NCBI RefSeq assembly: GCF_024199795.1
Contig: NZ_JANADK010000001.1
Location: 5,890,001 to 5,954,000 of the forward strand
Direction of reading: 5' to 3'
Source of the DNA: Bradyrhizobium sp. CCGB01
GTDB lineage: Bacteria; Pseudomonadota; Alphaproteobacteria; Rhizobiales; Xanthobacteraceae
DNA: 64,000 nucleotides
This document shows positions 1 through 64,000 of this stretch, piece by piece. Made by a program: the position numbers and the translations under genes. Position 1 is the stretch's first letter; every line of letters starts with the position of its first letter. Below the pieces are notes generated by a model, which did not search any database, was not told the origin of the DNA, and was given only the letters and a program-made list of their open reading frames with translations.

Positions 1-811
1 TTAGGAGAATGAATTTGTTGGTCGACTTGTTGGTGCGGGTCTTCTTGCCCTTGGTCGGCTTGCCCCACGGGGTGACCGGGTGGCGGCCGCCCGAGGTACG
101 ACCTTCACCACCGCCGTGCGGATGGTCGATCGGGTTCATCGAAACACCGCGGTTATGCGGCTTGCGGCCCAGCCAACGGTTGCGGCCGGCCTTGCCGATC
201 GAGGTGTTCATGTGATCCGGGTTCGACACCGCGCCGATCGTGCCGCGGCAACGGCCGTGCACCAGGCGCTGCTCGCCCGAGTTCAGGCGGATGATCACGT
301 AGTCCTGGTCGCGGCCGACGAGCTGAGCGTAGGTGCCGGCGGAACGGGCGAGCTGGCCGCCCTTCCCGATCTTGACCTCGATGTTGTGGATGATCGTGCC
401 GACCGGCATGTTGCCGAGCGGCATGACGTTGCCCGGCTTCACGTCGACATAGTTGCCGGCAACCACGGAATCGCCGACGGCCAAGCGCTGCGGCGCCAGG
501 ATATAGGCCTGGGTGCCGTCCTCATACTTGACCAGCGCGATGAACGCGGTGCGGTTCGGATCGTATTCCAGACGCTCGACCGTCGCGGGAGCATCGACCT
601 TGTCGCGCTTGAAGTCGACGGTACGCAGGGTCTTCTTGTGACCGCCGCCACGGAAGCGCACGGTGATGCGGCCGGTGTTGTTGCGACCGCCCGAGGAGTG
701 CTTGCCTTCGGTGAGCGCCTTGACCGGCTTGCCCTTGTAGAGGGCCGAACGATCGACCATGACCAGCTGGCGCTGGCCCGGCGTCGTGGGATTGAATGTC
801 TTCAGTGCCAT
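1..811 (-). CDS. rplB: 50S ribosomal protein L2, 3' end cut by the window
   Basis: L2 is a core large-subunit protein needed for subunit association and the peptidyl-transferase centre. The frame opens with [20 protein letters not shown] at an ATG ending at 811. It carries the family hallmarks near the C terminus: a [10 protein letters not shown] stretch, then [13 protein letters not shown], which contains the conserved functional histidine. The gene runs off the left edge inside the final [11 protein letters not shown] segment, so about seven codons and the stop are missing (270 codons visible; L2 is usually about 277). It sits 12 nt downstream of rplW in the S10 operon order rpsJ-rplC-rplD-rplW-rplB. 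Identification is by sequence and context and is essentially certain. Confidence 0.98.
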
Positions 812-823
812 CGTCGTACGACC

Positions 824-1126
824 TTACAGACCGGTGGTCACGTCGATCCGGTGACCCTCTTCGAGAGTCACGATCGCGCGCTTGGAGTTCGACTGCGAGC
901 CGAGATTGCCGCGGAAGACCTTGGTCTTGCCCTTGCGGACCAGCGTGTTGACGCTCTTGACCTTGACGTCAAACAGCTTCTCGATCGCTTCCTTGATCTG
1001 CGGCTTGGTCGCCTTCGCAGCCACCTTGAACAGCACCTTGTTGTGCTCCGAAGCGATCGTCGCCTTTTCGGTCACGACCGGCGACAGGATCACGTCGTAG
1101 TGGCGAGGCTCGATGTTCTTCGTCAT
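824..1126 (-). CDS. rplW: 50S ribosomal protein L23
   Basis: A 100-residue protein with the L23 fold signature (start [20 protein letters not shown], then [14 protein letters not shown]). L23 lies at the peptide exit tunnel and is the docking site for trigger factor and SRP. Its ATG overlaps the TGA of rplD by four bases (ATGA at 1123-1126), the usual arrangement for translational coupling. Length matches the family. It is the fourth gene of the S10-type operon as seen here. Confidence 0.98.
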
Positions 1127-1743
1127 TTGAAGCGCGCCTCCAGCGCATCGATGGCGGCCTTGGTCAGAACGAGCTTCTGACGGCGCAGGATGTCATAGAC
1201 GTTGATGCCCTGGATCGGCAGCACGTCCATGTTCGGGATGTTGCGGGCCGCAGCGGCAAAGCCGTTGTTGAGCTCGGCGCCGTCGATGATCAGCGCATTG
1301 GTCAAGCCGAGGCCCGAGAAGTGACCGAGCAGCGCCTTGGTCTTGGCGGCTTCCAGCGCGGCCTTGTCGATCACCAGCAGATCGCCGTCCTTGGCCTTGG
1401 CCGACAGCGCATGCTTGAGAGCGAGCGCGCGGACCTTCTTCGGCAGGTCGGTGGCGTGCGAACGCACCACCGGGCCGAAGGCACGGCCACCGCCGCGGAA
1501 CTGCGGCACGCGGGCCGAGCCGTGACGAGCACCGCCGGTGCCCTTCTGCTTGTACATCTTCTTGCCGGTGCGCCAGATCTCGGCGCGGCCCTTGGCCTTG
1601 TGGGTGCCGGCCTGACGCTTGTTGAGCTGCCACTGCACGCAACGCGCAATGATGTCCTGGCGCGGCTCGAGGCCGAAAATGGCGTCGGAAAGCTGGACCG
1701 AGCCGGCTTCCTTACCTTCGAGGGTCGTGACCTTCAATTCCAT
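1123..1743 (-). CDS. rplD: 50S ribosomal protein L4
   Basis: About 206 residues starting [20 protein letters not shown]. It shows the L4 loop that lines the exit tunnel ([15 protein letters not shown] and RGGGRAFGP). The frame stays open 45 nt further upstream, but that extension lies inside rplC. The chosen ATG (1741-1743) follows the rplC TGA by one base, which fits coupled translation. In E. coli L4 also represses its own S10 operon; I cannot confirm the matching leader here, because rpsJ follows tuf closely. Confidence 0.98.
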
Positions 1744-1744
1744 C

Positions 1745-2458
1745 TCACGCCTCCTGCGCAGCCGGAGCGGCGTCCGCTTCGCCAGCAACCTTGAACTTGC
1801 CGGGCTTCGGAGCTTCCTTCGGCAGCGGCTTCTTGACGGCGTCGCGCACGCGGATCCAGCCGCCCTTGGAGCCGGGAACGGCGCCTTCGACGAGGATCAG
1901 GCCGCGCTCGACATCGAGCTGAACGACTCGAAGGTTGAGCGTGGTGATGCGGTCGACACCCATGTGGCCGGGCATCTTCTTGTTCTTCCAGGTCTTGCCG
2001 GGGTCCTGACGGCCGCCGGTCGAACCGATCGAACGGTGCGAGATCGACACACCGTGCGTGGCGCGCAGACCGCCGAAGTTCCAGCGCTTCATGCCGCCGG
2101 CGAAGCCCTTACCGACCGAGGTGCCGGTGACGTCGACGAACTGGCCGACGACGAAGTGATCGGCGAGGATCTCGGCGCCAACGGGGATCATGGCATCCGC
2201 GGAGACGCGGAATTCCTCGACCCGGCGCTTCGGCTCGACCTTGGCGACCGCGAACTGGCCGCGCTCGGCCTTGGGCATGTAAACGGTCTTGCGGCTGCCA
2301 GAACCAAGCTGGAGCGCGACGTAACCGTTCTTCTCTTCGGTGCGGTGGCCTACGACCTGGCAATTGCCGAGCTTCAGCACGGTCACGGGGATATGTTCGC
2401 CGGCCTCCGTAAAGACCCGCGTCATCCCGACCTTTTGTGCGATCACTCCGGAGCGCAT
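1745..2458 (-). CDS. rplC: 50S ribosomal protein L3
   Basis: About 237 residues starting [20 protein letters not shown]. It has the L3 core with the tip loop [20 protein letters not shown] and [20 protein letters not shown]. That loop carries the glutamine which PrmB methylates in E. coli. The open frame extends upstream to 2536, overlapping rpsJ, but the internal ATG at 2456-2458 gives the normal N terminus. The C-terminal tail is Ala/Pro rich, common in alphaproteobacterial L3. It lies between rpsJ and rplD. Confidence 0.97.
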
Positions 2459-2510
2459 CGGCTTGCTTCCTGTTCTTTCTGTCCGCTTGCGCGAACGGGA
2501 TCCAAAAATC

Positions 2511-2819
2511 TTAGAGCTTGATCTCGACGTCGACACCGGCGGCCAGGTCGAGCTTCATCAAAGCATCGACGGTCTGCGGGGTCGGATCGACGATGTCGAG
2601 CAGGCGCTTGTGAGTGCGCATCTCGAACTGCTCGCGGCTCTTCTTGTCGACGTGGGGCGAACGGTTGACGGTGAACTTCTCGATGCGGGTGGGCAGCGGA
2701 ATGGGTCCGCGGACCTGCGCGCCGGTGCGCTTCGCCGTGTTCACGATCTCGCGGGTCGACGTATCGAGGATACGATGGTCGAACGCCTTGAGACGGATAC
2801 GAATGTTTTGGCCGTTCAT
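2511..2819 (-). CDS. rpsJ: 30S ribosomal protein S10 (NusE)
   Basis: A 102-residue S10, start [20 protein letters not shown], with the conserved [14 protein letters not shown] segment. Besides its ribosomal role, S10 is NusE, the NusB and NusG partner in antitermination complexes. It lies 82 nt downstream of tuf, and that spacer holds a strong hairpin (2844-2884). The str and S10 operons are therefore contiguous and probably at least partly co-transcribed here. Confidence 0.98.
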
Positions 2820-2843
2820 TGCCGTGGTCTCTCTTCAGTGGGT

Positions 2844-2884
2844 GGCGAATAGCGAATAGCGAATGTCACCATTCGCTACTCGCC
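2844..2884 (-). other. tuf-rpsJ intergenic hairpin with two competing pairings
   Basis: The arms 2844-2857 and 2871-2884 pair over 14 positions; the single mismatch is a G-U pair on the minus-strand transcript. A shorter alternative uses the internal repeat: 2858-2864 pairs with 2871-2877 around a 6-base loop. There is no U-tract after it. It could be a processing or attenuation element between the tuf and rpsJ cistrons, or a dispersed repeat built on a GCGAATA unit. Seen directly; the function is inferred. Confidence 0.6.
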
Positions 2885-2901
2885 GATCCCTATTCTCGTA
2901 A

Positions 2902-4092
<1,191 letters not shown>

Positions 4093-4132
4093 TTGACTCT
4101 CCGTTCAATCGTCAGTTTTCAACCGACGACAA

Positions 4133-6205
<2,073 letters not shown>

Positions 6206-6235
6206 GGGCTGTTCCTTAGATTCCGTGTGTCGCCG

Positions 6236-6721
<486 letters not shown>

Positions 6722-7093
6722 TTACTTCGGACGCTTCGCGCCGTACTTCGAACGACGCTGCTTACGGTTCTTGACGCCCTGGGTATCCAGAACGCCGCGG
6801 AGGATGTGATAGCGCACGCCGGGCAAGTCCTTGACGCGGCCGCCGCGGATCATGACCACCGAGTGCTCCTGAAGGTTATGGCCTTCACCCGGGATGTAGC
6901 CGATCACCTCGAAGCCGTTGGTCAGGCGCACCTTGGCAACCTTACGAAGCGCCGAGTTCGGCTTCTTCGGGGTCGTGGTGTAGACGCGGGTGCAAACACC
7001 ACGCTTCTGCGGCGACTGCTGCAGCGCCGGCACCTTCTTGCGCGACTTCTGCACTTCACGCGGTTGAGCGATCAGCTGGTTGATCGTCGGCAT
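6722..7093 (-). CDS. rpsL: 30S ribosomal protein S12
   Basis: A 123-residue S12 starting [20 protein letters not shown]. It takes part in decoding accuracy. The two loops where streptomycin-resistance mutations usually occur are wild type: [13 protein letters not shown] and [14 protein letters not shown]. The frame is open 183 nt further upstream, but that extension has no S12 similarity. The ATG at 7091-7093 is the family start. It is the first gene of the str operon; the long non-coding region 7094-7762 precedes it. Confidence 0.98.
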
Positions 7094-7527
7094 CCTGGCC
7101 TTACCCTTTGTTCTGTCGCGGGCCCTTCCGGGTCCGCTGTCTTGCCGCGGCCCGTTGCCGGGACCGCAAATTCTTTCGAGCAACCCGCCCGACGGGGTGC
7201 CTCGCACGGAACAATCCGCACAAAGCGAAATTGCGCCAACCACTCCATCAACGAGCGGAAAGCGCTTCGACGCCACAGAGGACCGCAGTATCGAGACCGA
7301 TCAGCGTAAAGCCGCGGCCCGCGCACCGAGGTCATGCATCCGAATTCGACCTCAAGAGAACGGGCTCAAGAGACCTAAAATCGCACTGGCATTGCCTAGC
7401 TATGATCGACAGCGTTTGAGCGGCATTCGTCGAGGTTGGTGCCCGTCCTGGTGACCCCAATGGGATCAAACGGGTGGCCCGTTCCGACGCTGGCGATGCT
7501 CACCGCCTGTCGTTAAGTGAGGCGCTT

Positions 7528-7555
7528 TCTATAAGTGAGAATCGGTCAAGTCAAG
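7528..7555 (-). promoter_or_regulatory. Candidate sigma-70 promoter for the rpsL (str) operon
   Basis: On the minus strand CTTGAC (7550-7555) is followed after 16 nt by TATAGA (7528-7533). The -35 matches the CTTGAC form favoured by alphaproteobacterial housekeeping sigma factors. A second overlapping CTTGAC copy lies at 7545-7550. Transcription from here would run about 430 nt before rpsL. This is motif reading only. Confidence 0.45.
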
Positions 7556-7734
7556 GCGAAACGACAGTCAGAAAGCGCTTGTGGCATCTGCCGAAATCGC
7601 TGTTTGCCCGCTCTCCCCGCGCCCCTCGGATATGGGGATGGGACCTTGGTTCCGCTAGCCCAGGGACGATTATACCCGGGCGAAATATACTTTTATGACT
7701 CCTGCTAAGGCTTTTTTTCCTGTTGATGCGTCAA

Positions 7735-7752
7735 TCTGCCGCCTTCGGCAGA
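7735..7752 (+). other. 7-bp hairpin just upstream of the flavoprotein start codon
   Basis: TCTGCCG (7735-7741), loop CCTT, CGGCAGA (7746-7752) is a perfect stem ending 10 nt before the ATG at 7763. It occupies the place where a Shine-Dalgarno sequence should be; only a weak GAGA follows it. It could limit initiation or be an operator; the role is inferred. Confidence 0.45.
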
Positions 7753-7762
7753 GAATTGCGTC

Positions 7763-9016
7763 ATGCGGTACACCGACATCGCCATTATCGGCGGAGGATT
7801 ATCCGGGTCGGCCGCCGCCGCAATGCTCGGCCGCGCCGGCATTTCGACGGTGCTGATCGATCCGCATGAGAGCTATCCGGCGGACTTTCGGGTCGAAAAA
7901 CTCAGCGGCCACGTGCAGGTCGAGCGATTCCTGAAGACCGGAATCGGAGAATCGGTGCTCCGCCGCGCGACCTTTGCCGGCGAGAACTGGATCGCCCGCT
8001 TCGGCCATTTGCTCGACAAGGCGCCGAGCCGGCAGTTCAACATGCTCTACGATTCCCTCGTCAACGCCATCCGCGACGAAATCCCTGCCGGCGTCGAGCG
8101 CATCTGTGCCAAGGCGGTTTCGCTCGAGACCAGCCCGGAGCGGCAAAAGATCACGCTCTCCAACGACGAGACGATCTCGGCCCGACTCGTCGTGCTCGCC
8201 AACGGCCTGAATGTCGGCCTGCGCCACCAGCTGGGAATCGCGCGAAGAGTCGTCAGCGCCTGCCATTCGATCTCGATCGGGTTCGACGTGGTGCCGGCGG
8301 GGCGGAGCTCGTTCGACTTCCCGGCGTTGACCTATTTCTCGGAACGGCCGAGCGACCGCATCCCCTACATCACGCTGTTTCCGGTCGGCACGCGGATGCG
8401 CGCCAATCTGTTCGTCTATCGCAGCTTCGACGATCCCTGGCTGCGCGAGCTGCGCCGCGCACCTAGCGAGACGCTGAACGCCGCCCTGCCCCGGCTCAAG
8501 CGCATCACCGGCGCCTTCGACATCCCCGGCGAGATCAAGATCCGCCCGGTCGATCTCTACGAGAATGACGCAGGCGGCCAGCCCGGCCTCGTGCTGGTGG
8601 GCGACGCCTTCGCGACGTCCTGCCCCGCCGCCGGCACCGGCTGCGACAAGGTCTTCACCGACGTCGAGCGGTTGTGCAACGTCTACATCCCTGACTGGCT
8701 CGCCTCCGACGGAATGGACGCGGCCAAGATCGCCGCGTTCTACGCCGACCCGGTCAAGCGGGCCTGCGACGAATGGTCGGCGGCGAAGGCGTTCGACTTC
8801 CGCTCGGTCTCGATTGCGACGAGCCCCTACTGGGCGGCGCAGCGCTGGGCGCGCTTCTTTGCCTGGTCGGTTCAGGGGCTATTGCGGCCGCTGGGAGGAG
8901 CCTTCGATCTGGAGCCGAACTTCCTCGGTCATTCCTCCTCGTCGTCTTCGTCCTCATCATCCTCGTCGAGGTCGTCCTCATCCTCGTCGTCATCGTCGCT
9001 GTCGTCATCGGCCTGA
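7763..9016 (+). CDS. FAD-dependent oxidoreductase (PHBH-like group A monooxygenase fold) with a poly-Ser tail
   Basis: 417 residues. The N terminus has an FAD-binding Rossmann fingerprint, IAIIGGGLSGSAAAAMLGRA. A second FAD motif of the PHBH type, VLVGDAFATSCPAAGTGCDK, lies near residue 275. This fits a single-component flavoprotein hydroxylase/halogenase/reductase fold; the substrate is unknown. The last 29 residues are almost only serine. That tail is not family sequence: it is the antisense reading of the acidic tail of the ABC exporter gene at 8929-10962, which overlaps tail to tail by 88 nt. The protein may have lost its original stop and read into its neighbour. Start chosen as the first ATG. 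Confidence 0.8.
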   Translation: MRYTDIAIIGGGLSGSAAAAMLGRAGISTVLIDPHESYPADFRVEKLSGHVQVERFLKTGIGESVLRRATFAGENWIARFGHLLDKAPSRQFNMLYDSLVNAIRDEIPAGVERICAKAVSLETSPERQKITLSNDETISARLVVLANGLNVGLRHQLGIARRVVSACHSISIGFDVVPAGRSSFDFPALTYFSERPSDRIPYITLFPVGTRMRANLFVYRSFDDPWLRELRRAPSETLNAALPRLKRITGAFDIPGEIKIRPVDLYENDAGGQPGLVLVGDAFATSCPAAGTGCDKVFTDVERLCNVYIPDWLASDGMDAAKIAAFYADPVKRACDEWSAAKAFDFRSVSIATSPYWAAQRWARFFAWSVQGLLRPLGGAFDLEPNFLGHSSSSSSSSSSSSRSSSSSSSSSLSSSA

Positions 9017-10962
9017 GCCACGGCGCCGTGCGGCTGGTGGATCTGGTCGTTCCAGAGCTTGCGATAGGTGCCGTTCTTGGCGAGCAGCTCGGCATGCGAG
9101 CCGCGCTCGATCGCCCTGCCCCCTGAGATCACGATGATCTCATCCATCTCGACCACCGAGGTCAGGCGATGGGTCGACCAGATCATGGTACGCCCCTTCG
9201 CGACCTTCAGCAGCGTGCGATTGATTGCGGCTTCCGTGGTCTGGTCGAGCGCCGAGGTGGCTTCGTCCAGCAGCAGCACGGACGGGTTACGGATGATGGC
9301 GCGCGCGATCGCGATGCGCTGGCGCTGGCCGCCCGACAGGGTGTCGCCGCGCTCGCCGACCGGCGTGTCGTATCGCTGCGGCAGGCTCATGATGTAGCGG
9401 TGGATCTCGGCCTTCTTGGCGGCGTCCTCCACCTCCTCGTCGGTCGCGCCTTCCTTGCCGAGCCGGATGTTCTCGCGGATCGACATGTTGAAGAGCATGT
9501 TTTCCTGGAACACCACCGCCATGCTCCGGCGCAGCGAATCCAGCGTCACCTTGCGGACGTCGACGCCGTCGATGGTGACGCGCCCCTCGTCTGGCACGTA
9601 GAGCCGCAGAATCAGATTCAGCAGCGTGCTCTTGCCGGAGCCCGAGGGTCCGACGATGGCGATGCGCTTGCCGACATTGAGCTTGAGGCTGAGATTGTCC
9701 AGCACCGGCGTCTGGCTGCCTTCGTATTGGAACGTTACGTGGTCGAAGGTGATGTCGTTGGTGATGCGCGGCAGATCGGGCGCGCCGGGACGATCGGCGC
9801 CGCGCGTCGGCTCGTCCAGCAGCTCCTGCATGTGGCGGATCGCGGCGGCCGAGGAGATCGACACCGGGATGAAGTGCATCACGTGGGCGATGTTGTAGGA
9901 GACCTCCCAGAACGCGCTCTCGAAGGTGACGAAGGTGCCGATGGTGATCTGGCCCTTGGTCGCGAGATAAGCGCCGATCGCGAGCACGACGAGGTGCAGC
10001 AGCAGAACCGAAATGGTGACCGTCCGCTCCACCATGGTCGACAGGAACGCGGCCGAGGCGATCTTGTTGCGCGTCTCGTCGTTGCGGAAGCGGAAGAACC
10101 CGAACATCTTGCGCTGCAGGCTGAACGCCTTGATCACGGCCTGCGCCGCCACGTTCTCCTGCACCATGCCGAGCAGCGCGCTCTCGTTCTGCTTCTGCTC
10201 GTAATTGGCCTGCACCGCCTTCGGGGTGAGGATGCGCGGGCCGATCAGCGTGATCGGGAACACCAGCAGCGCGACCGCGGCGAGCTGCCAGTTCAGGAAC
10301 ACCATCAGGATGATACCGGCGATCAGTTCCAGGAACGGCAGCGCTGCGCTGTTCGCGAAGGTCTTGACCGAGCCCTCGAAGGCCGAAAGATCGACGGAAA
10401 AGCGCGACAGGATCTCACCGCGCTTGGTGCGGCCGAAATAGGCCGCCGGCAGGTCCTGGACATGCTCGAACAGGCGCTTGCGGACGTCGGAGATGATGCA
10501 GGCGGCCAGCCGCGCGTCCCAGCGCTCGTACCAGACCGCGACGATCGAGGTGAAGATGCCGGCGACCGCGAGCACGCCGAGGATCTTGTAGAGCGCCTGG
10601 AAATCCTCCTCGCCGAGCGCGTCGTCGATCAGGTACTTCAGACTGAGCGGCATGATGACGTTGAACAGCGTCTCGACGAAGACGCCGAACGCCACGAATG
10701 ACAGCATCCGCTTGTAGTTGGACAGGAAGGGCTTGACGAAACCGAGGATGGTCGCGAGCGCGCCGGCGGCCTCGCGCGCCGTAAAGACGACGAGGTCCTC
10801 GTCCTCATCGTCGTCGTCGAGCTCCAGCTCGTCATCCTCCTCGTCTTCGTCGTCCTCGTCGTCTTCGAGGTCCGGCTTGGCGGGGACGAGCTTGTCGTCG
10901 AGCTCGGCCGCCTCTTCCACGGCGAGCTTCTGTTTGTCGGGCGGGAGGGGCTTGGACGCCAT
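8929..10962 (-). CDS. ABC exporter (fused permease and ATPase) with acidic termini
   Basis: A 677-residue half-transporter of the MsbA/lipid-drug exporter type, expected to work as a homodimer in the inner membrane. The membrane domain spans about residues 80-380. The ATPase domain has Walker A GPSGSGKS (438-445), Q-loop VFQEN near 484, signature LSGGQ (542-546), Walker B VLLLDE (562-567) and switch histidine H598. All catalytic residues are intact. It is unusual in having two cytoplasmic Asp/Glu runs, residues 31-56 and from 651 to the end. The substrate is unknown. The amine-oxidase/methyltransferase gene lies 132 nt upstream on the same strand, so the two may share a transcript and a product. 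Confidence 0.9.
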   Translation of the reverse strand: MASKPLPPDKQKLAVEEAAELDDKLVPAKPDLEDDEDDEDEEDDELELDDDDEDEDLVVFTAREAAGALATILGFVKPFLSNYKRMLSFVAFGVFVETLFNVIMPLSLKYLIDDALGEEDFQALYKILGVLAVAGIFTSIVAVWYERWDARLAACIISDVRKRLFEHVQDLPAAYFGRTKRGEILSRFSVDLSAFEGSVKTFANSAALPFLELIAGIILMVFLNWQLAAVALLVFPITLIGPRILTPKAVQANYEQKQNESALLGMVQENVAAQAVIKAFSLQRKMFGFFRFRNDETRNKIASAAFLSTMVERTVTISVLLLHLVVLAIGAYLATKGQITIGTFVTFESAFWEVSYNIAHVMHFIPVSISSAAAIRHMQELLDEPTRGADRPGAPDLPRITNDITFDHVTFQYEGSQTPVLDNLSLKLNVGKRIAIVGPSGSGKSTLLNLILRLYVPDEGRVTIDGVDVRKVTLDSLRRSMAVVFQENMLFNMSIRENIRLGKEGATDEEVEDAAKKAEIHRYIMSLPQRYDTPVGERGDTLSGGQRQRIAIARAIIRNPSVLLLDEATSALDQTTEAAINRTLLKVAKGRTMIWSTHRLTSVVEMDEIIVISGGRAIERGSHAELLAKNGTYRKLWNDQIHQPHGAVAQADDDSDDDDEDEDDLDEDDEDEDDEEE
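8932..9010. repeat. Low-complexity TCN/GAN trinucleotide tract in overlapping antisense genes
   Basis: An imperfect run of TCC/TCG/TCA triplets on the plus strand. The complement reads GAC/GAG/GAT/GAA. The plus strand encodes the poly-Ser tail of the flavoprotein and the minus strand the Asp/Glu tail of the exporter. Such tracts expand and contract by slippage, which could change both proteins together. Confidence 0.85.
10792..10872 (-). repeat. Second acidic trinucleotide tract, exporter N terminus
   Basis: The codons for residues 31-57 of the exporter are almost only GAC, GAT and GAG. This mirrors the tract at the 3' end of the same gene. No conserved gene lies opposite it; the plus-strand frame here is a shadow. 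Confidence 0.8.
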
Positions 10963-11010
10963 GAAACCAACCGATGCTGACGGCCGGCATGACCGCGGAG
11001 AAAGCAGGAC

Positions 11011-11027
11011 ATAGCGGTAGCCGCTAT
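11011..11027. promoter_or_regulatory. Perfect 7-bp inverted repeat upstream of the ABC exporter
   Basis: ATAGCGG, TAG, CCGCTAT lies 49 nt upstream of the exporter start, in the only spacer between it and the amine-oxidase gene. The size and spacing suit a dimeric repressor site or a small RNA hairpin. No regulator gene is adjacent. Confidence 0.4.
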
Positions 11028-11074
11028 CGCACCGATTCTATGCGATCATGATGAATTCGGCAAAGCAATTGGCT

Positions 11075-11094
11075 AGGCCGGGCCGGGCCGGCCT
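11075..11094 (-). terminator. GC-rich hairpin immediately after the amine oxidase stop codon
   Basis: AGGCCGG (11075-11081) pairs with CCGGCCT (11088-11094) around 6 bases. It directly follows the TAG of the gene at 11095-13158 on the minus strand. There is no U-run, so it may weaken read-through or protect the mRNA 3' end rather than stop transcription fully. Confidence 0.4.
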
Positions 11095-13158
11095 CTAGTC
11101 GTCGTCCTCGTCCTCGACCTTGTCGAAGAAGGAATAGCGCAAGGAATCCGCGTCGGCGTACCACTGGCCCGGGCCCTTGTTGGCGGCAAGCGTCGCCTCC
11201 CAGAGCGCATCGGCGCAGTCCTTGCGATGCATCGACAGGTCGAAGCCGTTGCCGAAGAACAGCTCGGACCATTCCCACCAGGTGCCGAGCTTCTTGACGC
11301 CGCGCAAGAGGTCGTAGCGGTCGATCACCACCGAAGCCATGTCCGAGGTGATCGAGCCGAACACGAGGCCGGTCCTGACCACACGGTTGAGCTCGCGGAT
11401 CGCGCGGACCACCTGCTTCGGGGAAACATGGCAGAGGCTGGTCTCGAACACGAAGTCGAAGGCGCCGTCCTTGAACGGCATGTCGGTGATCGAGCCGAGC
11501 TTGTTGTATTTCTTCAGCGCCTTCGGCGTCCTGGCGTGGATGGCGCGGTTGTTCTCGATGCCCCAAGCATCGATGCCGCGATCGCGCAGCGCGCCGACCA
11601 GCTCGCCGCTGGCGGAGCCCGCGACCAGCAGCTTGGCGCCCTTGGCCTTGCCCCAGACGATGCCGATCAGCTTGCCGAGATAATCGGGATCGGTGAAGTG
11701 CCGCCACGCCTCGCTGTAAGGACCGAGGCCGCGATAGTTCTCGAAATAGTCGCGGTCGATCTTGTCCGAGACCGGCTGGCCCTCTTCCTGGGCACGTTCG
11801 CGGCGCAGGCGCATCATCTCGGTCAGGATGATGTCGGTCGCAGCGTCCGAGGAATCGAGCAGGCCGTTCAGCGTGGAGTCGAACAGATAGTCGCCGACCA
11901 CGACGATGCCGGGGTGCTCCTTCGGCTCCGGCCGGTGGTTGGTCATGACGTCGCGCACGGGCAAACCGCCCGGGATCGCGTTCACCGACGACAGCCAGCG
12001 GTGGATCTTGCCTTCCACGAAATGCGAACGCGCATCGCCGAGCGAGGCCGGCAGCGATTTCAGCGCGGCATCGATCAGTTCCTGGTCCGACAGATTGGCG
12101 AAGGCCAGCGCGTCGGAGCCCGGGATCAGCCAGTTCAGCACGCCGTGCTTGCCGACGTCGTGGCGCGCGCCCTCGTTGTAGACACAGCAGCCGCCGAAGG
12201 CTTCCGACATGAACCAGGCGCCGGGAATCTTCTCGCCCCAGAACGGCGTGTCGAACAGGATCGAGACGCGCAGATAGTGCGCGGGACGATCGAAGTACGA
12301 GACGTGCTTGACCATCGACTTGCGCAGCTGCTCGCCTTCCCAGCCGACGGTGGCGAGCCAGGAATGCGGCAGGCAGACCAGCACGAGGTCGAAGTCGCGC
12401 GTCTCCGGCCCCTTGCCGTTCATCATCTTCAGCTGGTAGCGGCCGGTCGGCGCCTTGCCGACGGTGAGCACGCGATGGTTGAGCTGGATGTCGGCATTGA
12501 CCTCCGACTGCAGGCACTCGATCAGTTGCTCATTGCCGTTCTGGATTGAATAGAGGCCGATATAGCCGTCGACATCCATCAGATAGTTCTTGAGCGCGTT
12601 GAGCCCGTTGGTGTTGTGGCTTTCGGTCGCGATGTCGGAGCGCGCCATCACCTTGAAGAAACGCTTTGCGGTTTCGTCCTCGACCTCCTCGTCGAGCACC
12701 TGCTCGGCGGTCTTGTAGGCCCAGGGATTCTCGTTGTCGTGCGCGCCGACGCCCTCGTAATATTCGATCGGCGACATCGCCTCGGCACAGCGCTTGCGGA
12801 ATGCCTCGATCGCCGCCGCAGTCTTGTCGCCGTATTTGCGGCGCATGCCCGGCACGTCGTTGAGGAGCTCGCCGCCGAACTGCACCTGCTCGGCGTCCAT
12901 CGGAATGGTCTGAAGTCCGAAATGCTGGATCAGCTCGCGCAGCGGATCGGGACCCGTCATCGAGTAGTCGTAGATCTCCGCAACGCCGGCCTCGTACATC
13001 GCCGGCGCGGAATCGAATTTGCGCGTGACGATCTTGCCGCCGAGCCGGTCAGAGGCCTCATAGATGGTGACGCGGCAGAGATCACCGAGCTTACGCTTCA
13101 GGTACCAGGCGCTCATCAGCCCGCCGGGGCCGCCGCCTACGATTGCGAGATCAAGCAT
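11095..13158 (-). CDS. FAD-dependent amine-oxidase-like protein fused to a SAM-methyltransferase-like domain
   Basis: 687 residues with two domains. Residues 1 to about 465 form a flavin amine oxidase/desaturase-like domain, starting with the dinucleotide motif LDLAIVGGGPGGLMSAWYLK, then ASDRLGGKIVT, and ending with the FAD-contact GIVVVGDYLFDSTLNGLLDS. Residues from about 510 to 670 resemble a class I SAM methyltransferase: motif I-like AGSASGELVGALRDRGIDAW, then ITDMPFKDGAFDFVFETSLC and VVRAIRELNRVVRTG. The last residues are acidic (VEDEDDD). The fusion suggests that one substrate is oxidised and methylated. Its identity is unknown; carotenoid- or tetrapyrrole-like substrates are possible for this flavin family. 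It is followed by the ABC exporter on the same strand. Confidence 0.8.
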   Translation of the reverse strand: MLDLAIVGGGPGGLMSAWYLKRKLGDLCRVTIYEASDRLGGKIVTRKFDSAPAMYEAGVAEIYDYSMTGPDPLRELIQHFGLQTIPMDAEQVQFGGELLNDVPGMRRKYGDKTAAAIEAFRKRCAEAMSPIEYYEGVGAHDNENPWAYKTAEQVLDEEVEDETAKRFFKVMARSDIATESHNTNGLNALKNYLMDVDGYIGLYSIQNGNEQLIECLQSEVNADIQLNHRVLTVGKAPTGRYQLKMMNGKGPETRDFDLVLVCLPHSWLATVGWEGEQLRKSMVKHVSYFDRPAHYLRVSILFDTPFWGEKIPGAWFMSEAFGGCCVYNEGARHDVGKHGVLNWLIPGSDALAFANLSDQELIDAALKSLPASLGDARSHFVEGKIHRWLSSVNAIPGGLPVRDVMTNHRPEPKEHPGIVVVGDYLFDSTLNGLLDSSDAATDIILTEMMRLRRERAQEEGQPVSDKIDRDYFENYRGLGPYSEAWRHFTDPDYLGKLIGIVWGKAKGAKLLVAGSASGELVGALRDRGIDAWGIENNRAIHARTPKALKKYNKLGSITDMPFKDGAFDFVFETSLCHVSPKQVVRAIRELNRVVRTGLVFGSITSDMASVVIDRYDLLRGVKKLGTWWEWSELFFGNGFDLSMHRKDCADALWEATLAANKGPGQWYADADSLRYSFFDKVEDEDDD

Positions 13159-13293
13159 GTGAGTTCCGTGGTCTCCGGCCCTGCCCCCGTCACGGGACCA
13201 CCGGTCTAAGTTCCCTTAGCAGAAGCGCTTTTGCGGCTGAAGGAAAGATGAACAAAGGTTGATCCCGCAACGCAACAGGGCAAACAAAGCAGC

Positions 13294-13320
13294 AAAAAGG
13301 CCGGCTTTCGCCGGCCTTTT
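13294..13320 (-). terminator. Intrinsic terminator of the rpoBC operon
   Basis: A perfect 11-bp stem (13295-13305 with 13310-13320) closes a 4-base loop. The minus-strand transcript then continues into a run of T residues. It lies 31 nt beyond the rpoC stop. The stem has A/T runs at both bases, so it could also act on plus-strand transcripts. It cleanly separates rpoC from the amine-oxidase gene downstream. Confidence 0.92.
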
Positions 13321-13350
13321 CGTTATCCTCGTATTCTTACGGATGAACCA

Positions 13351-17547
<4,197 letters not shown>

Positions 17548-17641
17548 CGTCTTCTCCTCGCGTGCCGGTCGCCTCCGGCCGCAAATTCGAAAATCACTTA
17601 AGCGGGGCGCCCTGCCCTCAAGGCCTCGGGAGGGGCACCAG

Positions 17642-17664
17642 TGCCCGGCCGTGAAGGCCGGGCA
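17642..17664 (-). other. rpoB-rpoC intercistronic hairpin
   Basis: A perfect 9-bp stem, TGCCCGGCC (17642-17650) with GGCCGGGCA (17656-17664), loop 5. It begins 12 nt after the rpoB stop on the minus strand and has no U-run. It is probably an mRNA stability or processing element within the operon. The rpoB-rpoC spacer of 129 nt has no other feature I can see. Confidence 0.55.
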
Positions 17665-17676
17665 TGAAAGGTCGAA

Positions 17677-21795
<4,119 letters not shown>

Positions 21796-22279
21796 CGTGG
21801 CCTCTCATTTTCGTCGCCCGCTCTGGGCGCGCCGTCCGGAACGCGGCTGCCACCGCTCCCCGGGTTGAATTTTTCGAACCCGCTTTGGGGGCCGGAGACT
21901 CAGTTTCAGGCGGGAATGTCCTGAATCTGTTCTTCAGACCTTCAAAACGCAAAACGACGCGCGGGGCGCTGGTGCGCGCCCGCCCGTCACAACGATCGTC
22001 TTCACGGACTGCAAAAGCCCGAAATAGCCTGCTCTCCCAACGGCTTACAGGGAAATCCGGCATCCCTGCCCACCGCGCTTTCGTGCTGCCGAACCGATAT
22101 GGGGCGACAATAGTGGAGATTCGAGGGGTAAACCCTCAAATCCCCACACTTTTTCGTGTTCGACCTGCGTCGGGACGTTCCGTCGCACGCCTTTTGCATC
22201 TGGCCCACCCCTTCAAGGCGTGGACCGAGACCCCGGTCTCGCTGATGCTTGCCCGGGATCTCGCGCCAGTAAGCGTTGC
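21796..22279 (-). other. Long rplL-rpoB spacer
   Basis: 484 nt with no conserved coding sequence; open frames crossing it are shadows. In E. coli this spacer carries an attenuator and an RNase III site that set the ratio of L7/L12 to RNA polymerase. Here one strong hairpin (22115-22145, listed separately) is visible. I saw no clear promoter, so rpoB most likely depends on partial read-through from rplJL. Confidence 0.6.
22115..22145 (-). other. 13-bp hairpin in the rplL-rpoB spacer, candidate processing or attenuation site
   Basis: Arms 22115-22127 and 22133-22145 pair at all 13 positions on the minus-strand transcript if two G-U pairs are allowed. On the plus strand the same two positions would be A-C mismatches. 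This strand bias means the structure fits an RNA made in the rpoB direction. The 5-base loop and lack of a U-run suit an RNase III-type site or partial attenuator better than a full terminator. Confidence 0.55.
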
Positions 22280-22657
22280 TTACTTGAGCTCGACCTTCGC
22301 GCCAGCCTTCTCGAGCTGGACCTTGATCTTCTCGGCTTCGTCCTTGTTCACGCCTTCCTTGACAGGCTTCGGCGCACCCTCGACGAGGTCCTTTGCTTCC
22401 TTCAGGCCCAGGCCGGTGATGGCGCGGACTTCCTTGATGACCTCGATCTTCTTGTCGCCGGCGTTGGCGAGAACAACCGTGAACTCGGTCTTCTCTTCCG
22501 CCGGAGCGGCAGCAGCGCCACCACCAGCCGGGCCAGCCACGGCGACAGCCGCGGCAGCCGAAACGCCCCACTTCTCTTCGAGGAGCTTCGCGAGTTCGGC
22601 AGCTTCGAGCACGGTGAGGCTCGAGAGGTCGTCAACGATCTTCTGCAAGTCAGCCAT
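22280..22657 (-). CDS. rplL: 50S ribosomal protein L7/L12
   Basis: 125 residues. The N-terminal dimerisation domain starts [20 protein letters not shown]. An Ala/Gly/Pro hinge follows (residues about 38-52), then the C-terminal factor-binding domain with the conserved [20 protein letters not shown]. It forms the stalk that recruits EF-Tu and EF-G. It lies 54 nt downstream of rplJ, whose protein anchors the L12 dimers. Confidence 0.98.
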
Positions 22658-22711
22658 TGTTCAGTTTCCTTGAATGTAAGTCTGGTTCGGGTTTGAGTTT
22701 TGCGAAGGGCG

Positions 22712-23230
22712 TCAGGCCGCTTCGCCCTTTGAGGCATGAGCCTGGATGACGCGCGCGAGCTTGCCCGCGGGCGCGTTGGCGAGCTGAGCGAGCTTGGTCG
22801 CCGGGGCCACAAGCAGGCCGACGATCTTGCCGCGCAGTTCATCAAGCGACGGCAGCGAGGCAAGCGCCTTCACGCCGTCGACATTCAGGACGGTCTTCCC
22901 CATCGAGCCGCCGACGATGACGAACTTTTCGTTCGCCTTGGCGAATTCGATGGCGACCTTTGGCGCCGCCACCGGATCGTTCGAAGTAGCGATCACGGTC
23001 GGCCCCTTCAGCATGGGGCCGATGGCAACGACGTCAGTGCCTTCAAGAGCAATTTTGGCGAGACGGTTCTTCGAGACCTTCACCGAGGCGCCAGCCTGCT
23101 TCATCTGCGTGCGCAGCTTCTGCATCTGGGCAACGGTGAGGCCGGAATATTGGGCAACGACCGCGACGCTCGTGGTCTTGAAGACCCCATTGAGCTGTTC
23201 GACCGCTTCCTTTTTTGCCGCTCGTTCCAC
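22712..23230 (-). CDS. rplJ: 50S ribosomal protein L10, GTG start
   Basis: L10 anchors L7/L12 dimers and, in E. coli, represses rplJL translation by binding its own leader. I chose the GTG at 23228-23230, giving 172 residues beginning (M)[20 protein letters not shown]. It has a strong GGAAAGAG ribosome-binding site six bases upstream, and the length matches related L10 proteins. An ATG nine codons earlier (23255-23257) is in frame but has no visible ribosome-binding site. The more distant upstream extension is not L10-like. Core motif [20 protein letters not shown] is present. Confidence 0.95.
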
Positions 23231-23935
23231 AGCAAGCTCTTTCCGGTTGGCGGTCATCGCGAAAGCGGGACCGCCGGGTTGCACCCATCGTCCCACCCAA
23301 AACCTGAACCTCCGGGCCAAAACCCATCGGACACGCGCCGGGCGAGACGACAATTCAAAGCCTGCCCTCCGGGAGCCCCTGAAGGCCCACGGCGTGTCGA
23401 GGTCCGAACCAGACCCGTTTCGCAAACCAGCCCTTAAGGCAGGGTGCGAAGTGAAATCCGGTCTTCACCCGTCTATGCAGGCCATGCGATTAAGCCGTTG
23501 AGAAATCGAATTTTCTCGCGGGCGCCTGCAGTCTTGGACAGGACAAGGTCAGCCGGCGAACCGCCCGACCTCTGCCCGCATCCCACCAACTGACGGGTTT
23601 TCCTTCCTTTTCCGGGCAAATCCTCACGGACGTCCTGAAAAGGAATGATCTCCTGTCGTGTCGGATTTTTGAATGCGTGCACGAACGCGCCAGCCGAGGC
23701 CGGCACGTCCGGAAGCGGTTCTTTAACCGCTCGGAGCCCGATTGCCAAGAGCAAAATTCACACCAGTTCCAATCCGTTGCCGGCGGGGGTTAAGACCGCG
23801 CGAAGGCGCGTTCCGGCAGAAGGTTAGCGAAGCCTTTTTGCCCGATAGCACATCGGAATGCACGCATTACGGATCAAGCAACGTCTCTCAGCTACAGGTT
23901 GAACCCACATCCTCTGGGGAACAGGTTCGACAGCA
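23231..23935. other. rplJ leader and divergent promoter region
   Basis: About 700 nt without a credible gene. The first 250 nt upstream of rplJ on the minus strand should hold the L10 autoregulatory leader. Runs such as GGGTTTTGG and repeated GGTT segments are present, but I cannot fold the structure reliably by eye. A weak minus-strand promoter candidate is TTGGCA (23743-23748), 16 nt, TTAAAG (23721-23726). The last part must hold the promoter of the gene at 23936 on the plus strand. Confidence 0.5.
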
Positions 23936-25581
23936 ATGATCCGGCACGCCGCCACTCTTCTTCTCGGTCTCGTGGCGCTTGCAGGTACCTACGTGTCGTT
24001 GCTGAACTTACCGCATTTGATGGGCGGATGGTTCGGACTTTTGGGCGTCTTGGCTCTCGCCGTCATGCCCGGATACCTGAATTTCCCCTGGCTCGTCGCC
24101 ATCAGCGGGATCGCGATATTCGGGATCTATCGGAAACTTCCGGGCCTGACTGTCGCTCCGCTCCTGTTCTTTGCAGCATGGTACTTCGCTTCGGTCTGGA
24201 ACCGGCACGAGTTCGCCAGGGATTTGGATCAGTCACTCGCCAGCCGTCCGGTGCCGGCCGAGTTGCGCAGCATGCGGACGCTCACGATCGTGGGTCCGGG
24301 ACAGCCGTGCTGCGGAAGCATCACGCTCCTCGTTGACCACACCATCGACAGCTTCGTCCACGCTCAGACCGACAAACAGGGCCGCGTAGGTGCAATTCAT
24401 GCGACACAGCTTGCCGCGGCCAAGGATTGCGATGCAGACGAGTTGCTCCGCTCCAGCCAGCTGCGCAGCTCTGGACGCACCGATCAGTGCCTGAAGACCA
24501 CCATTTTGGTTGCCATTCCGGACGGCCTTGTGATCCGCACCCAGCCCGCGGAGCCGCTTCTCGGCGACGGCTGCTGTAACTCCGGCACCATTAGCATCCG
24601 ACAGGATGGCGACGAGCGCGTTGCGGCGACGTGGCGCTACGGCCGCCAAACCGTTCTGAGTTACCTGCCGTTTCTTGGCAACAACCCTCACCCAACGCCA
24701 CTCTGGACGTATGCCTCGGTCGGGCCACGTCAGTCGATTCAAGTGGGGGGACCCGCGTTCTCGGGCGAGGATCTCGCCGCCGCCGTCTATGGAATTGACT
24801 GGAAAGCGCCACTGAAATTCGTCGAAACGAGCAATGTCGAGCTCTCCCAGCGCGCACAGCAGCTGGCCCTCACGAAAAATCCGTTCCCCGCGCTCGATAT
24901 CGCCCTTCAGGTTCAAGGCAGCGGATACGTCGATGACGAACTCATCGGAGTCGCGGCGCGATTTGTCCAATGCTGCGATGATCAGAAGCTCTACAAATTC
25001 TGGGCGCGGCTCAACCGCGACGCAAGCGCAAATTCGTCGAAGACATCATTGCGCTCATCAGCAATCCGATCGTCGACGGCAGCGACCACACCCAGGCGCG
25101 TTTCCAAATTAGAATGCACCGCGAAGAGCTTACGGCCTACATGCCACAGGCCGAGGAAATCTTTGCCACCCGGCGCGATCTTCAGATATGGCAATACGAA
25201 ATGGCGTTGCGTCTCGCGCACGACGATCAGCCGCGGCTCGGGTCCGAGAACTATCTCTCCGAACAGCAGCGGCGTTTCCGCTTGGTCCAGGACGATGCGA
25301 GCGACGCGTTCGCGCGACGCGCAATCGCATTCAAGAGAGTCTATTTTTTCCGCAGGGATGAGGAACGCGAATTCTTCGCACACCAGCTCGATCGGGTACC
25401 CGACAAGCTGCTACATGATTATCTCACTGCCGCGGGCTGGAACCGCAATCCCGACGAGAAATCGGTGACCACGGCGACCAGCCTGCTGCGTCAGCTGGCA
25501 GCCGTCCGCATCGCGGCCGTGCCAGACGAGAAGCTGCGACGCGACCTGCAGGAGTGGTTCCGAGAGTTCGCTGGCCGCTAG
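23936..25581 (+). pseudogene. Membrane-anchored hypothetical protein broken by a single-base frameshift
   Basis: The frame from ATG 23936 encodes three or four hydrophobic segments in the first 90 residues, then a soluble region with Cys pairs (PGQPCCGSI, LLGDGCCNSG, VQCCDDQ). After about residue 361 (position 25020) that frame turns into Ser/Arg-rich nonsense. A different frame then reads RKRKFVEDIIALISNPIVDG, and continues as normal protein, including MHREELTAYMPQAEEIFATR, to the stop at 25579-25581. One missing base near 25015-25023 joins both parts into a protein of about 548 residues. It could be a true pseudogene or a sequencing error; no slippery heptamer is seen. I do not recognise the family. 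It lies convergent to the D-2-hydroxyacid dehydrogenase gene. Confidence 0.75.
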
Positions 25582-26531
25582 TCGGCTCTCACGCCGTAGG
25601 GCAGCGGCTTGCCCTCGAAGAACGCGGTCAGGTTCGCCAGCACGCAGTTTTGCATAGCGATGTGCGAGTCGAGCGTGTGACCGCCGATATGCGGGGCTAA
25701 CACCACGTTGGGCAGCGCGGTCAGCGCGTCGGGGGCGTGCGGCTCCTTCTCGAAGACATCGAGGCCGGCGCCGGCGATGGTCTTGTCGGAGAGCGCCGCG
25801 ACCAGGGCCTTCTCGTCGATCACCGAGCCGCGGGAGATGTTGACGACGTAGCCGTGCTCCCCGAGGCGCCTGAGGATATCGGCGTTGACGACGTGCTGGG
25901 TCTCGGCCCCTGCCCGGACCGCGATCATCAGCACGCTGCACCAATCGGCGAGCGCCTCCAGCGTCGGGAAAAATTGATAGGGCAGATCGTATTTGCTGCG
26001 GCTGAAATAGCCGACCTCGCTCTCGAACGCGGCGCAGCGGGCGGCAATCTTGCGGCCGATCTCGCCCATGCCGTAGATGCCGATGCGGCGGCCGGGCATG
26101 CCGGCCTGCGGCCGCATCATCGGCGACTGCTTCGATCCCGCCCAGTCGCCGCTGCGGACATATTGGTCGGCGACCAGGATCCGCCGGGTCGTTGCCAGCA
26201 TCAGGGTCATTGCGATATCGGCGACCGAGGCCGCATTGGCACCCGGGCTGTGGCCGACCGCGATGTTGCGGGCGGCCGCGGCCTTCAGGTCGACGCCGTC
26301 ATAACCGGTGCCGTAGCAGACGATGGCGCCGAGTTTTGGGAACAGGTCCATCGCCTCGGCGCCCAGCGGCGTACCGCCAGCGGTGAGCATCGCGCGGATG
26401 CCGCCGAGCTCATCGGCCGAAAACACCTCGCGCGCGGGCTTGCCGCCAGTGTCGAGCAGTTCGAACCGCTCGGCGAAACGCGCCATCATCGTCTTCGGAA
26501 AGCGCGAGTAGATCAGGACCTTGTCAGCCAT
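25578..26531 (-). CDS. D-2-hydroxyacid dehydrogenase, NAD-dependent (GyaR/SerA-like)
   Basis: 317 residues from the ATG at 26529-26531 (MADKVLIYSRFPKTMMARFA). It belongs to the family that reduces 2-keto acids such as glyoxylate or hydroxypyruvate. The NAD fold is present as GMGEIGRKIA. Catalytic elements are NISRGSVIDEKALVAAL (Arg region and Glu) and the terminal His in LAPHIGGHT. The substrate cannot be read from sequence. It lies 104 nt after rplA behind a hairpin and probably has partial independence from the ribosomal operon. Its TAG shares the palindrome CTAG (25578-25581) with the stop of the convergent frameshifted gene. Confidence 0.9.
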   Translation of the reverse strand: MADKVLIYSRFPKTMMARFAERFELLDTGGKPAREVFSADELGGIRAMLTAGGTPLGAEAMDLFPKLGAIVCYGTGYDGVDLKAAAARNIAVGHSPGANAASVADIAMTLMLATTRRILVADQYVRSGDWAGSKQSPMMRPQAGMPGRRIGIYGMGEIGRKIAARCAAFESEVGYFSRSKYDLPYQFFPTLEALADWCSVLMIAVRAGAETQHVVNADILRRLGEHGYVVNISRGSVIDEKALVAALSDKTIAGAGLDVFEKEPHAPDALTALPNVVLAPHIGGHTLDSHIAMQNCVLANLTAFFEGKPLPYGVRAD

Positions 26532-26580
26532 TGTTCTTGTTTCCCGGTTCTTGCTTCCGATGAACGCCGTCACAAACGAC

Positions 26581-26614
26581 GAGGGGCGGAATCGGTTGCC
26601 CAATTCCGCCCCTC
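26581..26614 (-). terminator. Hairpin after rplA
   Basis: A 12-bp perfect stem (26581-26592 with 26603-26614) with a 10-base loop, starting 22 nt after the rplA stop. The following minus-strand sequence has only a short T-rich patch, so it may be a partial terminator between rplKA and the dehydrogenase gene. Confidence 0.6.
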
Positions 26615-26635
26615 GCCTCATGCAATTTCCAAACC

Positions 26636-27328
26636 TCAGCCGAGAATGGTGCCCGGCTCGACCTTCACGCCCGGGCCCATCGTCGAGGACACCGCAACGC
26701 GCTGGATGTAAGTACCCTTGGAGCCGGCCGGCTTTGCCTTGGTGACAGCGTCAGCCAGGGCCTTGATGTTCTCGACCAGCTTCTCCTCGGTGAACGAGGC
26801 CTTGCCGACGCCGGCCTGCAGGATGCCGGCCTTCTCGACGCGGAACTCGACCGAGCCGCCCTTGGCACCCTTCACCGCGCCGGTGACGTCCATGGTCACG
26901 GTGCCGATCTTCGGGTTCGGCATCAGGCCGCGCGGGCCCAGCACCTTACCGAGACGGCCGACCAGCGGCATCATGTCGGGAGTGGCGATGCAGCGGTCGA
27001 AATCGATCGAGCCGTTCTGCACCTTCTCGACCAGGTCTTCGGCGCCGACGACGTCGGCACCTGCGGCCTTGGCCTCGTCAGCCTTGGCACCGCGGGCGAA
27101 CACGCCGACGCGGAGCGTACGGCCGGTGCCGTTCGGCAGGGTCACGACACCGCGGACCATCTGGTCGGCGTGACGCGGATCGACGCCGAGATTGATCGCG
27201 ACCTCGATGGTCTCGTCGAACTTCGCCTTGGCGCGTTCCTTGACCATCTTGATGGCGTCCGCGAGCGGGTAAAGCTTTTCGCGGTCAACACCTTCGCGGG
27301 CTTTGTTCAAACGCTTTCCGATTGCCAT
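26636..27328 (-). CDS. rplA: 50S ribosomal protein L1
   Basis: 230 residues, start [20 protein letters not shown]. It has the L1 stalk-binding motifs ([20 protein letters not shown]). L1 controls E-site tRNA release and in many bacteria represses rplKA translation. It is 6 nt from rplK. Length is normal. In many bacteria rplJ would follow directly; here a dehydrogenase and a broken gene lie in between. Confidence 0.98.
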
Positions 27329-27334
27329 GACCGC

Positions 27335-27763
27335 TTACCCCGCAACTTCCAGACCCATCGAACGGGCGGAGCCCTCGACCATCTTCATGGCCGACTCGAT
27401 GGAATCGCAATTGAGATCCTTCATCTTCTTCTCGGCGATCTCGCGCACCTGCGCCTTGGTCACCTTGCCGGCCTTGTCACGGCCCGGCGCCTTCGAGCCG
27501 GACTGGATCTTGGCAGCCTGCTTGAGGAAGAAGGACATCGGGGGGGTCTTCATCTCGAACGTGAACGAACGATCGGCGTAGATCGTGATCACGACGGGAA
27601 TCGGGGTGTTCTTCTCTTCCTTCTGGGTCTGGGCGTTGAACGCCTTGCAGAACTCCATGATGTTGAGACCGCGCTGACCGAGCGCGGGACCGATCGGGGG
27701 CGAGGGATTCGCCGCACCGGCCGGGACCTGAAGCTTCAGGTATCCGGTCACTTTCTTTGCCAT
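27335..27763 (-). CDS. rplK: 50S ribosomal protein L11
   Basis: 142 residues, start [20 protein letters not shown]. The proline-containing thiostrepton-binding N-terminal segment ([20 protein letters not shown]) and the C-terminal 23S rRNA-binding domain are both present. It is involved in factor binding and stringent-response activation of RelA. It lies 130 nt downstream of nusG. Confidence 0.98.
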
Positions 27764-27893
27764 GTATCACTCCTGTTGTGCCGGCCAGGCCGGCGGTTTC
27801 AGGTTCGTGGTCTGGGTCGGATGCGGCTGGCAACCGCCCTCTCCCTCCCACGGCCTCTTGTTGCGTGAGACCGAAGTCTCGCGCGTTACCCGG

Positions 27894-28451
27894 TCAGACC
27901 TTCTCGACCTGACCGAATTCCAGTTCGACCGGCGTGGCGCGACCGAAGATCGACACCGCGACCTTCACGCGCGAGCGCGCCTCGTCGATTTCCTCGACCA
28001 CACCCGAGAACGAGGCGAACGGGCCATCGGCCACGCGCACGTTCTCGCCGATCTCGAACGACACCGACGCCTTCGGCCGTTCCACGCCCTCCTGCACCTG
28101 ATGCAGGATGCGCATGGCCTCGGATTCCGAGATCGGCATCGGCTTGTTCTCGGCGCCGAGGAAGCCCGTGACCTTCGGCGTGTTCTTGATCAGATGGAAC
28201 GCCTCGTCGGTCAGCTTCATCTTCACCAGCACATAGCCCGGGAAGAACTTGCGCTCGGCGTCGATCTTGCGGCCGCGGCGCACTTCCGTGACCTTCTCGG
28301 TCGGAACCAGCACCAGCTCGAACAGCTCCTCGAGCCCGCGCTGCTTGGCCTGCTCGCGGATCGATTCGGCGACCTTCTTCTCGAAGTTCGAATAGGCGTG
28401 GACGATGTACCAGCGCTTGTCGGACGATTGGGTTGCAGCGGCTGTTGCCAT
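27894..28451 (-). CDS. nusG: Transcription termination/antitermination protein NusG
   Basis: 185 residues. The NGN domain starts at RWYIVHAYSNFEKKVAESIR and includes FFPGYVLVKM. A C-terminal KOW domain follows (VADGPFASFSGVVEEIDEAR). It couples RNA polymerase to Rho and to S10 on the ribosome. Its ATG overlaps the secE TGA (TGATG at 28449-28453), so the two are translationally coupled. Confidence 0.97.
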   Translation of the reverse strand: MATAAATQSSDKRWYIVHAYSNFEKKVAESIREQAKQRGLEELFELVLVPTEKVTEVRRGRKIDAERKFFPGYVLVKMKLTDEAFHLIKNTPKVTGFLGAENKPMPISESEAMRILHQVQEGVERPKASVSFEIGENVRVADGPFASFSGVVEEIDEARSRVKVAVSIFGRATPVELEFGQVEKV

Positions 28452-28642
28452 CAGTGGATGCCCAAAAGGAAGGTGATGAGATAACGGATGATCTGGTCGG
28501 CGGCGAAGAAGAAGATCGAGGCCACGGCGACCATCACGAACACCATGATGGTGGTGATCGTGGTCTCACGACGGGTCGGCCAGGTGACCTTGGCGGTCTC
28601 CGAGCGCACTTCCTGCAAAAACTTGAACGGGCTGACTGCCAT
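28451..28642 (-). CDS. secE: Protein translocase subunit SecE
   Basis: 63 residues, the short single-span form common outside Enterobacteria. It has the amphipathic helix VSPFKFLQEVRSETAKVTWP and one membrane span (TIMVFVMVAVASIFFFAADQ). It clamps SecY in the translocon. It is the first protein gene after tRNA-Trp. Confidence 0.96.
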   Translation of the reverse strand: MAVSPFKFLQEVRSETAKVTWPTRRETTITTIMVFVMVAVASIFFFAADQIIRYLITFLLGIH

Positions 28643-28815
28643 CGTTTGATGTCCAACGTCCGTCGACAGACGCGAATGAATTTCAGGGATCCGAACAGCC
28701 GCCGTTGGCCCAGCCCTCTATCTCGAAGGATGAGCCGGAAACCGGGCTCGATTGTTCGGGGATTTCAAAGCCGCGCCGGAGATCCGCGTCTAACGGGCCG
28801 GCTGCGAGTGCCGGG

Positions 28816-28844
28816 TATCTACTGCGGATGGGGCCAAAGGTCAA
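28816..28844 (-). promoter_or_regulatory. Candidate sigma-70 promoter of secE-nusG-rplKA
   Basis: On the minus strand TTGACC (28839-28844) and TAGATA (28816-28821) are separated by 17 nt, an ideal spacing. It lies within the 338-nt gap 28643-28980 between tRNA-Trp and secE and would give a leader of roughly 165 nt. I see nothing else defined in that gap, and no clear terminator after the tRNA. Confidence 0.6.
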
Positions 28845-28980
28845 GGTCTGGCAGGCCGGGCAGCTTGCGGCCCCGCCTTGCGGACCTGATCCGGATCAAG
28901 GGCTTACCCAGTCCACATGATCCACGGTCCGAGCTTTCGGCCTGGCGCCGTCCTGCCTGTCGATCCCATTGTGGATTAGC

Positions 28981-29056
28981 TGGCAGGAGTGGCAGGGCTC
29001 GAACCTGCGACCCCCGGTTTTGGAGACCGGTGCTCTACCAATTGAGCTACACTCCT
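28981..29056 (-). tRNA. trnW: tRNA-Trp (anticodon CCA)
   Basis: 76 nt on the minus strand, beginning AGGAGTGTAGCTCAATTGGT. The acceptor stem AGGAGTG pairs with CACTCCT, the anticodon loop is CTCCAAA (anticodon CCA), the T-arm reads GCAGGTTCGAGCCCTGC and the 3' CCA is encoded. Placement upstream of secE-nusG is the usual one in alphaproteobacteria. Confidence 0.98.
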
Positions 29057-29112
29057 ACGGACCCTCGCGTCGCCGCTCAGGATCAGGGCCGCTTTCAAGC
29101 ACAGGGGGCGCC

Positions 29113-29137
29113 CGGATTGCAAGGACGGATTGCAAGG
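29113..29137. repeat. Two tandem copies of a 12-nt unit upstream of tRNA-Trp
   Basis: CGGATTGCAAGG occurs at 29113-29124 and 29126-29137, one base apart. It lies between the tRNA-Trp gene and the divergent hydrolase gene, 57 nt upstream of the tRNA, so it could touch either promoter. Function unknown. Confidence 0.4.
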
Positions 29138-29221
29138 GTGAAGCGCGCTGGCTTCGCTTGTTCGTGCCGCGCCTTCTGGGCCACAGTCCGTTCCCGATAA
29201 TAAGAGCAACCGGGAGTGCCC

Positions 29222-30457
29222 ATGACTGCGACAGCCTCTGCGACAGCCGCCCTCAATTCTGCAACCGCGCCAAAAACCCCGCCTCTGCCCGAGGCCAAGC
29301 CCGAGACGCTGGGCCTGTCGCGCCCCCGCCTCCAGGCGATGTCGGACGCGTTCAAGCGCGAGATCGACAAGGGAACCGTCCCCGGGGTGACCGTACTGGT
29401 GGCGCGGCGCGGCCAGGTCGGCTGGTTCGAGGCGCTCGGCAAGCAGAGCCCGGCTGTATCAGCGCCGATGGCGCTTGATTCGATCTTCCGGATCTTCTCG
29501 ATGACCAAGCCGATCGTCTCGGTCGGCATCATGGCGCTGGTCGAAGACGGCCACCTCCTGCTCGGCGATCCCGTCGCCAAGTTCATTCCGGAGTTCGCAG
29601 ACCAGAAAGTCGGCGTGGTCAGCGGCGGCAGACTGGAACTGGTTCCGCCCAAGCGGCCGATGACGGTGCAGGACCTGCTCCGCCACACCTCGGGCCTGAC
29701 CTACGAGCACCAGGGCGACGGCCCCGTGCACAAGATCTACCAGGACTCCCGGGTGCGCAGCCGCAAGATCACCAATGCGGAGCACGCCGCGCTGGTGGCG
29801 AGCTTCCCGCTGGTCTGCCACCCCGGCGACGAGTTCAACTACAGCCGCTCCACCGACATCCTCGGCCGCATCATCGAGGTCGTCAGCGGCAAGTCGCTCG
29901 GCACGTTCCTGACGGAGCGCATCCTCGCCCCGCTCCAGATGACCGAAACCGGCTTCTCGACCAGCGAGGCCAATGCCAGCAGGCTCGCCGAGCCATTCGC
30001 GGCCGATCCCTGGACCGGCGACAAGGTCGCGCTGTTCAACATGCTGGAGCAGCCGGTCATGGAATCCGGCGGTGGCGGCCTCGTCTCGACCACGATGGAC
30101 TATGCCCGCTTCGCGTTGATGCTGCGCAACGGCGGCACGCTCGACGGTGTCAGGATCATCGGGCGCAAGACGCTGGAGCTGATGGCGTCCGATCACCTCG
30201 GACCACACGTCGTGACCAACGGCACGCTGCTGTCGCCCGGCCATGGTTTCGGTCTCGGCTTCGCCGTCCGCCGCGAGGCCGGCATCGCGCCCTTCCCCGG
30301 CAGCGTCGGCCAGTATTTCTGGAGCGGCATTGCCGGGACGTTCTTCTGGATCGACCCGAAGGAGGATCTGTTCGTCGTGTTTATGTCGCAGGGACCGGGG
30401 CAGCGCGATTACACGCGGACGCTGGTGCGGGATCTGGTTTACGCGGCGGTGGATTGA
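29222..30457 (+). CDS. Serine hydrolase of the beta-lactamase/esterase (class C-like, PF00144) family
   Basis: 411 residues from ATG 29222, which has a GGGAG ribosome-binding site 5 nt upstream; a GTG two codons earlier is weaker. The nucleophile motif SMTK is at residues 93-96 and the Tyr motif FNYSRST has Y207. A GHGFGLGF segment near 340 takes the place of the KTG box. This pattern is typical of esterase/6-aminohexanoate-dimer-hydrolase-like members rather than true beta-lactamases. No clear signal peptide is seen; the N terminus is Ala/Thr/Pro rich. The substrate is unknown. Confidence 0.85.
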   Translation: MTATASATAALNSATAPKTPPLPEAKPETLGLSRPRLQAMSDAFKREIDKGTVPGVTVLVARRGQVGWFEALGKQSPAVSAPMALDSIFRIFSMTKPIVSVGIMALVEDGHLLLGDPVAKFIPEFADQKVGVVSGGRLELVPPKRPMTVQDLLRHTSGLTYEHQGDGPVHKIYQDSRVRSRKITNAEHAALVASFPLVCHPGDEFNYSRSTDILGRIIEVVSGKSLGTFLTERILAPLQMTETGFSTSEANASRLAEPFAADPWTGDKVALFNMLEQPVMESGGGGLVSTTMDYARFALMLRNGGTLDGVRIIGRKTLELMASDHLGPHVVTNGTLLSPGHGFGLGFAVRREAGIAPFPGSVGQYFWSGIAGTFFWIDPKEDLFVVFMSQGPGQRDYTRTLVRDLVYAAVD

Positions 30458-30466
30458 CCCGAAGGG

Positions 30467-30563
30467 TCATTCCGGGGCGATGCAAAGCATCGAGCTCTGG
30501 TGCGCAGTTGCGCACCAGAGAATCTCGAGATCCCGGGTTCGCGCTAAGCGCGCCCCGGGATGA
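30467..30563. repeat. Three-armed palindromic intergenic repeat
   Basis: The outer ends TCATTCCGGGGCG and CGCCCCGGGATGA are near-perfect inverted copies. Inside lie GATGC-AAA-GCATC, a perfect 12-bp hairpin (30495-30506 with 30509-30520) and a GCGCT-AA-GCGC arm. It fills the space between the convergent hydrolase and SDR genes. It resembles repeats dispersed in Bradyrhizobium intergenic DNA (from memory) and may also end both transcripts. Confidence 0.75.
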
Positions 30564-30575
30564 CGCTCTAACGCC

Positions 30576-31343
30576 TCAGCTGATCGTCGCGCCGCCGTCG
30601 ATCACCATGGTCTGGCCGGTCATGAAGTCTCCGGCCTTCGATCCCAGGAACACGGCGGCGCCGGCGATCTCGTCGGGGATGCCGATGCGGAGCAGCGGCG
30701 AGCGCGAGGTCGAGGCCTTCAGGTTCTCCGGATTGTCCCACAGCGCCTTGGCGAAATCGGTCTTGATCAGACCGGGCGCGATGCAGTTCACGCGGATGTT
30801 GTCCTTGCCGTATTCGCAGGCGAGGTTGCGCGCGAGCTGCATGTCGGCGGCCTTGGAGATCGCGTAGGCGCCGAGGATGGTCGAGCCCTTCAATCCGCCG
30901 ATCGAGGAGACGATGATGATCGAGCCGTCCTTGCGCTCGATCATCTGCGGCACCACCATCGAGATCAGCCAGTTGTTGGCGACGATGTTGTTGTCGAGAA
31001 TCTTCCTGAACTGATCGTCGGAGATGCCGGCAAGCGGACCGTAATACGGGTTCGACGCGGCATTGCAGACCAGCACGTCGATCTTGCCGAAGGCGCGATT
31101 GCTCTCGTCGATGAGGTTTTGCAGATTTTCCTTCGACGAGATGTTGGCGGCGATCGCGACCGCGGTGCCCTTGCCGAACTTGTCGTTGATGCCCTTAGCG
31201 ACCTGGTCGCAGACGTCGGCCTTGCGCGAGGAGATCACGACCTTGGCGCCGTGCTCGGCCATGCGCTCGGCGATCGCAAGCCCGATGCCGCGCGTCGATC
31301 CGGTGATGACGGCGACTTTCCCCTTCATGTCGAACAAGGTCAT
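30576..31343 (-). CDS. Short-chain dehydrogenase/reductase (SDR)
   Basis: 255 residues from the ATG at 31341-31343 (MTLFDMKGKVAVITGSTRGI). Classical SDR motifs: TGSTRGIG (14-21), NAAS near 94, Ser146/147, Tyr160 and Lys164. It ends in a family-typical LGSKAGDFMTGQTMVIDGGA segment, so it is a complete NAD(P)-dependent oxidoreductase. The substrate is not readable. It lies 70 nt downstream of the divergently placed histidine phosphatase region on the same strand, so the two may be co-transcribed. Confidence 0.9.
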   Translation of the reverse strand: MTLFDMKGKVAVITGSTRGIGLAIAERMAEHGAKVVISSRKADVCDQVAKGINDKFGKGTAVAIAANISSKENLQNLIDESNRAFGKIDVLVCNAASNPYYGPLAGISDDQFRKILDNNIVANNWLISMVVPQMIERKDGSIIIVSSIGGLKGSTILGAYAISKAADMQLARNLACEYGKDNIRVNCIAPGLIKTDFAKALWDNPENLKASTSRSPLLRIGIPDEIAGAAVFLGSKAGDFMTGQTMVIDGGATIS

Positions 31344-31413
31344 GTTTCTCTCCCAGAGTATGATTTGATTTGGCTTGAAGCTTACGCCGCGCCCGCGCAA
31401 GCGGGCAACGGCT

Positions 31414-32112
31414 TCAGGCGAGCTTCTTGACTTCCGGTCCCGCCGGCTGATGCATTGCCGCGTGCGCGTCATCGGCGATCCAGGGCTGCTGGTTCACCAT
31501 CGGCAGCCGCCACACCGTGCGCTCGGGGCTTGCGAAATAATCGAGCCGCGTGATCGACACATTGTCGATGTCGAACGACAGTGCCCGCTCCACCTGGCCG
31601 TCGAGCGCAAGGCCGATCGCCGCCTTGATGGTGCCGCCATGCGCGACCGCGATGATGTCCTGCCCGCCGGCCTCGTTGTTGATCCGCTCGATGGTGCGGC
31701 GCGTACGGTTGTAGAGGTCCATGAAACTTTCGCCGCCCGGCGCAGGCTCGTTGATGTCGGCGAACCAGCTCGAACCGACGGGACGGCTTGCGATGAACGC
31801 GGCGCGGTTCATACCCTGCCACTTCCCGAGATTCTGCTCGGCGAGATCCGCTTCCCATGGCATCGACGCGGGCTTCGGGTAACCTGCTGCCCAGATCGCT
31901 TCCGCGGTCTGGTGTGTGCGCATCAGATTGCTCGAATACCAGACCGCCTTGCGTGGCAGCACCTTGGCAACAGCATTGAACACGTAGGTATCGCTGGTGT
32001 CGCAGGCGAGATCGCTCTGGCCGTAGATGTTGCCGCCGTCATTGCGCACCGGCGCGTGACGGACCCACCACCACCGTGTCGTGACCACATTGGACTTGTC
32101 TGCGGTTGCCAT
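31414..32112 (-). CDS. Histidine phosphatase family protein (phosphoglycerate mutase-like)
   Basis: 232 residues from the ATG at 32110-32112 with a GGAAGAG ribosome-binding site. The catalytic RHG-type motif reads VRHAPV (R18, H19), with Ala replacing the Gly as in many CobC/AlpA-like members. The second histidine is in AVAHGGTIKAAIG. Other conserved parts are SSNLMRTHQTAEAIWAAG and the acid-containing EADLAEQNLGKWQGM. Substrate unknown; CobC-type alpha-ribazole phosphatase activity is possible but there is no cobalamin context. It is divergent from the SDR at 32247. Confidence 0.85.
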   Translation of the reverse strand: MATADKSNVVTTRWWWVRHAPVRNDGGNIYGQSDLACDTSDTYVFNAVAKVLPRKAVWYSSNLMRTHQTAEAIWAAGYPKPASMPWEADLAEQNLGKWQGMNRAAFIASRPVGSSWFADINEPAPGGESFMDLYNRTRRTIERINNEAGGQDIIAVAHGGTIKAAIGLALDGQVERALSFDIDNVSITRLDYFASPERTVWRLPMVNQQPWIADDAHAAMHQPAGPEVKKLA

Positions 32113-32159
32113 CGAAACTCTTCCATCCCGTTTGATGTCGCTGTACGTCAGGTGTGAAC

Positions 32160-32200
32160 GTGTCTCAAGACACTTTACCGTTTGAAATCTTGTTTGAAAT
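32160..32200. promoter_or_regulatory. Palindrome plus direct repeats in a divergent promoter region
   Basis: GTGTCT-CA-AGACAC (32160-32173) is a perfect palindrome. It is followed by two direct copies of GTTTGAAAT (32180-32188 and 32192-32200) with a 12-nt period. All lie between the histidine phosphatase (start 32112) and the SDR (start 32247). This looks like a regulator binding region; no adjacent regulator gene is seen. Confidence 0.45.
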
Positions 32201-32246
32201 TCCGTCGCGCGGCAAGCGTCGTGCGGCACACCAAAGGGAGAAACGC

Positions 32247-33032
32247 ATGGGCCGTCTGCAAGGCAAATCCGTCATCATCACCGGCGCCGGCAGCGGCATC
32301 GGCCGCGCCGCCGCCCTCCTCTTCACCAAGGAAGGCGCCAAGCTGATCGCGGTCGATCGCACCGAGGCGGTGAAGGAGACCGTCGACGAGGTGAAGAAGG
32401 CCGGCGGCGTCGCGGAAGCCATGATGGCGGATGCGGGCTCCGAGAAGGACGTCATCGCCGTCATCGACAAGGCGGTGAAGACGCACGGCCGGCTCGACGT
32501 GATCTGGGCCAATGCCGGCGTCTCCGGCGGGCTCGTCCCGCTCGGCGAACAGACCGTGGAACAGTGGCAGGAGGTGCTGCGCGTCAATCTGATCGGGCCG
32601 TTCCTTGCAGTGAAGCATGCGATGCCGCACATGGTGAAGCAGCAGTCCGGCGCCATCGTGCTCACCGCGTCCGTCGCAGGCCTCAAGGCCGGCGCGAGCG
32701 GTCATCCCTATGCGGCGAGCAAGGCCGGCGTGATCAGCCTGGTGCAGACCACGGCGTATTCGCTCACCGGCACCGGCGTGCGCATCAACGCGGTATGCCC
32801 TGGCCTGATTGAGACCGGCATGACGAAACCGATCTTCGACCGCGCCAAGGAGCGCGGCACTTCCGACAAGATCGGCCAGCTCAACCCCCTCAAGCGCCCC
32901 GGCCAGCCGCACGAGCTCGCAGCGATGGGATTGTTCCTGGCCAGCGACGAGGCCTCGTATGTCAACGGCCAGGCATTCCCGGTGGACGGCGGTCTGACGG
33001 CGTCGATGCCGTATACGGGCAAGCCGGTCTAG
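32247..33032 (+). CDS. Short-chain dehydrogenase/reductase (SDR)
   Basis: 261 residues from ATG 32247, preceded by AAGGGAG. Motifs: TGAGSGIG (12-19), NAGVSGG at 89-95, Ser142, Tyr155 and Lys159. The C-terminal GLFLASDEASYVNGQAFPVD is family-typical. It is a complete classical SDR; the substrate is unknown. The upstream in-frame extension overlaps the promoter palindrome and is not SDR-like. It is followed directly by a cluster of palindromic repeats. Confidence 0.9.
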   Translation: MGRLQGKSVIITGAGSGIGRAAALLFTKEGAKLIAVDRTEAVKETVDEVKKAGGVAEAMMADAGSEKDVIAVIDKAVKTHGRLDVIWANAGVSGGLVPLGEQTVEQWQEVLRVNLIGPFLAVKHAMPHMVKQQSGAIVLTASVAGLKAGASGHPYAASKAGVISLVQTTAYSLTGTGVRINAVCPGLIETGMTKPIFDRAKERGTSDKIGQLNPLKRPGQPHELAAMGLFLASDEASYVNGQAFPVDGGLTASMPYTGKPV

Positions 33033-33044
33033 TGGCCCTCCCTC

Positions 33045-33096
33045 GTGTCCCGGACGCGGTGCGGCACGCAGTGACGCTCCGCAGGGCCGGGACCCA
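33045..33096 (+). repeat. 52-nt palindromic element, copy A
   Basis: Begins GTGTCCCGGACGCGGTGC and ends GCCGGGACCCA. It differs from the copy at 36781-36832 at only two of 52 positions. The ends GTCCCGG and CCGGGAC pair. It lies 12 nt after an SDR stop codon. Confidence 0.9.
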
Positions 33097-33121
33097 GCAG
33101 GCCGCACAACTCGCTGATACA

Positions 33122-33177
33122 TGGGCCCCGGCTCTGCAGCGCACCGCTGAAGGAGCGCTGCGCTGCGTCCGGGGCAC
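33122..33177 (-). repeat. Diverged inverted partner of palindromic element A
   Basis: A 56-nt related element in the opposite orientation to copy A, 25 nt away (starts TGGGCCCCGGCTCTGC, ends GTCCGGGGCAC). With copy A it forms a head-to-head pair, like REP doublets (REPINs) in gammaproteobacteria. The internal part is diverged. Confidence 0.75.
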
Positions 33178-33212
33178 GAGAGCGGGAGTGTGGCGCGAAA
33201 TTCTCTCCACGT

Positions 33213-33292
33213 CGTCATTGCGAGCGCAGCGAAGCAATCCAGAGTCTTTCCGCGGCGGGCTTCTGGATTGCTTCGCTGCGCTCGCAATGACG
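33213..33292. repeat. Perfect 31-bp inverted repeat
   Basis: The arm 33213-33243 (starting CGTCATTGCGAGCGCAGCGA) is exactly complementary to 33262-33292, with an 18-base spacer. Translations of this repeat (VIASAAKQS, GLLRCARND) are common spurious hypothetical peptides in alphaproteobacterial annotation. It is a mobile palindromic family rather than a gene. Confidence 0.88.
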
Positions 33293-33384
33293 GCGCGTGT
33301 GGTGATAGCGTCGCTTCTTCATTCGCATCTCTATTGCAGACACAGCTTCGCATCCTCGCGGCTTATCTCGCCCGAGCTTTGCTT

Positions 33385-33900
33385 CATCGCCTCACCCCCG
33401 ATTGAAAGAGGGCGCAGGGAAGACCGGGTGCCGGCCGGGCACCCACGGTCCACTGTGCGAAAGGTGGCAACAAGAAATTGCACAGCGGCATACAGGTGAA
33501 GCCTCAGCAACCGGCCTTCCCTGCGCAGTGGTTGGAACGGCGTATGTCGTGCTCTCCTCGGGGAGCGATGCACTATTGCCCCCGTCGCCTTGCGGATGGC
33601 TGATGTAAGCGCCCGGTTGGACGACACACATCACCGCAAGACTTGGCGCACAGACCCCGGGCGCCAGGACGACACGATTTGGCCGTACGCGGATCACACC
33701 GGTCGTGTGCGCGAGGTGTTTCGCTCACGGTGACCCGCCCCGCGAAATCCTTTGCGCCGATGTGGCCTGCGTCCACCGCCGCCCGGCCCGCGTTCGTGAC
33801 GATCGCGATACGCCCCTCTTCCTTGGGCCGGGTTGCGGCAACACATACGCCGTTTCCGAATTTCGGTAAAGTGGAATATGTTTAACGGAGTGGATTGCCC
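33385..33900. repeat. Non-coding dispersed repeat of the type mis-annotated as hypothetical proteins
   Basis: About 500 nt with short open frames in all directions but no consistent coding signal. One frame gives GAGKTGCRPGTHGPLCERW, and another VTRPAKSFAPMWPASTAARP. From memory, such peptides recur many times in Bradyrhizobium/Rhodopseudomonas genomes and mark an intergenic repeat family. No gene is called here. The boundaries are approximate. Confidence 0.55.
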
Positions 33901-33942
33901 CACCGCTCGGGTGTTTTGCCCGACGGGCAACGCACGGTCTTG

Positions 33943-34018
33943 TAGCCCGGATGAGCGAAGCGACATCCGGGATTCGCGGCATGAGTTGTCCCGGGTGTCG
34001 CTCCGCTCACCCGGGCTA
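33943..34018. repeat. Palindromic TAGCCCGG repeat
   Basis: The outer 30-nt arms (33943-33972 and 33989-34018) are complementary at 27 of 30 positions. The same TAGCCCGGAT...CCGGGCTA pattern recurs at 35298-35382. It abuts a 9-nt tandem repeat. Confidence 0.8.
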
Positions 34019-34043
34019 CGAAGTCTACGAAGTCTACGAAGTC
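34017..34043. repeat. Three tandem copies of a 9-nt unit
   Basis: TACGAAGTC repeats exactly three times. The array begins in the last bases of the TAGCCCGG palindrome. The TAG stop codon of the small membrane-protein gene (34034-34036 on the minus strand) lies inside the array, so the repeat has become the gene's end. Confidence 0.9.
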
Positions 34044-34516
34044 AGCGCTGCGATACAAAGCGCGGTCGACACCACCGACGCGACCGTCCGCACATGGTTC
34101 AAGACCACCCAATCCTTCAGATACGTCGCCCACACCACGCCCGCCTCCGGCGCGGATGGCTGTATCGCGGCGAGTGCGTTGTTGAGCGGGACGTTGAACA
34201 CCATCGTCACCACGAACATGCCGACGACATAGAGCCCGCCGCCGGCAATCATGCTCACCGCACCCGGCTCGCTGATGCGCAACACGCCCATCACCACCAG
34301 CGCGGCACCCGCCACCGTCGTGCCGAGGAACAGCGGCATGAACAGCGAGCGCACGATGTCGACGTTGATCGCGTTCATCGCCGCGATGCCGGCGGCCTGA
34401 TCGAGGCGGCCGAGCGCGGTCATGATGAAGGTCGAGAAAGCGAAATAGATTCCGGCCATCAGGCCGCAGCCGATTGCCGAAAACCAGAGAAGCCCGGTCG
34501 TCAAAACCTGCCGCAT
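34034..34516 (-). CDS. DUF1772/anthrone-oxygenase-like small membrane protein
   Basis: 160 residues with four predicted membrane spans (about 5-25, 55-78, 85-107 and 137-157). It has the family pattern of an early Phe/Tyr-rich helix (GIYFAFSTFIMTAL) and NVPLNNALAAI before the last helix. Related proteins are annotated DUF1772 or anthrone oxygenase-like; the function is unproven. It is divergent from a TetR regulator with a palindrome between them, so it is probably the regulator's target. The C terminus is set by a tandem repeat and may be slightly altered. Confidence 0.75.
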   Translation of the reverse strand: MRQVLTTGLLWFSAIGCGLMAGIYFAFSTFIMTALGRLDQAAGIAAMNAINVDIVRSLFMPLFLGTTVAGAALVVMGVLRISEPGAVSMIAGGGLYVVGMFVVTMVFNVPLNNALAAIQPSAPEAGVVWATYLKDWVVLNHVRTVASVVSTALCIAALTS

Positions 34517-34546
34517 GCCACGCCTCCGCTAAACACGATAAGTTCT

Positions 34547-34563
34547 CGCATTTGATAAATGCG
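34547..34563. promoter_or_regulatory. Probable TetR operator
   Basis: CGCATTT-GAT-AAATGCG is a perfect 7-bp inverted repeat lying between the divergent starts of the DUF1772-like gene (34516) and the TetR gene. Flanking GATAA copies widen the symmetry. The position suits repression of both genes. Confidence 0.6.
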
Positions 34564-34610
34564 ATAAACTCTCTTATTTGTGGCGTCAAGCGCAGATGGC
34601 GGGAACCAGG

Positions 34611-35300
34611 ATGAAGGACCGGACAAGCCGGACGGGCAAAGCGACGCAGGCGTCCAGGCGGCGCCCGCCGCTGGTGCCGACGCAGGAGCGGAGCCGGGAG
34701 CGGTTCGACCGCATCCTGACGGCTGCCACCGAGATCCTCGCCAAGAAAGGCGGCGATGCTTTCCGGATGAGCGACATCGTCGAGCGCACCGGAATCGCCT
34801 TCGGCTCGCTCTATCAATATTTTCCGGACAAGAGCGCCGTGATCGCGACGCTCGCCGAGCGCTGCAATGCCATCGGCCGCGACTGCGTCCAGCGCGACCT
34901 CGCCGAGATGAAGCAACTCTCCGACCTGCACGCCGCACTGTGCCGCATCACCGACGGCTACGAGCAGATGTTCCGCGAGCACCCCGTGGCGCATCACATC
35001 TGGCAGGCGACACAGGCCGACCGAAGCTTGCAGAAGATCGACGAGGAGGATGTCACCTTTCTCGCCGGCCTGCTCAGCGATGCATTGAAGCGGGTCGCGC
35101 CTGCTGTCCCGGCGGCCGCCCTCGCCTCTTTCACACAATTGACGATGGTGCTGATCGCAGCCGCTGTGCGCCATGCGATCATCCTGCCGCCTGCCGAAGG
35201 CCGGCGGTCGCTCGCGCTGTTCAAGCAGGTTTTGCCGCGCGATCTCGCTGCGGTGGAACAAATCGCGGGTAAGACCGTCAAGCAACGCGCTACCTGGTAG
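34611..35300 (+). CDS. TetR family transcriptional regulator
   Basis: 229 residues from ATG 34611, which has GGGA 6 nt upstream; an ATG at 34596 is also possible. The N-terminal helix-turn-helix reads ILTAATEILAKKGGDAFRMS, then IVERTGIAFGSLYQYFPDKS. The C-terminal ligand domain is unassigned. The protein ends QRATW at a TAG that is the first triplet of an intergenic palindrome (35298-35382), so the repeat supplies the stop. It likely controls itself and the divergent small membrane protein. Confidence 0.88.
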   Translation: MKDRTSRTGKATQASRRRPPLVPTQERSRERFDRILTAATEILAKKGGDAFRMSDIVERTGIAFGSLYQYFPDKSAVIATLAERCNAIGRDCVQRDLAEMKQLSDLHAALCRITDGYEQMFREHPVAHHIWQATQADRSLQKIDEEDVTFLAGLLSDALKRVAPAVPAAALASFTQLTMVLIAAAVRHAIILPPAEGRRSLALFKQVLPRDLAAVEQIAGKTVKQRATW

Positions 35301-35382
35301 CCCGGATGGAGCGAAGCGTAATCTGGCGGTCCTGCAAGCGGATGCAGTGGTCCCGGATTGCGCTACGCTCCATCCGGGCTAC
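35298..35382. repeat. Palindromic TAGCCCGGAT repeat
   Basis: The ends TAGCCCGGATGGAGCG and CGCTCCATCCGGGCTA are inverted copies. It is the same family as 33943-34018. Its first three bases are the stop codon of the TetR gene. It lies between TetR and the deacylase gene. Confidence 0.8.
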
Positions 35383-35472
35383 GAACCTGTGTTGATTTGC
35401 TCATCAGGGCTCCACGTTGGTATGGTTCGTGCAAATAACCTCAGCTTCCGCAATTCCAAACAAAACGTGACA

Positions 35473-36645
35473 ATGCCAAATTCAAGACCCGACCGTATCC
35501 GAACACTCCTCGCCGACCTCGTCGGCTTCGACACCGTCAGTGACCGCACCAACCTGCCCCTGATCACGCACATCGAAAGCTATCTCGCCGCGCTCGGCGT
35601 CAAGAGCGATCGCATCGTCGACGAGACCGGACAGAAGGCTTCGCTCTGGGTCACGATCGGGCCCGAGGATCGGCCCGGGCTCGTGCTGTCGGGGCACACC
35701 GACGTCGTGCCCGTTGTCGGCCAGGACTGGAGCCACGATCCGTTCAGACTGATCGAGCGCGACGGCAAGCTCTACGGCCGCGGCACCACCGACATGAAGG
35801 GTTTTGTCGCGGTGTGCCTTGCGATGGTGCCGGAGATGCTGGAGGCGAAGCTCAACACACCGATTCATCTGGCGATTTCCTATGACGAGGAGATCGGCTG
35901 CGTCGGCGTGCGGCCGATGCTGCGCGAGGTCGCGAAGAAGAGGGTCAAGCCGTTAGGCGCCTTCATCGGCGAGCCGACTGAGATGAAAGTCATCATCGGC
36001 CACAAGGGCAAGCACGGCGTACGCGCGACGTTCCACGGCCTCGCCCGTCACTCCTCGATCGCGCCCGAAGGCGTCAACGCCATCGAATATGCCGCCGAGC
36101 TGATCGTCGAAATCCGCCGCCGCGCCGTCCAGCTCGCGGCCGTACGATCAAACGACAGCCTCTACGACGTTCCGCACTCGACGCTGCTGACCAGCATCGT
36201 TCATGGCGGCGCGGCGCTCAACATCGTGCCCGATAGCTGCACGGTGGATTTCGAATGCCGCGGCATCGGCATCACCGAGTCGCGCGAGGTGACGGATGCG
36301 ATCGTCGCCTGGGCCAAAGCCGAGCTCGAACCGGCGATGAAGGCGCGACATCCGGAGTGCGGCATCGATTTCGAGGAGATCCTCGACTACCCCGCCCTCG
36401 ACACCAGGGCCGATGCCGCCATCGTCACGCTCGCCAAGAGTCTCGCCGGCCGCAACGACCACGCCAAGGTCGCCTTCGGCACCGAGGCGAGCCTGTTCGC
36501 CAGCATGGCCGACATCCCGTCGGTGGTGATCGGCCCCGGCTCGATCGCACAGGCGCATACGCCGGATGAATTCGTGGAGATGGCAGAGCTGGAGAAATGC
36601 GCGGGGTTTGTGGAGAAGCTGATCGCGCGTTGTGTGAAGGAGTAG
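35473..36645 (+). CDS. argE: Acetylornithine deacetylase or related M20 metallohydrolase
   Basis: 390 residues from ATG 35473 (MPNSRPDRIRTLLADLVGFD). M20-family metal ligands and catalytic residues are in place: H75 and D77 in SGHTDVVPV, D107 in GRGTTDMKG, E139/E140 in SYDEEIG. The dimerisation domain contains HGVRATFHGLARHSSIAPEG, and the C-terminal metal histidine is in GSIAQAHTPDEF. The closest match in memory is ArgE, which makes ornithine from N-acetylornithine. Related M20 deacylases look alike, so the symbol is likely rather than certain. An open frame upstream is repeat sequence. The ribosome-binding site is weak. Confidence 0.82.
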   Translation: MPNSRPDRIRTLLADLVGFDTVSDRTNLPLITHIESYLAALGVKSDRIVDETGQKASLWVTIGPEDRPGLVLSGHTDVVPVVGQDWSHDPFRLIERDGKLYGRGTTDMKGFVAVCLAMVPEMLEAKLNTPIHLAISYDEEIGCVGVRPMLREVAKKRVKPLGAFIGEPTEMKVIIGHKGKHGVRATFHGLARHSSIAPEGVNAIEYAAELIVEIRRRAVQLAAVRSNDSLYDVPHSTLLTSIVHGGAALNIVPDSCTVDFECRGIGITESREVTDAIVAWAKAELEPAMKARHPECGIDFEEILDYPALDTRADAAIVTLAKSLAGRNDHAKVAFGTEASLFASMADIPSVVIGPGSIAQAHTPDEFVEMAELEKCAGFVEKLIARCVKE

Positions 36646-36664
36646 ACGATATCCGTAACTTGAC

Positions 36665-36717
36665 TGGGTCCCGGCTCTGCGCAGCAACGCTTACGCGTTG
36701 CAGCGCGTCCGGGACGC
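36665..36717 (-). repeat. 52-nt palindromic element, copy B (inverted)
   Basis: The same ends as copies A, C and D, starting TGGGTCCCGGCTCTGC and ending GTCCGGGACGC, in the opposite orientation to copy C 63 nt away. The centre is diverged and forms its own hairpin (GCAACGC-TTAC-GCGTTGC). Confidence 0.85.
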
Positions 36718-36780
36718 GACACTGCCCCGCTAATCCGCATCTACGGCGAGAGAGATGTGAACACCGGAAAATCCGGTCTC

Positions 36781-36832
36781 GTGTCCCGGACGCGGTGCGG
36801 CACGAAGTGACGCTCCGCAGAGCCGGGACCCA
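36781..36832 (+). repeat. 52-nt palindromic element, copy C (left flank of the GIY-YIG gene)
   Basis: Identical to the reverse complement of copy D (37202-37253) at 48 of 52 positions and to copy A (33045-33096) at 50 of 52. It ends 71 nt before the GIY-YIG start codon. Confidence 0.92.
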
Positions 36833-36903
36833 GAGTGCTTGGCGGCGGCATTGAAACATGCAACTTTAGAGCGTATCGCCATCGACACAGTGGCTGCGCA
36901 GAC

Positions 36904-37200
36904 ATGCCTTTCTTCGTTTACATCCTCGCCAGCAAACGAAACGGTACTCTCTACATCGGAGTGACCAACGACCTCGCCCGTAGAATGACCGAACACAAAG
37001 CCAAGCTGATACCCGGCTTCACGCGGCTGTATGACGTCACATTGTTAGTCTATTTCGAAATCTTCGAGTCGATACTCGAGGCGCGCTCACGCGAACATTC
37101 GCTGAAGCGTTGGCGACGCGCGTGGAAGCTTAAGCTCATCGAAGAGCTCAATCCGGATTGGCGCGATCTCACCGATGAACTGAATACTTTGGCGACATGA
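36904..37200 (+). CDS. Single-domain GIY-YIG endonuclease-like protein
   Basis: 98 residues from ATG 36904. The GIY-YIG fold hallmarks appear in order: FFVYILAS, LYIGVTNDLARRM with the catalytic Arg, EHK, and FESILEARSREHSLKRWRRA with the metal-binding Glu. This is the stand-alone (UvrC N-terminal-like) subfamily of unknown role. There is no clear ribosome-binding site. The gene sits between two inverted copies of a 52-nt palindrome, and its TGA ends one base before the right copy. Base composition appears less GC-rich than in its neighbours. The arrangement suggests a selfish or domesticated unit; the function is not established. Confidence 0.85.
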   Translation: MPFFVYILASKRNGTLYIGVTNDLARRMTEHKAKLIPGFTRLYDVTLLVYFEIFESILEARSREHSLKRWRRAWKLKLIEELNPDWRDLTDELNTLAT

Positions 37201-37201
37201 C

Positions 37202-37253
37202 TGGGTCCCGGCTCTGCGGAGCAGCACTTCGCGCTGCACCGCGTCCGGGACAC
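37202..37253 (-). repeat. 52-nt palindromic element, copy D (right flank of the GIY-YIG gene)
   Basis: Inverted copy of element C, with four differences in 52 positions. It starts one base after the GIY-YIG stop codon. Together C and D form terminal inverted repeats around about 370 nt. Confidence 0.92.
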
Positions 37254-37313
37254 AAGAGTTTTCGGCGAACCACAAACTAAAAAGCGCGGCCATCAGCCGC
37301 GCCCTTGTCTCAC

Positions 37314-38372
37314 CTACCCCGCGCCGGCCTTCTGCGCGTATTCCCATGAGGCCTTCGACAGCGGCACGGTGCGCTTGGCGGACTCCAGCGCCTTGGCGTT
37401 GGCGGCGGTGCCATCGCGGACGCGGCCGGCGATGCCCTGGGTGATACCGGCGAGGCGGAACAGATTGTAGGCGAAGTACCAGTTGAGGTCGGGCACCGTC
37501 ATCTTGGTGACGTTGCAATAGATCTGCGCCGCCTCCTCCACGCTCGGGATGTTGAGCGCCTTGAGGTCGGCGCCCTCAAGGCCCGGCATGATCCACTGCA
37601 TCAAGAGATAAGTGAAGTCGGCCATGGGATCGCCAAGCGTCGACAGTTCCCAGTCGAGCACGGCCTGCACGCGCGGTTCCGTCGCGTGGAAAATCATGTT
37701 GTCGAGGCGATAGTCGCCGTGGACGATCGAGACGCGCGCCTGCTCCGGCACGGTCTTGGGCAGCCATTCGGCCACCTTCTCGAACTCCGGAATGTGCTGG
37801 GTCTCGGACGCCCGGTACTGCTTGGTCCAGCGGTCGATCTGCCGTGCAAAGTAGTTGCCGGGCTTGCCGAACTCGCCGAGCCCGATCGCGACGGGATCGT
37901 ACATGTGGAGCTTTGCCAGCGTCTCGATCTTGCTGGTGAAGATCTTCCGGCGCGCGTCGGCATCCTGGCTCGGCAGCGTCGGATCCCAGAACACCCGGCC
38001 GTCCTCCATCGACATGATGTAGAAGGCGGCGCCGATGATGCTGTCGTCCTGGCACAGCGCATAGGCGTGTGCGACCGGAAAGCCCTGCTTTCCAAGGGCC
38101 GCAATGACGCGATATTCGCGATCGACCGCGTGGGCCGACGGCAGCAATTTGCCGAACGGCTTGCGGCGCATCACGTAGGAGCGGTTCGGCGTGTTGAGCC
38201 GGTAGGTCGGATTCGACTGGCCGCCCTTGAACTGGAGAACGACCAGCGGGCCCTCATAGCCCTCGACGTTGTCGCGCATCCAAGCTTCCAGGCGCAGCTC
38301 GTCGAAACGATGCCGCTCCTCGACCGGCTTGGTGCCCGAGAATTCTTCGTCTTTCCTGACGCCGTCAGCCAC
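37314..38372 (-). CDS. Aminoglycoside phosphotransferase-like kinase (ACAD10/11-type kinase domain)
   Basis: 352 residues. The kinase-like fold has Lys71 in VMRRKPFGK and a Glu in HAVDREYRV. The catalytic loop is HGDYRLDN (218-225) and the metal motif DWELSTLGDP (240-249). All residues needed for phosphotransfer are present. This subfamily matches the kinase part of mammalian ACAD10/11 and LvaA of Pseudomonas levulinate catabolism, which phosphorylate 4-hydroxyacyl-CoA. An acyl-CoA dehydrogenase gene lies directly upstream on the same strand, giving the same pair as separate genes. The exact acyl chain is unknown. Confidence 0.85.
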   Translation of the reverse strand: MADGVRKDEEFSGTKPVEERHRFDELRLEAWMRDNVEGYEGPLVVLQFKGGQSNPTYRLNTPNRSYVMRRKPFGKLLPSAHAVDREYRVIAALGKQGFPVAHAYALCQDDSIIGAAFYIMSMEDGRVFWDPTLPSQDADARRKIFTSKIETLAKLHMYDPVAIGLGEFGKPGNYFARQIDRWTKQYRASETQHIPEFEKVAEWLPKTVPEQARVSIVHGDYRLDNMIFHATEPRVQAVLDWELSTLGDPMADFTYLLMQWIMPGLEGADLKALNIPSVEEAAQIYCNVTKMTVPDLNWYFAYNLFRLAGITQGIAGRVRDGTAANAKALESAKRTVPLSKASWEYAQKAGAG

Positions 38373-38425
38373 AGTGACGCTCCCTCTTCAGTCCTGACCA
38401 ATTCAGGTCGAGCATGATCCTAATC

Positions 38426-38460
38426 GGTAACCGCTGACGCACTTGCGTCAAGCGGTCACC
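38426..38460 (-). other. Hairpin between the acyl-CoA dehydrogenase and kinase genes
   Basis: ACCGCT-GACGCA pairs with TGCGTC-AAGCGGT (38430-38456) around CTT with one bulged base, and outer GGT/ACC bases extend it. It sits in the 145-nt spacer between the two genes and has no U-run, so it may set their relative expression rather than end transcription. Confidence 0.5.
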
Positions 38461-38517
38461 CCAATCGGATCAGCCCTGTCGTTTCTTCAGATCGGGAGCG
38501 CCACGCGGCCCTCCCTG

Positions 38518-39753
38518 TTAGTGACTGGGAGAGTTTGCATACTTCCGAACTTCGAGCCTTGCAATGGCGCGATTGTGCACCTCGTCCGGACCGTCGGCGA
38601 GACGCAGCGTGCGGATGTGGGCGTAGTCCTTGGCAAGGCCGGCGTCATCAGAGACGCCCGCGCCGCCAAACGACTGGATCGCCTCGTCGATGATCTTCAG
38701 CGCCATGTTGGGCGCTGCGACCTTGATCATGGCGATCTCGGCCTGCGCGGTCTTGTTGCCGACCTTGTCCATCATGTCGGCGGCCTTGAGGCACAGCAGA
38801 CGCGTCATCTCGATGTTGGTACGGGCATCGCCAATGCGCTGCTCCCACACGCTGTGCTCGACGATCTTCTTGCCGAAGGCGGTGCGCGAGGTGAGCCGCC
38901 TCACCATCTTCTCCAGCGCTTCCTCGGCCTTGCCGATGGTGCGCATGCAGTGGTGGATGCGGCCGGGACCGAGGCGGCCCTGCGCGATCTCGAAGCCGCG
39001 GCCCTCGCCGAGCAGGATATTCTCCTTCGGCACCCGCACGTTCTCGAGCAGCACCTGGGCATGGCCGTGCGGCGCGTCGTCGAAGCCGAACACCGGCAGC
39101 ATCTTCTCCACCTTGATGCCGGGGGTGTCGAGCGGAACCAGGATCTGCGACTGCTGCTGATGCTTGGCCGCCTTGAAATCGGTCTTGCCCATCAGGATCG
39201 CGATCTTGCAGCGGGGATCGCCGACGCCGGACGACCACCATTTGCGGCCGTTGATGACGTAGTGGTCGCCGTCCTTCTCGATGCGGGTCTCGATGTTGGT
39301 GGCGTCCGACGAGGCCACCGCCGGTTCCGTCATCAGGAAGGCGGAACGGATCTCGCCGTCCATCAGCGGACGCAGCCATTTGCGCTTCTGCTCCTTGGAG
39401 CCGTAGCGGATGAACACTTCCATGTTGCCGGTGTCGGGCGCGGAACAGTTGAACACTTCGGAGGCCCAGGTGATGCGGCCCATTTCTTCCGACAGCAGCG
39501 CGTATTCGAGATTGGTCAATCCCGCGCCGCGGAATTCGTCGTCCTCATGCTCGCTCGGCGGCATGAACATGTTCCAGAGGCCTTCGGCCTTCGCCTTCTT
39601 CTTGAGGTCTTCCAGGACCGGAATGACCTTCCAGCGCTCGCCGCTGTGATCCTGCTCGTTATAGATCGGCACCGCCGGCCGCACGTGCTTGGCCATGAAG
39701 GACTGCACGCGGTCGAGCCATTCCTTCTGCTTGGGGGACAGATCGAAATCCAT
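38518..39753 (-). CDS. Acyl-CoA dehydrogenase, ACAD11-like
   Basis: 411 residues, start [23 protein letters not shown]-binding and substrate segments are recognisable ([40 protein letters not shown]). The C-terminal [20 protein letters not shown] and [19 protein letters not shown] are typical of the long-chain/ACAD10-11 branch. Members paired with an APH-type kinase act on phosphorylated 4-hydroxyacyl-CoA, eliminating phosphate to give enoyl-CoA. It is upstream of that kinase and divergent from a TetR regulator, so the three genes likely form one regulated unit. Confidence 0.88.
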
Positions 39754-39917
39754 GGGACGCTCCTCGTCTCTCGCTTTGAAAGCCTGTTTTGCGCCGGACT
39801 GTCCTCCCGCCGCGCGCGACCCGCAAGCGCCATTCCGGCTGCTCGCAGATACCTGATGGAACCCGCGCCGCGTTTGATGCGGCGCAATTCCATCATGCGG
39901 ATTGACTTTCTCCGGCC

Positions 39918-39948
39918 TTCAAACGATAGTTTCATACAAGTGTTTGAA
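39918..39948. promoter_or_regulatory. Candidate operator between acyl-CoA dehydrogenase and TetR
   Basis: TTCAAAC (39918-39924) and GTTTGAA (39942-39948) form an inverted repeat with a 17-nt spacer, and AAAC-GATA-GTTT (39921-39932) overlaps it. It lies in the 223-nt divergent region and ends 28 nt before the TetR start, in a patch richer in AT than the surroundings. Confidence 0.5.
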
Positions 39949-39976
39949 TTGCAACTCCCTCCCCTGAGGGCAATCC

Positions 39977-40648
39977 ATGGCCAGCGATCATACGAGATCT
40001 TCCATCCTCGCCGCCGCCGAACGGCTCTATGCCGATCGCGGTTTCGGCGACGTCACGCTCCGCGACATCGTCGCGGAGGCCAATGTCAATCTGGCTGCGG
40101 TGAACTATCATTTCGGCTCGAAGGACGAGTTGATCGCGGAGCTGTTCGTCTCCCGCTCGATCGCCACCAACCGCGAGCGCCTGCGCGAGTTGAAGGCGGC
40201 GGAGGAGCAAGGCGGCGGCCGCGCGCCGATCGAGGTGATCCTGCGCGCCCTGGTCGGCCCGACCTTGCGCGGCTGCCTCGGTCCTGAGAACCAGCGCTCC
40301 ACCGCGGCGCGCTTCATGATCCGCGCCTCGATCGAATCCGTGCCGCCGATCCGCCGCATCAAGAACCGCGAGATCGACCACCTGCGGAAATTTGCCGGCG
40401 CGATGCGCCGGGCCCTGCCCGACCGCAGCGACGTCGATATCTACTGGGGCCTCAACTTCGCGCTCGCGATGGCGCATCACACCATCCGCGAAAGCGAGCG
40501 CCTGACGAAACTGTCGGAAGGCAAATGCGATCTCGACGACGTCGAGGACGTCATCGCGCGCGTGGTCAGCGTCGCGACGATGGCATTGACGGCGGGACGG
40601 AGCGAGGCAAAGGCGCCGGCCCGCGCAATGGCTCGGGACGCGCGCTAG
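39977..40648 (+). CDS. TetR family transcriptional regulator
   Basis: 223 residues from ATG 39977. The DNA-binding domain reads SSILAAAERLYADRGFGDVT, then LRDIVAEANVNLAAVNYHFG. The C-terminal region resembles the CerR/YbiH-like group with a predicted ligand pocket. It is divergent from the acyl-CoA dehydrogenase gene, so it probably senses an acyl-CoA or hydroxy acid and represses that unit. The next gene is convergent and begins 4 nt after this stop. Confidence 0.88.
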   Translation: MASDHTRSSILAAAERLYADRGFGDVTLRDIVAEANVNLAAVNYHFGSKDELIAELFVSRSIATNRERLRELKAAEEQGGGRAPIEVILRALVGPTLRGCLGPENQRSTAARFMIRASIESVPPIRRIKNREIDHLRKFAGAMRRALPDRSDVDIYWGLNFALAMAHHTIRESERLTKLSEGKCDLDDVEDVIARVVSVATMALTAGRSEAKAPARAMARDAR

Positions 40649-40652
40649 CCCC

Positions 40653-41045
40653 TCACATCATCGCGATGCAGTCGATCTCGACGTCGAAGGGGCCGAACCA
40701 TTCCGGCGTACAGACGAAGATCCGCGCCGGCGGATCAATCGGAAAGTAGCGCGCATAGACCGCGTTGAACGCGGCGAAGTGCTTTGTCGAGGTGCAGTAG
40801 ACGTTGCACTTCATGACATTGTCGAGGGAGGCGCCGGCCGTCTCGAGGCACAGCTTCATCTGCGCCATGACGCGCTCGCTCTGCCGCTCGATCGGCACTG
40901 CCGCGATCTCGCCCGTCTCGGGGTCGAATGGCGGCAGGCCGGCAACGAAGATCATGTTGCCGGCGCGCGTCACCGGCGAGGTCGGCGCCTTCACGCGATC
41001 GAGGAATGTCGAGATCGGTTCGACGCGGAGCGCTTCGCGTTTCAT
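40653..41045 (-). CDS. RidA/YjgF family protein
   Basis: 130 residues with the Rid core: GNMIFVAGLPPFDPETGEIA, NVMKCNVYCT and the PPARIFV motif containing Arg108, plus Glu123. The Arg is required for hydrolysis of reactive enamine/imine intermediates in RidA. It may be a Rid2-Rid7 subfamily member, since the N terminus differs from RidA proper. It ends 4 nt from the convergent TetR gene. Confidence 0.85.
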   Translation of the reverse strand: MKREALRVEPISTFLDRVKAPTSPVTRAGNMIFVAGLPPFDPETGEIAAVPIERQSERVMAQMKLCLETAGASLDNVMKCNVYCTSTKHFAAFNAVYARYFPIDPPARIFVCTPEWFGPFDVEIDCIAMM

Positions 41046-41144
41046 CGGAGGCCACCTTCGGTTCGAGCAAGACTGGCGCCTGACTACATCATTCTGCAGC
41101 CGGCATGCTTCGCTTCTGATCGAAGTGTGGTCTGCCGGGCGAGG

Positions 41145-41360
41145 TTACACCCGCTGCGGCATCTCCTCGGCCTCTTCCTTGGCGAGCAGCAGCAGCATCT
41201 CGATGCCCATCTCGCCTTCCTGGGGCGAACGGATGAACTTTATTTCGTCGGCGCTTTGCCGCAGCGCGGCAATGATGGCGACGGCCTGGTTGGCCGTTGC
41301 TGCCTCGGTCGCCAGCACTGCCTTCTGGTCCTTGGCCTGAAACCCGATCGTGTAGGACAT
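41145..41360 (-). CDS. Small hypothetical protein
   Basis: 71 residues (MSYTIGFQAKDQKAVLATEA and on), mostly alpha-helical in appearance, with a Glu-rich C terminus (LLAKEEAEEMPQRV). A clear GGGAGG ribosome-binding site precedes the ATG at 41358-41360, which supports translation. I do not recognise the family. The spacing from neighbours (99 nt to RidA, 144 nt to BKACE) suggests a single-gene unit. Confidence 0.6.
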   Translation of the reverse strand: MSYTIGFQAKDQKAVLATEAATANQAVAIIAALRQSADEIKFIRSPQEGEMGIEMLLLLAKEEAEEMPQRV

Positions 41361-41504
41361 TCGTTCCCTCCCGACTTAAGTGGGGAGGATCGAATCAGAG
41401 TCGCGCGCGAAGCGAAAGCCTGTGCGAGTACGGACCGTGTTTATTTGGGGATTGCGCGCAAGCCTCGCACAAGGCCACGCCAGTGTCACACTGCTGCCGC
41501 CAAA

Positions 41505-42386
41505 CTATTGCATCAGCCCCAACATCGCGCGCGCGTCCGCAGCGGTCGCCACCGTCGCCCCCAGGCTCCGCAAGATGCCAGCCGCATGCGCGACCAGTTC
41601 GGCATTGGTCTTCGCCAGCACGCCCTTGGACATGAAGAGATTGTCCTCCATGCCGACGCGGACATGGCCACCGAGCAGGTACGCCTGCGCCACCATCGGG
41701 AATTCGGCGCGGCCGATGCCGAAGCCGGACCAGATCGCGCCCGGCGGTAGCAGGCTGCGGGCATAGAACATGGTCTCCGGCGTTGCCGAGAAGCCGTATT
41801 TCACGCCGAGCACCAGCGAAAACAGGCCCGGCCCCTTCAGCGTGCCGTCCGCGAACAGGTCGCGCGCCAGATGGCAGTCGCCGGAATCGAACAGCTCGAT
41901 CTCCGGCAGCACGCCGGCGGCCTTCATCCGTTCGGCCATGATGCGGACGTTGCGCGGGGTGTTGATCACGACCTCGCCGCCGGAATTCATGGTGTTGAGG
42001 TCGAGCGTGCAGATGTCGGGCTTGAGCAGCTCGACATGCTCGACGCGCTTCTCGGGAGCAAGCAGCGTGGTGCCGGGACCGGCGACGCGGGGATCCTCGA
42101 TCGAAGGCACGAAACGCCCACCCGGACCGGTCGTGAGATTGATGACGAGGCTCTTGTTGCGGGCGCGAATGCGATCCACCACGTCGCGATAGAGATCAAT
42201 CTCCATCGAGGGCCGGCCGGTCGCGGGATCGCGCACATGGATGTGCGCGATGGCAGCGCCCGCCTCGCCCGCTTCCAGCGCGGATGTCGCGATCTGCTCG
42301 GGCGTGATGGGAAGATACGGCGACTGCTCGGGCTTTGTGAGGTTGCCCGTGATGGCGCAGGTGATGACGGTTTTGCCTGATGTCAT
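41505..42386 (-). CDS. BKACE family beta-keto acid cleavage enzyme (3-keto-5-aminohexanoate cleavage enzyme-like)
   Basis: 293 residues. The zinc-binding HIHVR motif (H48, H50) and the LTTGPGG phosphate loop are present, with a further His/Glu set in ELFDSGDCHLARDL and a YLLGGHVRVGMEDNLF C-terminal segment. The family condenses a beta-keto acid with acetyl-CoA to give acetoacetate and a new CoA ester. The substrate of this member is unknown. A second paralogue lies 3 kb upstream on the same strand, with a CoA-transferase and a transporter in between. Confidence 0.9.
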   Translation of the reverse strand: MTSGKTVITCAITGNLTKPEQSPYLPITPEQIATSALEAGEAGAAIAHIHVRDPATGRPSMEIDLYRDVVDRIRARNKSLVINLTTGPGGRFVPSIEDPRVAGPGTTLLAPEKRVEHVELLKPDICTLDLNTMNSGGEVVINTPRNVRIMAERMKAAGVLPEIELFDSGDCHLARDLFADGTLKGPGLFSLVLGVKYGFSATPETMFYARSLLPPGAIWSGFGIGRAEFPMVAQAYLLGGHVRVGMEDNLFMSKGVLAKTNAELVAHAAGILRSLGATVATAADARAMLGLMQ

Positions 42387-42429
42387 GTGATGCTGTCCCG
42401 ATGTCGTCGTAGAGGGCGCGCGAGCCTAT

Positions 42430-42586
42430 CTCACCCTCCCCTGGAGGGGGAGGGTCGGCGCAACGCGCCGGGGTGGGGTGATCTCAACACGGGCAGCGTC
42501 CGACGCGGCGAGACTGTCACCCCACCCCGCTGCGCATTCCGCTTCGCTGCATGCGCATCGACCCTCCCCCTCCAGGGCAGGGTAAG
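42430..42586. repeat. Large intergenic palindrome (CTCACCCTCCCC type)
   Basis: The left part CTCACCCTCCCCTGGAGGGG and GGGTGGGGTGA mirrors TCACCCCACCCC and CCCTCCAGGGCAGGGTAAG on the right. This is a common dispersed palindrome in Bradyrhizobium spacers (from memory). It lies between the CoA-transferase (stop 42593) and BKACE (start 42386) and may end or stabilise transcripts. Confidence 0.75.
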
Positions 42587-42592
42587 AGCGCG

Positions 42593-43822
42593 CTAGATGA
42601 TACCCTGCTGCTTCAGCGCCTCGATCTTCCCGGCATCATAGCCGAGCTTGCCGCCGAGCACCTCCTGGGTGTGCTCCCCGAGCAGCGGCGGGGCGCGGTA
42701 GTCCTTGATCGGAGTCTCCGACAGGGTCAGCGCGTTGCGGATCAGCGAGAGGTCGTGCTCGAACGGATGGTCGACCTTGACCCGCATGCCGCGCGACTGG
42801 ACGTGCGGATCGGAAAACACCTGCTCGAAATTGTTGATCGGGCCTGACGGCACGCCGGCCTCCTCCAGCTTGTCCAGCCAGTAGGCCACCGGCTGCTTCA
42901 GGAACAGCCCGGCGAAGATCGCCATGATCTCCTTGCCGTGCACGACGCGGTCGTTGTTCTTGATGAAGCGCTTGTCGTTGGCGAGCTCCGGCTCGCCGAG
43001 CACGGCGCAGGTGCGCTGGAACTGGCCGTCATTGCCGACCACCAGCATCAGCTCGCCGTCGGTGCAGCGGAACACGCCGGCCGGCATGCCGCCATTGCCC
43101 CAGGTGCCGCGGCGCGGCGGCGTCTTGCCGTTGACGAGGTAGATCTGCAGCCAGTGCGACAGCGATGCGATGACCGTGTCGAACAGGCAGACGTCGATGT
43201 GCTGTCCCTGCCCGTCATTGGCGTCGCGATGGTAGAGCGCCGAGAGAATGCCGATCGAGGTGTTCATGCCGGTCATGTAGTCGACGATCGACGGGCCGAC
43301 CTTCATCGGGCCCTCGCCGGGCTCGCCGTCGATATGGCCGGTGACGCTCATCAGGCCGCCCATCGCCTGCAGGATGGCGTCATAGCCGGCGCGCGGCGCG
43401 TAAGGGCCGGTCTGGCCGAAGCCGGTCACCGAGCAATAGATGATGCCGGGGTTGATCGCCTTGATCGTCTCGTAGTCGAGGCCGTAGCGCTTGAGATCGC
43501 CGACCTTGTAGTTCTCCATGAAGACGTCGACGTCCTTGGCGAGCTCGCGGATGATCGCCTGCCCCTCGGGCTTGGCGATGTTGACGGTGACCGACTTCTT
43601 GTTGCGGTTGGCGCAGAGGTAGAACGAGTTGTTGTTGTTGGCTTTGCCCTCGGGATCGGTCAGGTAAGGCGGCCCGAAGGCGCGCGCGTCGTCGCCGGTG
43701 CCGGGCCGCTCGATCTTGATCACCTCCGCGCCGAGATCGCCCAGCATCTGGGCCGACAGGGGACCGGCAAGCACGCGGGTGAGGTCAAGGATCTTGATGC
43801 CTGAGAGCGGCAGGGCCGACAT
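42593..43822 (-). CDS. CaiB/BaiF family III CoA-transferase
   Basis: 409 residues from the ATG at 43820-43822 (MSALPLSGIKILDLTRVLAG). The family III nucleophile Asp is D148 in YAPRAGYDAILQAMGG. Further family signs are SVTVNIAKPEGQAIIRELAK and the C-terminal PLLGEHTQEVLGGKLGYDAG. It transfers CoA between carboxylic acids, often oxalate, succinate or a fatty or aromatic acid. Close to BKACE genes it might activate a keto acid or acid product. It lies downstream of an MFS transporter on the same strand. Confidence 0.9.
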   Translation of the reverse strand: MSALPLSGIKILDLTRVLAGPLSAQMLGDLGAEVIKIERPGTGDDARAFGPPYLTDPEGKANNNNSFYLCANRNKKSVTVNIAKPEGQAIIRELAKDVDVFMENYKVGDLKRYGLDYETIKAINPGIIYCSVTGFGQTGPYAPRAGYDAILQAMGGLMSVTGHIDGEPGEGPMKVGPSIVDYMTGMNTSIGILSALYHRDANDGQGQHIDVCLFDTVIASLSHWLQIYLVNGKTPPRRGTWGNGGMPAGVFRCTDGELMLVVGNDGQFQRTCAVLGEPELANDKRFIKNNDRVVHGKEIMAIFAGLFLKQPVAYWLDKLEEAGVPSGPINNFEQVFSDPHVQSRGMRVKVDHPFEHDLSLIRNALTLSETPIKDYRAPPLLGEHTQEVLGGKLGYDAGKIEALKQQGII

Positions 43823-43995
43823 GTCGATTTCCTCCGGGAACTGGATATTGGCGCGGCGGCGAGATCGCGGGCCGCGCTCCCTGCGGATACACCATTTTGG
43901 CGTTCTGAGCACTGCACCTGGGGCATACGGCCATCCCCTGCCCCGCAGCGAGGTTGCCCGCGCCGGCCAATTTCCGCTCTGCGAATATTATCCGG

Positions 43996-45201
43996 TCAGG
44001 TCGCCGCGGCCGCAGCCACCTGCGGACGACGCCGGCCGAGCAGGACCAGGATCAGCACCGCGGCGCAGGAGAAGACAAAGGTGAGACCGAGCGCGCCCCG
44101 GCTGCCGAACTGGGTGAGCAGGCCGGCAAGGAGCGGCGGCGAGATGGCCGAGGCGAGGTTGAGGGGCAGCGCGATCATCGACGACGCCTTGGCGAACTCG
44201 GCCTGGTCATAGAACACGAGCGGTATCGTCGCCCGCGCCACCGCCATGGCGCCGCTGCCGGCGCCGTAGAGCAGGATGAAGACCGCGACCGCCCAGGTCG
44301 CCCCCTCGCTCAGCATCAAGAGCAGCATGGCCACGGGCAGCGCCGTGCCGGCGACAAGCCCCGTCGTGATTCCGTCCCAGCGCCCGCCGCCGAGGAAATC
44401 CAGCCCGCGAGCGCTGACCTGGATCACGCCGAGCATCGAGCCGAAGGCGATCGCCTGCGCCGGCGCCAGCCCCTCGGCCCGCAGCAATTCGATGAAAACG
44501 GCACTCAGGCCGAAGGTGACGAAGGCATTGAGGGTGATCGCGGCGACGACGAGACCGAACGTGCTCCGCGGAATTGACAGCGCATGGGTTGGCTTTGCGG
44601 GCGCGGTGCCCCCCTCCTTCGCGACGGCCCGGCGCGGTGTTGCAAAGGCGTAAAGCGGAAGCGAAACGAGAAGCAGCATTGCGGCGTAGACGAGGCAGGT
44701 GCCGCGCCAGCCGAAATGGCCGCTCAGGAACGAGGTGGTCGGCCAGAAGATGCTGCCGGACAGTCCCGTCACCAGCATGAGCGCGCCAATCGCGCTCTTG
44801 GCCTGTCGGCCTGCAACTTCGTTGAGCATGATATAGGCACCGGTGGACAGCGTCGCGCTGCCGCCAATCCCGAGAATGACCCATGCCACGAAATAGAGCA
44901 TCGGGTCGTGGGCAACAGACAGAACGACGTAGCCCGGCACGGCCACGACCGTGCCCACCATCATCACCTTGCGTGCCCCGTGCCGCGCAAAGGCCTTGGC
45001 GAGCCACGGCGCGCAGAGCCCCATGGTGACATAAAGCGTGGAGGTGCCGGCAAACACCATTGGCAGGCTCATGCCGAGATCGGCGGCGAGATCGCGTCCG
45101 ACGATGGGCGGAAGCCCGATCGTGCCCCATCCGATGAGCTGGGTGGTCGCAAGCACCAGCAGGACCCCGATGAGCCTGCCGTCAGATTTCAAGAACCGCA
45201 T
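43996..45201 (-). CDS. Major facilitator superfamily transporter
   Basis: About 401 residues with 12 predicted spans. The central loop is basic (TPRRAVAKEGGTAPAKPTHA) between spans 6 and 7. The start is uncertain: ATG 45201 (MRFLKSDGRLIGVLLVLATT) gives a normal length, while 45228 adds nine residues; neither has a strong ribosome-binding site. Substrate unknown; the context of CoA-transferase and BKACE suggests an organic acid. It lies between the two BKACE genes. Confidence 0.82.
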   Translation of the reverse strand: MRFLKSDGRLIGVLLVLATTQLIGWGTIGLPPIVGRDLAADLGMSLPMVFAGTSTLYVTMGLCAPWLAKAFARHGARKVMMVGTVVAVPGYVVLSVAHDPMLYFVAWVILGIGGSATLSTGAYIMLNEVAGRQAKSAIGALMLVTGLSGSIFWPTTSFLSGHFGWRGTCLVYAAMLLLVSLPLYAFATPRRAVAKEGGTAPAKPTHALSIPRSTFGLVVAAITLNAFVTFGLSAVFIELLRAEGLAPAQAIAFGSMLGVIQVSARGLDFLGGGRWDGITTGLVAGTALPVAMLLLMLSEGATWAVAVFILLYGAGSGAMAVARATIPLVFYDQAEFAKASSMIALPLNLASAISPPLLAGLLTQFGSRGALGLTFVFSCAAVLILVLLGRRRPQVAAAAAT

Positions 45202-45331
45202 TCCGATCGTCGCCCGCCCCAGCTGCATGCCCGCGCACAGGCACCTCATAGCGGGAGTCCTGGCGCAGCGAAACGCTCGCCGCCGAATGGCAGAAGGCGG
45301 CCGGGAGCATGTCAGCAGGAGGCAGTAGCCC

Positions 45332-46159
45332 CTATCCCGCAATCCCGAGCAGGGATCGCGCCTCGGCCGCGGTCGCAACGCGCCGGCCGTGGCGCGCGAC
45401 GGCCTCGCAGGCGATGGTCACGAGCTCAGCATTGCTGGCGGCAAGGCGCGTCTTGTCGATCCTGACATTGTCCTCGAGGCCGGTGCGAACCGCGTCGGCG
45501 CCCCGCGCGAGCGCCCAGTCCATGACCTCGGCCTGGTGACGTCCGATCCCGGCGGCGGTCCAGGTCGCCTTCGGGATCAGCCGCTTCAGCTCTCCCAGGA
45601 GGATGTCGAGGACGTGCTCGTCGGCTGGCATCGCATTCTTGACCCCCATGACGAACTGCACGTGCGGACGCTGATCGATCAGCCCCGCCTCGATCAGGCG
45701 GCGGGCGCCGTGCAGATGCGACAGATCGAATATCTCGATTTCCGGCCGGATGCCGTTCGTCTTCATGCCGGTGGCGAGCGTCTCGACCAGGGCGGCGCTG
45801 TTCTCATAGACGATCGTCGGAAAGTTCACCGACCCCGTCGACAGTGACGCCATGTCGGGCTTCAAATAGAGCGACGACCCGCGCGCAGAGGGATCGCGGC
45901 CGCGCCCGCCGGTCGAGAACTGGACGATCATGTCGGGACAATGCTTCCTGATCCCGTCCTGCACCAACGCAAAGCGCTCCGGGTCGGAGGACGGCGTCTC
46001 GTCATCGTTGCGAACGTGGATGTGGGCAAGCGTGGCGCCGGCCTCGAAGGCCTGATGCGTCGACTCGATCTGTTCCGACGGCAGGATGGGCACCGCGGGA
46101 TTGTCCTTCTTGCGCGGAACGGAGCCGGTGATAGCGACAGCAACGACGACGGGGTTCAT
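45332..46159 (-). CDS. BKACE family beta-keto acid cleavage enzyme, second paralogue
   Basis: 275 residues. Zinc motif HIHVR has H46 and H48. The second conserved region is FDLSHLHGARRLIEAGLIDQ, followed by VQFVMGVKNAMPADEHVL and GADAVRTGLEDNVRID. It is clearly homologous to the enzyme at 41505-42386 but diverged, so it likely handles a different beta-keto acid. It lies downstream of a metabolite:H+ symporter gene, which could import its substrate. Confidence 0.9.
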   Translation of the reverse strand: MNPVVVAVAITGSVPRKKDNPAVPILPSEQIESTHQAFEAGATLAHIHVRNDDETPSSDPERFALVQDGIRKHCPDMIVQFSTGGRGRDPSARGSSLYLKPDMASLSTGSVNFPTIVYENSAALVETLATGMKTNGIRPEIEIFDLSHLHGARRLIEAGLIDQRPHVQFVMGVKNAMPADEHVLDILLGELKRLIPKATWTAAGIGRHQAEVMDWALARGADAVRTGLEDNVRIDKTRLAASNAELVTIACEAVARHGRRVATAAEARSLLGIAG

Positions 46160-46211
46160 CCTGCAACCTCATGATGATCGCGCTTGCGCGCACAGGAGTT
46201 CGACTAGGCAA

Positions 46212-46262
46212 TCACGTAACGCGTGAGCCCTGCCGCTGCAAACATCATCGATCGCAGCGGCA
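46212..46262 (-). other. Two hairpins in the symporter-BKACE spacer
   Basis: TCACG-TAACG-CGTGA (46212-46226) and a 9-bp stem TGCCGCTGC/GCAGCGGCA (46231-46239 with 46254-46262). Both are in the 122-nt spacer and lack U-runs. They may be processing or partial termination elements. Confidence 0.45.
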
Positions 46263-46281
46263 TGGCTTCCTTGCGTCCCTG

Positions 46282-47679
46282 TCAGGTCGGGACTGTGGCA
46301 GCGCCGCTCGCCGCTCCCGCGCGCTGGCGCTCGTAGTCCGCCCGCGCCATCGGAACGGCATTGGGATTGCCGAGATCGTCGATGCGGATCCGATAGGTTT
46401 CCCGGGCCGTGACGGCCGCCAGCGCCGCGATGACCGTGATGCCGAAGGCGATCGCCCCCACCGTCAGGGGAATGTTGGCGGAGCCGGGAGGCGCCACGGT
46501 CGCAAACAGGGCCGGAAGCAACGCGGTGATGGTCGTGCCGATGTTCTGCGAGATCGCCATCGCCGAGACGCGGGTGCGGGTCGGAAACAGCTCCGGGTAG
46601 AAGCTCGGGAAGATCGCGTTGTAGCCCTGGTAGACCACGCCCCACATCAGGAGCGACAGCAGGATCGCGAGCGGCACGTTCCTGATGCTGATGGCATAGA
46701 GATAGCCGAAGGCGAGCAAGCCGGAGAGCAACGCGCCCACGATGATCGGAGGCTTGCGGCCGACCTTGTCGGAGAGATTGCCGACGAAGGGAATGACGAA
46801 CACGGCCAGCATGTTTCCGAGGACCGGGATCCACAGGTAGACGTCCTTGGCAAAGCCGATGCCATAGGCCGGCTGGACCGCGTAGGCCGCACCGAAGATG
46901 GTCGCAACGACCGGAATGACGTTCATCAAGGCCATGCAGATGACCCTGAGCATGTCGCGCCAGCTCAGCTTGATGGCCTGGACGATGGGCGCCCGCGGCG
47001 TTTCTCCCCGCTCGCCCTCTCGGGCAAAGGCAGGGGTTTCGTCGACTTCGCGGCGGATGATATAGCCTGCGACGATGACGAAGAAGCTGAGCAGGAACGG
47101 AATCCGCCAGCCCCAGCTGTTGAAGGCATCGGTCGGCATATAGGCTGCTAGAGGCAGGAAGACCGCAGCCGCAAGGATCTGTCCGGCCTGCACGCCCTGA
47201 AGCGCAAAACTAGCGTAGAAGCCGCGCCGGCCGAACGGTGCGTGCTCCAGGATCATCGAGCTCGCGCCGGAGATTTCACCGGCAACGGCAAATCCCTGCA
47301 CGAGGCGAAGGATGACGAGCAGGATCGGCGCCAGGATGCCGACCTGATGATAGGTCGGCAGGAGACCGACGGCCATCGTCGAGATGCCCATCAGGAACAT
47401 GCAGAGGATGAGAACGGTCTTGCGGCCATGGGTGTCGCCCCAATGTCCGAGCACGAAGGCACCGATCGGCCGGGCCACGTAGCCGACGCCATAGGTCGCC
47501 AGCGATGCGACGATGGCGACGGTGGGATTGTCCGACGGGAAGAAGATCTGCGGGAAGATCAGCGACGCGGCGGTCGCGTAGATGAAGAAGTCATAATATT
47601 CGAGAGCCGACCCGATCCAGCCGCTGGCAGCAGCCTTCCTGGACTGACTCATGTCGTGGATCGCGCGGGTCGTGACCAT
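46282..47679 (-). CDS. MFS metabolite:H+ symporter (MHS family, ProP/KgtP-like)
   Basis: 465 residues with 12 spans. The N-terminal SGWIGSALEYYDFFIYATAA is the hallmark of the MHS family. RPIGAFVLGHWGDTHGRK is the family A-like loop, and LRLVQGFAVAGEISGASSMI is conserved. Such carriers bring in dicarboxylates, alpha-ketoglutarate, shikimate or betaine. The neighbouring BKACE suggests an acid that feeds a beta-keto acid route. It appears to be the first gene of a minus-strand run that continues to 41505. Confidence 0.88.
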   Translation of the reverse strand: MVTTRAIHDMSQSRKAAASGWIGSALEYYDFFIYATAASLIFPQIFFPSDNPTVAIVASLATYGVGYVARPIGAFVLGHWGDTHGRKTVLILCMFLMGISTMAVGLLPTYHQVGILAPILLVILRLVQGFAVAGEISGASSMILEHAPFGRRGFYASFALQGVQAGQILAAAVFLPLAAYMPTDAFNSWGWRIPFLLSFFVIVAGYIIRREVDETPAFAREGERGETPRAPIVQAIKLSWRDMLRVICMALMNVIPVVATIFGAAYAVQPAYGIGFAKDVYLWIPVLGNMLAVFVIPFVGNLSDKVGRKPPIIVGALLSGLLAFGYLYAISIRNVPLAILLSLLMWGVVYQGYNAIFPSFYPELFPTRTRVSAMAISQNIGTTITALLPALFATVAPPGSANIPLTVGAIAFGITVIAALAAVTARETYRIRIDDLGNPNAVPMARADYERQRAGAASGAATVPT

Positions 47680-48012
47680 CTCGGGAATTCCTCCAACCTG
47701 GTTTGCTGACGTCGTCCCGTTGGCGGGCTTCGCTCAAAATTGGGCAGCAATCTCCGGGCGCTCTGCGGAGTTTCCGCGCGCTTGTCGCTGCCGATAGGTG
47801 TCTGATTGGTCGCGACAATAGGCTTTCGCCGGGCTAACACAATTACCCAGTTATGCGATAAACCTAACATGATGTTATTTGCGCGGGAGCTGCGAGCTCC
47901 GAACGGCGGGCAGGCGCGCGGACCGGCTCGACATGCCGGCGCGGGAAATCAATCAGGCGGATTGAAAGTCATCGTATCGCCGAGCAGCTGCGCGGCGGAT
48001 CGTGTGCCGGCG
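47680..48012. other. Promoter region upstream of the symporter gene
   Basis: 333 nt without a gene, with an AT-rich patch around 47830-47885 that stands out from the GC-rich surroundings. It includes the perfect palindrome TAACAT-G-ATGTTA (47865-47877), a good candidate operator. The small hypothetical gene 48013-48216 ends at its right edge. Confidence 0.5.
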
Positions 48013-48216
48013 CTAGCTTCCCAGCGCGTTCTCGCCTGCCTCGCGGCCGGGCACGCTGACATGGACCTCATGGCCCTGGCGTAACGCCAGCGAGGCCGCG
48101 GCCACCGCAGATTCGAATGCGGATTCCTTGGTAGCGTATTTGCCGTTGACGTTGCCGTCGTGCAGCACGCCCCACTCGTCCTGAACCGGCACGATCGCGT
48201 ATTGAGCAAGACCCAT
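48013..48216 (-). CDS. Small hypothetical protein
   Basis: 67 residues (MGLAQYAIVPVQDEWGVLHD, then GNVNGKYATKESAFESAVAA). The pattern of a short beta pair followed by a helix rich in Ala resembles DUF2188-type small proteins, but I am not certain. A good GAGGAG ribosome-binding site lies 6 nt before the ATG at 48214-48216. It follows the sugar-dehydrogenase-like gene region by 19 nt, in the same orientation. Confidence 0.65.
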   Translation of the reverse strand: MGLAQYAIVPVQDEWGVLHDGNVNGKYATKESAFESAVAAASLALRQGHEVHVSVPGREAGENALGS

Positions 48217-48235
48217 TGTACACTCCTCGATATGT

Positions 48236-49570
48236 CTAACGCTGCGTGAGCTGCGGATGCGCGGCAGTCACGCGCCACACCGTGTTGCCGCTGTCGTCGG
48301 CGACCAGCAGCGCGCCTGATTTGTCGATGGCGACGCCGACGGGACGGCCGCGCGCGTGGTTGTCGCTGTTGAGGAAGCCGGTGACGACGTCTTGCGCGGG
48401 GCCACTCGGCTTGCCGTCCGCAAACGGCACGAACACGACCTTGTAGCCGTTCAGCACCTGCCGGTTCCAGCTACCGTGCTCACCGACGAAGGCGCCGCCG
48501 CGATAAGCCGCCGGCAGGCTCGTGCTGGTGTTGAACGCCATCCCGAGCGGGGCGACATGTGAGCTCAGCGCGTAGTCCGGCACGACGGCCTTGGCGACGA
48601 GGTCGGGCCGCTGCGGCTTGACGCGGGGATCGACGTGCTGGCCGTAATAGCTGTAGGGCCAGCCGTAGAAGCCGCCATCCTTCACCGATGTCATGTAGTC
48701 GGGAACGAGATCGGGACCGAGTTCGTCGCGCTCGTTCACCACCGTCCACAGCGCACCGGTCTGCGGCTCGAAGCTGAGACCGTTGGGATTGCGCAGGCCG
48801 CTTGCAAAAATGCGCCAGCGGCCGCTGGCACGGTCGACCTCGAGGATCGCGGCGCGATTGTGCTCGGCCTCCATGCCGTTCTCGGTGATGTTGCTGTTGG
48901 AGCCGACGCCGGCATAGAGCTTCGAGCCGTCAGGGCTCGCGACCAGGCTCTTGGTCCAGTGATGGTCGATCGGCCCGCCCGGCAGCGGCGTCAGCACCGT
49001 GCCCGGCGCGGTGATTTTGGTGTCACCCTCGGTGTAGGGATACTTCACGATCGCGTCGGTGTTGGCGACGTAGAGATCGTTGCCGACCAGCGCGACGCCG
49101 AACGGCGAGTTGAGGTGGTCGAGGAAGACGCTCTGCATATCAGGCACGCCATCGCCGTTGCTGTCGCGCAACAACGTGATGCGGTTGCTCTCGCCGGTAT
49201 CGCCGCCGGATGTCGCCCAGGACTCGATGTATCCCATCACGATTTCCTTGGGCCTCTTGATCGCGGCGCCCTTCGGCGCCTTGGATTCCACCACCAGCAC
49301 GTCGCCGTTCGGAAGCACGTGGAGAAAGCGCGGATGCTGCAAGCCGGTTGCAAACGCCTTGGCCTGCAGGCCCTGCGCAACCGTCGGCGTCTCGTCCTTC
49401 TTCCAGCCGACGATGCGCGCGATGTGCATCGGTGGCAGCAGATATTGCTGTATGTCAGGCAGCTTTGGATTGGCGCCAATCTGCGCCCTGGGATCACCGC
49501 TGCCGTCATCGCAACCGGCAAGACACAGCAGCGAAGAGCACAGCAACGCGCGGACAAGCAAGGACGTCAT
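48236..49570 (-). CDS. PQQ-dependent sugar (sorbosone-type) dehydrogenase-like lipoprotein
   Basis: 444 residues from the ATG at 49568-49570. The N terminus is a lipoprotein signal (MTSLLVRALLCSSLLCLAGC) with Cys20 as the lipidated residue. The body is a six-bladed propeller of the GSDH/sorbosone dehydrogenase type: LQHPRFLHVLPNGDVLVVES, LDHLNSPFGVALVGNDLYVA, ASGLRNPNGLSFEPQTGALW, GAFVGEHGSWNR. It should be attached to a membrane facing the periplasm and oxidise an aldose or similar. The start overlaps the DUF2231 stop by four bases, so translation is coupled. The longer upstream frame is a shadow of that gene. Confidence 0.88.
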   Translation of the reverse strand: MTSLLVRALLCSSLLCLAGCDDGSGDPRAQIGANPKLPDIQQYLLPPMHIARIVGWKKDETPTVAQGLQAKAFATGLQHPRFLHVLPNGDVLVVESKAPKGAAIKRPKEIVMGYIESWATSGGDTGESNRITLLRDSNGDGVPDMQSVFLDHLNSPFGVALVGNDLYVANTDAIVKYPYTEGDTKITAPGTVLTPLPGGPIDHHWTKSLVASPDGSKLYAGVGSNSNITENGMEAEHNRAAILEVDRASGRWRIFASGLRNPNGLSFEPQTGALWTVVNERDELGPDLVPDYMTSVKDGGFYGWPYSYYGQHVDPRVKPQRPDLVAKAVVPDYALSSHVAPLGMAFNTSTSLPAAYRGGAFVGEHGSWNRQVLNGYKVVFVPFADGKPSGPAQDVVTGFLNSDNHARGRPVGVAIDKSGALLVADDSGNTVWRVTAAHPQLTQR

Positions 49571-50019
49571 CGCGCAACTCCCACGCCATGGCGGTACACC
49601 ATCGCCCAGCCGAGCCAGCCGGTGACCGGCAGGATCAGGACGGTGATGACCGAGAGAATGAGCCCGGTCGGCCACACCGAGGTCCAGGCATCGCGCGTGT
49701 GGATCAGCGCATTGACGATCGCCAGGATCAGCGCCACGGCGTTGCCGATCAAATGCGGCCAGGCCGGCGCCTGCGCCCGCACCAGGCGATTGCCGAGGAA
49801 ATCGGTGAGGCCCGCGATCGCCGCCAGCACGCCGAAGATGACGCCGACGACCAGAAGCCACGCCGAAAAATTCGCCCACATGATCTCGGCGCTGACGACA
49901 TAGGCGATGTCGGTCAGCAATGCCCCGATGAAGCACGCGATCGGTATCGGCACCAGCATCGGATGAATCGGATGGCCTGCGATTTGCGCGGTGGAGCGCA
50001 CGCGCACAGCTTCTTGCAC
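49567..50019 (-). CDS. DUF2231 family membrane protein
   Basis: 150 residues with four membrane spans. The N-terminal AGHPIHPMLVPIPIACFIGA is the DUF2231 hallmark (HPxHP). The function is unknown; related proteins are found next to heme- or quinone-linked oxidoreductases. The four-base overlap with the PQQ-type lipoprotein gene suggests they work together, perhaps passing electrons to the membrane. Confidence 0.88.
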   Translation of the reverse strand: MQEAVRVRSTAQIAGHPIHPMLVPIPIACFIGALLTDIAYVVSAEIMWANFSAWLLVVGVIFGVLAAIAGLTDFLGNRLVRAQAPAWPHLIGNAVALILAIVNALIHTRDAWTSVWPTGLILSVITVLILPVTGWLGWAMVYRHGVGVAR

Positions 50020-50081
50020 GGTTAGCCTCGTGAGACGTTTTACCCACCCGATCGGCCAACTCGTGCTGGAAGTGATGGTTC

Positions 50082-51041
50082 CTACTGTCGCGGCGGAACC
50101 AGCGCGTCAGTCAGATACGCTTCGTAAGCGCGCTTCAAGCCATCCTCGAGCGAGGTCGTGGCGCGCCAGCCGAGCTTTGTGAGGCGGCTGACGTCGAGCA
50201 GCTTGCGCGGTGTGCCGTCGGGGCGCGAGGCGTCGAAACCGATCTCGCCGCGATAGCCGACGATGTCAGCCACGACGCGCGCGAACTCGGCGATGGTGAT
50301 GTCCTCGCCGGTGCCGATGTTGACGAGGCCGGCGCCGGAATAGGTCTTCATCAGGTGCACGCAGGCATCCGCCATGTCGTCGACATAGAGGAACTCGCGC
50401 CGCGGCGTGCCGGTGCCCCACACCGCGACACGCTGCGCGCCCGCGACCTTCGCCTCGTGGAAGCGGCGGATCAGCGCGGCAACGACGTGGCTCAGTTCCG
50501 GATGATAATTGTCGCCGGGGCCATAGAGATTGGTCGGCATCACGCTGATGAAGTCGCTGCCATACTGGCTGCGATAGGCTTCCGCCATCTTGATACCGGC
50601 GATCTTGGCAATCGCATAAGGTTCGTTGGTCGGCTCCAGCGGGCCGGTCAGCACCGAATCCTCGCGCAGCGGCTGCGGCGCCAGTTTTGGATAGATGCAG
50701 GACGAGCCCAGGAACATCAGCTTCTCGGCGCCGGTCTGATGCGCCGCCTGGATCACGTTCGCCGCAATCGCGATGTTGTCGTAGATGAACTCGGCGCGCA
50801 GCGTGTCGTTGGCGACGATACCGCCGACCTTGGCGGCGGCGAGGAAGATCACCTGCGGCCGCGCCTTGGCGAACCAGTCGAACACGGCGGCCTGGTTGCA
50901 CAGATCGAGCTCGCGCCGGTCGACCGTGACGAGCTGCACGTCCTCCCGCGCCAGCCGGCGCGCAATCGCGCTGCCGACCATGCCGCGATGGCCCGCGACG
51001 TAGACGGTCTTGCCCTTCAGCTCAAACGCTGCGCTTGCCAC
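50082..51041 (-). CDS. fcl: GDP-L-fucose synthase
   Basis: 319 residues. The NADP-binding motif is GHRGMVGSA (17-25), the catalytic Ser region is [20 protein letters not shown], and Tyr/Lys lie in [34 protein letters not shown] is typical. It converts GDP-4-keto-6-deoxymannose to GDP-L-fucose (epimerase and reductase). The rhizobial orthologue used for Nod-factor fucose is called nolK, but no nod genes are present here. Surface polysaccharide is more likely. The start overlaps gmd by 20 nt. Confidence 0.95.
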
Positions 51042-52092
51042 GGCCGGCGTCCCGTTTTGCCTCCGCCAGATCGCTGGCCATCATCTCCGCGACGAGCTCG
51101 GCAAAGCTGCGCTTCGGCTTCCAGCCGAGCTTGTCCCGCGCCTTGCTGGCGTCGCCGACGAGGAGATCGACCTCGGTCGGACGGAAATAGGTCGGATCGA
51201 TCCTCACCACCGTCTTGCCGCTCTTCGCATCGACGCCGGTCTCCTCGACGCCCGCCCCGCGCCATTCGATGCGGCGGCCGACATGCGCAAAGGACAGCTC
51301 GACCATCTCGCGCACCGAGCGCATCTCGCCGGTGGCGAGCACGAAGTCGTCGGGCGTGTCGGCCTGGAGGATCATGTGCATGCCCTCGACATAGTCGCGG
51401 GCATGGCCCCAGTCGCGCTTGGCCGAGAGATTGCCGAGATAGAGCGTGTCCTCGAGCCCGACCTCGATGCGCGCGACGCCGCGCGTGATCTTGCGGGTGA
51501 CGAAGGTCTCGCCGCGGATCGGGCTCTCATGGTTGAACAGGATGCCGTTGCTCGCGAACATGCCATAGGCTTCGCGGTAGTTCACGGTGATCCAGTAGCC
51601 GTAGAGTTTTGCGACGCCGTAGGGCGAGCGCGGATAGAACGGCGTGGTCTCCTTCTGCGGGATCTCCTGCACGAGGCCGTAGAGCTCGGAGGTCGAGGCC
51701 TGGTAGAACCGCGTCTCTTTCTCCATGCCGAGGATGCGGATCGCTTCCAGCAGGCGCAGCACGCCGACGGCATCGGCATTGGCGGTGTATTCCGGGCTCT
51801 CGAAGCTGACGGCGACGTGGCTCTGGGCGGCCAGGTTGTAGATCTCGGTCGGCCGGATCTGCTGCACCAGGCGGATCAAATTGGTCGAGTCCGTCATGTC
51901 GCCGTAATGCATCAGGAACGGCACGTTGCCGACATGCGGGTCCTGGTAGAGATGGTCGACGCGCGCGGTGTTGAACGAGGACGAGCGCCGCTTGATGCCG
52001 TGCACGACATAGCCGAGCGACAGCAAATATTCGGCGAGATAGGCGCCGTCCTGACCGGTAATACCGGTGATCAGAGCGATCCGCTCAGCCAT
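51022..52092 (-). CDS. gmd: GDP-mannose 4,6-dehydratase
   Basis: 356 residues. Rossmann motif [15 protein letters not shown] starts at residue 10. The catalytic set is in QASTSELYG (T134, E136) and PRSPYGVAK (Y158, K162). [20 protein letters not shown] is the conserved tetramer/NADP region. It makes GDP-4-keto-6-deoxy-mannose for Fcl. The gene order gmd-fcl with overlap is typical of LPS/EPS fucose supply. The 237-nt gap upstream to the lactonase gene holds its promoter, with nothing I can define. Confidence 0.96.
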
Positions 52093-52329
52093 TTTATGAA
52101 CCTGCTCCGCGGCAACTCAACGACGGGCATTGCCTCAAACCCGCCCTTCTTTGACATATCGGCCATACGCGTCAACCCGGGTACGACCGGGCGCAGGCGA
52201 ATTCTCCGGGAGCGATCGCGCAGCTTGCCGCTATTCAAGATGACGATACGGATCGATCAGCTTGAACAACCGCGATGAAACGCGGTCACAGCATACGCGG
52301 GTGTAAGGTTTGCAGCGGGGTCGGCGCGT

Positions 52330-53268
52330 CTATCTGCGCGCGGTGCGGGGATCATTGAGGGCAAGACCCGGCCTCGGCCAGTCTACCGCAATCAGCCGCC
52401 CGGTGCCGGACAGCGTGATGAAGGCGGTGCTCATGTCCGCGCCGCCGAAGCAGATGTTGGTGCAATAGATCTCGTCCGCCTCGTGGAATTCCACGAGGTC
52501 GCCGGTCGGCGTGAACACGCTGATTCCGCCGCGCACCAGCGTGGCGACGCAGATATTGCCGCCGTCTTCGACCGCGAGCGAATCGAAGCGCTGGTAGCCG
52601 GGCAAGCCGTGCAGCAGCCGGCCGCCATTGGGCGACGGCCAGGGCTGTTTCGCAACCTCGCCTTCACCGGTGATGGGGTAGCTCCAGATCCGGCTGGTCT
52701 CGGTCTCCGAGACGTAGAGCGTGCGACCATCCGGCGACAGCCCGACACCGTTCGGCGTCATGATCGGAAAAATCACCTCCCGGATCATGGAGCCGTCGGT
52801 GCGCGCATAATACACCGCGCCGCGGTCCATCAACCGGCCATAGGTCTTGCCGAGATCGGTGAACCAGAAACCGCCTTTGGCGTCGAAGACGATGTCGTTC
52901 GGCCCCTTGAGGTGGACGCCATCGCAACTGTCGTAGAGCGTTCGAACGGCACCGCTGTCGAGGTCGACCAGCTCGATACGGCCCGTCGTGTAGTCCTCGG
53001 CGCGGCCGGTCGGGCGCGCAAAATTGCTCCTGTCCCTATGCCAGGAGAAGCCGCCATTGTTGCAGACATAGCATTTGCCGTCCGGACCGATGGCAGCGCC
53101 GTTCGGCCCGCCCCCGAGATGCGCGACCACCTCTTTCCTGCCCGAAGCAAGCACCCGCGTCAGCCGGCCGCCCTCGATCTCGACGACGATGATGCTGCCG
53201 TCGGCGAGCGCGATCGGCCCTTCGGGAAAGGCCAGTCCGCTCGCGATCTCTCTGCCCTCGAGGCGCAT
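52330..53268 (-). CDS. SMP-30/gluconolactonase/LRE family lactonase
   Basis: 312 residues of the six-bladed propeller family. Metal ligands can be placed: Glu16 in SGLAFPEGPIALADG, Asn in LKGPNDIVFDAKGGFW and Asp in GVGLSPDGRTLYVSETETSR. The family hydrolyses aldonolactones or related lactones. It is 17 nt downstream of the livF-like gene in the same direction, so it closes the transport operon. This suggests the imported compound is oxidised to a lactone. Confidence 0.88.
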   Translation of the reverse strand: MRLEGREIASGLAFPEGPIALADGSIIVVEIEGGRLTRVLASGRKEVVAHLGGGPNGAAIGPDGKCYVCNNGGFSWHRDRSNFARPTGRAEDYTTGRIELVDLDSGAVRTLYDSCDGVHLKGPNDIVFDAKGGFWFTDLGKTYGRLMDRGAVYYARTDGSMIREVIFPIMTPNGVGLSPDGRTLYVSETETSRIWSYPITGEGEVAKQPWPSPNGGRLLHGLPGYQRFDSLAVEDGGNICVATLVRGGISVFTPTGDLVEFHEADEIYCTNICFGGADMSTAFITLSGTGRLIAVDWPRPGLALNDPRTARR

Positions 53269-53285
53269 CTCGTCACTCCCTGTGC

Positions 53286-54023
53286 TCAGGCCGGCGCCGG
53301 CTGACCCGTGCCGAGATAGGCTTCCACGACCTCGGCACGGCTTGCAGCCGTGGCGAGATCGGCCGCGCTGCGATGGCCCACGATCGCGCCATTGCGCAGG
53401 AAATAGAGCGCGTCGGCGACCTTCATTGTCATGCGGAAGTTCTGCTCGACCAGCATGATGGCAAGGCCGCTGTCCTGCTTGATGGTCACGAGGCGCTCGA
53501 ACACGCGCCGGATCAGGAGCGGCGCCAGTCCCAGCGACGGCTCGTCCAGAAGCAGAAGCCGCGGCGCGCTCATCAGGCCGCGCCCGATCGCCAGCATCTG
53601 CTGCTCGCCGCCGCTCAGCATCCAGGCCGGTGACTTCAGACGGTTCGCGATCTCGGGAAACAGCTCCAGCATGAGATCGCGCCGTTGTCGCTGCGTGCGC
53701 GCATCGAGGAAGAAACCGCCGAGCAGGAGATTTTCGGCAACCGTGAGCGAGCCGACGATCTGACGTCCCTCGGGGACATAGACGATGCCGCGCCGGACAC
53801 GTTGCCGTGCAGCGAGCGCACCGATGTCCTCGCCGGCAAAGCGCATCTCGCCTTCCGCCGGCACCAGGCCCGCAATGGCCTTGAGCACCGACGACTTGCC
53901 CGCTCCGTTGGCGCCCAACAGCGCCACAACGCCGTTCTCCGGCACGGAGAGATCGACGTTTTCGACGGCGCGTGCCGCCCCGTAGCGAACCGAAAGGCCG
54001 CGCGCGGAAAACAGCTCAGTCAT
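53286..54023 (-). CDS. livF: Branched-chain amino acid-type ABC transporter ATPase (LivF)
   Basis: 245 residues. Walker A GANGAGKS (37-44), signature MLSGGEQQMLAIGR, Walker B LLLLDEPSLGLAP and the VEQNF switch region are all present. It is the second ATPase of a HAAT-type importer and overlaps livG by eight bases. The substrate is set by the binding protein 58396-59601 and need not be an amino acid. Confidence 0.9.
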   Translation of the reverse strand: MTELFSARGLSVRYGAARAVENVDLSVPENGVVALLGANGAGKSSVLKAIAGLVPAEGEMRFAGEDIGALAARQRVRRGIVYVPEGRQIVGSLTVAENLLLGGFFLDARTQRQRRDLMLELFPEIANRLKSPAWMLSGGEQQMLAIGRGLMSAPRLLLLDEPSLGLAPLLIRRVFERLVTIKQDSGLAIMLVEQNFRMTMKVADALYFLRNGAIVGHRSAADLATAASRAEVVEAYLGTGQPAPA

Positions 54024-54801
54024 CGGCGTCGTCCCCGAGATAGACGCGGATCACGTCGGGATGCGCTCGGATTTCGGCAGGCGAGCCGTTCGCGATCATC
54101 CTGCCGAAATCGAGCACATAGATGTGCTCGCAGAGCTCCATGATCAGGTCCATGTCGTGCTCGACGACGAGGAGCACGAGGTCGGGCCGCATCAACCGCT
54201 TCAAGGCGCGCATCAGATCTCGCGTCTCGACCGCATTGAGTCCGGCGGCCGGTTCGTCAAGCAGGATCGCCCTCGGCCCGCTGGCAATGGCGCGCGCGAT
54301 TTCGGCGAGGCGCAGCGTTCCCGGCGGCAGGTCGGACGGCTTGTCGTGAGCCGCGGAAGCAATGCCGAGCTCATTGAGCGCCGCCATGGCGCGGCGTTCG
54401 ACGTCCTGCTGCTCGGCCCGCTGCGCCGGCGTCGGCACGAAGGCGCTGAACCAGCCCGAGCGCCGCGTCAGGGTGAGACCGACCAGGACGTTTTCGAGCA
54501 ACGACAGATCCGGGCACATCGCCAGATTCTGGAAGCTGCGGGTGATGCCGCATGCGGCGCGCTGCGCCGGCCCCATGCCGTTCAGCGACCGGCCACCAAA
54601 ACGGCTGTTGCCGCGCTGGCCGTGGTAGAGCCCGGTGAGACAGTTGAACAGGCTGGTCTTGCCCGCGCCATTCGGTCCGATCAGGCCGGTGATGACGCCG
54701 GGCCGCAGCGTCAAGGACACGTTACTGAGCACCTGGAGCCCACCGAAGGCGAGCGCGATATTTTCGGCGACGAGCCCGTCGCTGCCGGCCGTTGCCGTCA
54801 T
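54016..54801 (-). CDS. livG: Branched-chain amino acid-type ABC transporter ATPase (LivG)
   Basis: About 261 residues from the ATG at 54799-54801; an adjacent ATG at 54804 overlaps the livM stop. Walker A GPNGAGKTS, Walker B AILLDEPAAGLN and VVEHDMDLIMELCEHIYVLD are present. The signature reads LPPGT instead of LSGGQ or LPYGQ; the key Gly is kept. The ribosome-binding site GGAGGAG is strong. The C terminus matches the LivG extension (GSPAEIRAHPDVIRVYLGDD). The longer upstream frame is a shadow of livM. Confidence 0.9.
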   Translation of the reverse strand: MTATAGSDGLVAENIALAFGGLQVLSNVSLTLRPGVITGLIGPNGAGKTSLFNCLTGLYHGQRGNSRFGGRSLNGMGPAQRAACGITRSFQNLAMCPDLSLLENVLVGLTLTRRSGWFSAFVPTPAQRAEQQDVERRAMAALNELGIASAAHDKPSDLPPGTLRLAEIARAIASGPRAILLDEPAAGLNAVETRDLMRALKRLMRPDLVLLVVEHDMDLIMELCEHIYVLDFGRMIANGSPAEIRAHPDVIRVYLGDDADD

Positions 54802-55778
54802 CATCTCCTCCTCCGCGGCAGGAAGCGGCGCAGATCGCCGGCATTCGCCACCAGCGTGACGACGACGAGCGCCACGCCGTAGAAGATCGGAACCCAGTCG
54901 CCGGCCTTCGCGAGATAGGTCGGCACCAGCGTGATGAAGGCACCGCCGACGAGCGCGGCCGGCAACGACAGGCGGTTGAGGCTGACGACCGAACCGACCA
55001 GCAGAAAGACGCCGCTGAAGAAGGTGAAGCTGTTCGGGGAGACGGTCGAGGATGCAAAGCCCGTCAGGGCGCCTGCAAGCGAGGCAAGCGCCGCGCTCAC
55101 GGTGAAGATCGAGACGCGCGCCCAGCTCCGCGTGATCCCCATGGCCTCGGCCGCACGCGGCTGCGCCTGCGCCATCAGCAGCGCCAGGCCTTGTGCCGAC
55201 CTGCGGAAATGCATGAGCGCCAGACAGACGACAACCAGAACAACGAGGGCGACGTAGTAGCGCTGCAACGCCTTCGAGACGCCGGGGACCAGGTCCTGTG
55301 CGATGTAGAGACCTTCGAAGCCGCCGGTGAACTTCTCGAAGCCGATCAGGATCTCGGGCAGCGCCAGTGCGAGCGCCATGGTGGCCACCGCCAGATAAAT
55401 TCCGGACAGCCGGCGCGAAGGAAACGCAAAGATGAAGCCCACCCCGGCACCGAGCAGGATCGCGAGCGGCAAGCTCACCGCGATCGACAGGCCAAGCCGG
55501 TGCTCGACGATCGCGACCGCATAGGCTCCGAGCGCCACGAAGAAGCTGTGCCCGATCGACACCTCGCCGCCGTAACGTACGAGCATGCTGACAGAGAGAA
55601 CCCCCAACGCGTTGGCAAAGCACAGCGACAGGCTGTAGAGCAGGAAACCGCCGGCGAAGAGCGGCATCAGAGATAGCACCGCCACCAGGGCGAGCATGGA
55701 CAGCCATGCGGCATCGACGTTCCCGCCGCGGGCCGACACTGCGGCCTTGGACCCGTGCGCGAGCTCAGACACGGCCAC
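54801..55778 (-). CDS. livM: Branched-chain amino acid-type ABC transporter permease (LivM)
   Basis: 325 residues, about eight to ten spans. The LivM hallmarks are GGEVSIGHSFFVALGAYAVA and SRRLSGIYLAVATMALALAL near the middle and the ALVGGAFITLVPTYLAKAGD loop near the end. The N-terminal 25 residues are an extra hydrophilic lead. It overlaps livH by 14 bases. Confidence 0.9.
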   Translation of the reverse strand: MAVSELAHGSKAAVSARGGNVDAAWLSMLALVAVLSLMPLFAGGFLLYSLSLCFANALGVLSVSMLVRYGGEVSIGHSFFVALGAYAVAIVEHRLGLSIAVSLPLAILLGAGVGFIFAFPSRRLSGIYLAVATMALALALPEILIGFEKFTGGFEGLYIAQDLVPGVSKALQRYYVALVVLVVVCLALMHFRRSAQGLALLMAQAQPRAAEAMGITRSWARVSIFTVSAALASLAGALTGFASSTVSPNSFTFFSGVFLLVGSVVSLNRLSLPAALVGGAFITLVPTYLAKAGDWVPIFYGVALVVVTLVANAGDLRRFLPRRRR

Positions 55779-56661
55779 CGATCGCCCTTTCCAGCAGTCC
55801 GTTGGGGAAGAAGTTGAGCGTCAACAGGATCACGCCGAGCAGGAAGGTGTTCATGAACTCCGGCGCGACGTAGAACGAGAACAGGTTCATGGCGATCCCC
55901 ACCAGGATGCCGCCGAGCGCGGCGCCCGGCAGGCTGGAAAAGCCGCCGACCACGGCCGCGGTGAAGGCCTGCAACATGAAGGACGGCACGGTCGTCGAGC
56001 TCAGGAATGTCGTCGGCACGATCAGAAGCGCCGCGACGAGACCGAGCACGGCGCCCGCGAACCAGGAGAACAGATGGACCGAGCGCAGGTTCAGCCCGCA
56101 CACCTCGCAGGCGAACGGATTGGTCGAAACCGCGCGGAACGCGACGCCCAGCTTCGTCCGTTCGATGATCGCGAACAGGCCGCCGACGATTGCGAGCGTG
56201 ACGGCGAGGACCGCGAGATCATAGGCGGAGATGCGGATCGCGCCGATGCTGAAACTGAAGCGCGGCACCGGCAGGTCGAGATTGACGATGTCGGCGCCGA
56301 ATATGAGTTGCACGGCGCCTTGCAGGATCAGCCCGATGCCGAGCGTTGCAATCGTGGAGGCGAGATCGGACTTGAAGACGATCGGCGCGATCAGGGCATA
56401 GCTCATCGCCGCGATCGCGGCCGCGATGCCGAGCGCCAGCGCCACGGCGCTGCCCCAGGACAGGCTGAGCAGGCTGCCGCTGGAGAAGCCGTAGACCACG
56501 AAGGCGCCGAGGCAGGCGAGATTGCCGTGCGAGAAATTCACGACGCGCGAGCTCTTGAAAACCATGACGAGGCCGAGGGCCCCGACGCCGTAGAGGCAGC
56601 CGGAAATGATGCCGGACCACAGCAGCGGCAGGATGTCCCTGATGAATCCCGCCACGCTCAC
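55765..56661 (-). CDS. livH: Branched-chain amino acid-type ABC transporter permease (LivH)
   Basis: 298 residues. Typical LivH features are SGCLYGVGALGLVMVFKSSR, VVNFSHGNLACLGAFVVYGF and AVVGGFSSLPGAALGGILVG, with a long ERTKLGVAFRAVSTNPFACE loop. It should pair with LivM as the inner-membrane channel. It overlaps the dehydrogenase gene upstream by four bases, tying transport and enzyme genes into one transcript. Confidence 0.9.
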   Translation of the reverse strand: MSVAGFIRDILPLLWSGIISGCLYGVGALGLVMVFKSSRVVNFSHGNLACLGAFVVYGFSSGSLLSLSWGSAVALALGIAAAIAAMSYALIAPIVFKSDLASTIATLGIGLILQGAVQLIFGADIVNLDLPVPRFSFSIGAIRISAYDLAVLAVTLAIVGGLFAIIERTKLGVAFRAVSTNPFACEVCGLNLRSVHLFSWFAGAVLGLVAALLIVPTTFLSSTTVPSFMLQAFTAAVVGGFSSLPGAALGGILVGIAMNLFSFYVAPEFMNTFLLGVILLTLNFFPNGLLERAIGGRV

Positions 56662-57563
56662 GCCTGCCCTTCACCGGGCGTCCCGCCCTTCTCGATAAAT
56701 TCGATCACGCCCGGGAAGTAGCGCCCGGACAGACCTTGCCGGCATGCCGCGTCATAATAGCGGCGCGCGAGTTCGGCGACGCCCGGGCGGACGCCGGCAT
56801 CCGAGGCGAGCTGAAGCACGTAATCGAGGTCCTTCAGCACGTATTCCGGCGGAAACGCCTTTTCCGGAAAATTGCGCGGCAGCATCGCCTTGGTGCCGTG
56901 ATTACGCAGCACGAAGCTGTCGCCCGAGCCTTTCGACACCGCGCTCAACAGTGTCTCGGGCTTCACGCCCGCACGCTCGCCGACCACCATCATCTCGGCC
57001 AGCGCCAGCGTGTTCTCGAACACCAGTGCATTGTTGATCAGCTTGACGACCTGGCCGCAGCCGACCTCGCCGCAATGGGTGACATCGGAGCCGATGTAAT
57101 CGAGCAGCGGCTTGATCCGCGCGAACACGGCCGCCTCGGCGCCGACCATGATGCTGAGCTCGCCACGCTGCGCGGCTTCCCGCGTGCGCGCCACCGGCGC
57201 ATCAGCGAAGGCAAAGCCCTCGGCCTTCAGCCGCCCGGACACGCTGCGCGCGAGCGCGACGGGCGTGGTGCTGAGATCGACGATCGTCGCCCCCGGCCGC
57301 GCCGCCTGCGCGATCGCGGCAGAGACCGCCTCGACCTGCGGCCCGCCAGGCAGCGAGAGGAAGATCACGTCGGCGGCGGCCGCAAGCGCTTCGAGCGACG
57401 TTGCTGCTTCCGCCCTGGTATCGGACAGTGCCGTCGTTGCGGCGGCGTCGCGATCGAGCATCAGCACGCGGCTGGCATGCTTCTTCGCCATGTTCCGGCA
57501 CATCGGTCCGCCCATGACGCCGAGCCCGATGAAGCCGATGGTTTCCACTGCGCTCATCGGCAT
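56658..57563 (-). CDS. Beta-hydroxyacid dehydrogenase (3-hydroxyisobutyrate/tartronate-semialdehyde reductase family)
   Basis: 301 residues from the ATG at 57561-57563, which overlaps the stop of the upstream SDR (TGATG); an ATG two codons later is possible. The NAD motif is IGFIGLGVMGGPMCRNMAKK. The substrate region is DAPVARTREAAQRGELSIMV, and the catalytic Lys is in GCGQVVKLINNALVFENTLA. It should oxidise a beta-hydroxy acid. Together with the SDR, lactonase and CitE-like lyase it suggests a catabolic route for a hydroxylated acid or sugar acid. Confidence 0.88.
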   Translation of the reverse strand: MPMSAVETIGFIGLGVMGGPMCRNMAKKHASRVLMLDRDAAATTALSDTRAEAATSLEALAAAADVIFLSLPGGPQVEAVSAAIAQAARPGATIVDLSTTPVALARSVSGRLKAEGFAFADAPVARTREAAQRGELSIMVGAEAAVFARIKPLLDYIGSDVTHCGEVGCGQVVKLINNALVFENTLALAEMMVVGERAGVKPETLLSAVSKGSGDSFVLRNHGTKAMLPRNFPEKAFPPEYVLKDLDYVLQLASDAGVRPGVAELARRYYDAACRQGLSGRYFPGVIEFIEKGGTPGEGQA

Positions 57564-58312
57564 CAATCCATCAACATGCCGCCATTGACGTCGAGCACCG
57601 TACCGGTGATCCAATTCGACGCCGGCGAACAGAGGAAGAGAATGCTCTGTGCGATATCCTCGGGCTGACCGAACCGTCCCAGCGGCACGTTACCGTTCGC
57701 CGACGGTGCGGCGCGGTCAGTGACGGTTGCCCACATCGGCGTCTCGACCGGGCCCGGCGCGATGATGTTGGCATAGACGCCCTTCCCGGCGCCGTTCTTG
57801 GCGACCCATTTCATCAGGCCGTGCACCGCCGATTTCGCCGCGACATAGGCCGGCCCCGACGCGACGCCGCCGATCTTGGCGGCGATCGATCCGAGCGCCA
57901 CGATCTTGCCGAAGCCGCGCTCGGCCATCACCGGATAGAGCTTGCGAACGGGATTGACCGTGCCCATCAGGTTGACGGCGAGAATCTTCTCCCACTCCTC
58001 GTCGGTCGACTGCGGCAACGGCGTGTTGGCGATCGTGCCGGCACACAGCACGAGGATGTCGATCTTGCCGCGCGCCTTCAGCTCCTCGTCGATCAGCTTC
58101 TCGGTCGCCGCGCGATCCGTCACATCGCAGCGGCGATAGCTCGCCTTCGCCGGAAACGCACCGCCATCGGCCACGATGTCGGTGGCGATGACGTCGGCGC
58201 CGGCTTCGCAGAACGCCGCAACCACGGCGCGGCCGATGCCGCCGGCGGCTCCAGTAATGAGCGCAGTTTGTCCGTCGAGACGCGAGGGCCCGCTCAAGGG
58301 CGATCCAGCCAT
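57563..58312 (-). CDS. Short-chain dehydrogenase/reductase (SDR)
   Basis: 249 residues. The cofactor motif is ITGAAGGIGRAV, the catalytic Ser in KIVALGSIAAKIGG, and Tyr/Lys in AYVAAKSAVHGL. NLMGTVNPVRKLYPVMAERG and the C-terminal WITGTVLDVNGGMLMD are typical. An Asp in VIATDIVADGG after the second strand favours NAD over NADP. It lies 83 nt downstream of the binding-protein gene, the first enzyme of the operon. Confidence 0.9.
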   Translation of the reverse strand: MAGSPLSGPSRLDGQTALITGAAGGIGRAVVAAFCEAGADVIATDIVADGGAFPAKASYRRCDVTDRAATEKLIDEELKARGKIDILVLCAGTIANTPLPQSTDEEWEKILAVNLMGTVNPVRKLYPVMAERGFGKIVALGSIAAKIGGVASGPAYVAAKSAVHGLMKWVAKNGAGKGVYANIIAPGPVETPMWATVTDRAAPSANGNVPLGRFGQPEDIAQSILFLCSPASNWITGTVLDVNGGMLMD

Positions 58313-58395
58313 GTCGTATTTTCCTTGTTTTTCTTGGTCGTCAACAGGAGCAGCGGGCGATCATGTCCGGCGATCGCCCGGTGAAGGATTGAGTC

Positions 58396-59601
58396 TCAGG
58401 CCGGCTTGGCGTCGAACGCCACCGCAGGATAGGGCTTGAAGTCGCGCACCATGACGAAGGAGCCCTGCGCCTGGAGGATTGCCTCCTGCCGCGTGCCGCG
58501 ATGATCGGCGCCGGTGAAGGTCACCTTGCGCGCTCCACCAACGGAGGCATTGTTCAACGTGTTGCCTGCCTCGATCAGATTGGCCCGCGTGATCGGCTTG
58601 CCGCTGTCGACCAGCGCGCCGAAAATGGCGCCGAACAGTGCGGCGTTGCTCCAGCCGTTCAGGCCGAACACGCCGACCGGATCGTTCGGATAGTATTTGG
58701 TTACGGCCTCACGATAGGCCTTGATCTCGGGCTCGGCGCTATCGACCGGCAGCAGCCACGAGGAGAAGTAGACGCCGTTGAGGAGATCGCCGGTCAGCTT
58801 GTAGGTCGCGGGATCCGCGGTGAAGAACGGCGCAAACCAGGTGAGCTTGACGCCCTGCCGGTCGGCCGCCTTCAGCGCGGCCGCGAGATTGGCGTTGGAG
58901 CCGAACAGGATCGCCGCCTGGGCCTCGGAATTGGCGACGCGGCGGATGTGCGGCGTGAAGTCGGTGGTCTTCACCTCGAACGGAACCGACTCCGCCGGCG
59001 TGAGCTTGTTCGCCTCCATGAAGAGATCGAAGCCGCGCTTTGCCGAGCGGCCGAGTTCGTCGTTCTCCCACAGCAGTGCGATCTTCTTCAGCTTGAGGTC
59101 GTTGACCGCGAACTCGGCGTTCGAGGCCGCGGACCAGCCGTAGTCGGGCAGCAGCGGAAAAATGTTCGGCTCGGCGAAGAACGCGCTGGCGCCGCCGATC
59201 GGCCCGATCATGGCGAGGCCGCTCTCCTTGGCAAAGGGGATGACCGCGACGTTGGTCGCCGTGCCGACCGCGGCGACGAGCCCGAAGATGTGGTTGTCCT
59301 CGACGAGGCGACGAACCGCGGCGACGCTGCGGGCGGGATCGTAACCGTCATCGAGGGTCACATAGTTGATCTTCCAGCCCTTGATGCCGCCGGCCTCGTT
59401 GACGCTCTTGAAGTAGGCGTCCGCCGCATGGGTCAGGATCGCGTAGAACGGGACCGGCCCCGTGACCGGCGTGAACCCGCCGATGGTGATGGTCTTGGCG
59501 GCGGCATCGACACCGATCTCGTCCGCAAGGAGCGAACTGCCGGGATAGGCTGACGCCAACGCAGCCGCGCCCGAGAGTTTTAGAAAATCTCGCCGTTTCA
59601 T
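58396..59601 (-). CDS. Periplasmic binding protein of a branched-chain amino acid-type ABC importer
   Basis: About 401 residues from the ATG at 59599-59601 (MKRRDFLKLSGAAALASAYP). The start is a twin-arginine-type signal, RRDFLK followed by a hydrophobic stretch. The mature part fits the type I periplasmic binding fold (ITIGGFTPVTGPVPFYAILT, VRRLVEDNHIFGLVAAVGTA). It is the substrate-binding component for livHMGF downstream. A GntR-type operator motif (59669-59682) lies 68 nt before the start. Confidence 0.9.
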   Translation of the reverse strand: MKRRDFLKLSGAAALASAYPGSSLLADEIGVDAAAKTITIGGFTPVTGPVPFYAILTHAADAYFKSVNEAGGIKGWKINYVTLDDGYDPARSVAAVRRLVEDNHIFGLVAAVGTATNVAVIPFAKESGLAMIGPIGGASAFFAEPNIFPLLPDYGWSAASNAEFAVNDLKLKKIALLWENDELGRSAKRGFDLFMEANKLTPAESVPFEVKTTDFTPHIRRVANSEAQAAILFGSNANLAAALKAADRQGVKLTWFAPFFTADPATYKLTGDLLNGVYFSSWLLPVDSAEPEIKAYREAVTKYYPNDPVGVFGLNGWSNAALFGAIFGALVDSGKPITRANLIEAGNTLNNASVGGARKVTFTGADHRGTRQEAILQAQGSFVMVRDFKPYPAVAFDAKPA

Positions 59602-59668
59602 GAGCCCTCCCCGATATCTGTTTTTATGCATCGATCTCTATAGGGAGGAACTGATCAGGTCAAGATAA

Positions 59669-59682
59669 AATGCATTATGCAT
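59669..59682. promoter_or_regulatory. Candidate GntR operator, site 2 (before the binding-protein operon)
   Basis: AATGCATTATGCAT is the exact reverse complement of the 14-nt core at 60507-60520. It lies in the spacer before the binding-protein start and touches the last bases of the lyase gene (stop 59682-59684). It is AT-rich in a GC-rich region. Confidence 0.6.
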
Positions 59683-60488
59683 TATGTCGCGCCAATACTC
59701 CCCAAGATCTGCTCGGCGCGGCGGATGACGGGCGCGTCGATCATCTTGCCGTCGAGCGCCACGGCAGCGCCGCCTCCTCCTTCAGCGGCCGCCATCACAC
59801 GACGCGCCCAATCGAGCTCGTCGGTCGTCGGCAGGAAGGCTTCGTTGACCAGCTTGACCTGCGCCGGGTGGATGCAGAGCTTGGCGCCGAAGCCCAGCGC
59901 CCTGGCGCGGCCGACCGCAGCGCCGAAGGCCACGGGATCCGCCCATGACGTCGTCACGCCGTCGATCGGAGGTGCGAGGCCTGCAAGCCGCGATTCCAGG
60001 ACGATCTGGAGCCGGACGGGATCGAGCTCCTGTGCGGTCTCGGTCACGCCGGAATCGATTCCGAAATCGAGGTTGCCGAAGGCGAGCTGCGCTACCAGCC
60101 CGCTTTTGCCGATACTCCTGAGCTCCGCGTAGCCTTTGACGGTCTCGATCAGCGCAATGATCCGGCACGGCCCGTCGAGCGATCCGACGAGGCGATTGAG
60201 CGCTGCGGGCTCGGATTTCGGCAGCATCAGCCTGGTCACGCCGGCGCTTCGTATCATCTCCATGTCGGCGGCAAAGAAGGTGCTATCCGCACCGTTGACG
60301 CGCACGATCGCATCGGCCCGCCCCGACCACTCCATCACGGAGCGGCGCGCAGCCGCTTTGTCGGCCGGCGCGACCGCATCCTCGAGATCGAGGATGACCT
60401 GATGGGCACCTGACGCGACCGCCTTGTCGAACCGCTCGGGACGGTTCGCCGGGACAAACAGGAAGGAGCGAGACAAAAGGCTGGACAT
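59682..60488 (-). CDS. HpcH/HpaI aldolase-citrate lyase family protein (CitE-like)
   Basis: 268 residues. CitE/malyl-CoA lyase residues are in place: R63 in AIVRVN, E115 in ALIETVKGY, D141 in FGNLDFGIDSG, and the C-terminal LCIHPAQVKLVNEAFLP. The family cleaves or hydrolyses beta-hydroxyacyl-CoA such as citramalyl-, malyl- or citryl-CoA. The start is 112 nt from the divergent GntR gene with an operator between. It is upstream of, but in a separate unit from, the transport operon; the two share the motif. Confidence 0.88.
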   Translation of the reverse strand: MSSLLSRSFLFVPANRPERFDKAVASGAHQVILDLEDAVAPADKAAARRSVMEWSGRADAIVRVNGADSTFFAADMEMIRSAGVTRLMLPKSEPAALNRLVGSLDGPCRIIALIETVKGYAELRSIGKSGLVAQLAFGNLDFGIDSGVTETAQELDPVRLQIVLESRLAGLAPPIDGVTTSWADPVAFGAAVGRARALGFGAKLCIHPAQVKLVNEAFLPTTDELDWARRVMAAAEGGGGAAVALDGKMIDAPVIRRAEQILGSIGAT

Positions 60489-60503
60489 TGCGGATTAACC
60501 TCG

Positions 60504-60522
60504 ATTATGCATAATGCATTAT
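60504..60522. promoter_or_regulatory. Candidate GntR operator, site 1 (between the lyase and gntR)
   Basis: Two overlapping 12-nt palindromes, ATTATGCATAAT (60504-60515) and ATAATGCATTAT (60511-60522). They contain the core ATGCATAATGCATT, which recurs inverted at 59669-59682. Its place in the divergent promoter suits autoregulation of the GntR gene and control of the lyase gene. Confidence 0.65.
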
Positions 60523-60599
60523 CGTTTGTACTTCTACCCTCCTCGGTGAGGCGCGTCTATGGTAGTCGCGGGCAAATCGGTCAGGGGCAGCGGCATCCA

Positions 60600-61283
60600 A
60601 TGGAATATCGGACGAAAGAGGAGCAGGTCGCCGACTTCCTCCGCGAGGGCATCCTCTCCGGGAGGCTGCCGCGGGGTGCCCGGCTGAAGCAGACCGAAAT
60701 CGCGCAAGAGCTCAAGATCAGCATCACCCCGGTTCGCGAGGCGCTGAAGCTGCTCGAGGCCGAAGGCTATCTTTCGAGCGACTCCTACCGCGGCGCGACG
60801 GTGGCGCCATTCGACGTCGAGGCGTCCACCGAGATTCTGAGACTGAGGATCACGCTCGAGACCCAGCTGGTCGAAAGCGCCGTGCGCAACATCACCGCCG
60901 AGGAGATCGCCGAACTGCGCGAACTGGCCCGGCAGTTCGAGCAGGCCGCGCTTGCCGATGACAGCACCGCGGCACGCGGCATCAACTACCGATTCCACCG
61001 GCGAATGTATGATTTTGCCCGGCTGCCGAAGACGCTGCATTTCGTGCAGGTGCTGTGGGCGCAATATCCGTTCGACGTCATCAACCGCATCGGCGGCCGC
61101 GCGGTGCGCGCCGCCAAGGAGCACAACGAGCTCCTGAAGAACGTGATCGAAAGCGACGCCGCGGGCGCGATGCTGACGATGCGGCAGCACATCGAGACCG
61201 GCTGGAACGAGCTGCGCAACAGCCTGCCGGCCCGATCCGAAAATTCCGTCAAATCGAAGAGCTCTGAAAAGGAGACGCTATGA
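60600..61283 (+). CDS. GntR family transcriptional regulator (FCD/FadR subfamily)
   Basis: 227 residues from ATG 60600. The winged helix reads LREGILSGRLPRGARLKQTE, IAQELKISITPVREALKLLE, then AEGYLSSDSYRGATVAPFD. The FCD effector domain follows, with metal-ligand positions RFHRRMYDFA and a His in MRQHIETGWNELR. FCD members usually sense small acids. It overlaps the isochorismatase-fold gene by four bases and is divergent from the CitE-like lyase. The ribosome-binding site is weak. Confidence 0.9.
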   Translation: MEYRTKEEQVADFLREGILSGRLPRGARLKQTEIAQELKISITPVREALKLLEAEGYLSSDSYRGATVAPFDVEASTEILRLRITLETQLVESAVRNITAEEIAELRELARQFEQAALADDSTAARGINYRFHRRMYDFARLPKTLHFVQVLWAQYPFDVINRIGGRAVRAAKEHNELLKNVIESDAAGAMLTMRQHIETGWNELRNSLPARSENSVKSKSSEKETL

Positions 61284-61855
61284 AGGCGATGCTGCTCGTC
61301 ATGGACATGCTCAATGACCTCGTCCACGAGAACGGCGGCGGGGCCACGACCTACGTTCCGCTGATGAGGGAGCGTGACGTGCTTGGCCGCACCAGGGCGG
61401 TGATCGCGAAAGCGCGTGCGGCCGGCGTGCTGATCGGCTATGTCCGCGTCGGCTTCTCGCCCGATTATCGCGAATGCCCGCCCAACTCGCCGATCTTCTC
61501 CCGCGCCCGCGGCGCCGGCATGTTCAAGCTCGGCACCTGGGGCACGGAAGTTCATCCCGACCTCAAGCCCGAGGCGAGCGATTTCGACATCGTCAAGCAC
61601 CGTGTGAGCCCGTTCTACGGCACGTCGCTGGAGCCGATTCTGCGCGCCCATGGCGTCACGGACCTGTTCCTGTCCGGCGTCTCCACCAACGGCGTGGTAC
61701 ACACCGGCGCGCGGGAGGCGCACGACCGCGACTACGCCTGCACGGTGCTCGAGGATTGCTGCGCCGGCGGTACGACCGACGAGCACGACAGCGCCCTGCG
61801 CTGCCTCGGCCGCTTCGCCGCGATCAAGAACAGCGCGGATGTAAGCTTCGCTTGA
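61280..61855 (+). CDS. Isochorismatase-fold hydrolase lacking the catalytic Cys
   Basis: 191 residues. The Asp (D9 in LLVMDMLNDL) and Lys (K106 in FDIVKHRVSPF) of the family triad are present. At the usual Cys position the motif is STNGVVHTGAREA instead of TNVCVxxTARDA, so Val139 replaces Cys. True isochorismatases (EntB, PhzD) also lack this Cys, while amidohydrolases such as nicotinamidase need it. The protein may therefore act on an ester or ether bond rather than an amide, or be non-catalytic. It is co-transcribed with the GntR regulator (ATGA overlap). Confidence 0.85.
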   Translation: MKAMLLVMDMLNDLVHENGGGATTYVPLMRERDVLGRTRAVIAKARAAGVLIGYVRVGFSPDYRECPPNSPIFSRARGAGMFKLGTWGTEVHPDLKPEASDFDIVKHRVSPFYGTSLEPILRAHGVTDLFLSGVSTNGVVHTGAREAHDRDYACTVLEDCCAGGTTDEHDSALRCLGRFAAIKNSADVSFA

Positions 61856-61861
61856 GTCATC

Positions 61862-61886
61862 CTCTCCCCGCTCCTTGCGGGGAGAG
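61862..61886. terminator. Hairpin between convergent genes
   Basis: CTCTCCCCGC (61862-61871), TCCTT, GCGGGGAGAG (61877-61886) is a perfect 10-bp stem. It lies in the 33-nt gap between the isochorismatase-fold gene and the convergent binding-protein gene. There is no long T-run on either side; it is probably a bidirectional barrier. Confidence 0.6.
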
Positions 61887-61888
61887 AA

Positions 61889-62908
61889 CTATGCTCCCAG
61901 CCAGCGCGGATTGATCGCCTGCTGATAGGTAACGCCGCGCACGGCATCGCTGAACTTCAGCTCGAACTCCATATTGTGCGCGAACTGCTGCTCGGACAGC
62001 GTCGGCGGCACCGAAACGGTCATGCGCTGATCCGACACCGTGTGCTTGATCAGCTCGAGACTGGTCTGCTGGAAGAAGCGCTCGCGCAAAACCTGCCCAG
62101 CCGCATCGGGATCGTTGCGGATCAACGCCGCCCCCCTGGTCATGCCGCGGACCAGCGCCGCAACCGTGTCGGGATTCTTGTCGAGGAAATCCGGCCTTCC
62201 ACACAGTACGGTGTAGAGGAAATTCTCGATGCCCGGGACCTCGCCGTGGGAGGGGCGCGCGGCCCAGACGGCAAGGCCGTCCTCCACCGCCTGGTTGTTC
62301 GCGGGCGCCGTCGTGTTGAAGCCGTCGATCTGGCCGGATCGCAGCGCCAGATACATCTTGTCGAGCTTGACCACGGTGAGGCTCACGTCCTTCTCCGGAT
62401 CGAGCCCGCCCAGCGACAGCAGATAACGCCAGATCTTGTCGGTGCCGCTGCCGCGGCCGGAGATCGCCAGCGTCAGGCCCTTCATGCGGGCCATGCGCTC
62501 CTTCAGCGGCATCTGCGGTGCAAGACCGATCTTCTCCGCCGTCTTCCGGCTGATCACGGCATCGCTCGCATATTGCGACATCAGCGGGGCGAAGGCGTTG
62601 ATCTTCTGCCCCTTGGCGACCGCAAGGATCACGTCGCTCATCACGAGGCCGGCGACGTCGACGCTGTCGCCGAGGATGGCCGCCATGCTGTTGGTGCCGC
62701 TGCCGGTATCGATCAGGGAGACGTCCAGCCCCTCATCCTTCATGAAACCAGCCGCCGTTGCGGCCAGCAGCGGCAGATAGGCGAATGTGTAGCCGCCGAT
62801 CGCGATCGTGACCGGCCTGCCGCCCGCACCTTGCGACAGGCTTCGCGTGGCCGAACCGGCCAGCGCGCTTCCGGCGATACCGCCGAGCATCGTCCGACGC
62901 GTGATCAT
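61889..62908 (-). CDS. NMT1/TauA-like ABC transporter substrate-binding protein
   Basis: 339 residues from the ATG at 62906-62908, with a GGAGG ribosome-binding site five bases away. The signal is MITRRTMLGGIAGSALAGSA, of twin-arginine type. The mature part has the NMT1-like fold (IGGYTFAYLPLLAATAAGFM, DEGLDVSLIDTGSGTNSMAA, LRSGQIDGFNTTAPANNQAV). It binds a nitrate-, sulfonate- or pyrimidine-like ligand or an aromatic acid; which one is unknown. Together with the permease and ATPase upstream it forms an importer. The longer open frame covers the permease region and is a shadow. Confidence 0.9.
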   Translation of the reverse strand: MITRRTMLGGIAGSALAGSATRSLSQGAGGRPVTIAIGGYTFAYLPLLAATAAGFMKDEGLDVSLIDTGSGTNSMAAILGDSVDVAGLVMSDVILAVAKGQKINAFAPLMSQYASDAVISRKTAEKIGLAPQMPLKERMARMKGLTLAISGRGSGTDKIWRYLLSLGGLDPEKDVSLTVVKLDKMYLALRSGQIDGFNTTAPANNQAVEDGLAVWAARPSHGEVPGIENFLYTVLCGRPDFLDKNPDTVAALVRGMTRGAALIRNDPDAAGQVLRERFFQQTSLELIKHTVSDQRMTVSVPPTLSEQQFAHNMEFELKFSDAVRGVTYQQAINPRWLGA

Positions 62909-62946
62909 GATGTCCTCCCTCTTTTCTTCGTTGTGACGACGTCTCC

Positions 62947-63738
62947 TCAGCGCCAGCGGAAGATCCAGCTCTCCAGCCGTCCGAGCGCTTCGTTCAGGAG
63001 GGTGGTGACGACCATCAGCGCGAACAGCGCGGCGAACACGCCGGCGGTATCGAGCTGGCCCGCCGAATTCTGCGTGAGGTAGCCGATGCCGGCATTCGAG
63101 GCCATCATCTCGGCCGCGACCGCGCCGACAAATCCGTATGGCAGGCCGAGCTTCAATCCCGTGAACAGCCACGGCAGCGCGGCCGGGAAGATCACCATGC
63201 GCTGGATCGCGAATTTTCCCGCGCCCATGGTCCGCAGCGCATCGACCATTTTCAGGTCGACCTCGCGCACGCCGCGCAAGGTCGAGAAGAACACCAGGAA
63301 GAATACGCTGATCGCGGCGAGCACGATCTTCGGCGCGAGCCCGATGCCGAACCACATGATGAAGAGCGGCGCGAGCGCAACCTTGGGCACGCCATAGACC
63401 GCGGTGACGAAGGGATCGACGGTGCGATGCAGGATATCGCCCGCCCCGACCAGCAGCGCAAACAGGATGCCCGCCGTCGCACCCAGCACGAATCCGGCGA
63501 ACGTCTCCTTGAAGGTGATGAAGAGGTGATATTCGAGCAGGCCGCTCGCGGTCCACGCCACCAGCGTCTTGAACACGGCGCTCGGGCTGCTCACCCAGAA
63601 CGGATCCAGCAGCGTTCCCGATGCGGCTTCCCAGGCGGTCAGCACCGCGACCACGAAGAGTGTGCGGTAGAGCCACACGCGGCTGGATGGGCCAAGCGCC
63701 GGTTCGGCCCGCGTCTCGGATAATGCCTGTGTGCTCAC
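62947..63738 (-). CDS. ABC transporter permease (SsuC/TauC-like)
   Basis: 263 residues with six spans. The EAA loop that contacts the ATPase is ALRTMGAGKFAIQRMVIFPA, with LKLGLPYGFVGAVAAEMMAS nearby, typical of nitrate/sulfonate/taurine permeases. The N terminus is hydrophilic. The gene overlaps the ATPase gene by four bases and precedes the binding-protein gene by 38 nt. Confidence 0.9.
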   Translation of the reverse strand: MSTQALSETRAEPALGPSSRVWLYRTLFVVAVLTAWEAASGTLLDPFWVSSPSAVFKTLVAWTASGLLEYHLFITFKETFAGFVLGATAGILFALLVGAGDILHRTVDPFVTAVYGVPKVALAPLFIMWFGIGLAPKIVLAAISVFFLVFFSTLRGVREVDLKMVDALRTMGAGKFAIQRMVIFPAALPWLFTGLKLGLPYGFVGAVAAEMMASNAGIGYLTQNSAGQLDTAGVFAALFALMVVTTLLNEALGRLESWIFRWR

Positions 63739-64000
63739 GATGGTCGCCTCGCAGGAGGTTCGAGCGCTGCCCAGAGGCGCCGATAGTGCTCTTCAAATGC
63801 GGGATGGAAGCGCACTTCGTGCACCTCGCGCGGCCGCGGAATAGCAATCGGCTCATCGAGCCTGATCTGGCAGGGGCGCGCAGAGAAGACCAGGACGCGA
63901 TCGGCCAGCGTGATCGCTTCGACGATGTCGTGGGTCACGAACACCACTGTCTTGCGCCTTGCCGACCACAGCTCCAAAAGCTCGCCCTGGAGTGCCAGCT
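63735..64000 (-). CDS. ABC transporter ATPase (SsuB/TauB-like), 5' part cut by the window
   Basis: Only the C-terminal 87 residues or so are visible; the gene runs off the right edge. The part seen begins in LQGELLELWSARRKT and includes the switch His in VFVTHDIVEAITLADRVLVF, typical of the nitrate/sulfonate/taurine ATPases, and ends in a Pro/Arg-rich tail. The frame is open to the window end, so Walker A and B must lie beyond it. Confidence 0.9.
   Translation of the reverse strand, partial: LALQGELLELWSARRKTVVFVTHDIVEAITLADRVLVFSARPCQIRLDEPIAIPRPREVHEVRFHPAFEEHYRRLWAALEPPARRPS

Follow-up and report, generated by a model that had tools for sequence, protein, structure and literature searches.

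The window (the whole stretch of 64,000 nucleotides analysed here) covers bases 5890001-5954000 of a 9.32-Mb Bradyrhizobium genome present as one contig. Two convergent open reading frames, one ending at 36645 (which we take to be deacetylase-like) and the other at 37314 (presumably phosphotransferase-like), enclose a GIY-YIG mini-nuclease gene and three copies of a palindromic repeat. In order, these are copy B (36658..36715, plus strand), copy C (36777..36833, minus strand), the nuclease gene (36904..37200, plus strand; ATG at 36904, stop codon at 37198-37200, 98 codons plus stop) and copy D (37201..37257, plus strand). The repeat match of D begins right behind the nuclease stop codon. Copy C is inverted relative to D, lies some 70 bp ahead of the ATG and forms the upstream arm of the flank comparison described below (-127 to -70 relative to the gene). 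Copy B, which had been predicted to lie outside the C-D bracket, was placed there as an outer upstream copy in the orientation of D, of which it is a direct repeat. The stand-alone 98-residue GIY-YIG protein announced between inverted C and D was recovered as an intact gene with a PF01541 domain (64.2 bits; gathering score 22.6).

The original prediction described a dispersed 52-nt palindrome. Alignment confirmed both of its identity figures, 50/52 between copies A and C and 48/52 between C and the reverse complement of D. The inverted copies stood, but the perfect palindrome did not: each copy is instead an imperfect hairpin of about 55 nt, in which the self-complementary positions of the 52-mer, counted without gaps, number 22/52 in C and 24/52 in D. 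RNA folding of A, B, C and D gave -29 to -35 kcal/mol. The window's own repeat type carries a CGTG tag, a GTCCCGG/CCGGGAC stem and a CCA tail.

Dispersal was likewise borne out. Copy D as query found at least 15 matches in the genome at E≤1e-3 (40 of the 49 first-look candidates were scored), among them three inverted pairs that enclose no gene, have spacers of 24-28 bp and share the layout of C and D around the nuclease gene. Copy A (33042..33097, minus strand) is the left half of one gene-free inverted pair, whose right half (33122..33182, plus strand) is 75% identical to D. The window nuclease as query matched only itself in its genome at E≤1e-3; the search with alignment A1 counts a second nuclease match there. 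Several REP families lie side by side in a 2.4-kb part of the window (33042-35382), with a CGTCATTGCGAG-type pair at 33210-33295 next to the own-type pair and two GTAGCCCGG-type pairs at 33942-34019 and 35297-35382.

Inverted repeats flank the nuclease gene in many bacteria

For each locus, the 300 bp upstream of the gene were aligned to the reverse-complemented 300 bp that follow it. The score threshold of 40 was chosen after the genus controls (maximum 39) had been seen, and all later sets were judged by it unchanged. Control intervals are random places, unmatched to intergenic regions; for the genus, the 40 loci that had flanks of 2.5 kb supplied 400 shifted intervals.

The window protein matched 187 of the 195 Bradyrhizobium genomes searched, and 70 genus loci were assembled (the window's, 29 from that search and 40 from the upper part of the match list). 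Inverted repeats flank the nuclease in 60 of these 70 loci, whereas 0/400 shifted intervals reached the threshold, so that flanking in related genomes is above chance. In one of the ten failures (L019), the reading frame continues through the palindrome. Across the Pseudomonadota, 57/89 loci were flanked (control intervals 0/528; L090 and L091 of this set duplicate genus-set loci). Without the window genus the count was 52/84, and at least one flanked locus was found in 43/60 genera with the window genus included; both totals include L175, whose flank is too short. Among the best 80 loci listed from GTDB species genomes, 56/79 were flanked (controls 0/480; one locus had too little flank). The sub-threshold loci thus number 10/70, 32/89 and 23/79 in the genus, Pseudomonadota and GTDB sets. 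Flanked loci came from records titled Nitrospira, Planctomycetes, Deltaproteobacteria, Nitrospinae, Scalindua and Neisseria, among others, and loci titled Ignavibacteria, Myxococcota and both Anaerolineae fell below the threshold; single taxon assignments may err because many records are MAGs.

Genes of a related kind served as a further control. UPF0213-like GIY-YIG genes, taken from 30 genomes with only weak matches in the Pseudomonadota nuclease search, were flanked in 0/30 loci (maximum score 25), one more match having no locus to go with it; the label was given to L286 by a match to UPF0213 chains at 1e-14 or better and to the others by look. Their similarity to the nuclease family is weak (E 1e-9 to 5e-4 and 22-40 bits with alignment A1, against at least 105 bits for the listed family members), and NCBIfam named 0/8 of these controls. 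When a script with a looser tag was used, tagged hairpins were found on both sides within 200 bp in 123/236 loci, with outward-pointing tags in 81 of those 123, and in 0/1180 control intervals of the same loci and 0/30 UPF0213-like genes. Outside the window genus, most arms resemble CGTC-tagged REPs. A GTCAT motif occurs in an arm of 47/57 flanked Pseudomonadota loci and 53/56 flanked GTDB-set loci, CGTCAT in 39/57 and 48/56, and GTCAT together with ATCCA in 34/57 and 48/56, respectively.

A family of stand-alone GIY-YIG nucleases of about 95 aa mostly sits between inverted hairpin repeats. REPs might simply collect in intergenic regions beside any small gene, by chance or insertion bias, and several REP families do collect in the same intergenic sites. 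With 0/1408 control intervals and 0/30 UPF0213-like genes flanked, this explanation is largely refuted and we regard it as barely credible. Homologues without flanking copies had been named in advance as the outcome that would speak against a link between gene and palindrome, and the three sets of loci came out the other way. The generality of the arrangement was under-called by the original prediction: the palindromes are clade-specific within the genus, and the nuclease family with CGTC-type palindromes turns up under record titles of several phyla.

Palindrome types differ between nuclease clades in the genus

Within the genus, the commonest repeat motif within 200 bp of the gene tracked the nuclease clade in 70/70 loci. 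The own clade occurs with the GTCCCGG type (31/31 loci), the ATTCCGGG type goes with two clades at about 53% identity (23/23) and a third repeat type with a clade near 60% identity (16/16). Each protein was put in the clade of whichever of four reference proteins was nearest, and the repeat motifs were defined after the arms had been viewed, the third being a set of alternatives. Five genomes of the genus hold two paralogs, and each paralog lies beside its own repeat type. Among the 113 flanked loci of the two wider sets, repeat similarity was correlated with protein similarity (r=0.57, 0/5000 permutations; within-genus pairs were omitted where the genus was known). Shared ancestry may explain part of this correlation; the two-paralog genomes are less open to that objection. 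Each Bradyrhizobium nuclease clade has its own palindrome type.

The hairpins themselves show paired change. In 70 distinct own-type palindromes, 7 of the 12 free predicted pairs were changed on both sides with standard pairing kept, a count that is optimistic owing to related sequences; the other 8 of the 20 predicted pairs were fixed by the search pattern.

CGTC-tagged repeats are more often abundant where the nuclease is present

In the part of Di Nocera 2013 (PMC3733652) available to us, REPs are split into GTAG and CGTC superfamilies. The latter takes in Neisseria dRS3 and Rickettsia RPE-4/RPE-6; a dedicated transposase is described there as absent, tyrosine transposase genes were not found with CGTC repeats on their flanks, and GTAG REPs are reported to occur in Bradyrhizobium also. 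Compared with the CGTC consensus, the window's own repeat has a CGTG tag and no leading AT pairs but keeps the CCA tail, so that it falls outside the class as defined by the tag, an AT-starting stem and the CCA tail; by eye, the repeats of other Bradyrhizobium clades fall within it. The window repeats share the habit of CGTC REPs of being dispersed, often as inverted pairs.

The pattern CGTCATNCCN{6,30}GGNATCCA had at least one match in 199/397 Pseudomonadota genomes, and its reversed control had zero in nearly all genomes. A strong nuclease match was defined by E<1e-14, a cut chosen in a gap of the scores. Of the 113 genomes that have one, 62 contain four or more pattern matches, versus 23 of the 284 others (odds ratio 13.8, p=1.2e-22); when the window genus is left out, the odds ratio is 12.1 (p=7e-19). 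Permutation within 20 families, covering 246/397 genomes and leaving out the mixed family f47, gave 0/20000. Copy number unrelated to the presence of the gene had been named as a second sign of a chance link, and the two proved to be related. This was also seen inside the genus, where the D-type repeat had a median of 87.5 candidates in genomes with the own clade versus 44.5 in those without (p=2.5e-5), as judged from rough first-look candidates, of which four per genome were scored, in 186/195 genomes with nine left out. Fourteen Bradyrhizobium genomes that lack the own clade had at least 100 such candidates and three with it had fewer than 40. In 25 named nuclease-holding genomes, which were picked for the nuclease and so offer no test of association, the CGTC pattern occurred at least once in 25/25.

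The exceptions run both ways. Fewer than four strict-pattern matches were found in 51/113 nuclease genomes, and repeats with other stems would escape the pattern. Conversely, 23/85 REP-rich genomes lacked a strong member of the nuclease family; some nucleases were possibly missed because at most 12 candidates per Pseudomonadota genome were scored. When these 23 genomes were searched again with a 43-row alignment and all candidates scored, 10 matched at E≤1e-3 (best 1e-14) and 13 gave no nuclease match. Thirteen matches from the repeated search were inspected, and only one (L397) had flanking repeats scoring at least 40 (L398 was misplaced, on a 3-residue frame). At L397, in a genome of the same order (G222), a different GIY-YIG clade lies between inverted CATCCTGAGG-type palindromes with a score of 85, possibly another nuclease-palindrome pair. 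In REP-rich genomes without the nuclease, the repeats could have outlived the enzyme. The window genome itself has 34 matches to the CGTC-REP pattern, and the cognate clades are absent from its window-protein search, which makes these orphan repeats.

Palindromes come and go at orthologous sites

Relatives with and without the unit at the orthologous site, which the original prediction had proposed to look for, were found. The site of the unit was compared in 30 loci including the window's, of which six hold full units, three a single palindrome and one an internal-deletion derivative. The 20 others are without the own repeat type, several of them having other REP families by eye; for three of them, the search did not locate the upstream gene. 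At the internal-deletion locus (L275 in G061), only a piece of the nuclease gene of about 100 bp matches between two palindromes; this remnant is a natural non-autonomous derivative. In G029, which has a single palindrome at the site, both outer junctions match the full unit of G064 by eye.

Homing is a classic role of GIY-YIG nucleases. The single palindrome that three genomes have at the unit site, with the G029 junctions matching the full unit of G064, and a weak match of the nuclease to a PHROG homing endonuclease family are what would be expected if the enzyme cut single palindromes and the unit were then copied in by recombination between palindromes, a process that spreads the gene and not the repeats. 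Single palindromes would also be left if B and D, which are direct repeats, recombined, however, and repeats outnumber gene copies, so something spreads repeats to palindrome-free sites. We therefore consider homing improbable.

Two gene-free pairs were followed in the same way; the counts are not frequencies because ten loci at each site were chosen for looking short. At site 1, 32 loci were examined (seven further loci lie outside this number): 19 are filled, with 117-190 nt between the anchors, nine are empty, with 8-21 nt, and four are others. At site 2, 23 of 39 loci hold an own-type or mixed pair, seven are palindrome-free (17-32 nt), four have a GTAG-type pair and five have remnants. 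Whole palindrome pairs are thus gained or lost at fixed places, which does not indicate the enzyme responsible. By eye, no convincing target duplication of the kind left by insertion sequences and MITEs was seen at the two sites, where the genomes are too divergent for base-exact breakpoints. L342, L354, L380-L382 and L385 show CGTC and GTAG REP families at a common intergenic site from one genome to another, suggestive of a shared target preference or tolerance.

The GTAG pairs at some of the same sites, and the GTAG REPs reported from Bradyrhizobium (PMC3733652, as far as available), would fit a scheme in which the repeats are moved by RAYTs or other transposases, with the GIY-YIG gene as a passenger. 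A passenger is not expected to match the repeat type by clade in 70/70 loci, though, and the available part of the same paper reports that tyrosine transposase genes between CGTC repeats were not found; we hold this scheme to be very improbable.

The enzyme is conserved and under purifying selection

In 43 sequences picked for diversity, mostly from flanked loci, Y17 and E64 are invariant and Y6 and R27 are conserved in at least 90%; we take the conserved Tyr, Tyr, Arg and Glu to be the catalytic residues of the nuclease. The C-terminal stretch of the same 43 sequences has invariant R63, E64, K68, W70, R72, W74, K75 and W86. The dN/dS ratio was 0.068 over 136 pairs of 17 own-clade copies and 0.05-0.08 in three other clades (eight loci and 28 pairs each, of which 14, 26 and 27 could be used), and the gene is under strong purifying selection. 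An AlphaFold2 model of the window nuclease had a mean pLDDT of 95.1. Its only match at E≤0.001 among solved structures was a UPF0213 protein, followed at E 0.007-0.1 by another UPF0213 protein and then Slx1. The sequence search for a solved close relative likewise gave only two UPF0213 proteins (1zg2 and 1ywl). A search for a defence role with PADLOC gave no match. A phage origin was considered and rejected, with only two weak PHROG matches, one of them the homing endonuclease family.

Purifying selection, the predicted fold akin to Slx1 and the many own-clade copies in one common genomic place, from which the gene itself seems to move rarely, would suit a domesticated enzyme that the host uses on REP hairpins or cruciforms at replication, or for self-regulation, while the repeats spread otherwise. 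By itself such a host function leaves three observations unexplained, namely the two-sided bracketing with outward tags, the separate repeat types of paralogs in the same genome and the gene-free pairs with a unit-like layout. We consider it unlikely as the full account.

A putative nuclease-REP system

The pairing of nuclease and repeat is well supported. As the probable explanation of the locus we propose, by analogy with RAYT/REP, that the nuclease gene belongs together with its palindromes in one cognate nuclease-REP system, in which a GIY-YIG enzyme spreads the repeats. From the cognate types, the compensatory changes and the fold, we infer that the nuclease recognises the hairpin; that it mobilises the repeats is suggested by the analogy. 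The original idea of a GIY-YIG counterpart to the RAYT/REP pair is supported by the flanking and abundance tests. The 23 REP-rich genomes that lack a strong family member are a main source of doubt and, with the 14 repeat-rich Bradyrhizobium genomes without the own clade, speak against a strict dependence. The orphan CGTC repeats of the window genome, the 51 nuclease genomes with few strict-pattern matches, the loci below the threshold, the absence of a clear target duplication at the two sites and the apparently rare movement of the gene also count against the proposal.

In the proposed mechanism, the nuclease would recognise its own hairpin in single-stranded lagging-strand DNA or in an extruded cruciform and would nick near the hairpin base. 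The nick could release or copy the palindrome pair, which host repair would join elsewhere, and gene-free pairs would be non-autonomous derivatives of the gene-bearing unit. The hydrolytic GIY-YIG enzyme would take the place of the HuH transposase in a RAYT/REP-like scheme.

Members of this nuclease family are paired with matching repeats in widely different bacteria, and the enzyme may thus be the partner that these REPs had seemed to lack. A wider claim, for and against which we see the balance as even, is that small GIY-YIG nucleases are dedicated mobilisers of CGTC repeats, including those like Neisseria dRS3, with no other recombinase and in parallel to RAYT/REP. CGTC REPs, one of the two large REP superfamilies in the available part of Di Nocera 2013 (PMC3733652), hereby gain a named candidate enzyme with clade-specific substrates, which makes the open question of a CGTC transposase directly testable at the bench. 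If the nuclease does mobilise the repeats, GIY-YIG enzymes would have to be added to those that move repeats in bacterial DNA, and the REP/REPIN way of life would have arisen a second time, independently. Such DNA elements would form a class whose sole protein is a GIY-YIG hydrolase, with no HuH, DDE, serine or tyrosine recombinase.

Comparison with known systems

Among the open-access matches listed, as judged from titles and the starts of abstracts, none linked GIY-YIG genes to REPs. In the available part of a 2025 REP survey (PMC12306157), the terms GIY, nuclease, RAYT and transposase are absent. The CGTC REPs of Di Nocera 2013 (PMC3733652, in the part available) are described without a transposase gene, whereas here a GIY-YIG gene lies between such repeats.

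By sequence and predicted fold, the closest solved structures to the nuclease are the UPF0213 proteins 1zg2 and 1ywl. GIY-YIG homing endonucleases and Slx1, which acts on branched DNA, share its catalytic fold; compared with these, the window nuclease is a single small domain.

In RAYT/REP systems, the gene lies between inverted palindromes, the palindromes are of clade-specific types and gene-free inverted pairs are dispersed in the genome. The RAYT is a HuH tyrosine transposase and its REPs are GTAG-tagged. The window-type nuclease gene, too, has inverted copies of its own repeat type on both sides, the palindrome types of the genus are likewise clade-specific, and gene-free inverted pairs are also dispersed in the Bradyrhizobium genome. 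Unlike in RAYT/REP, the bracketed gene encodes a GIY-YIG protein and not a HuH tyrosine transposase, and the tags are CGTC, or CGTG in the window type, and not GTAG. The nuclease-REP pair thus looks like RAYT/REP in its apparent working and departs from it in the defining enzyme and tag.
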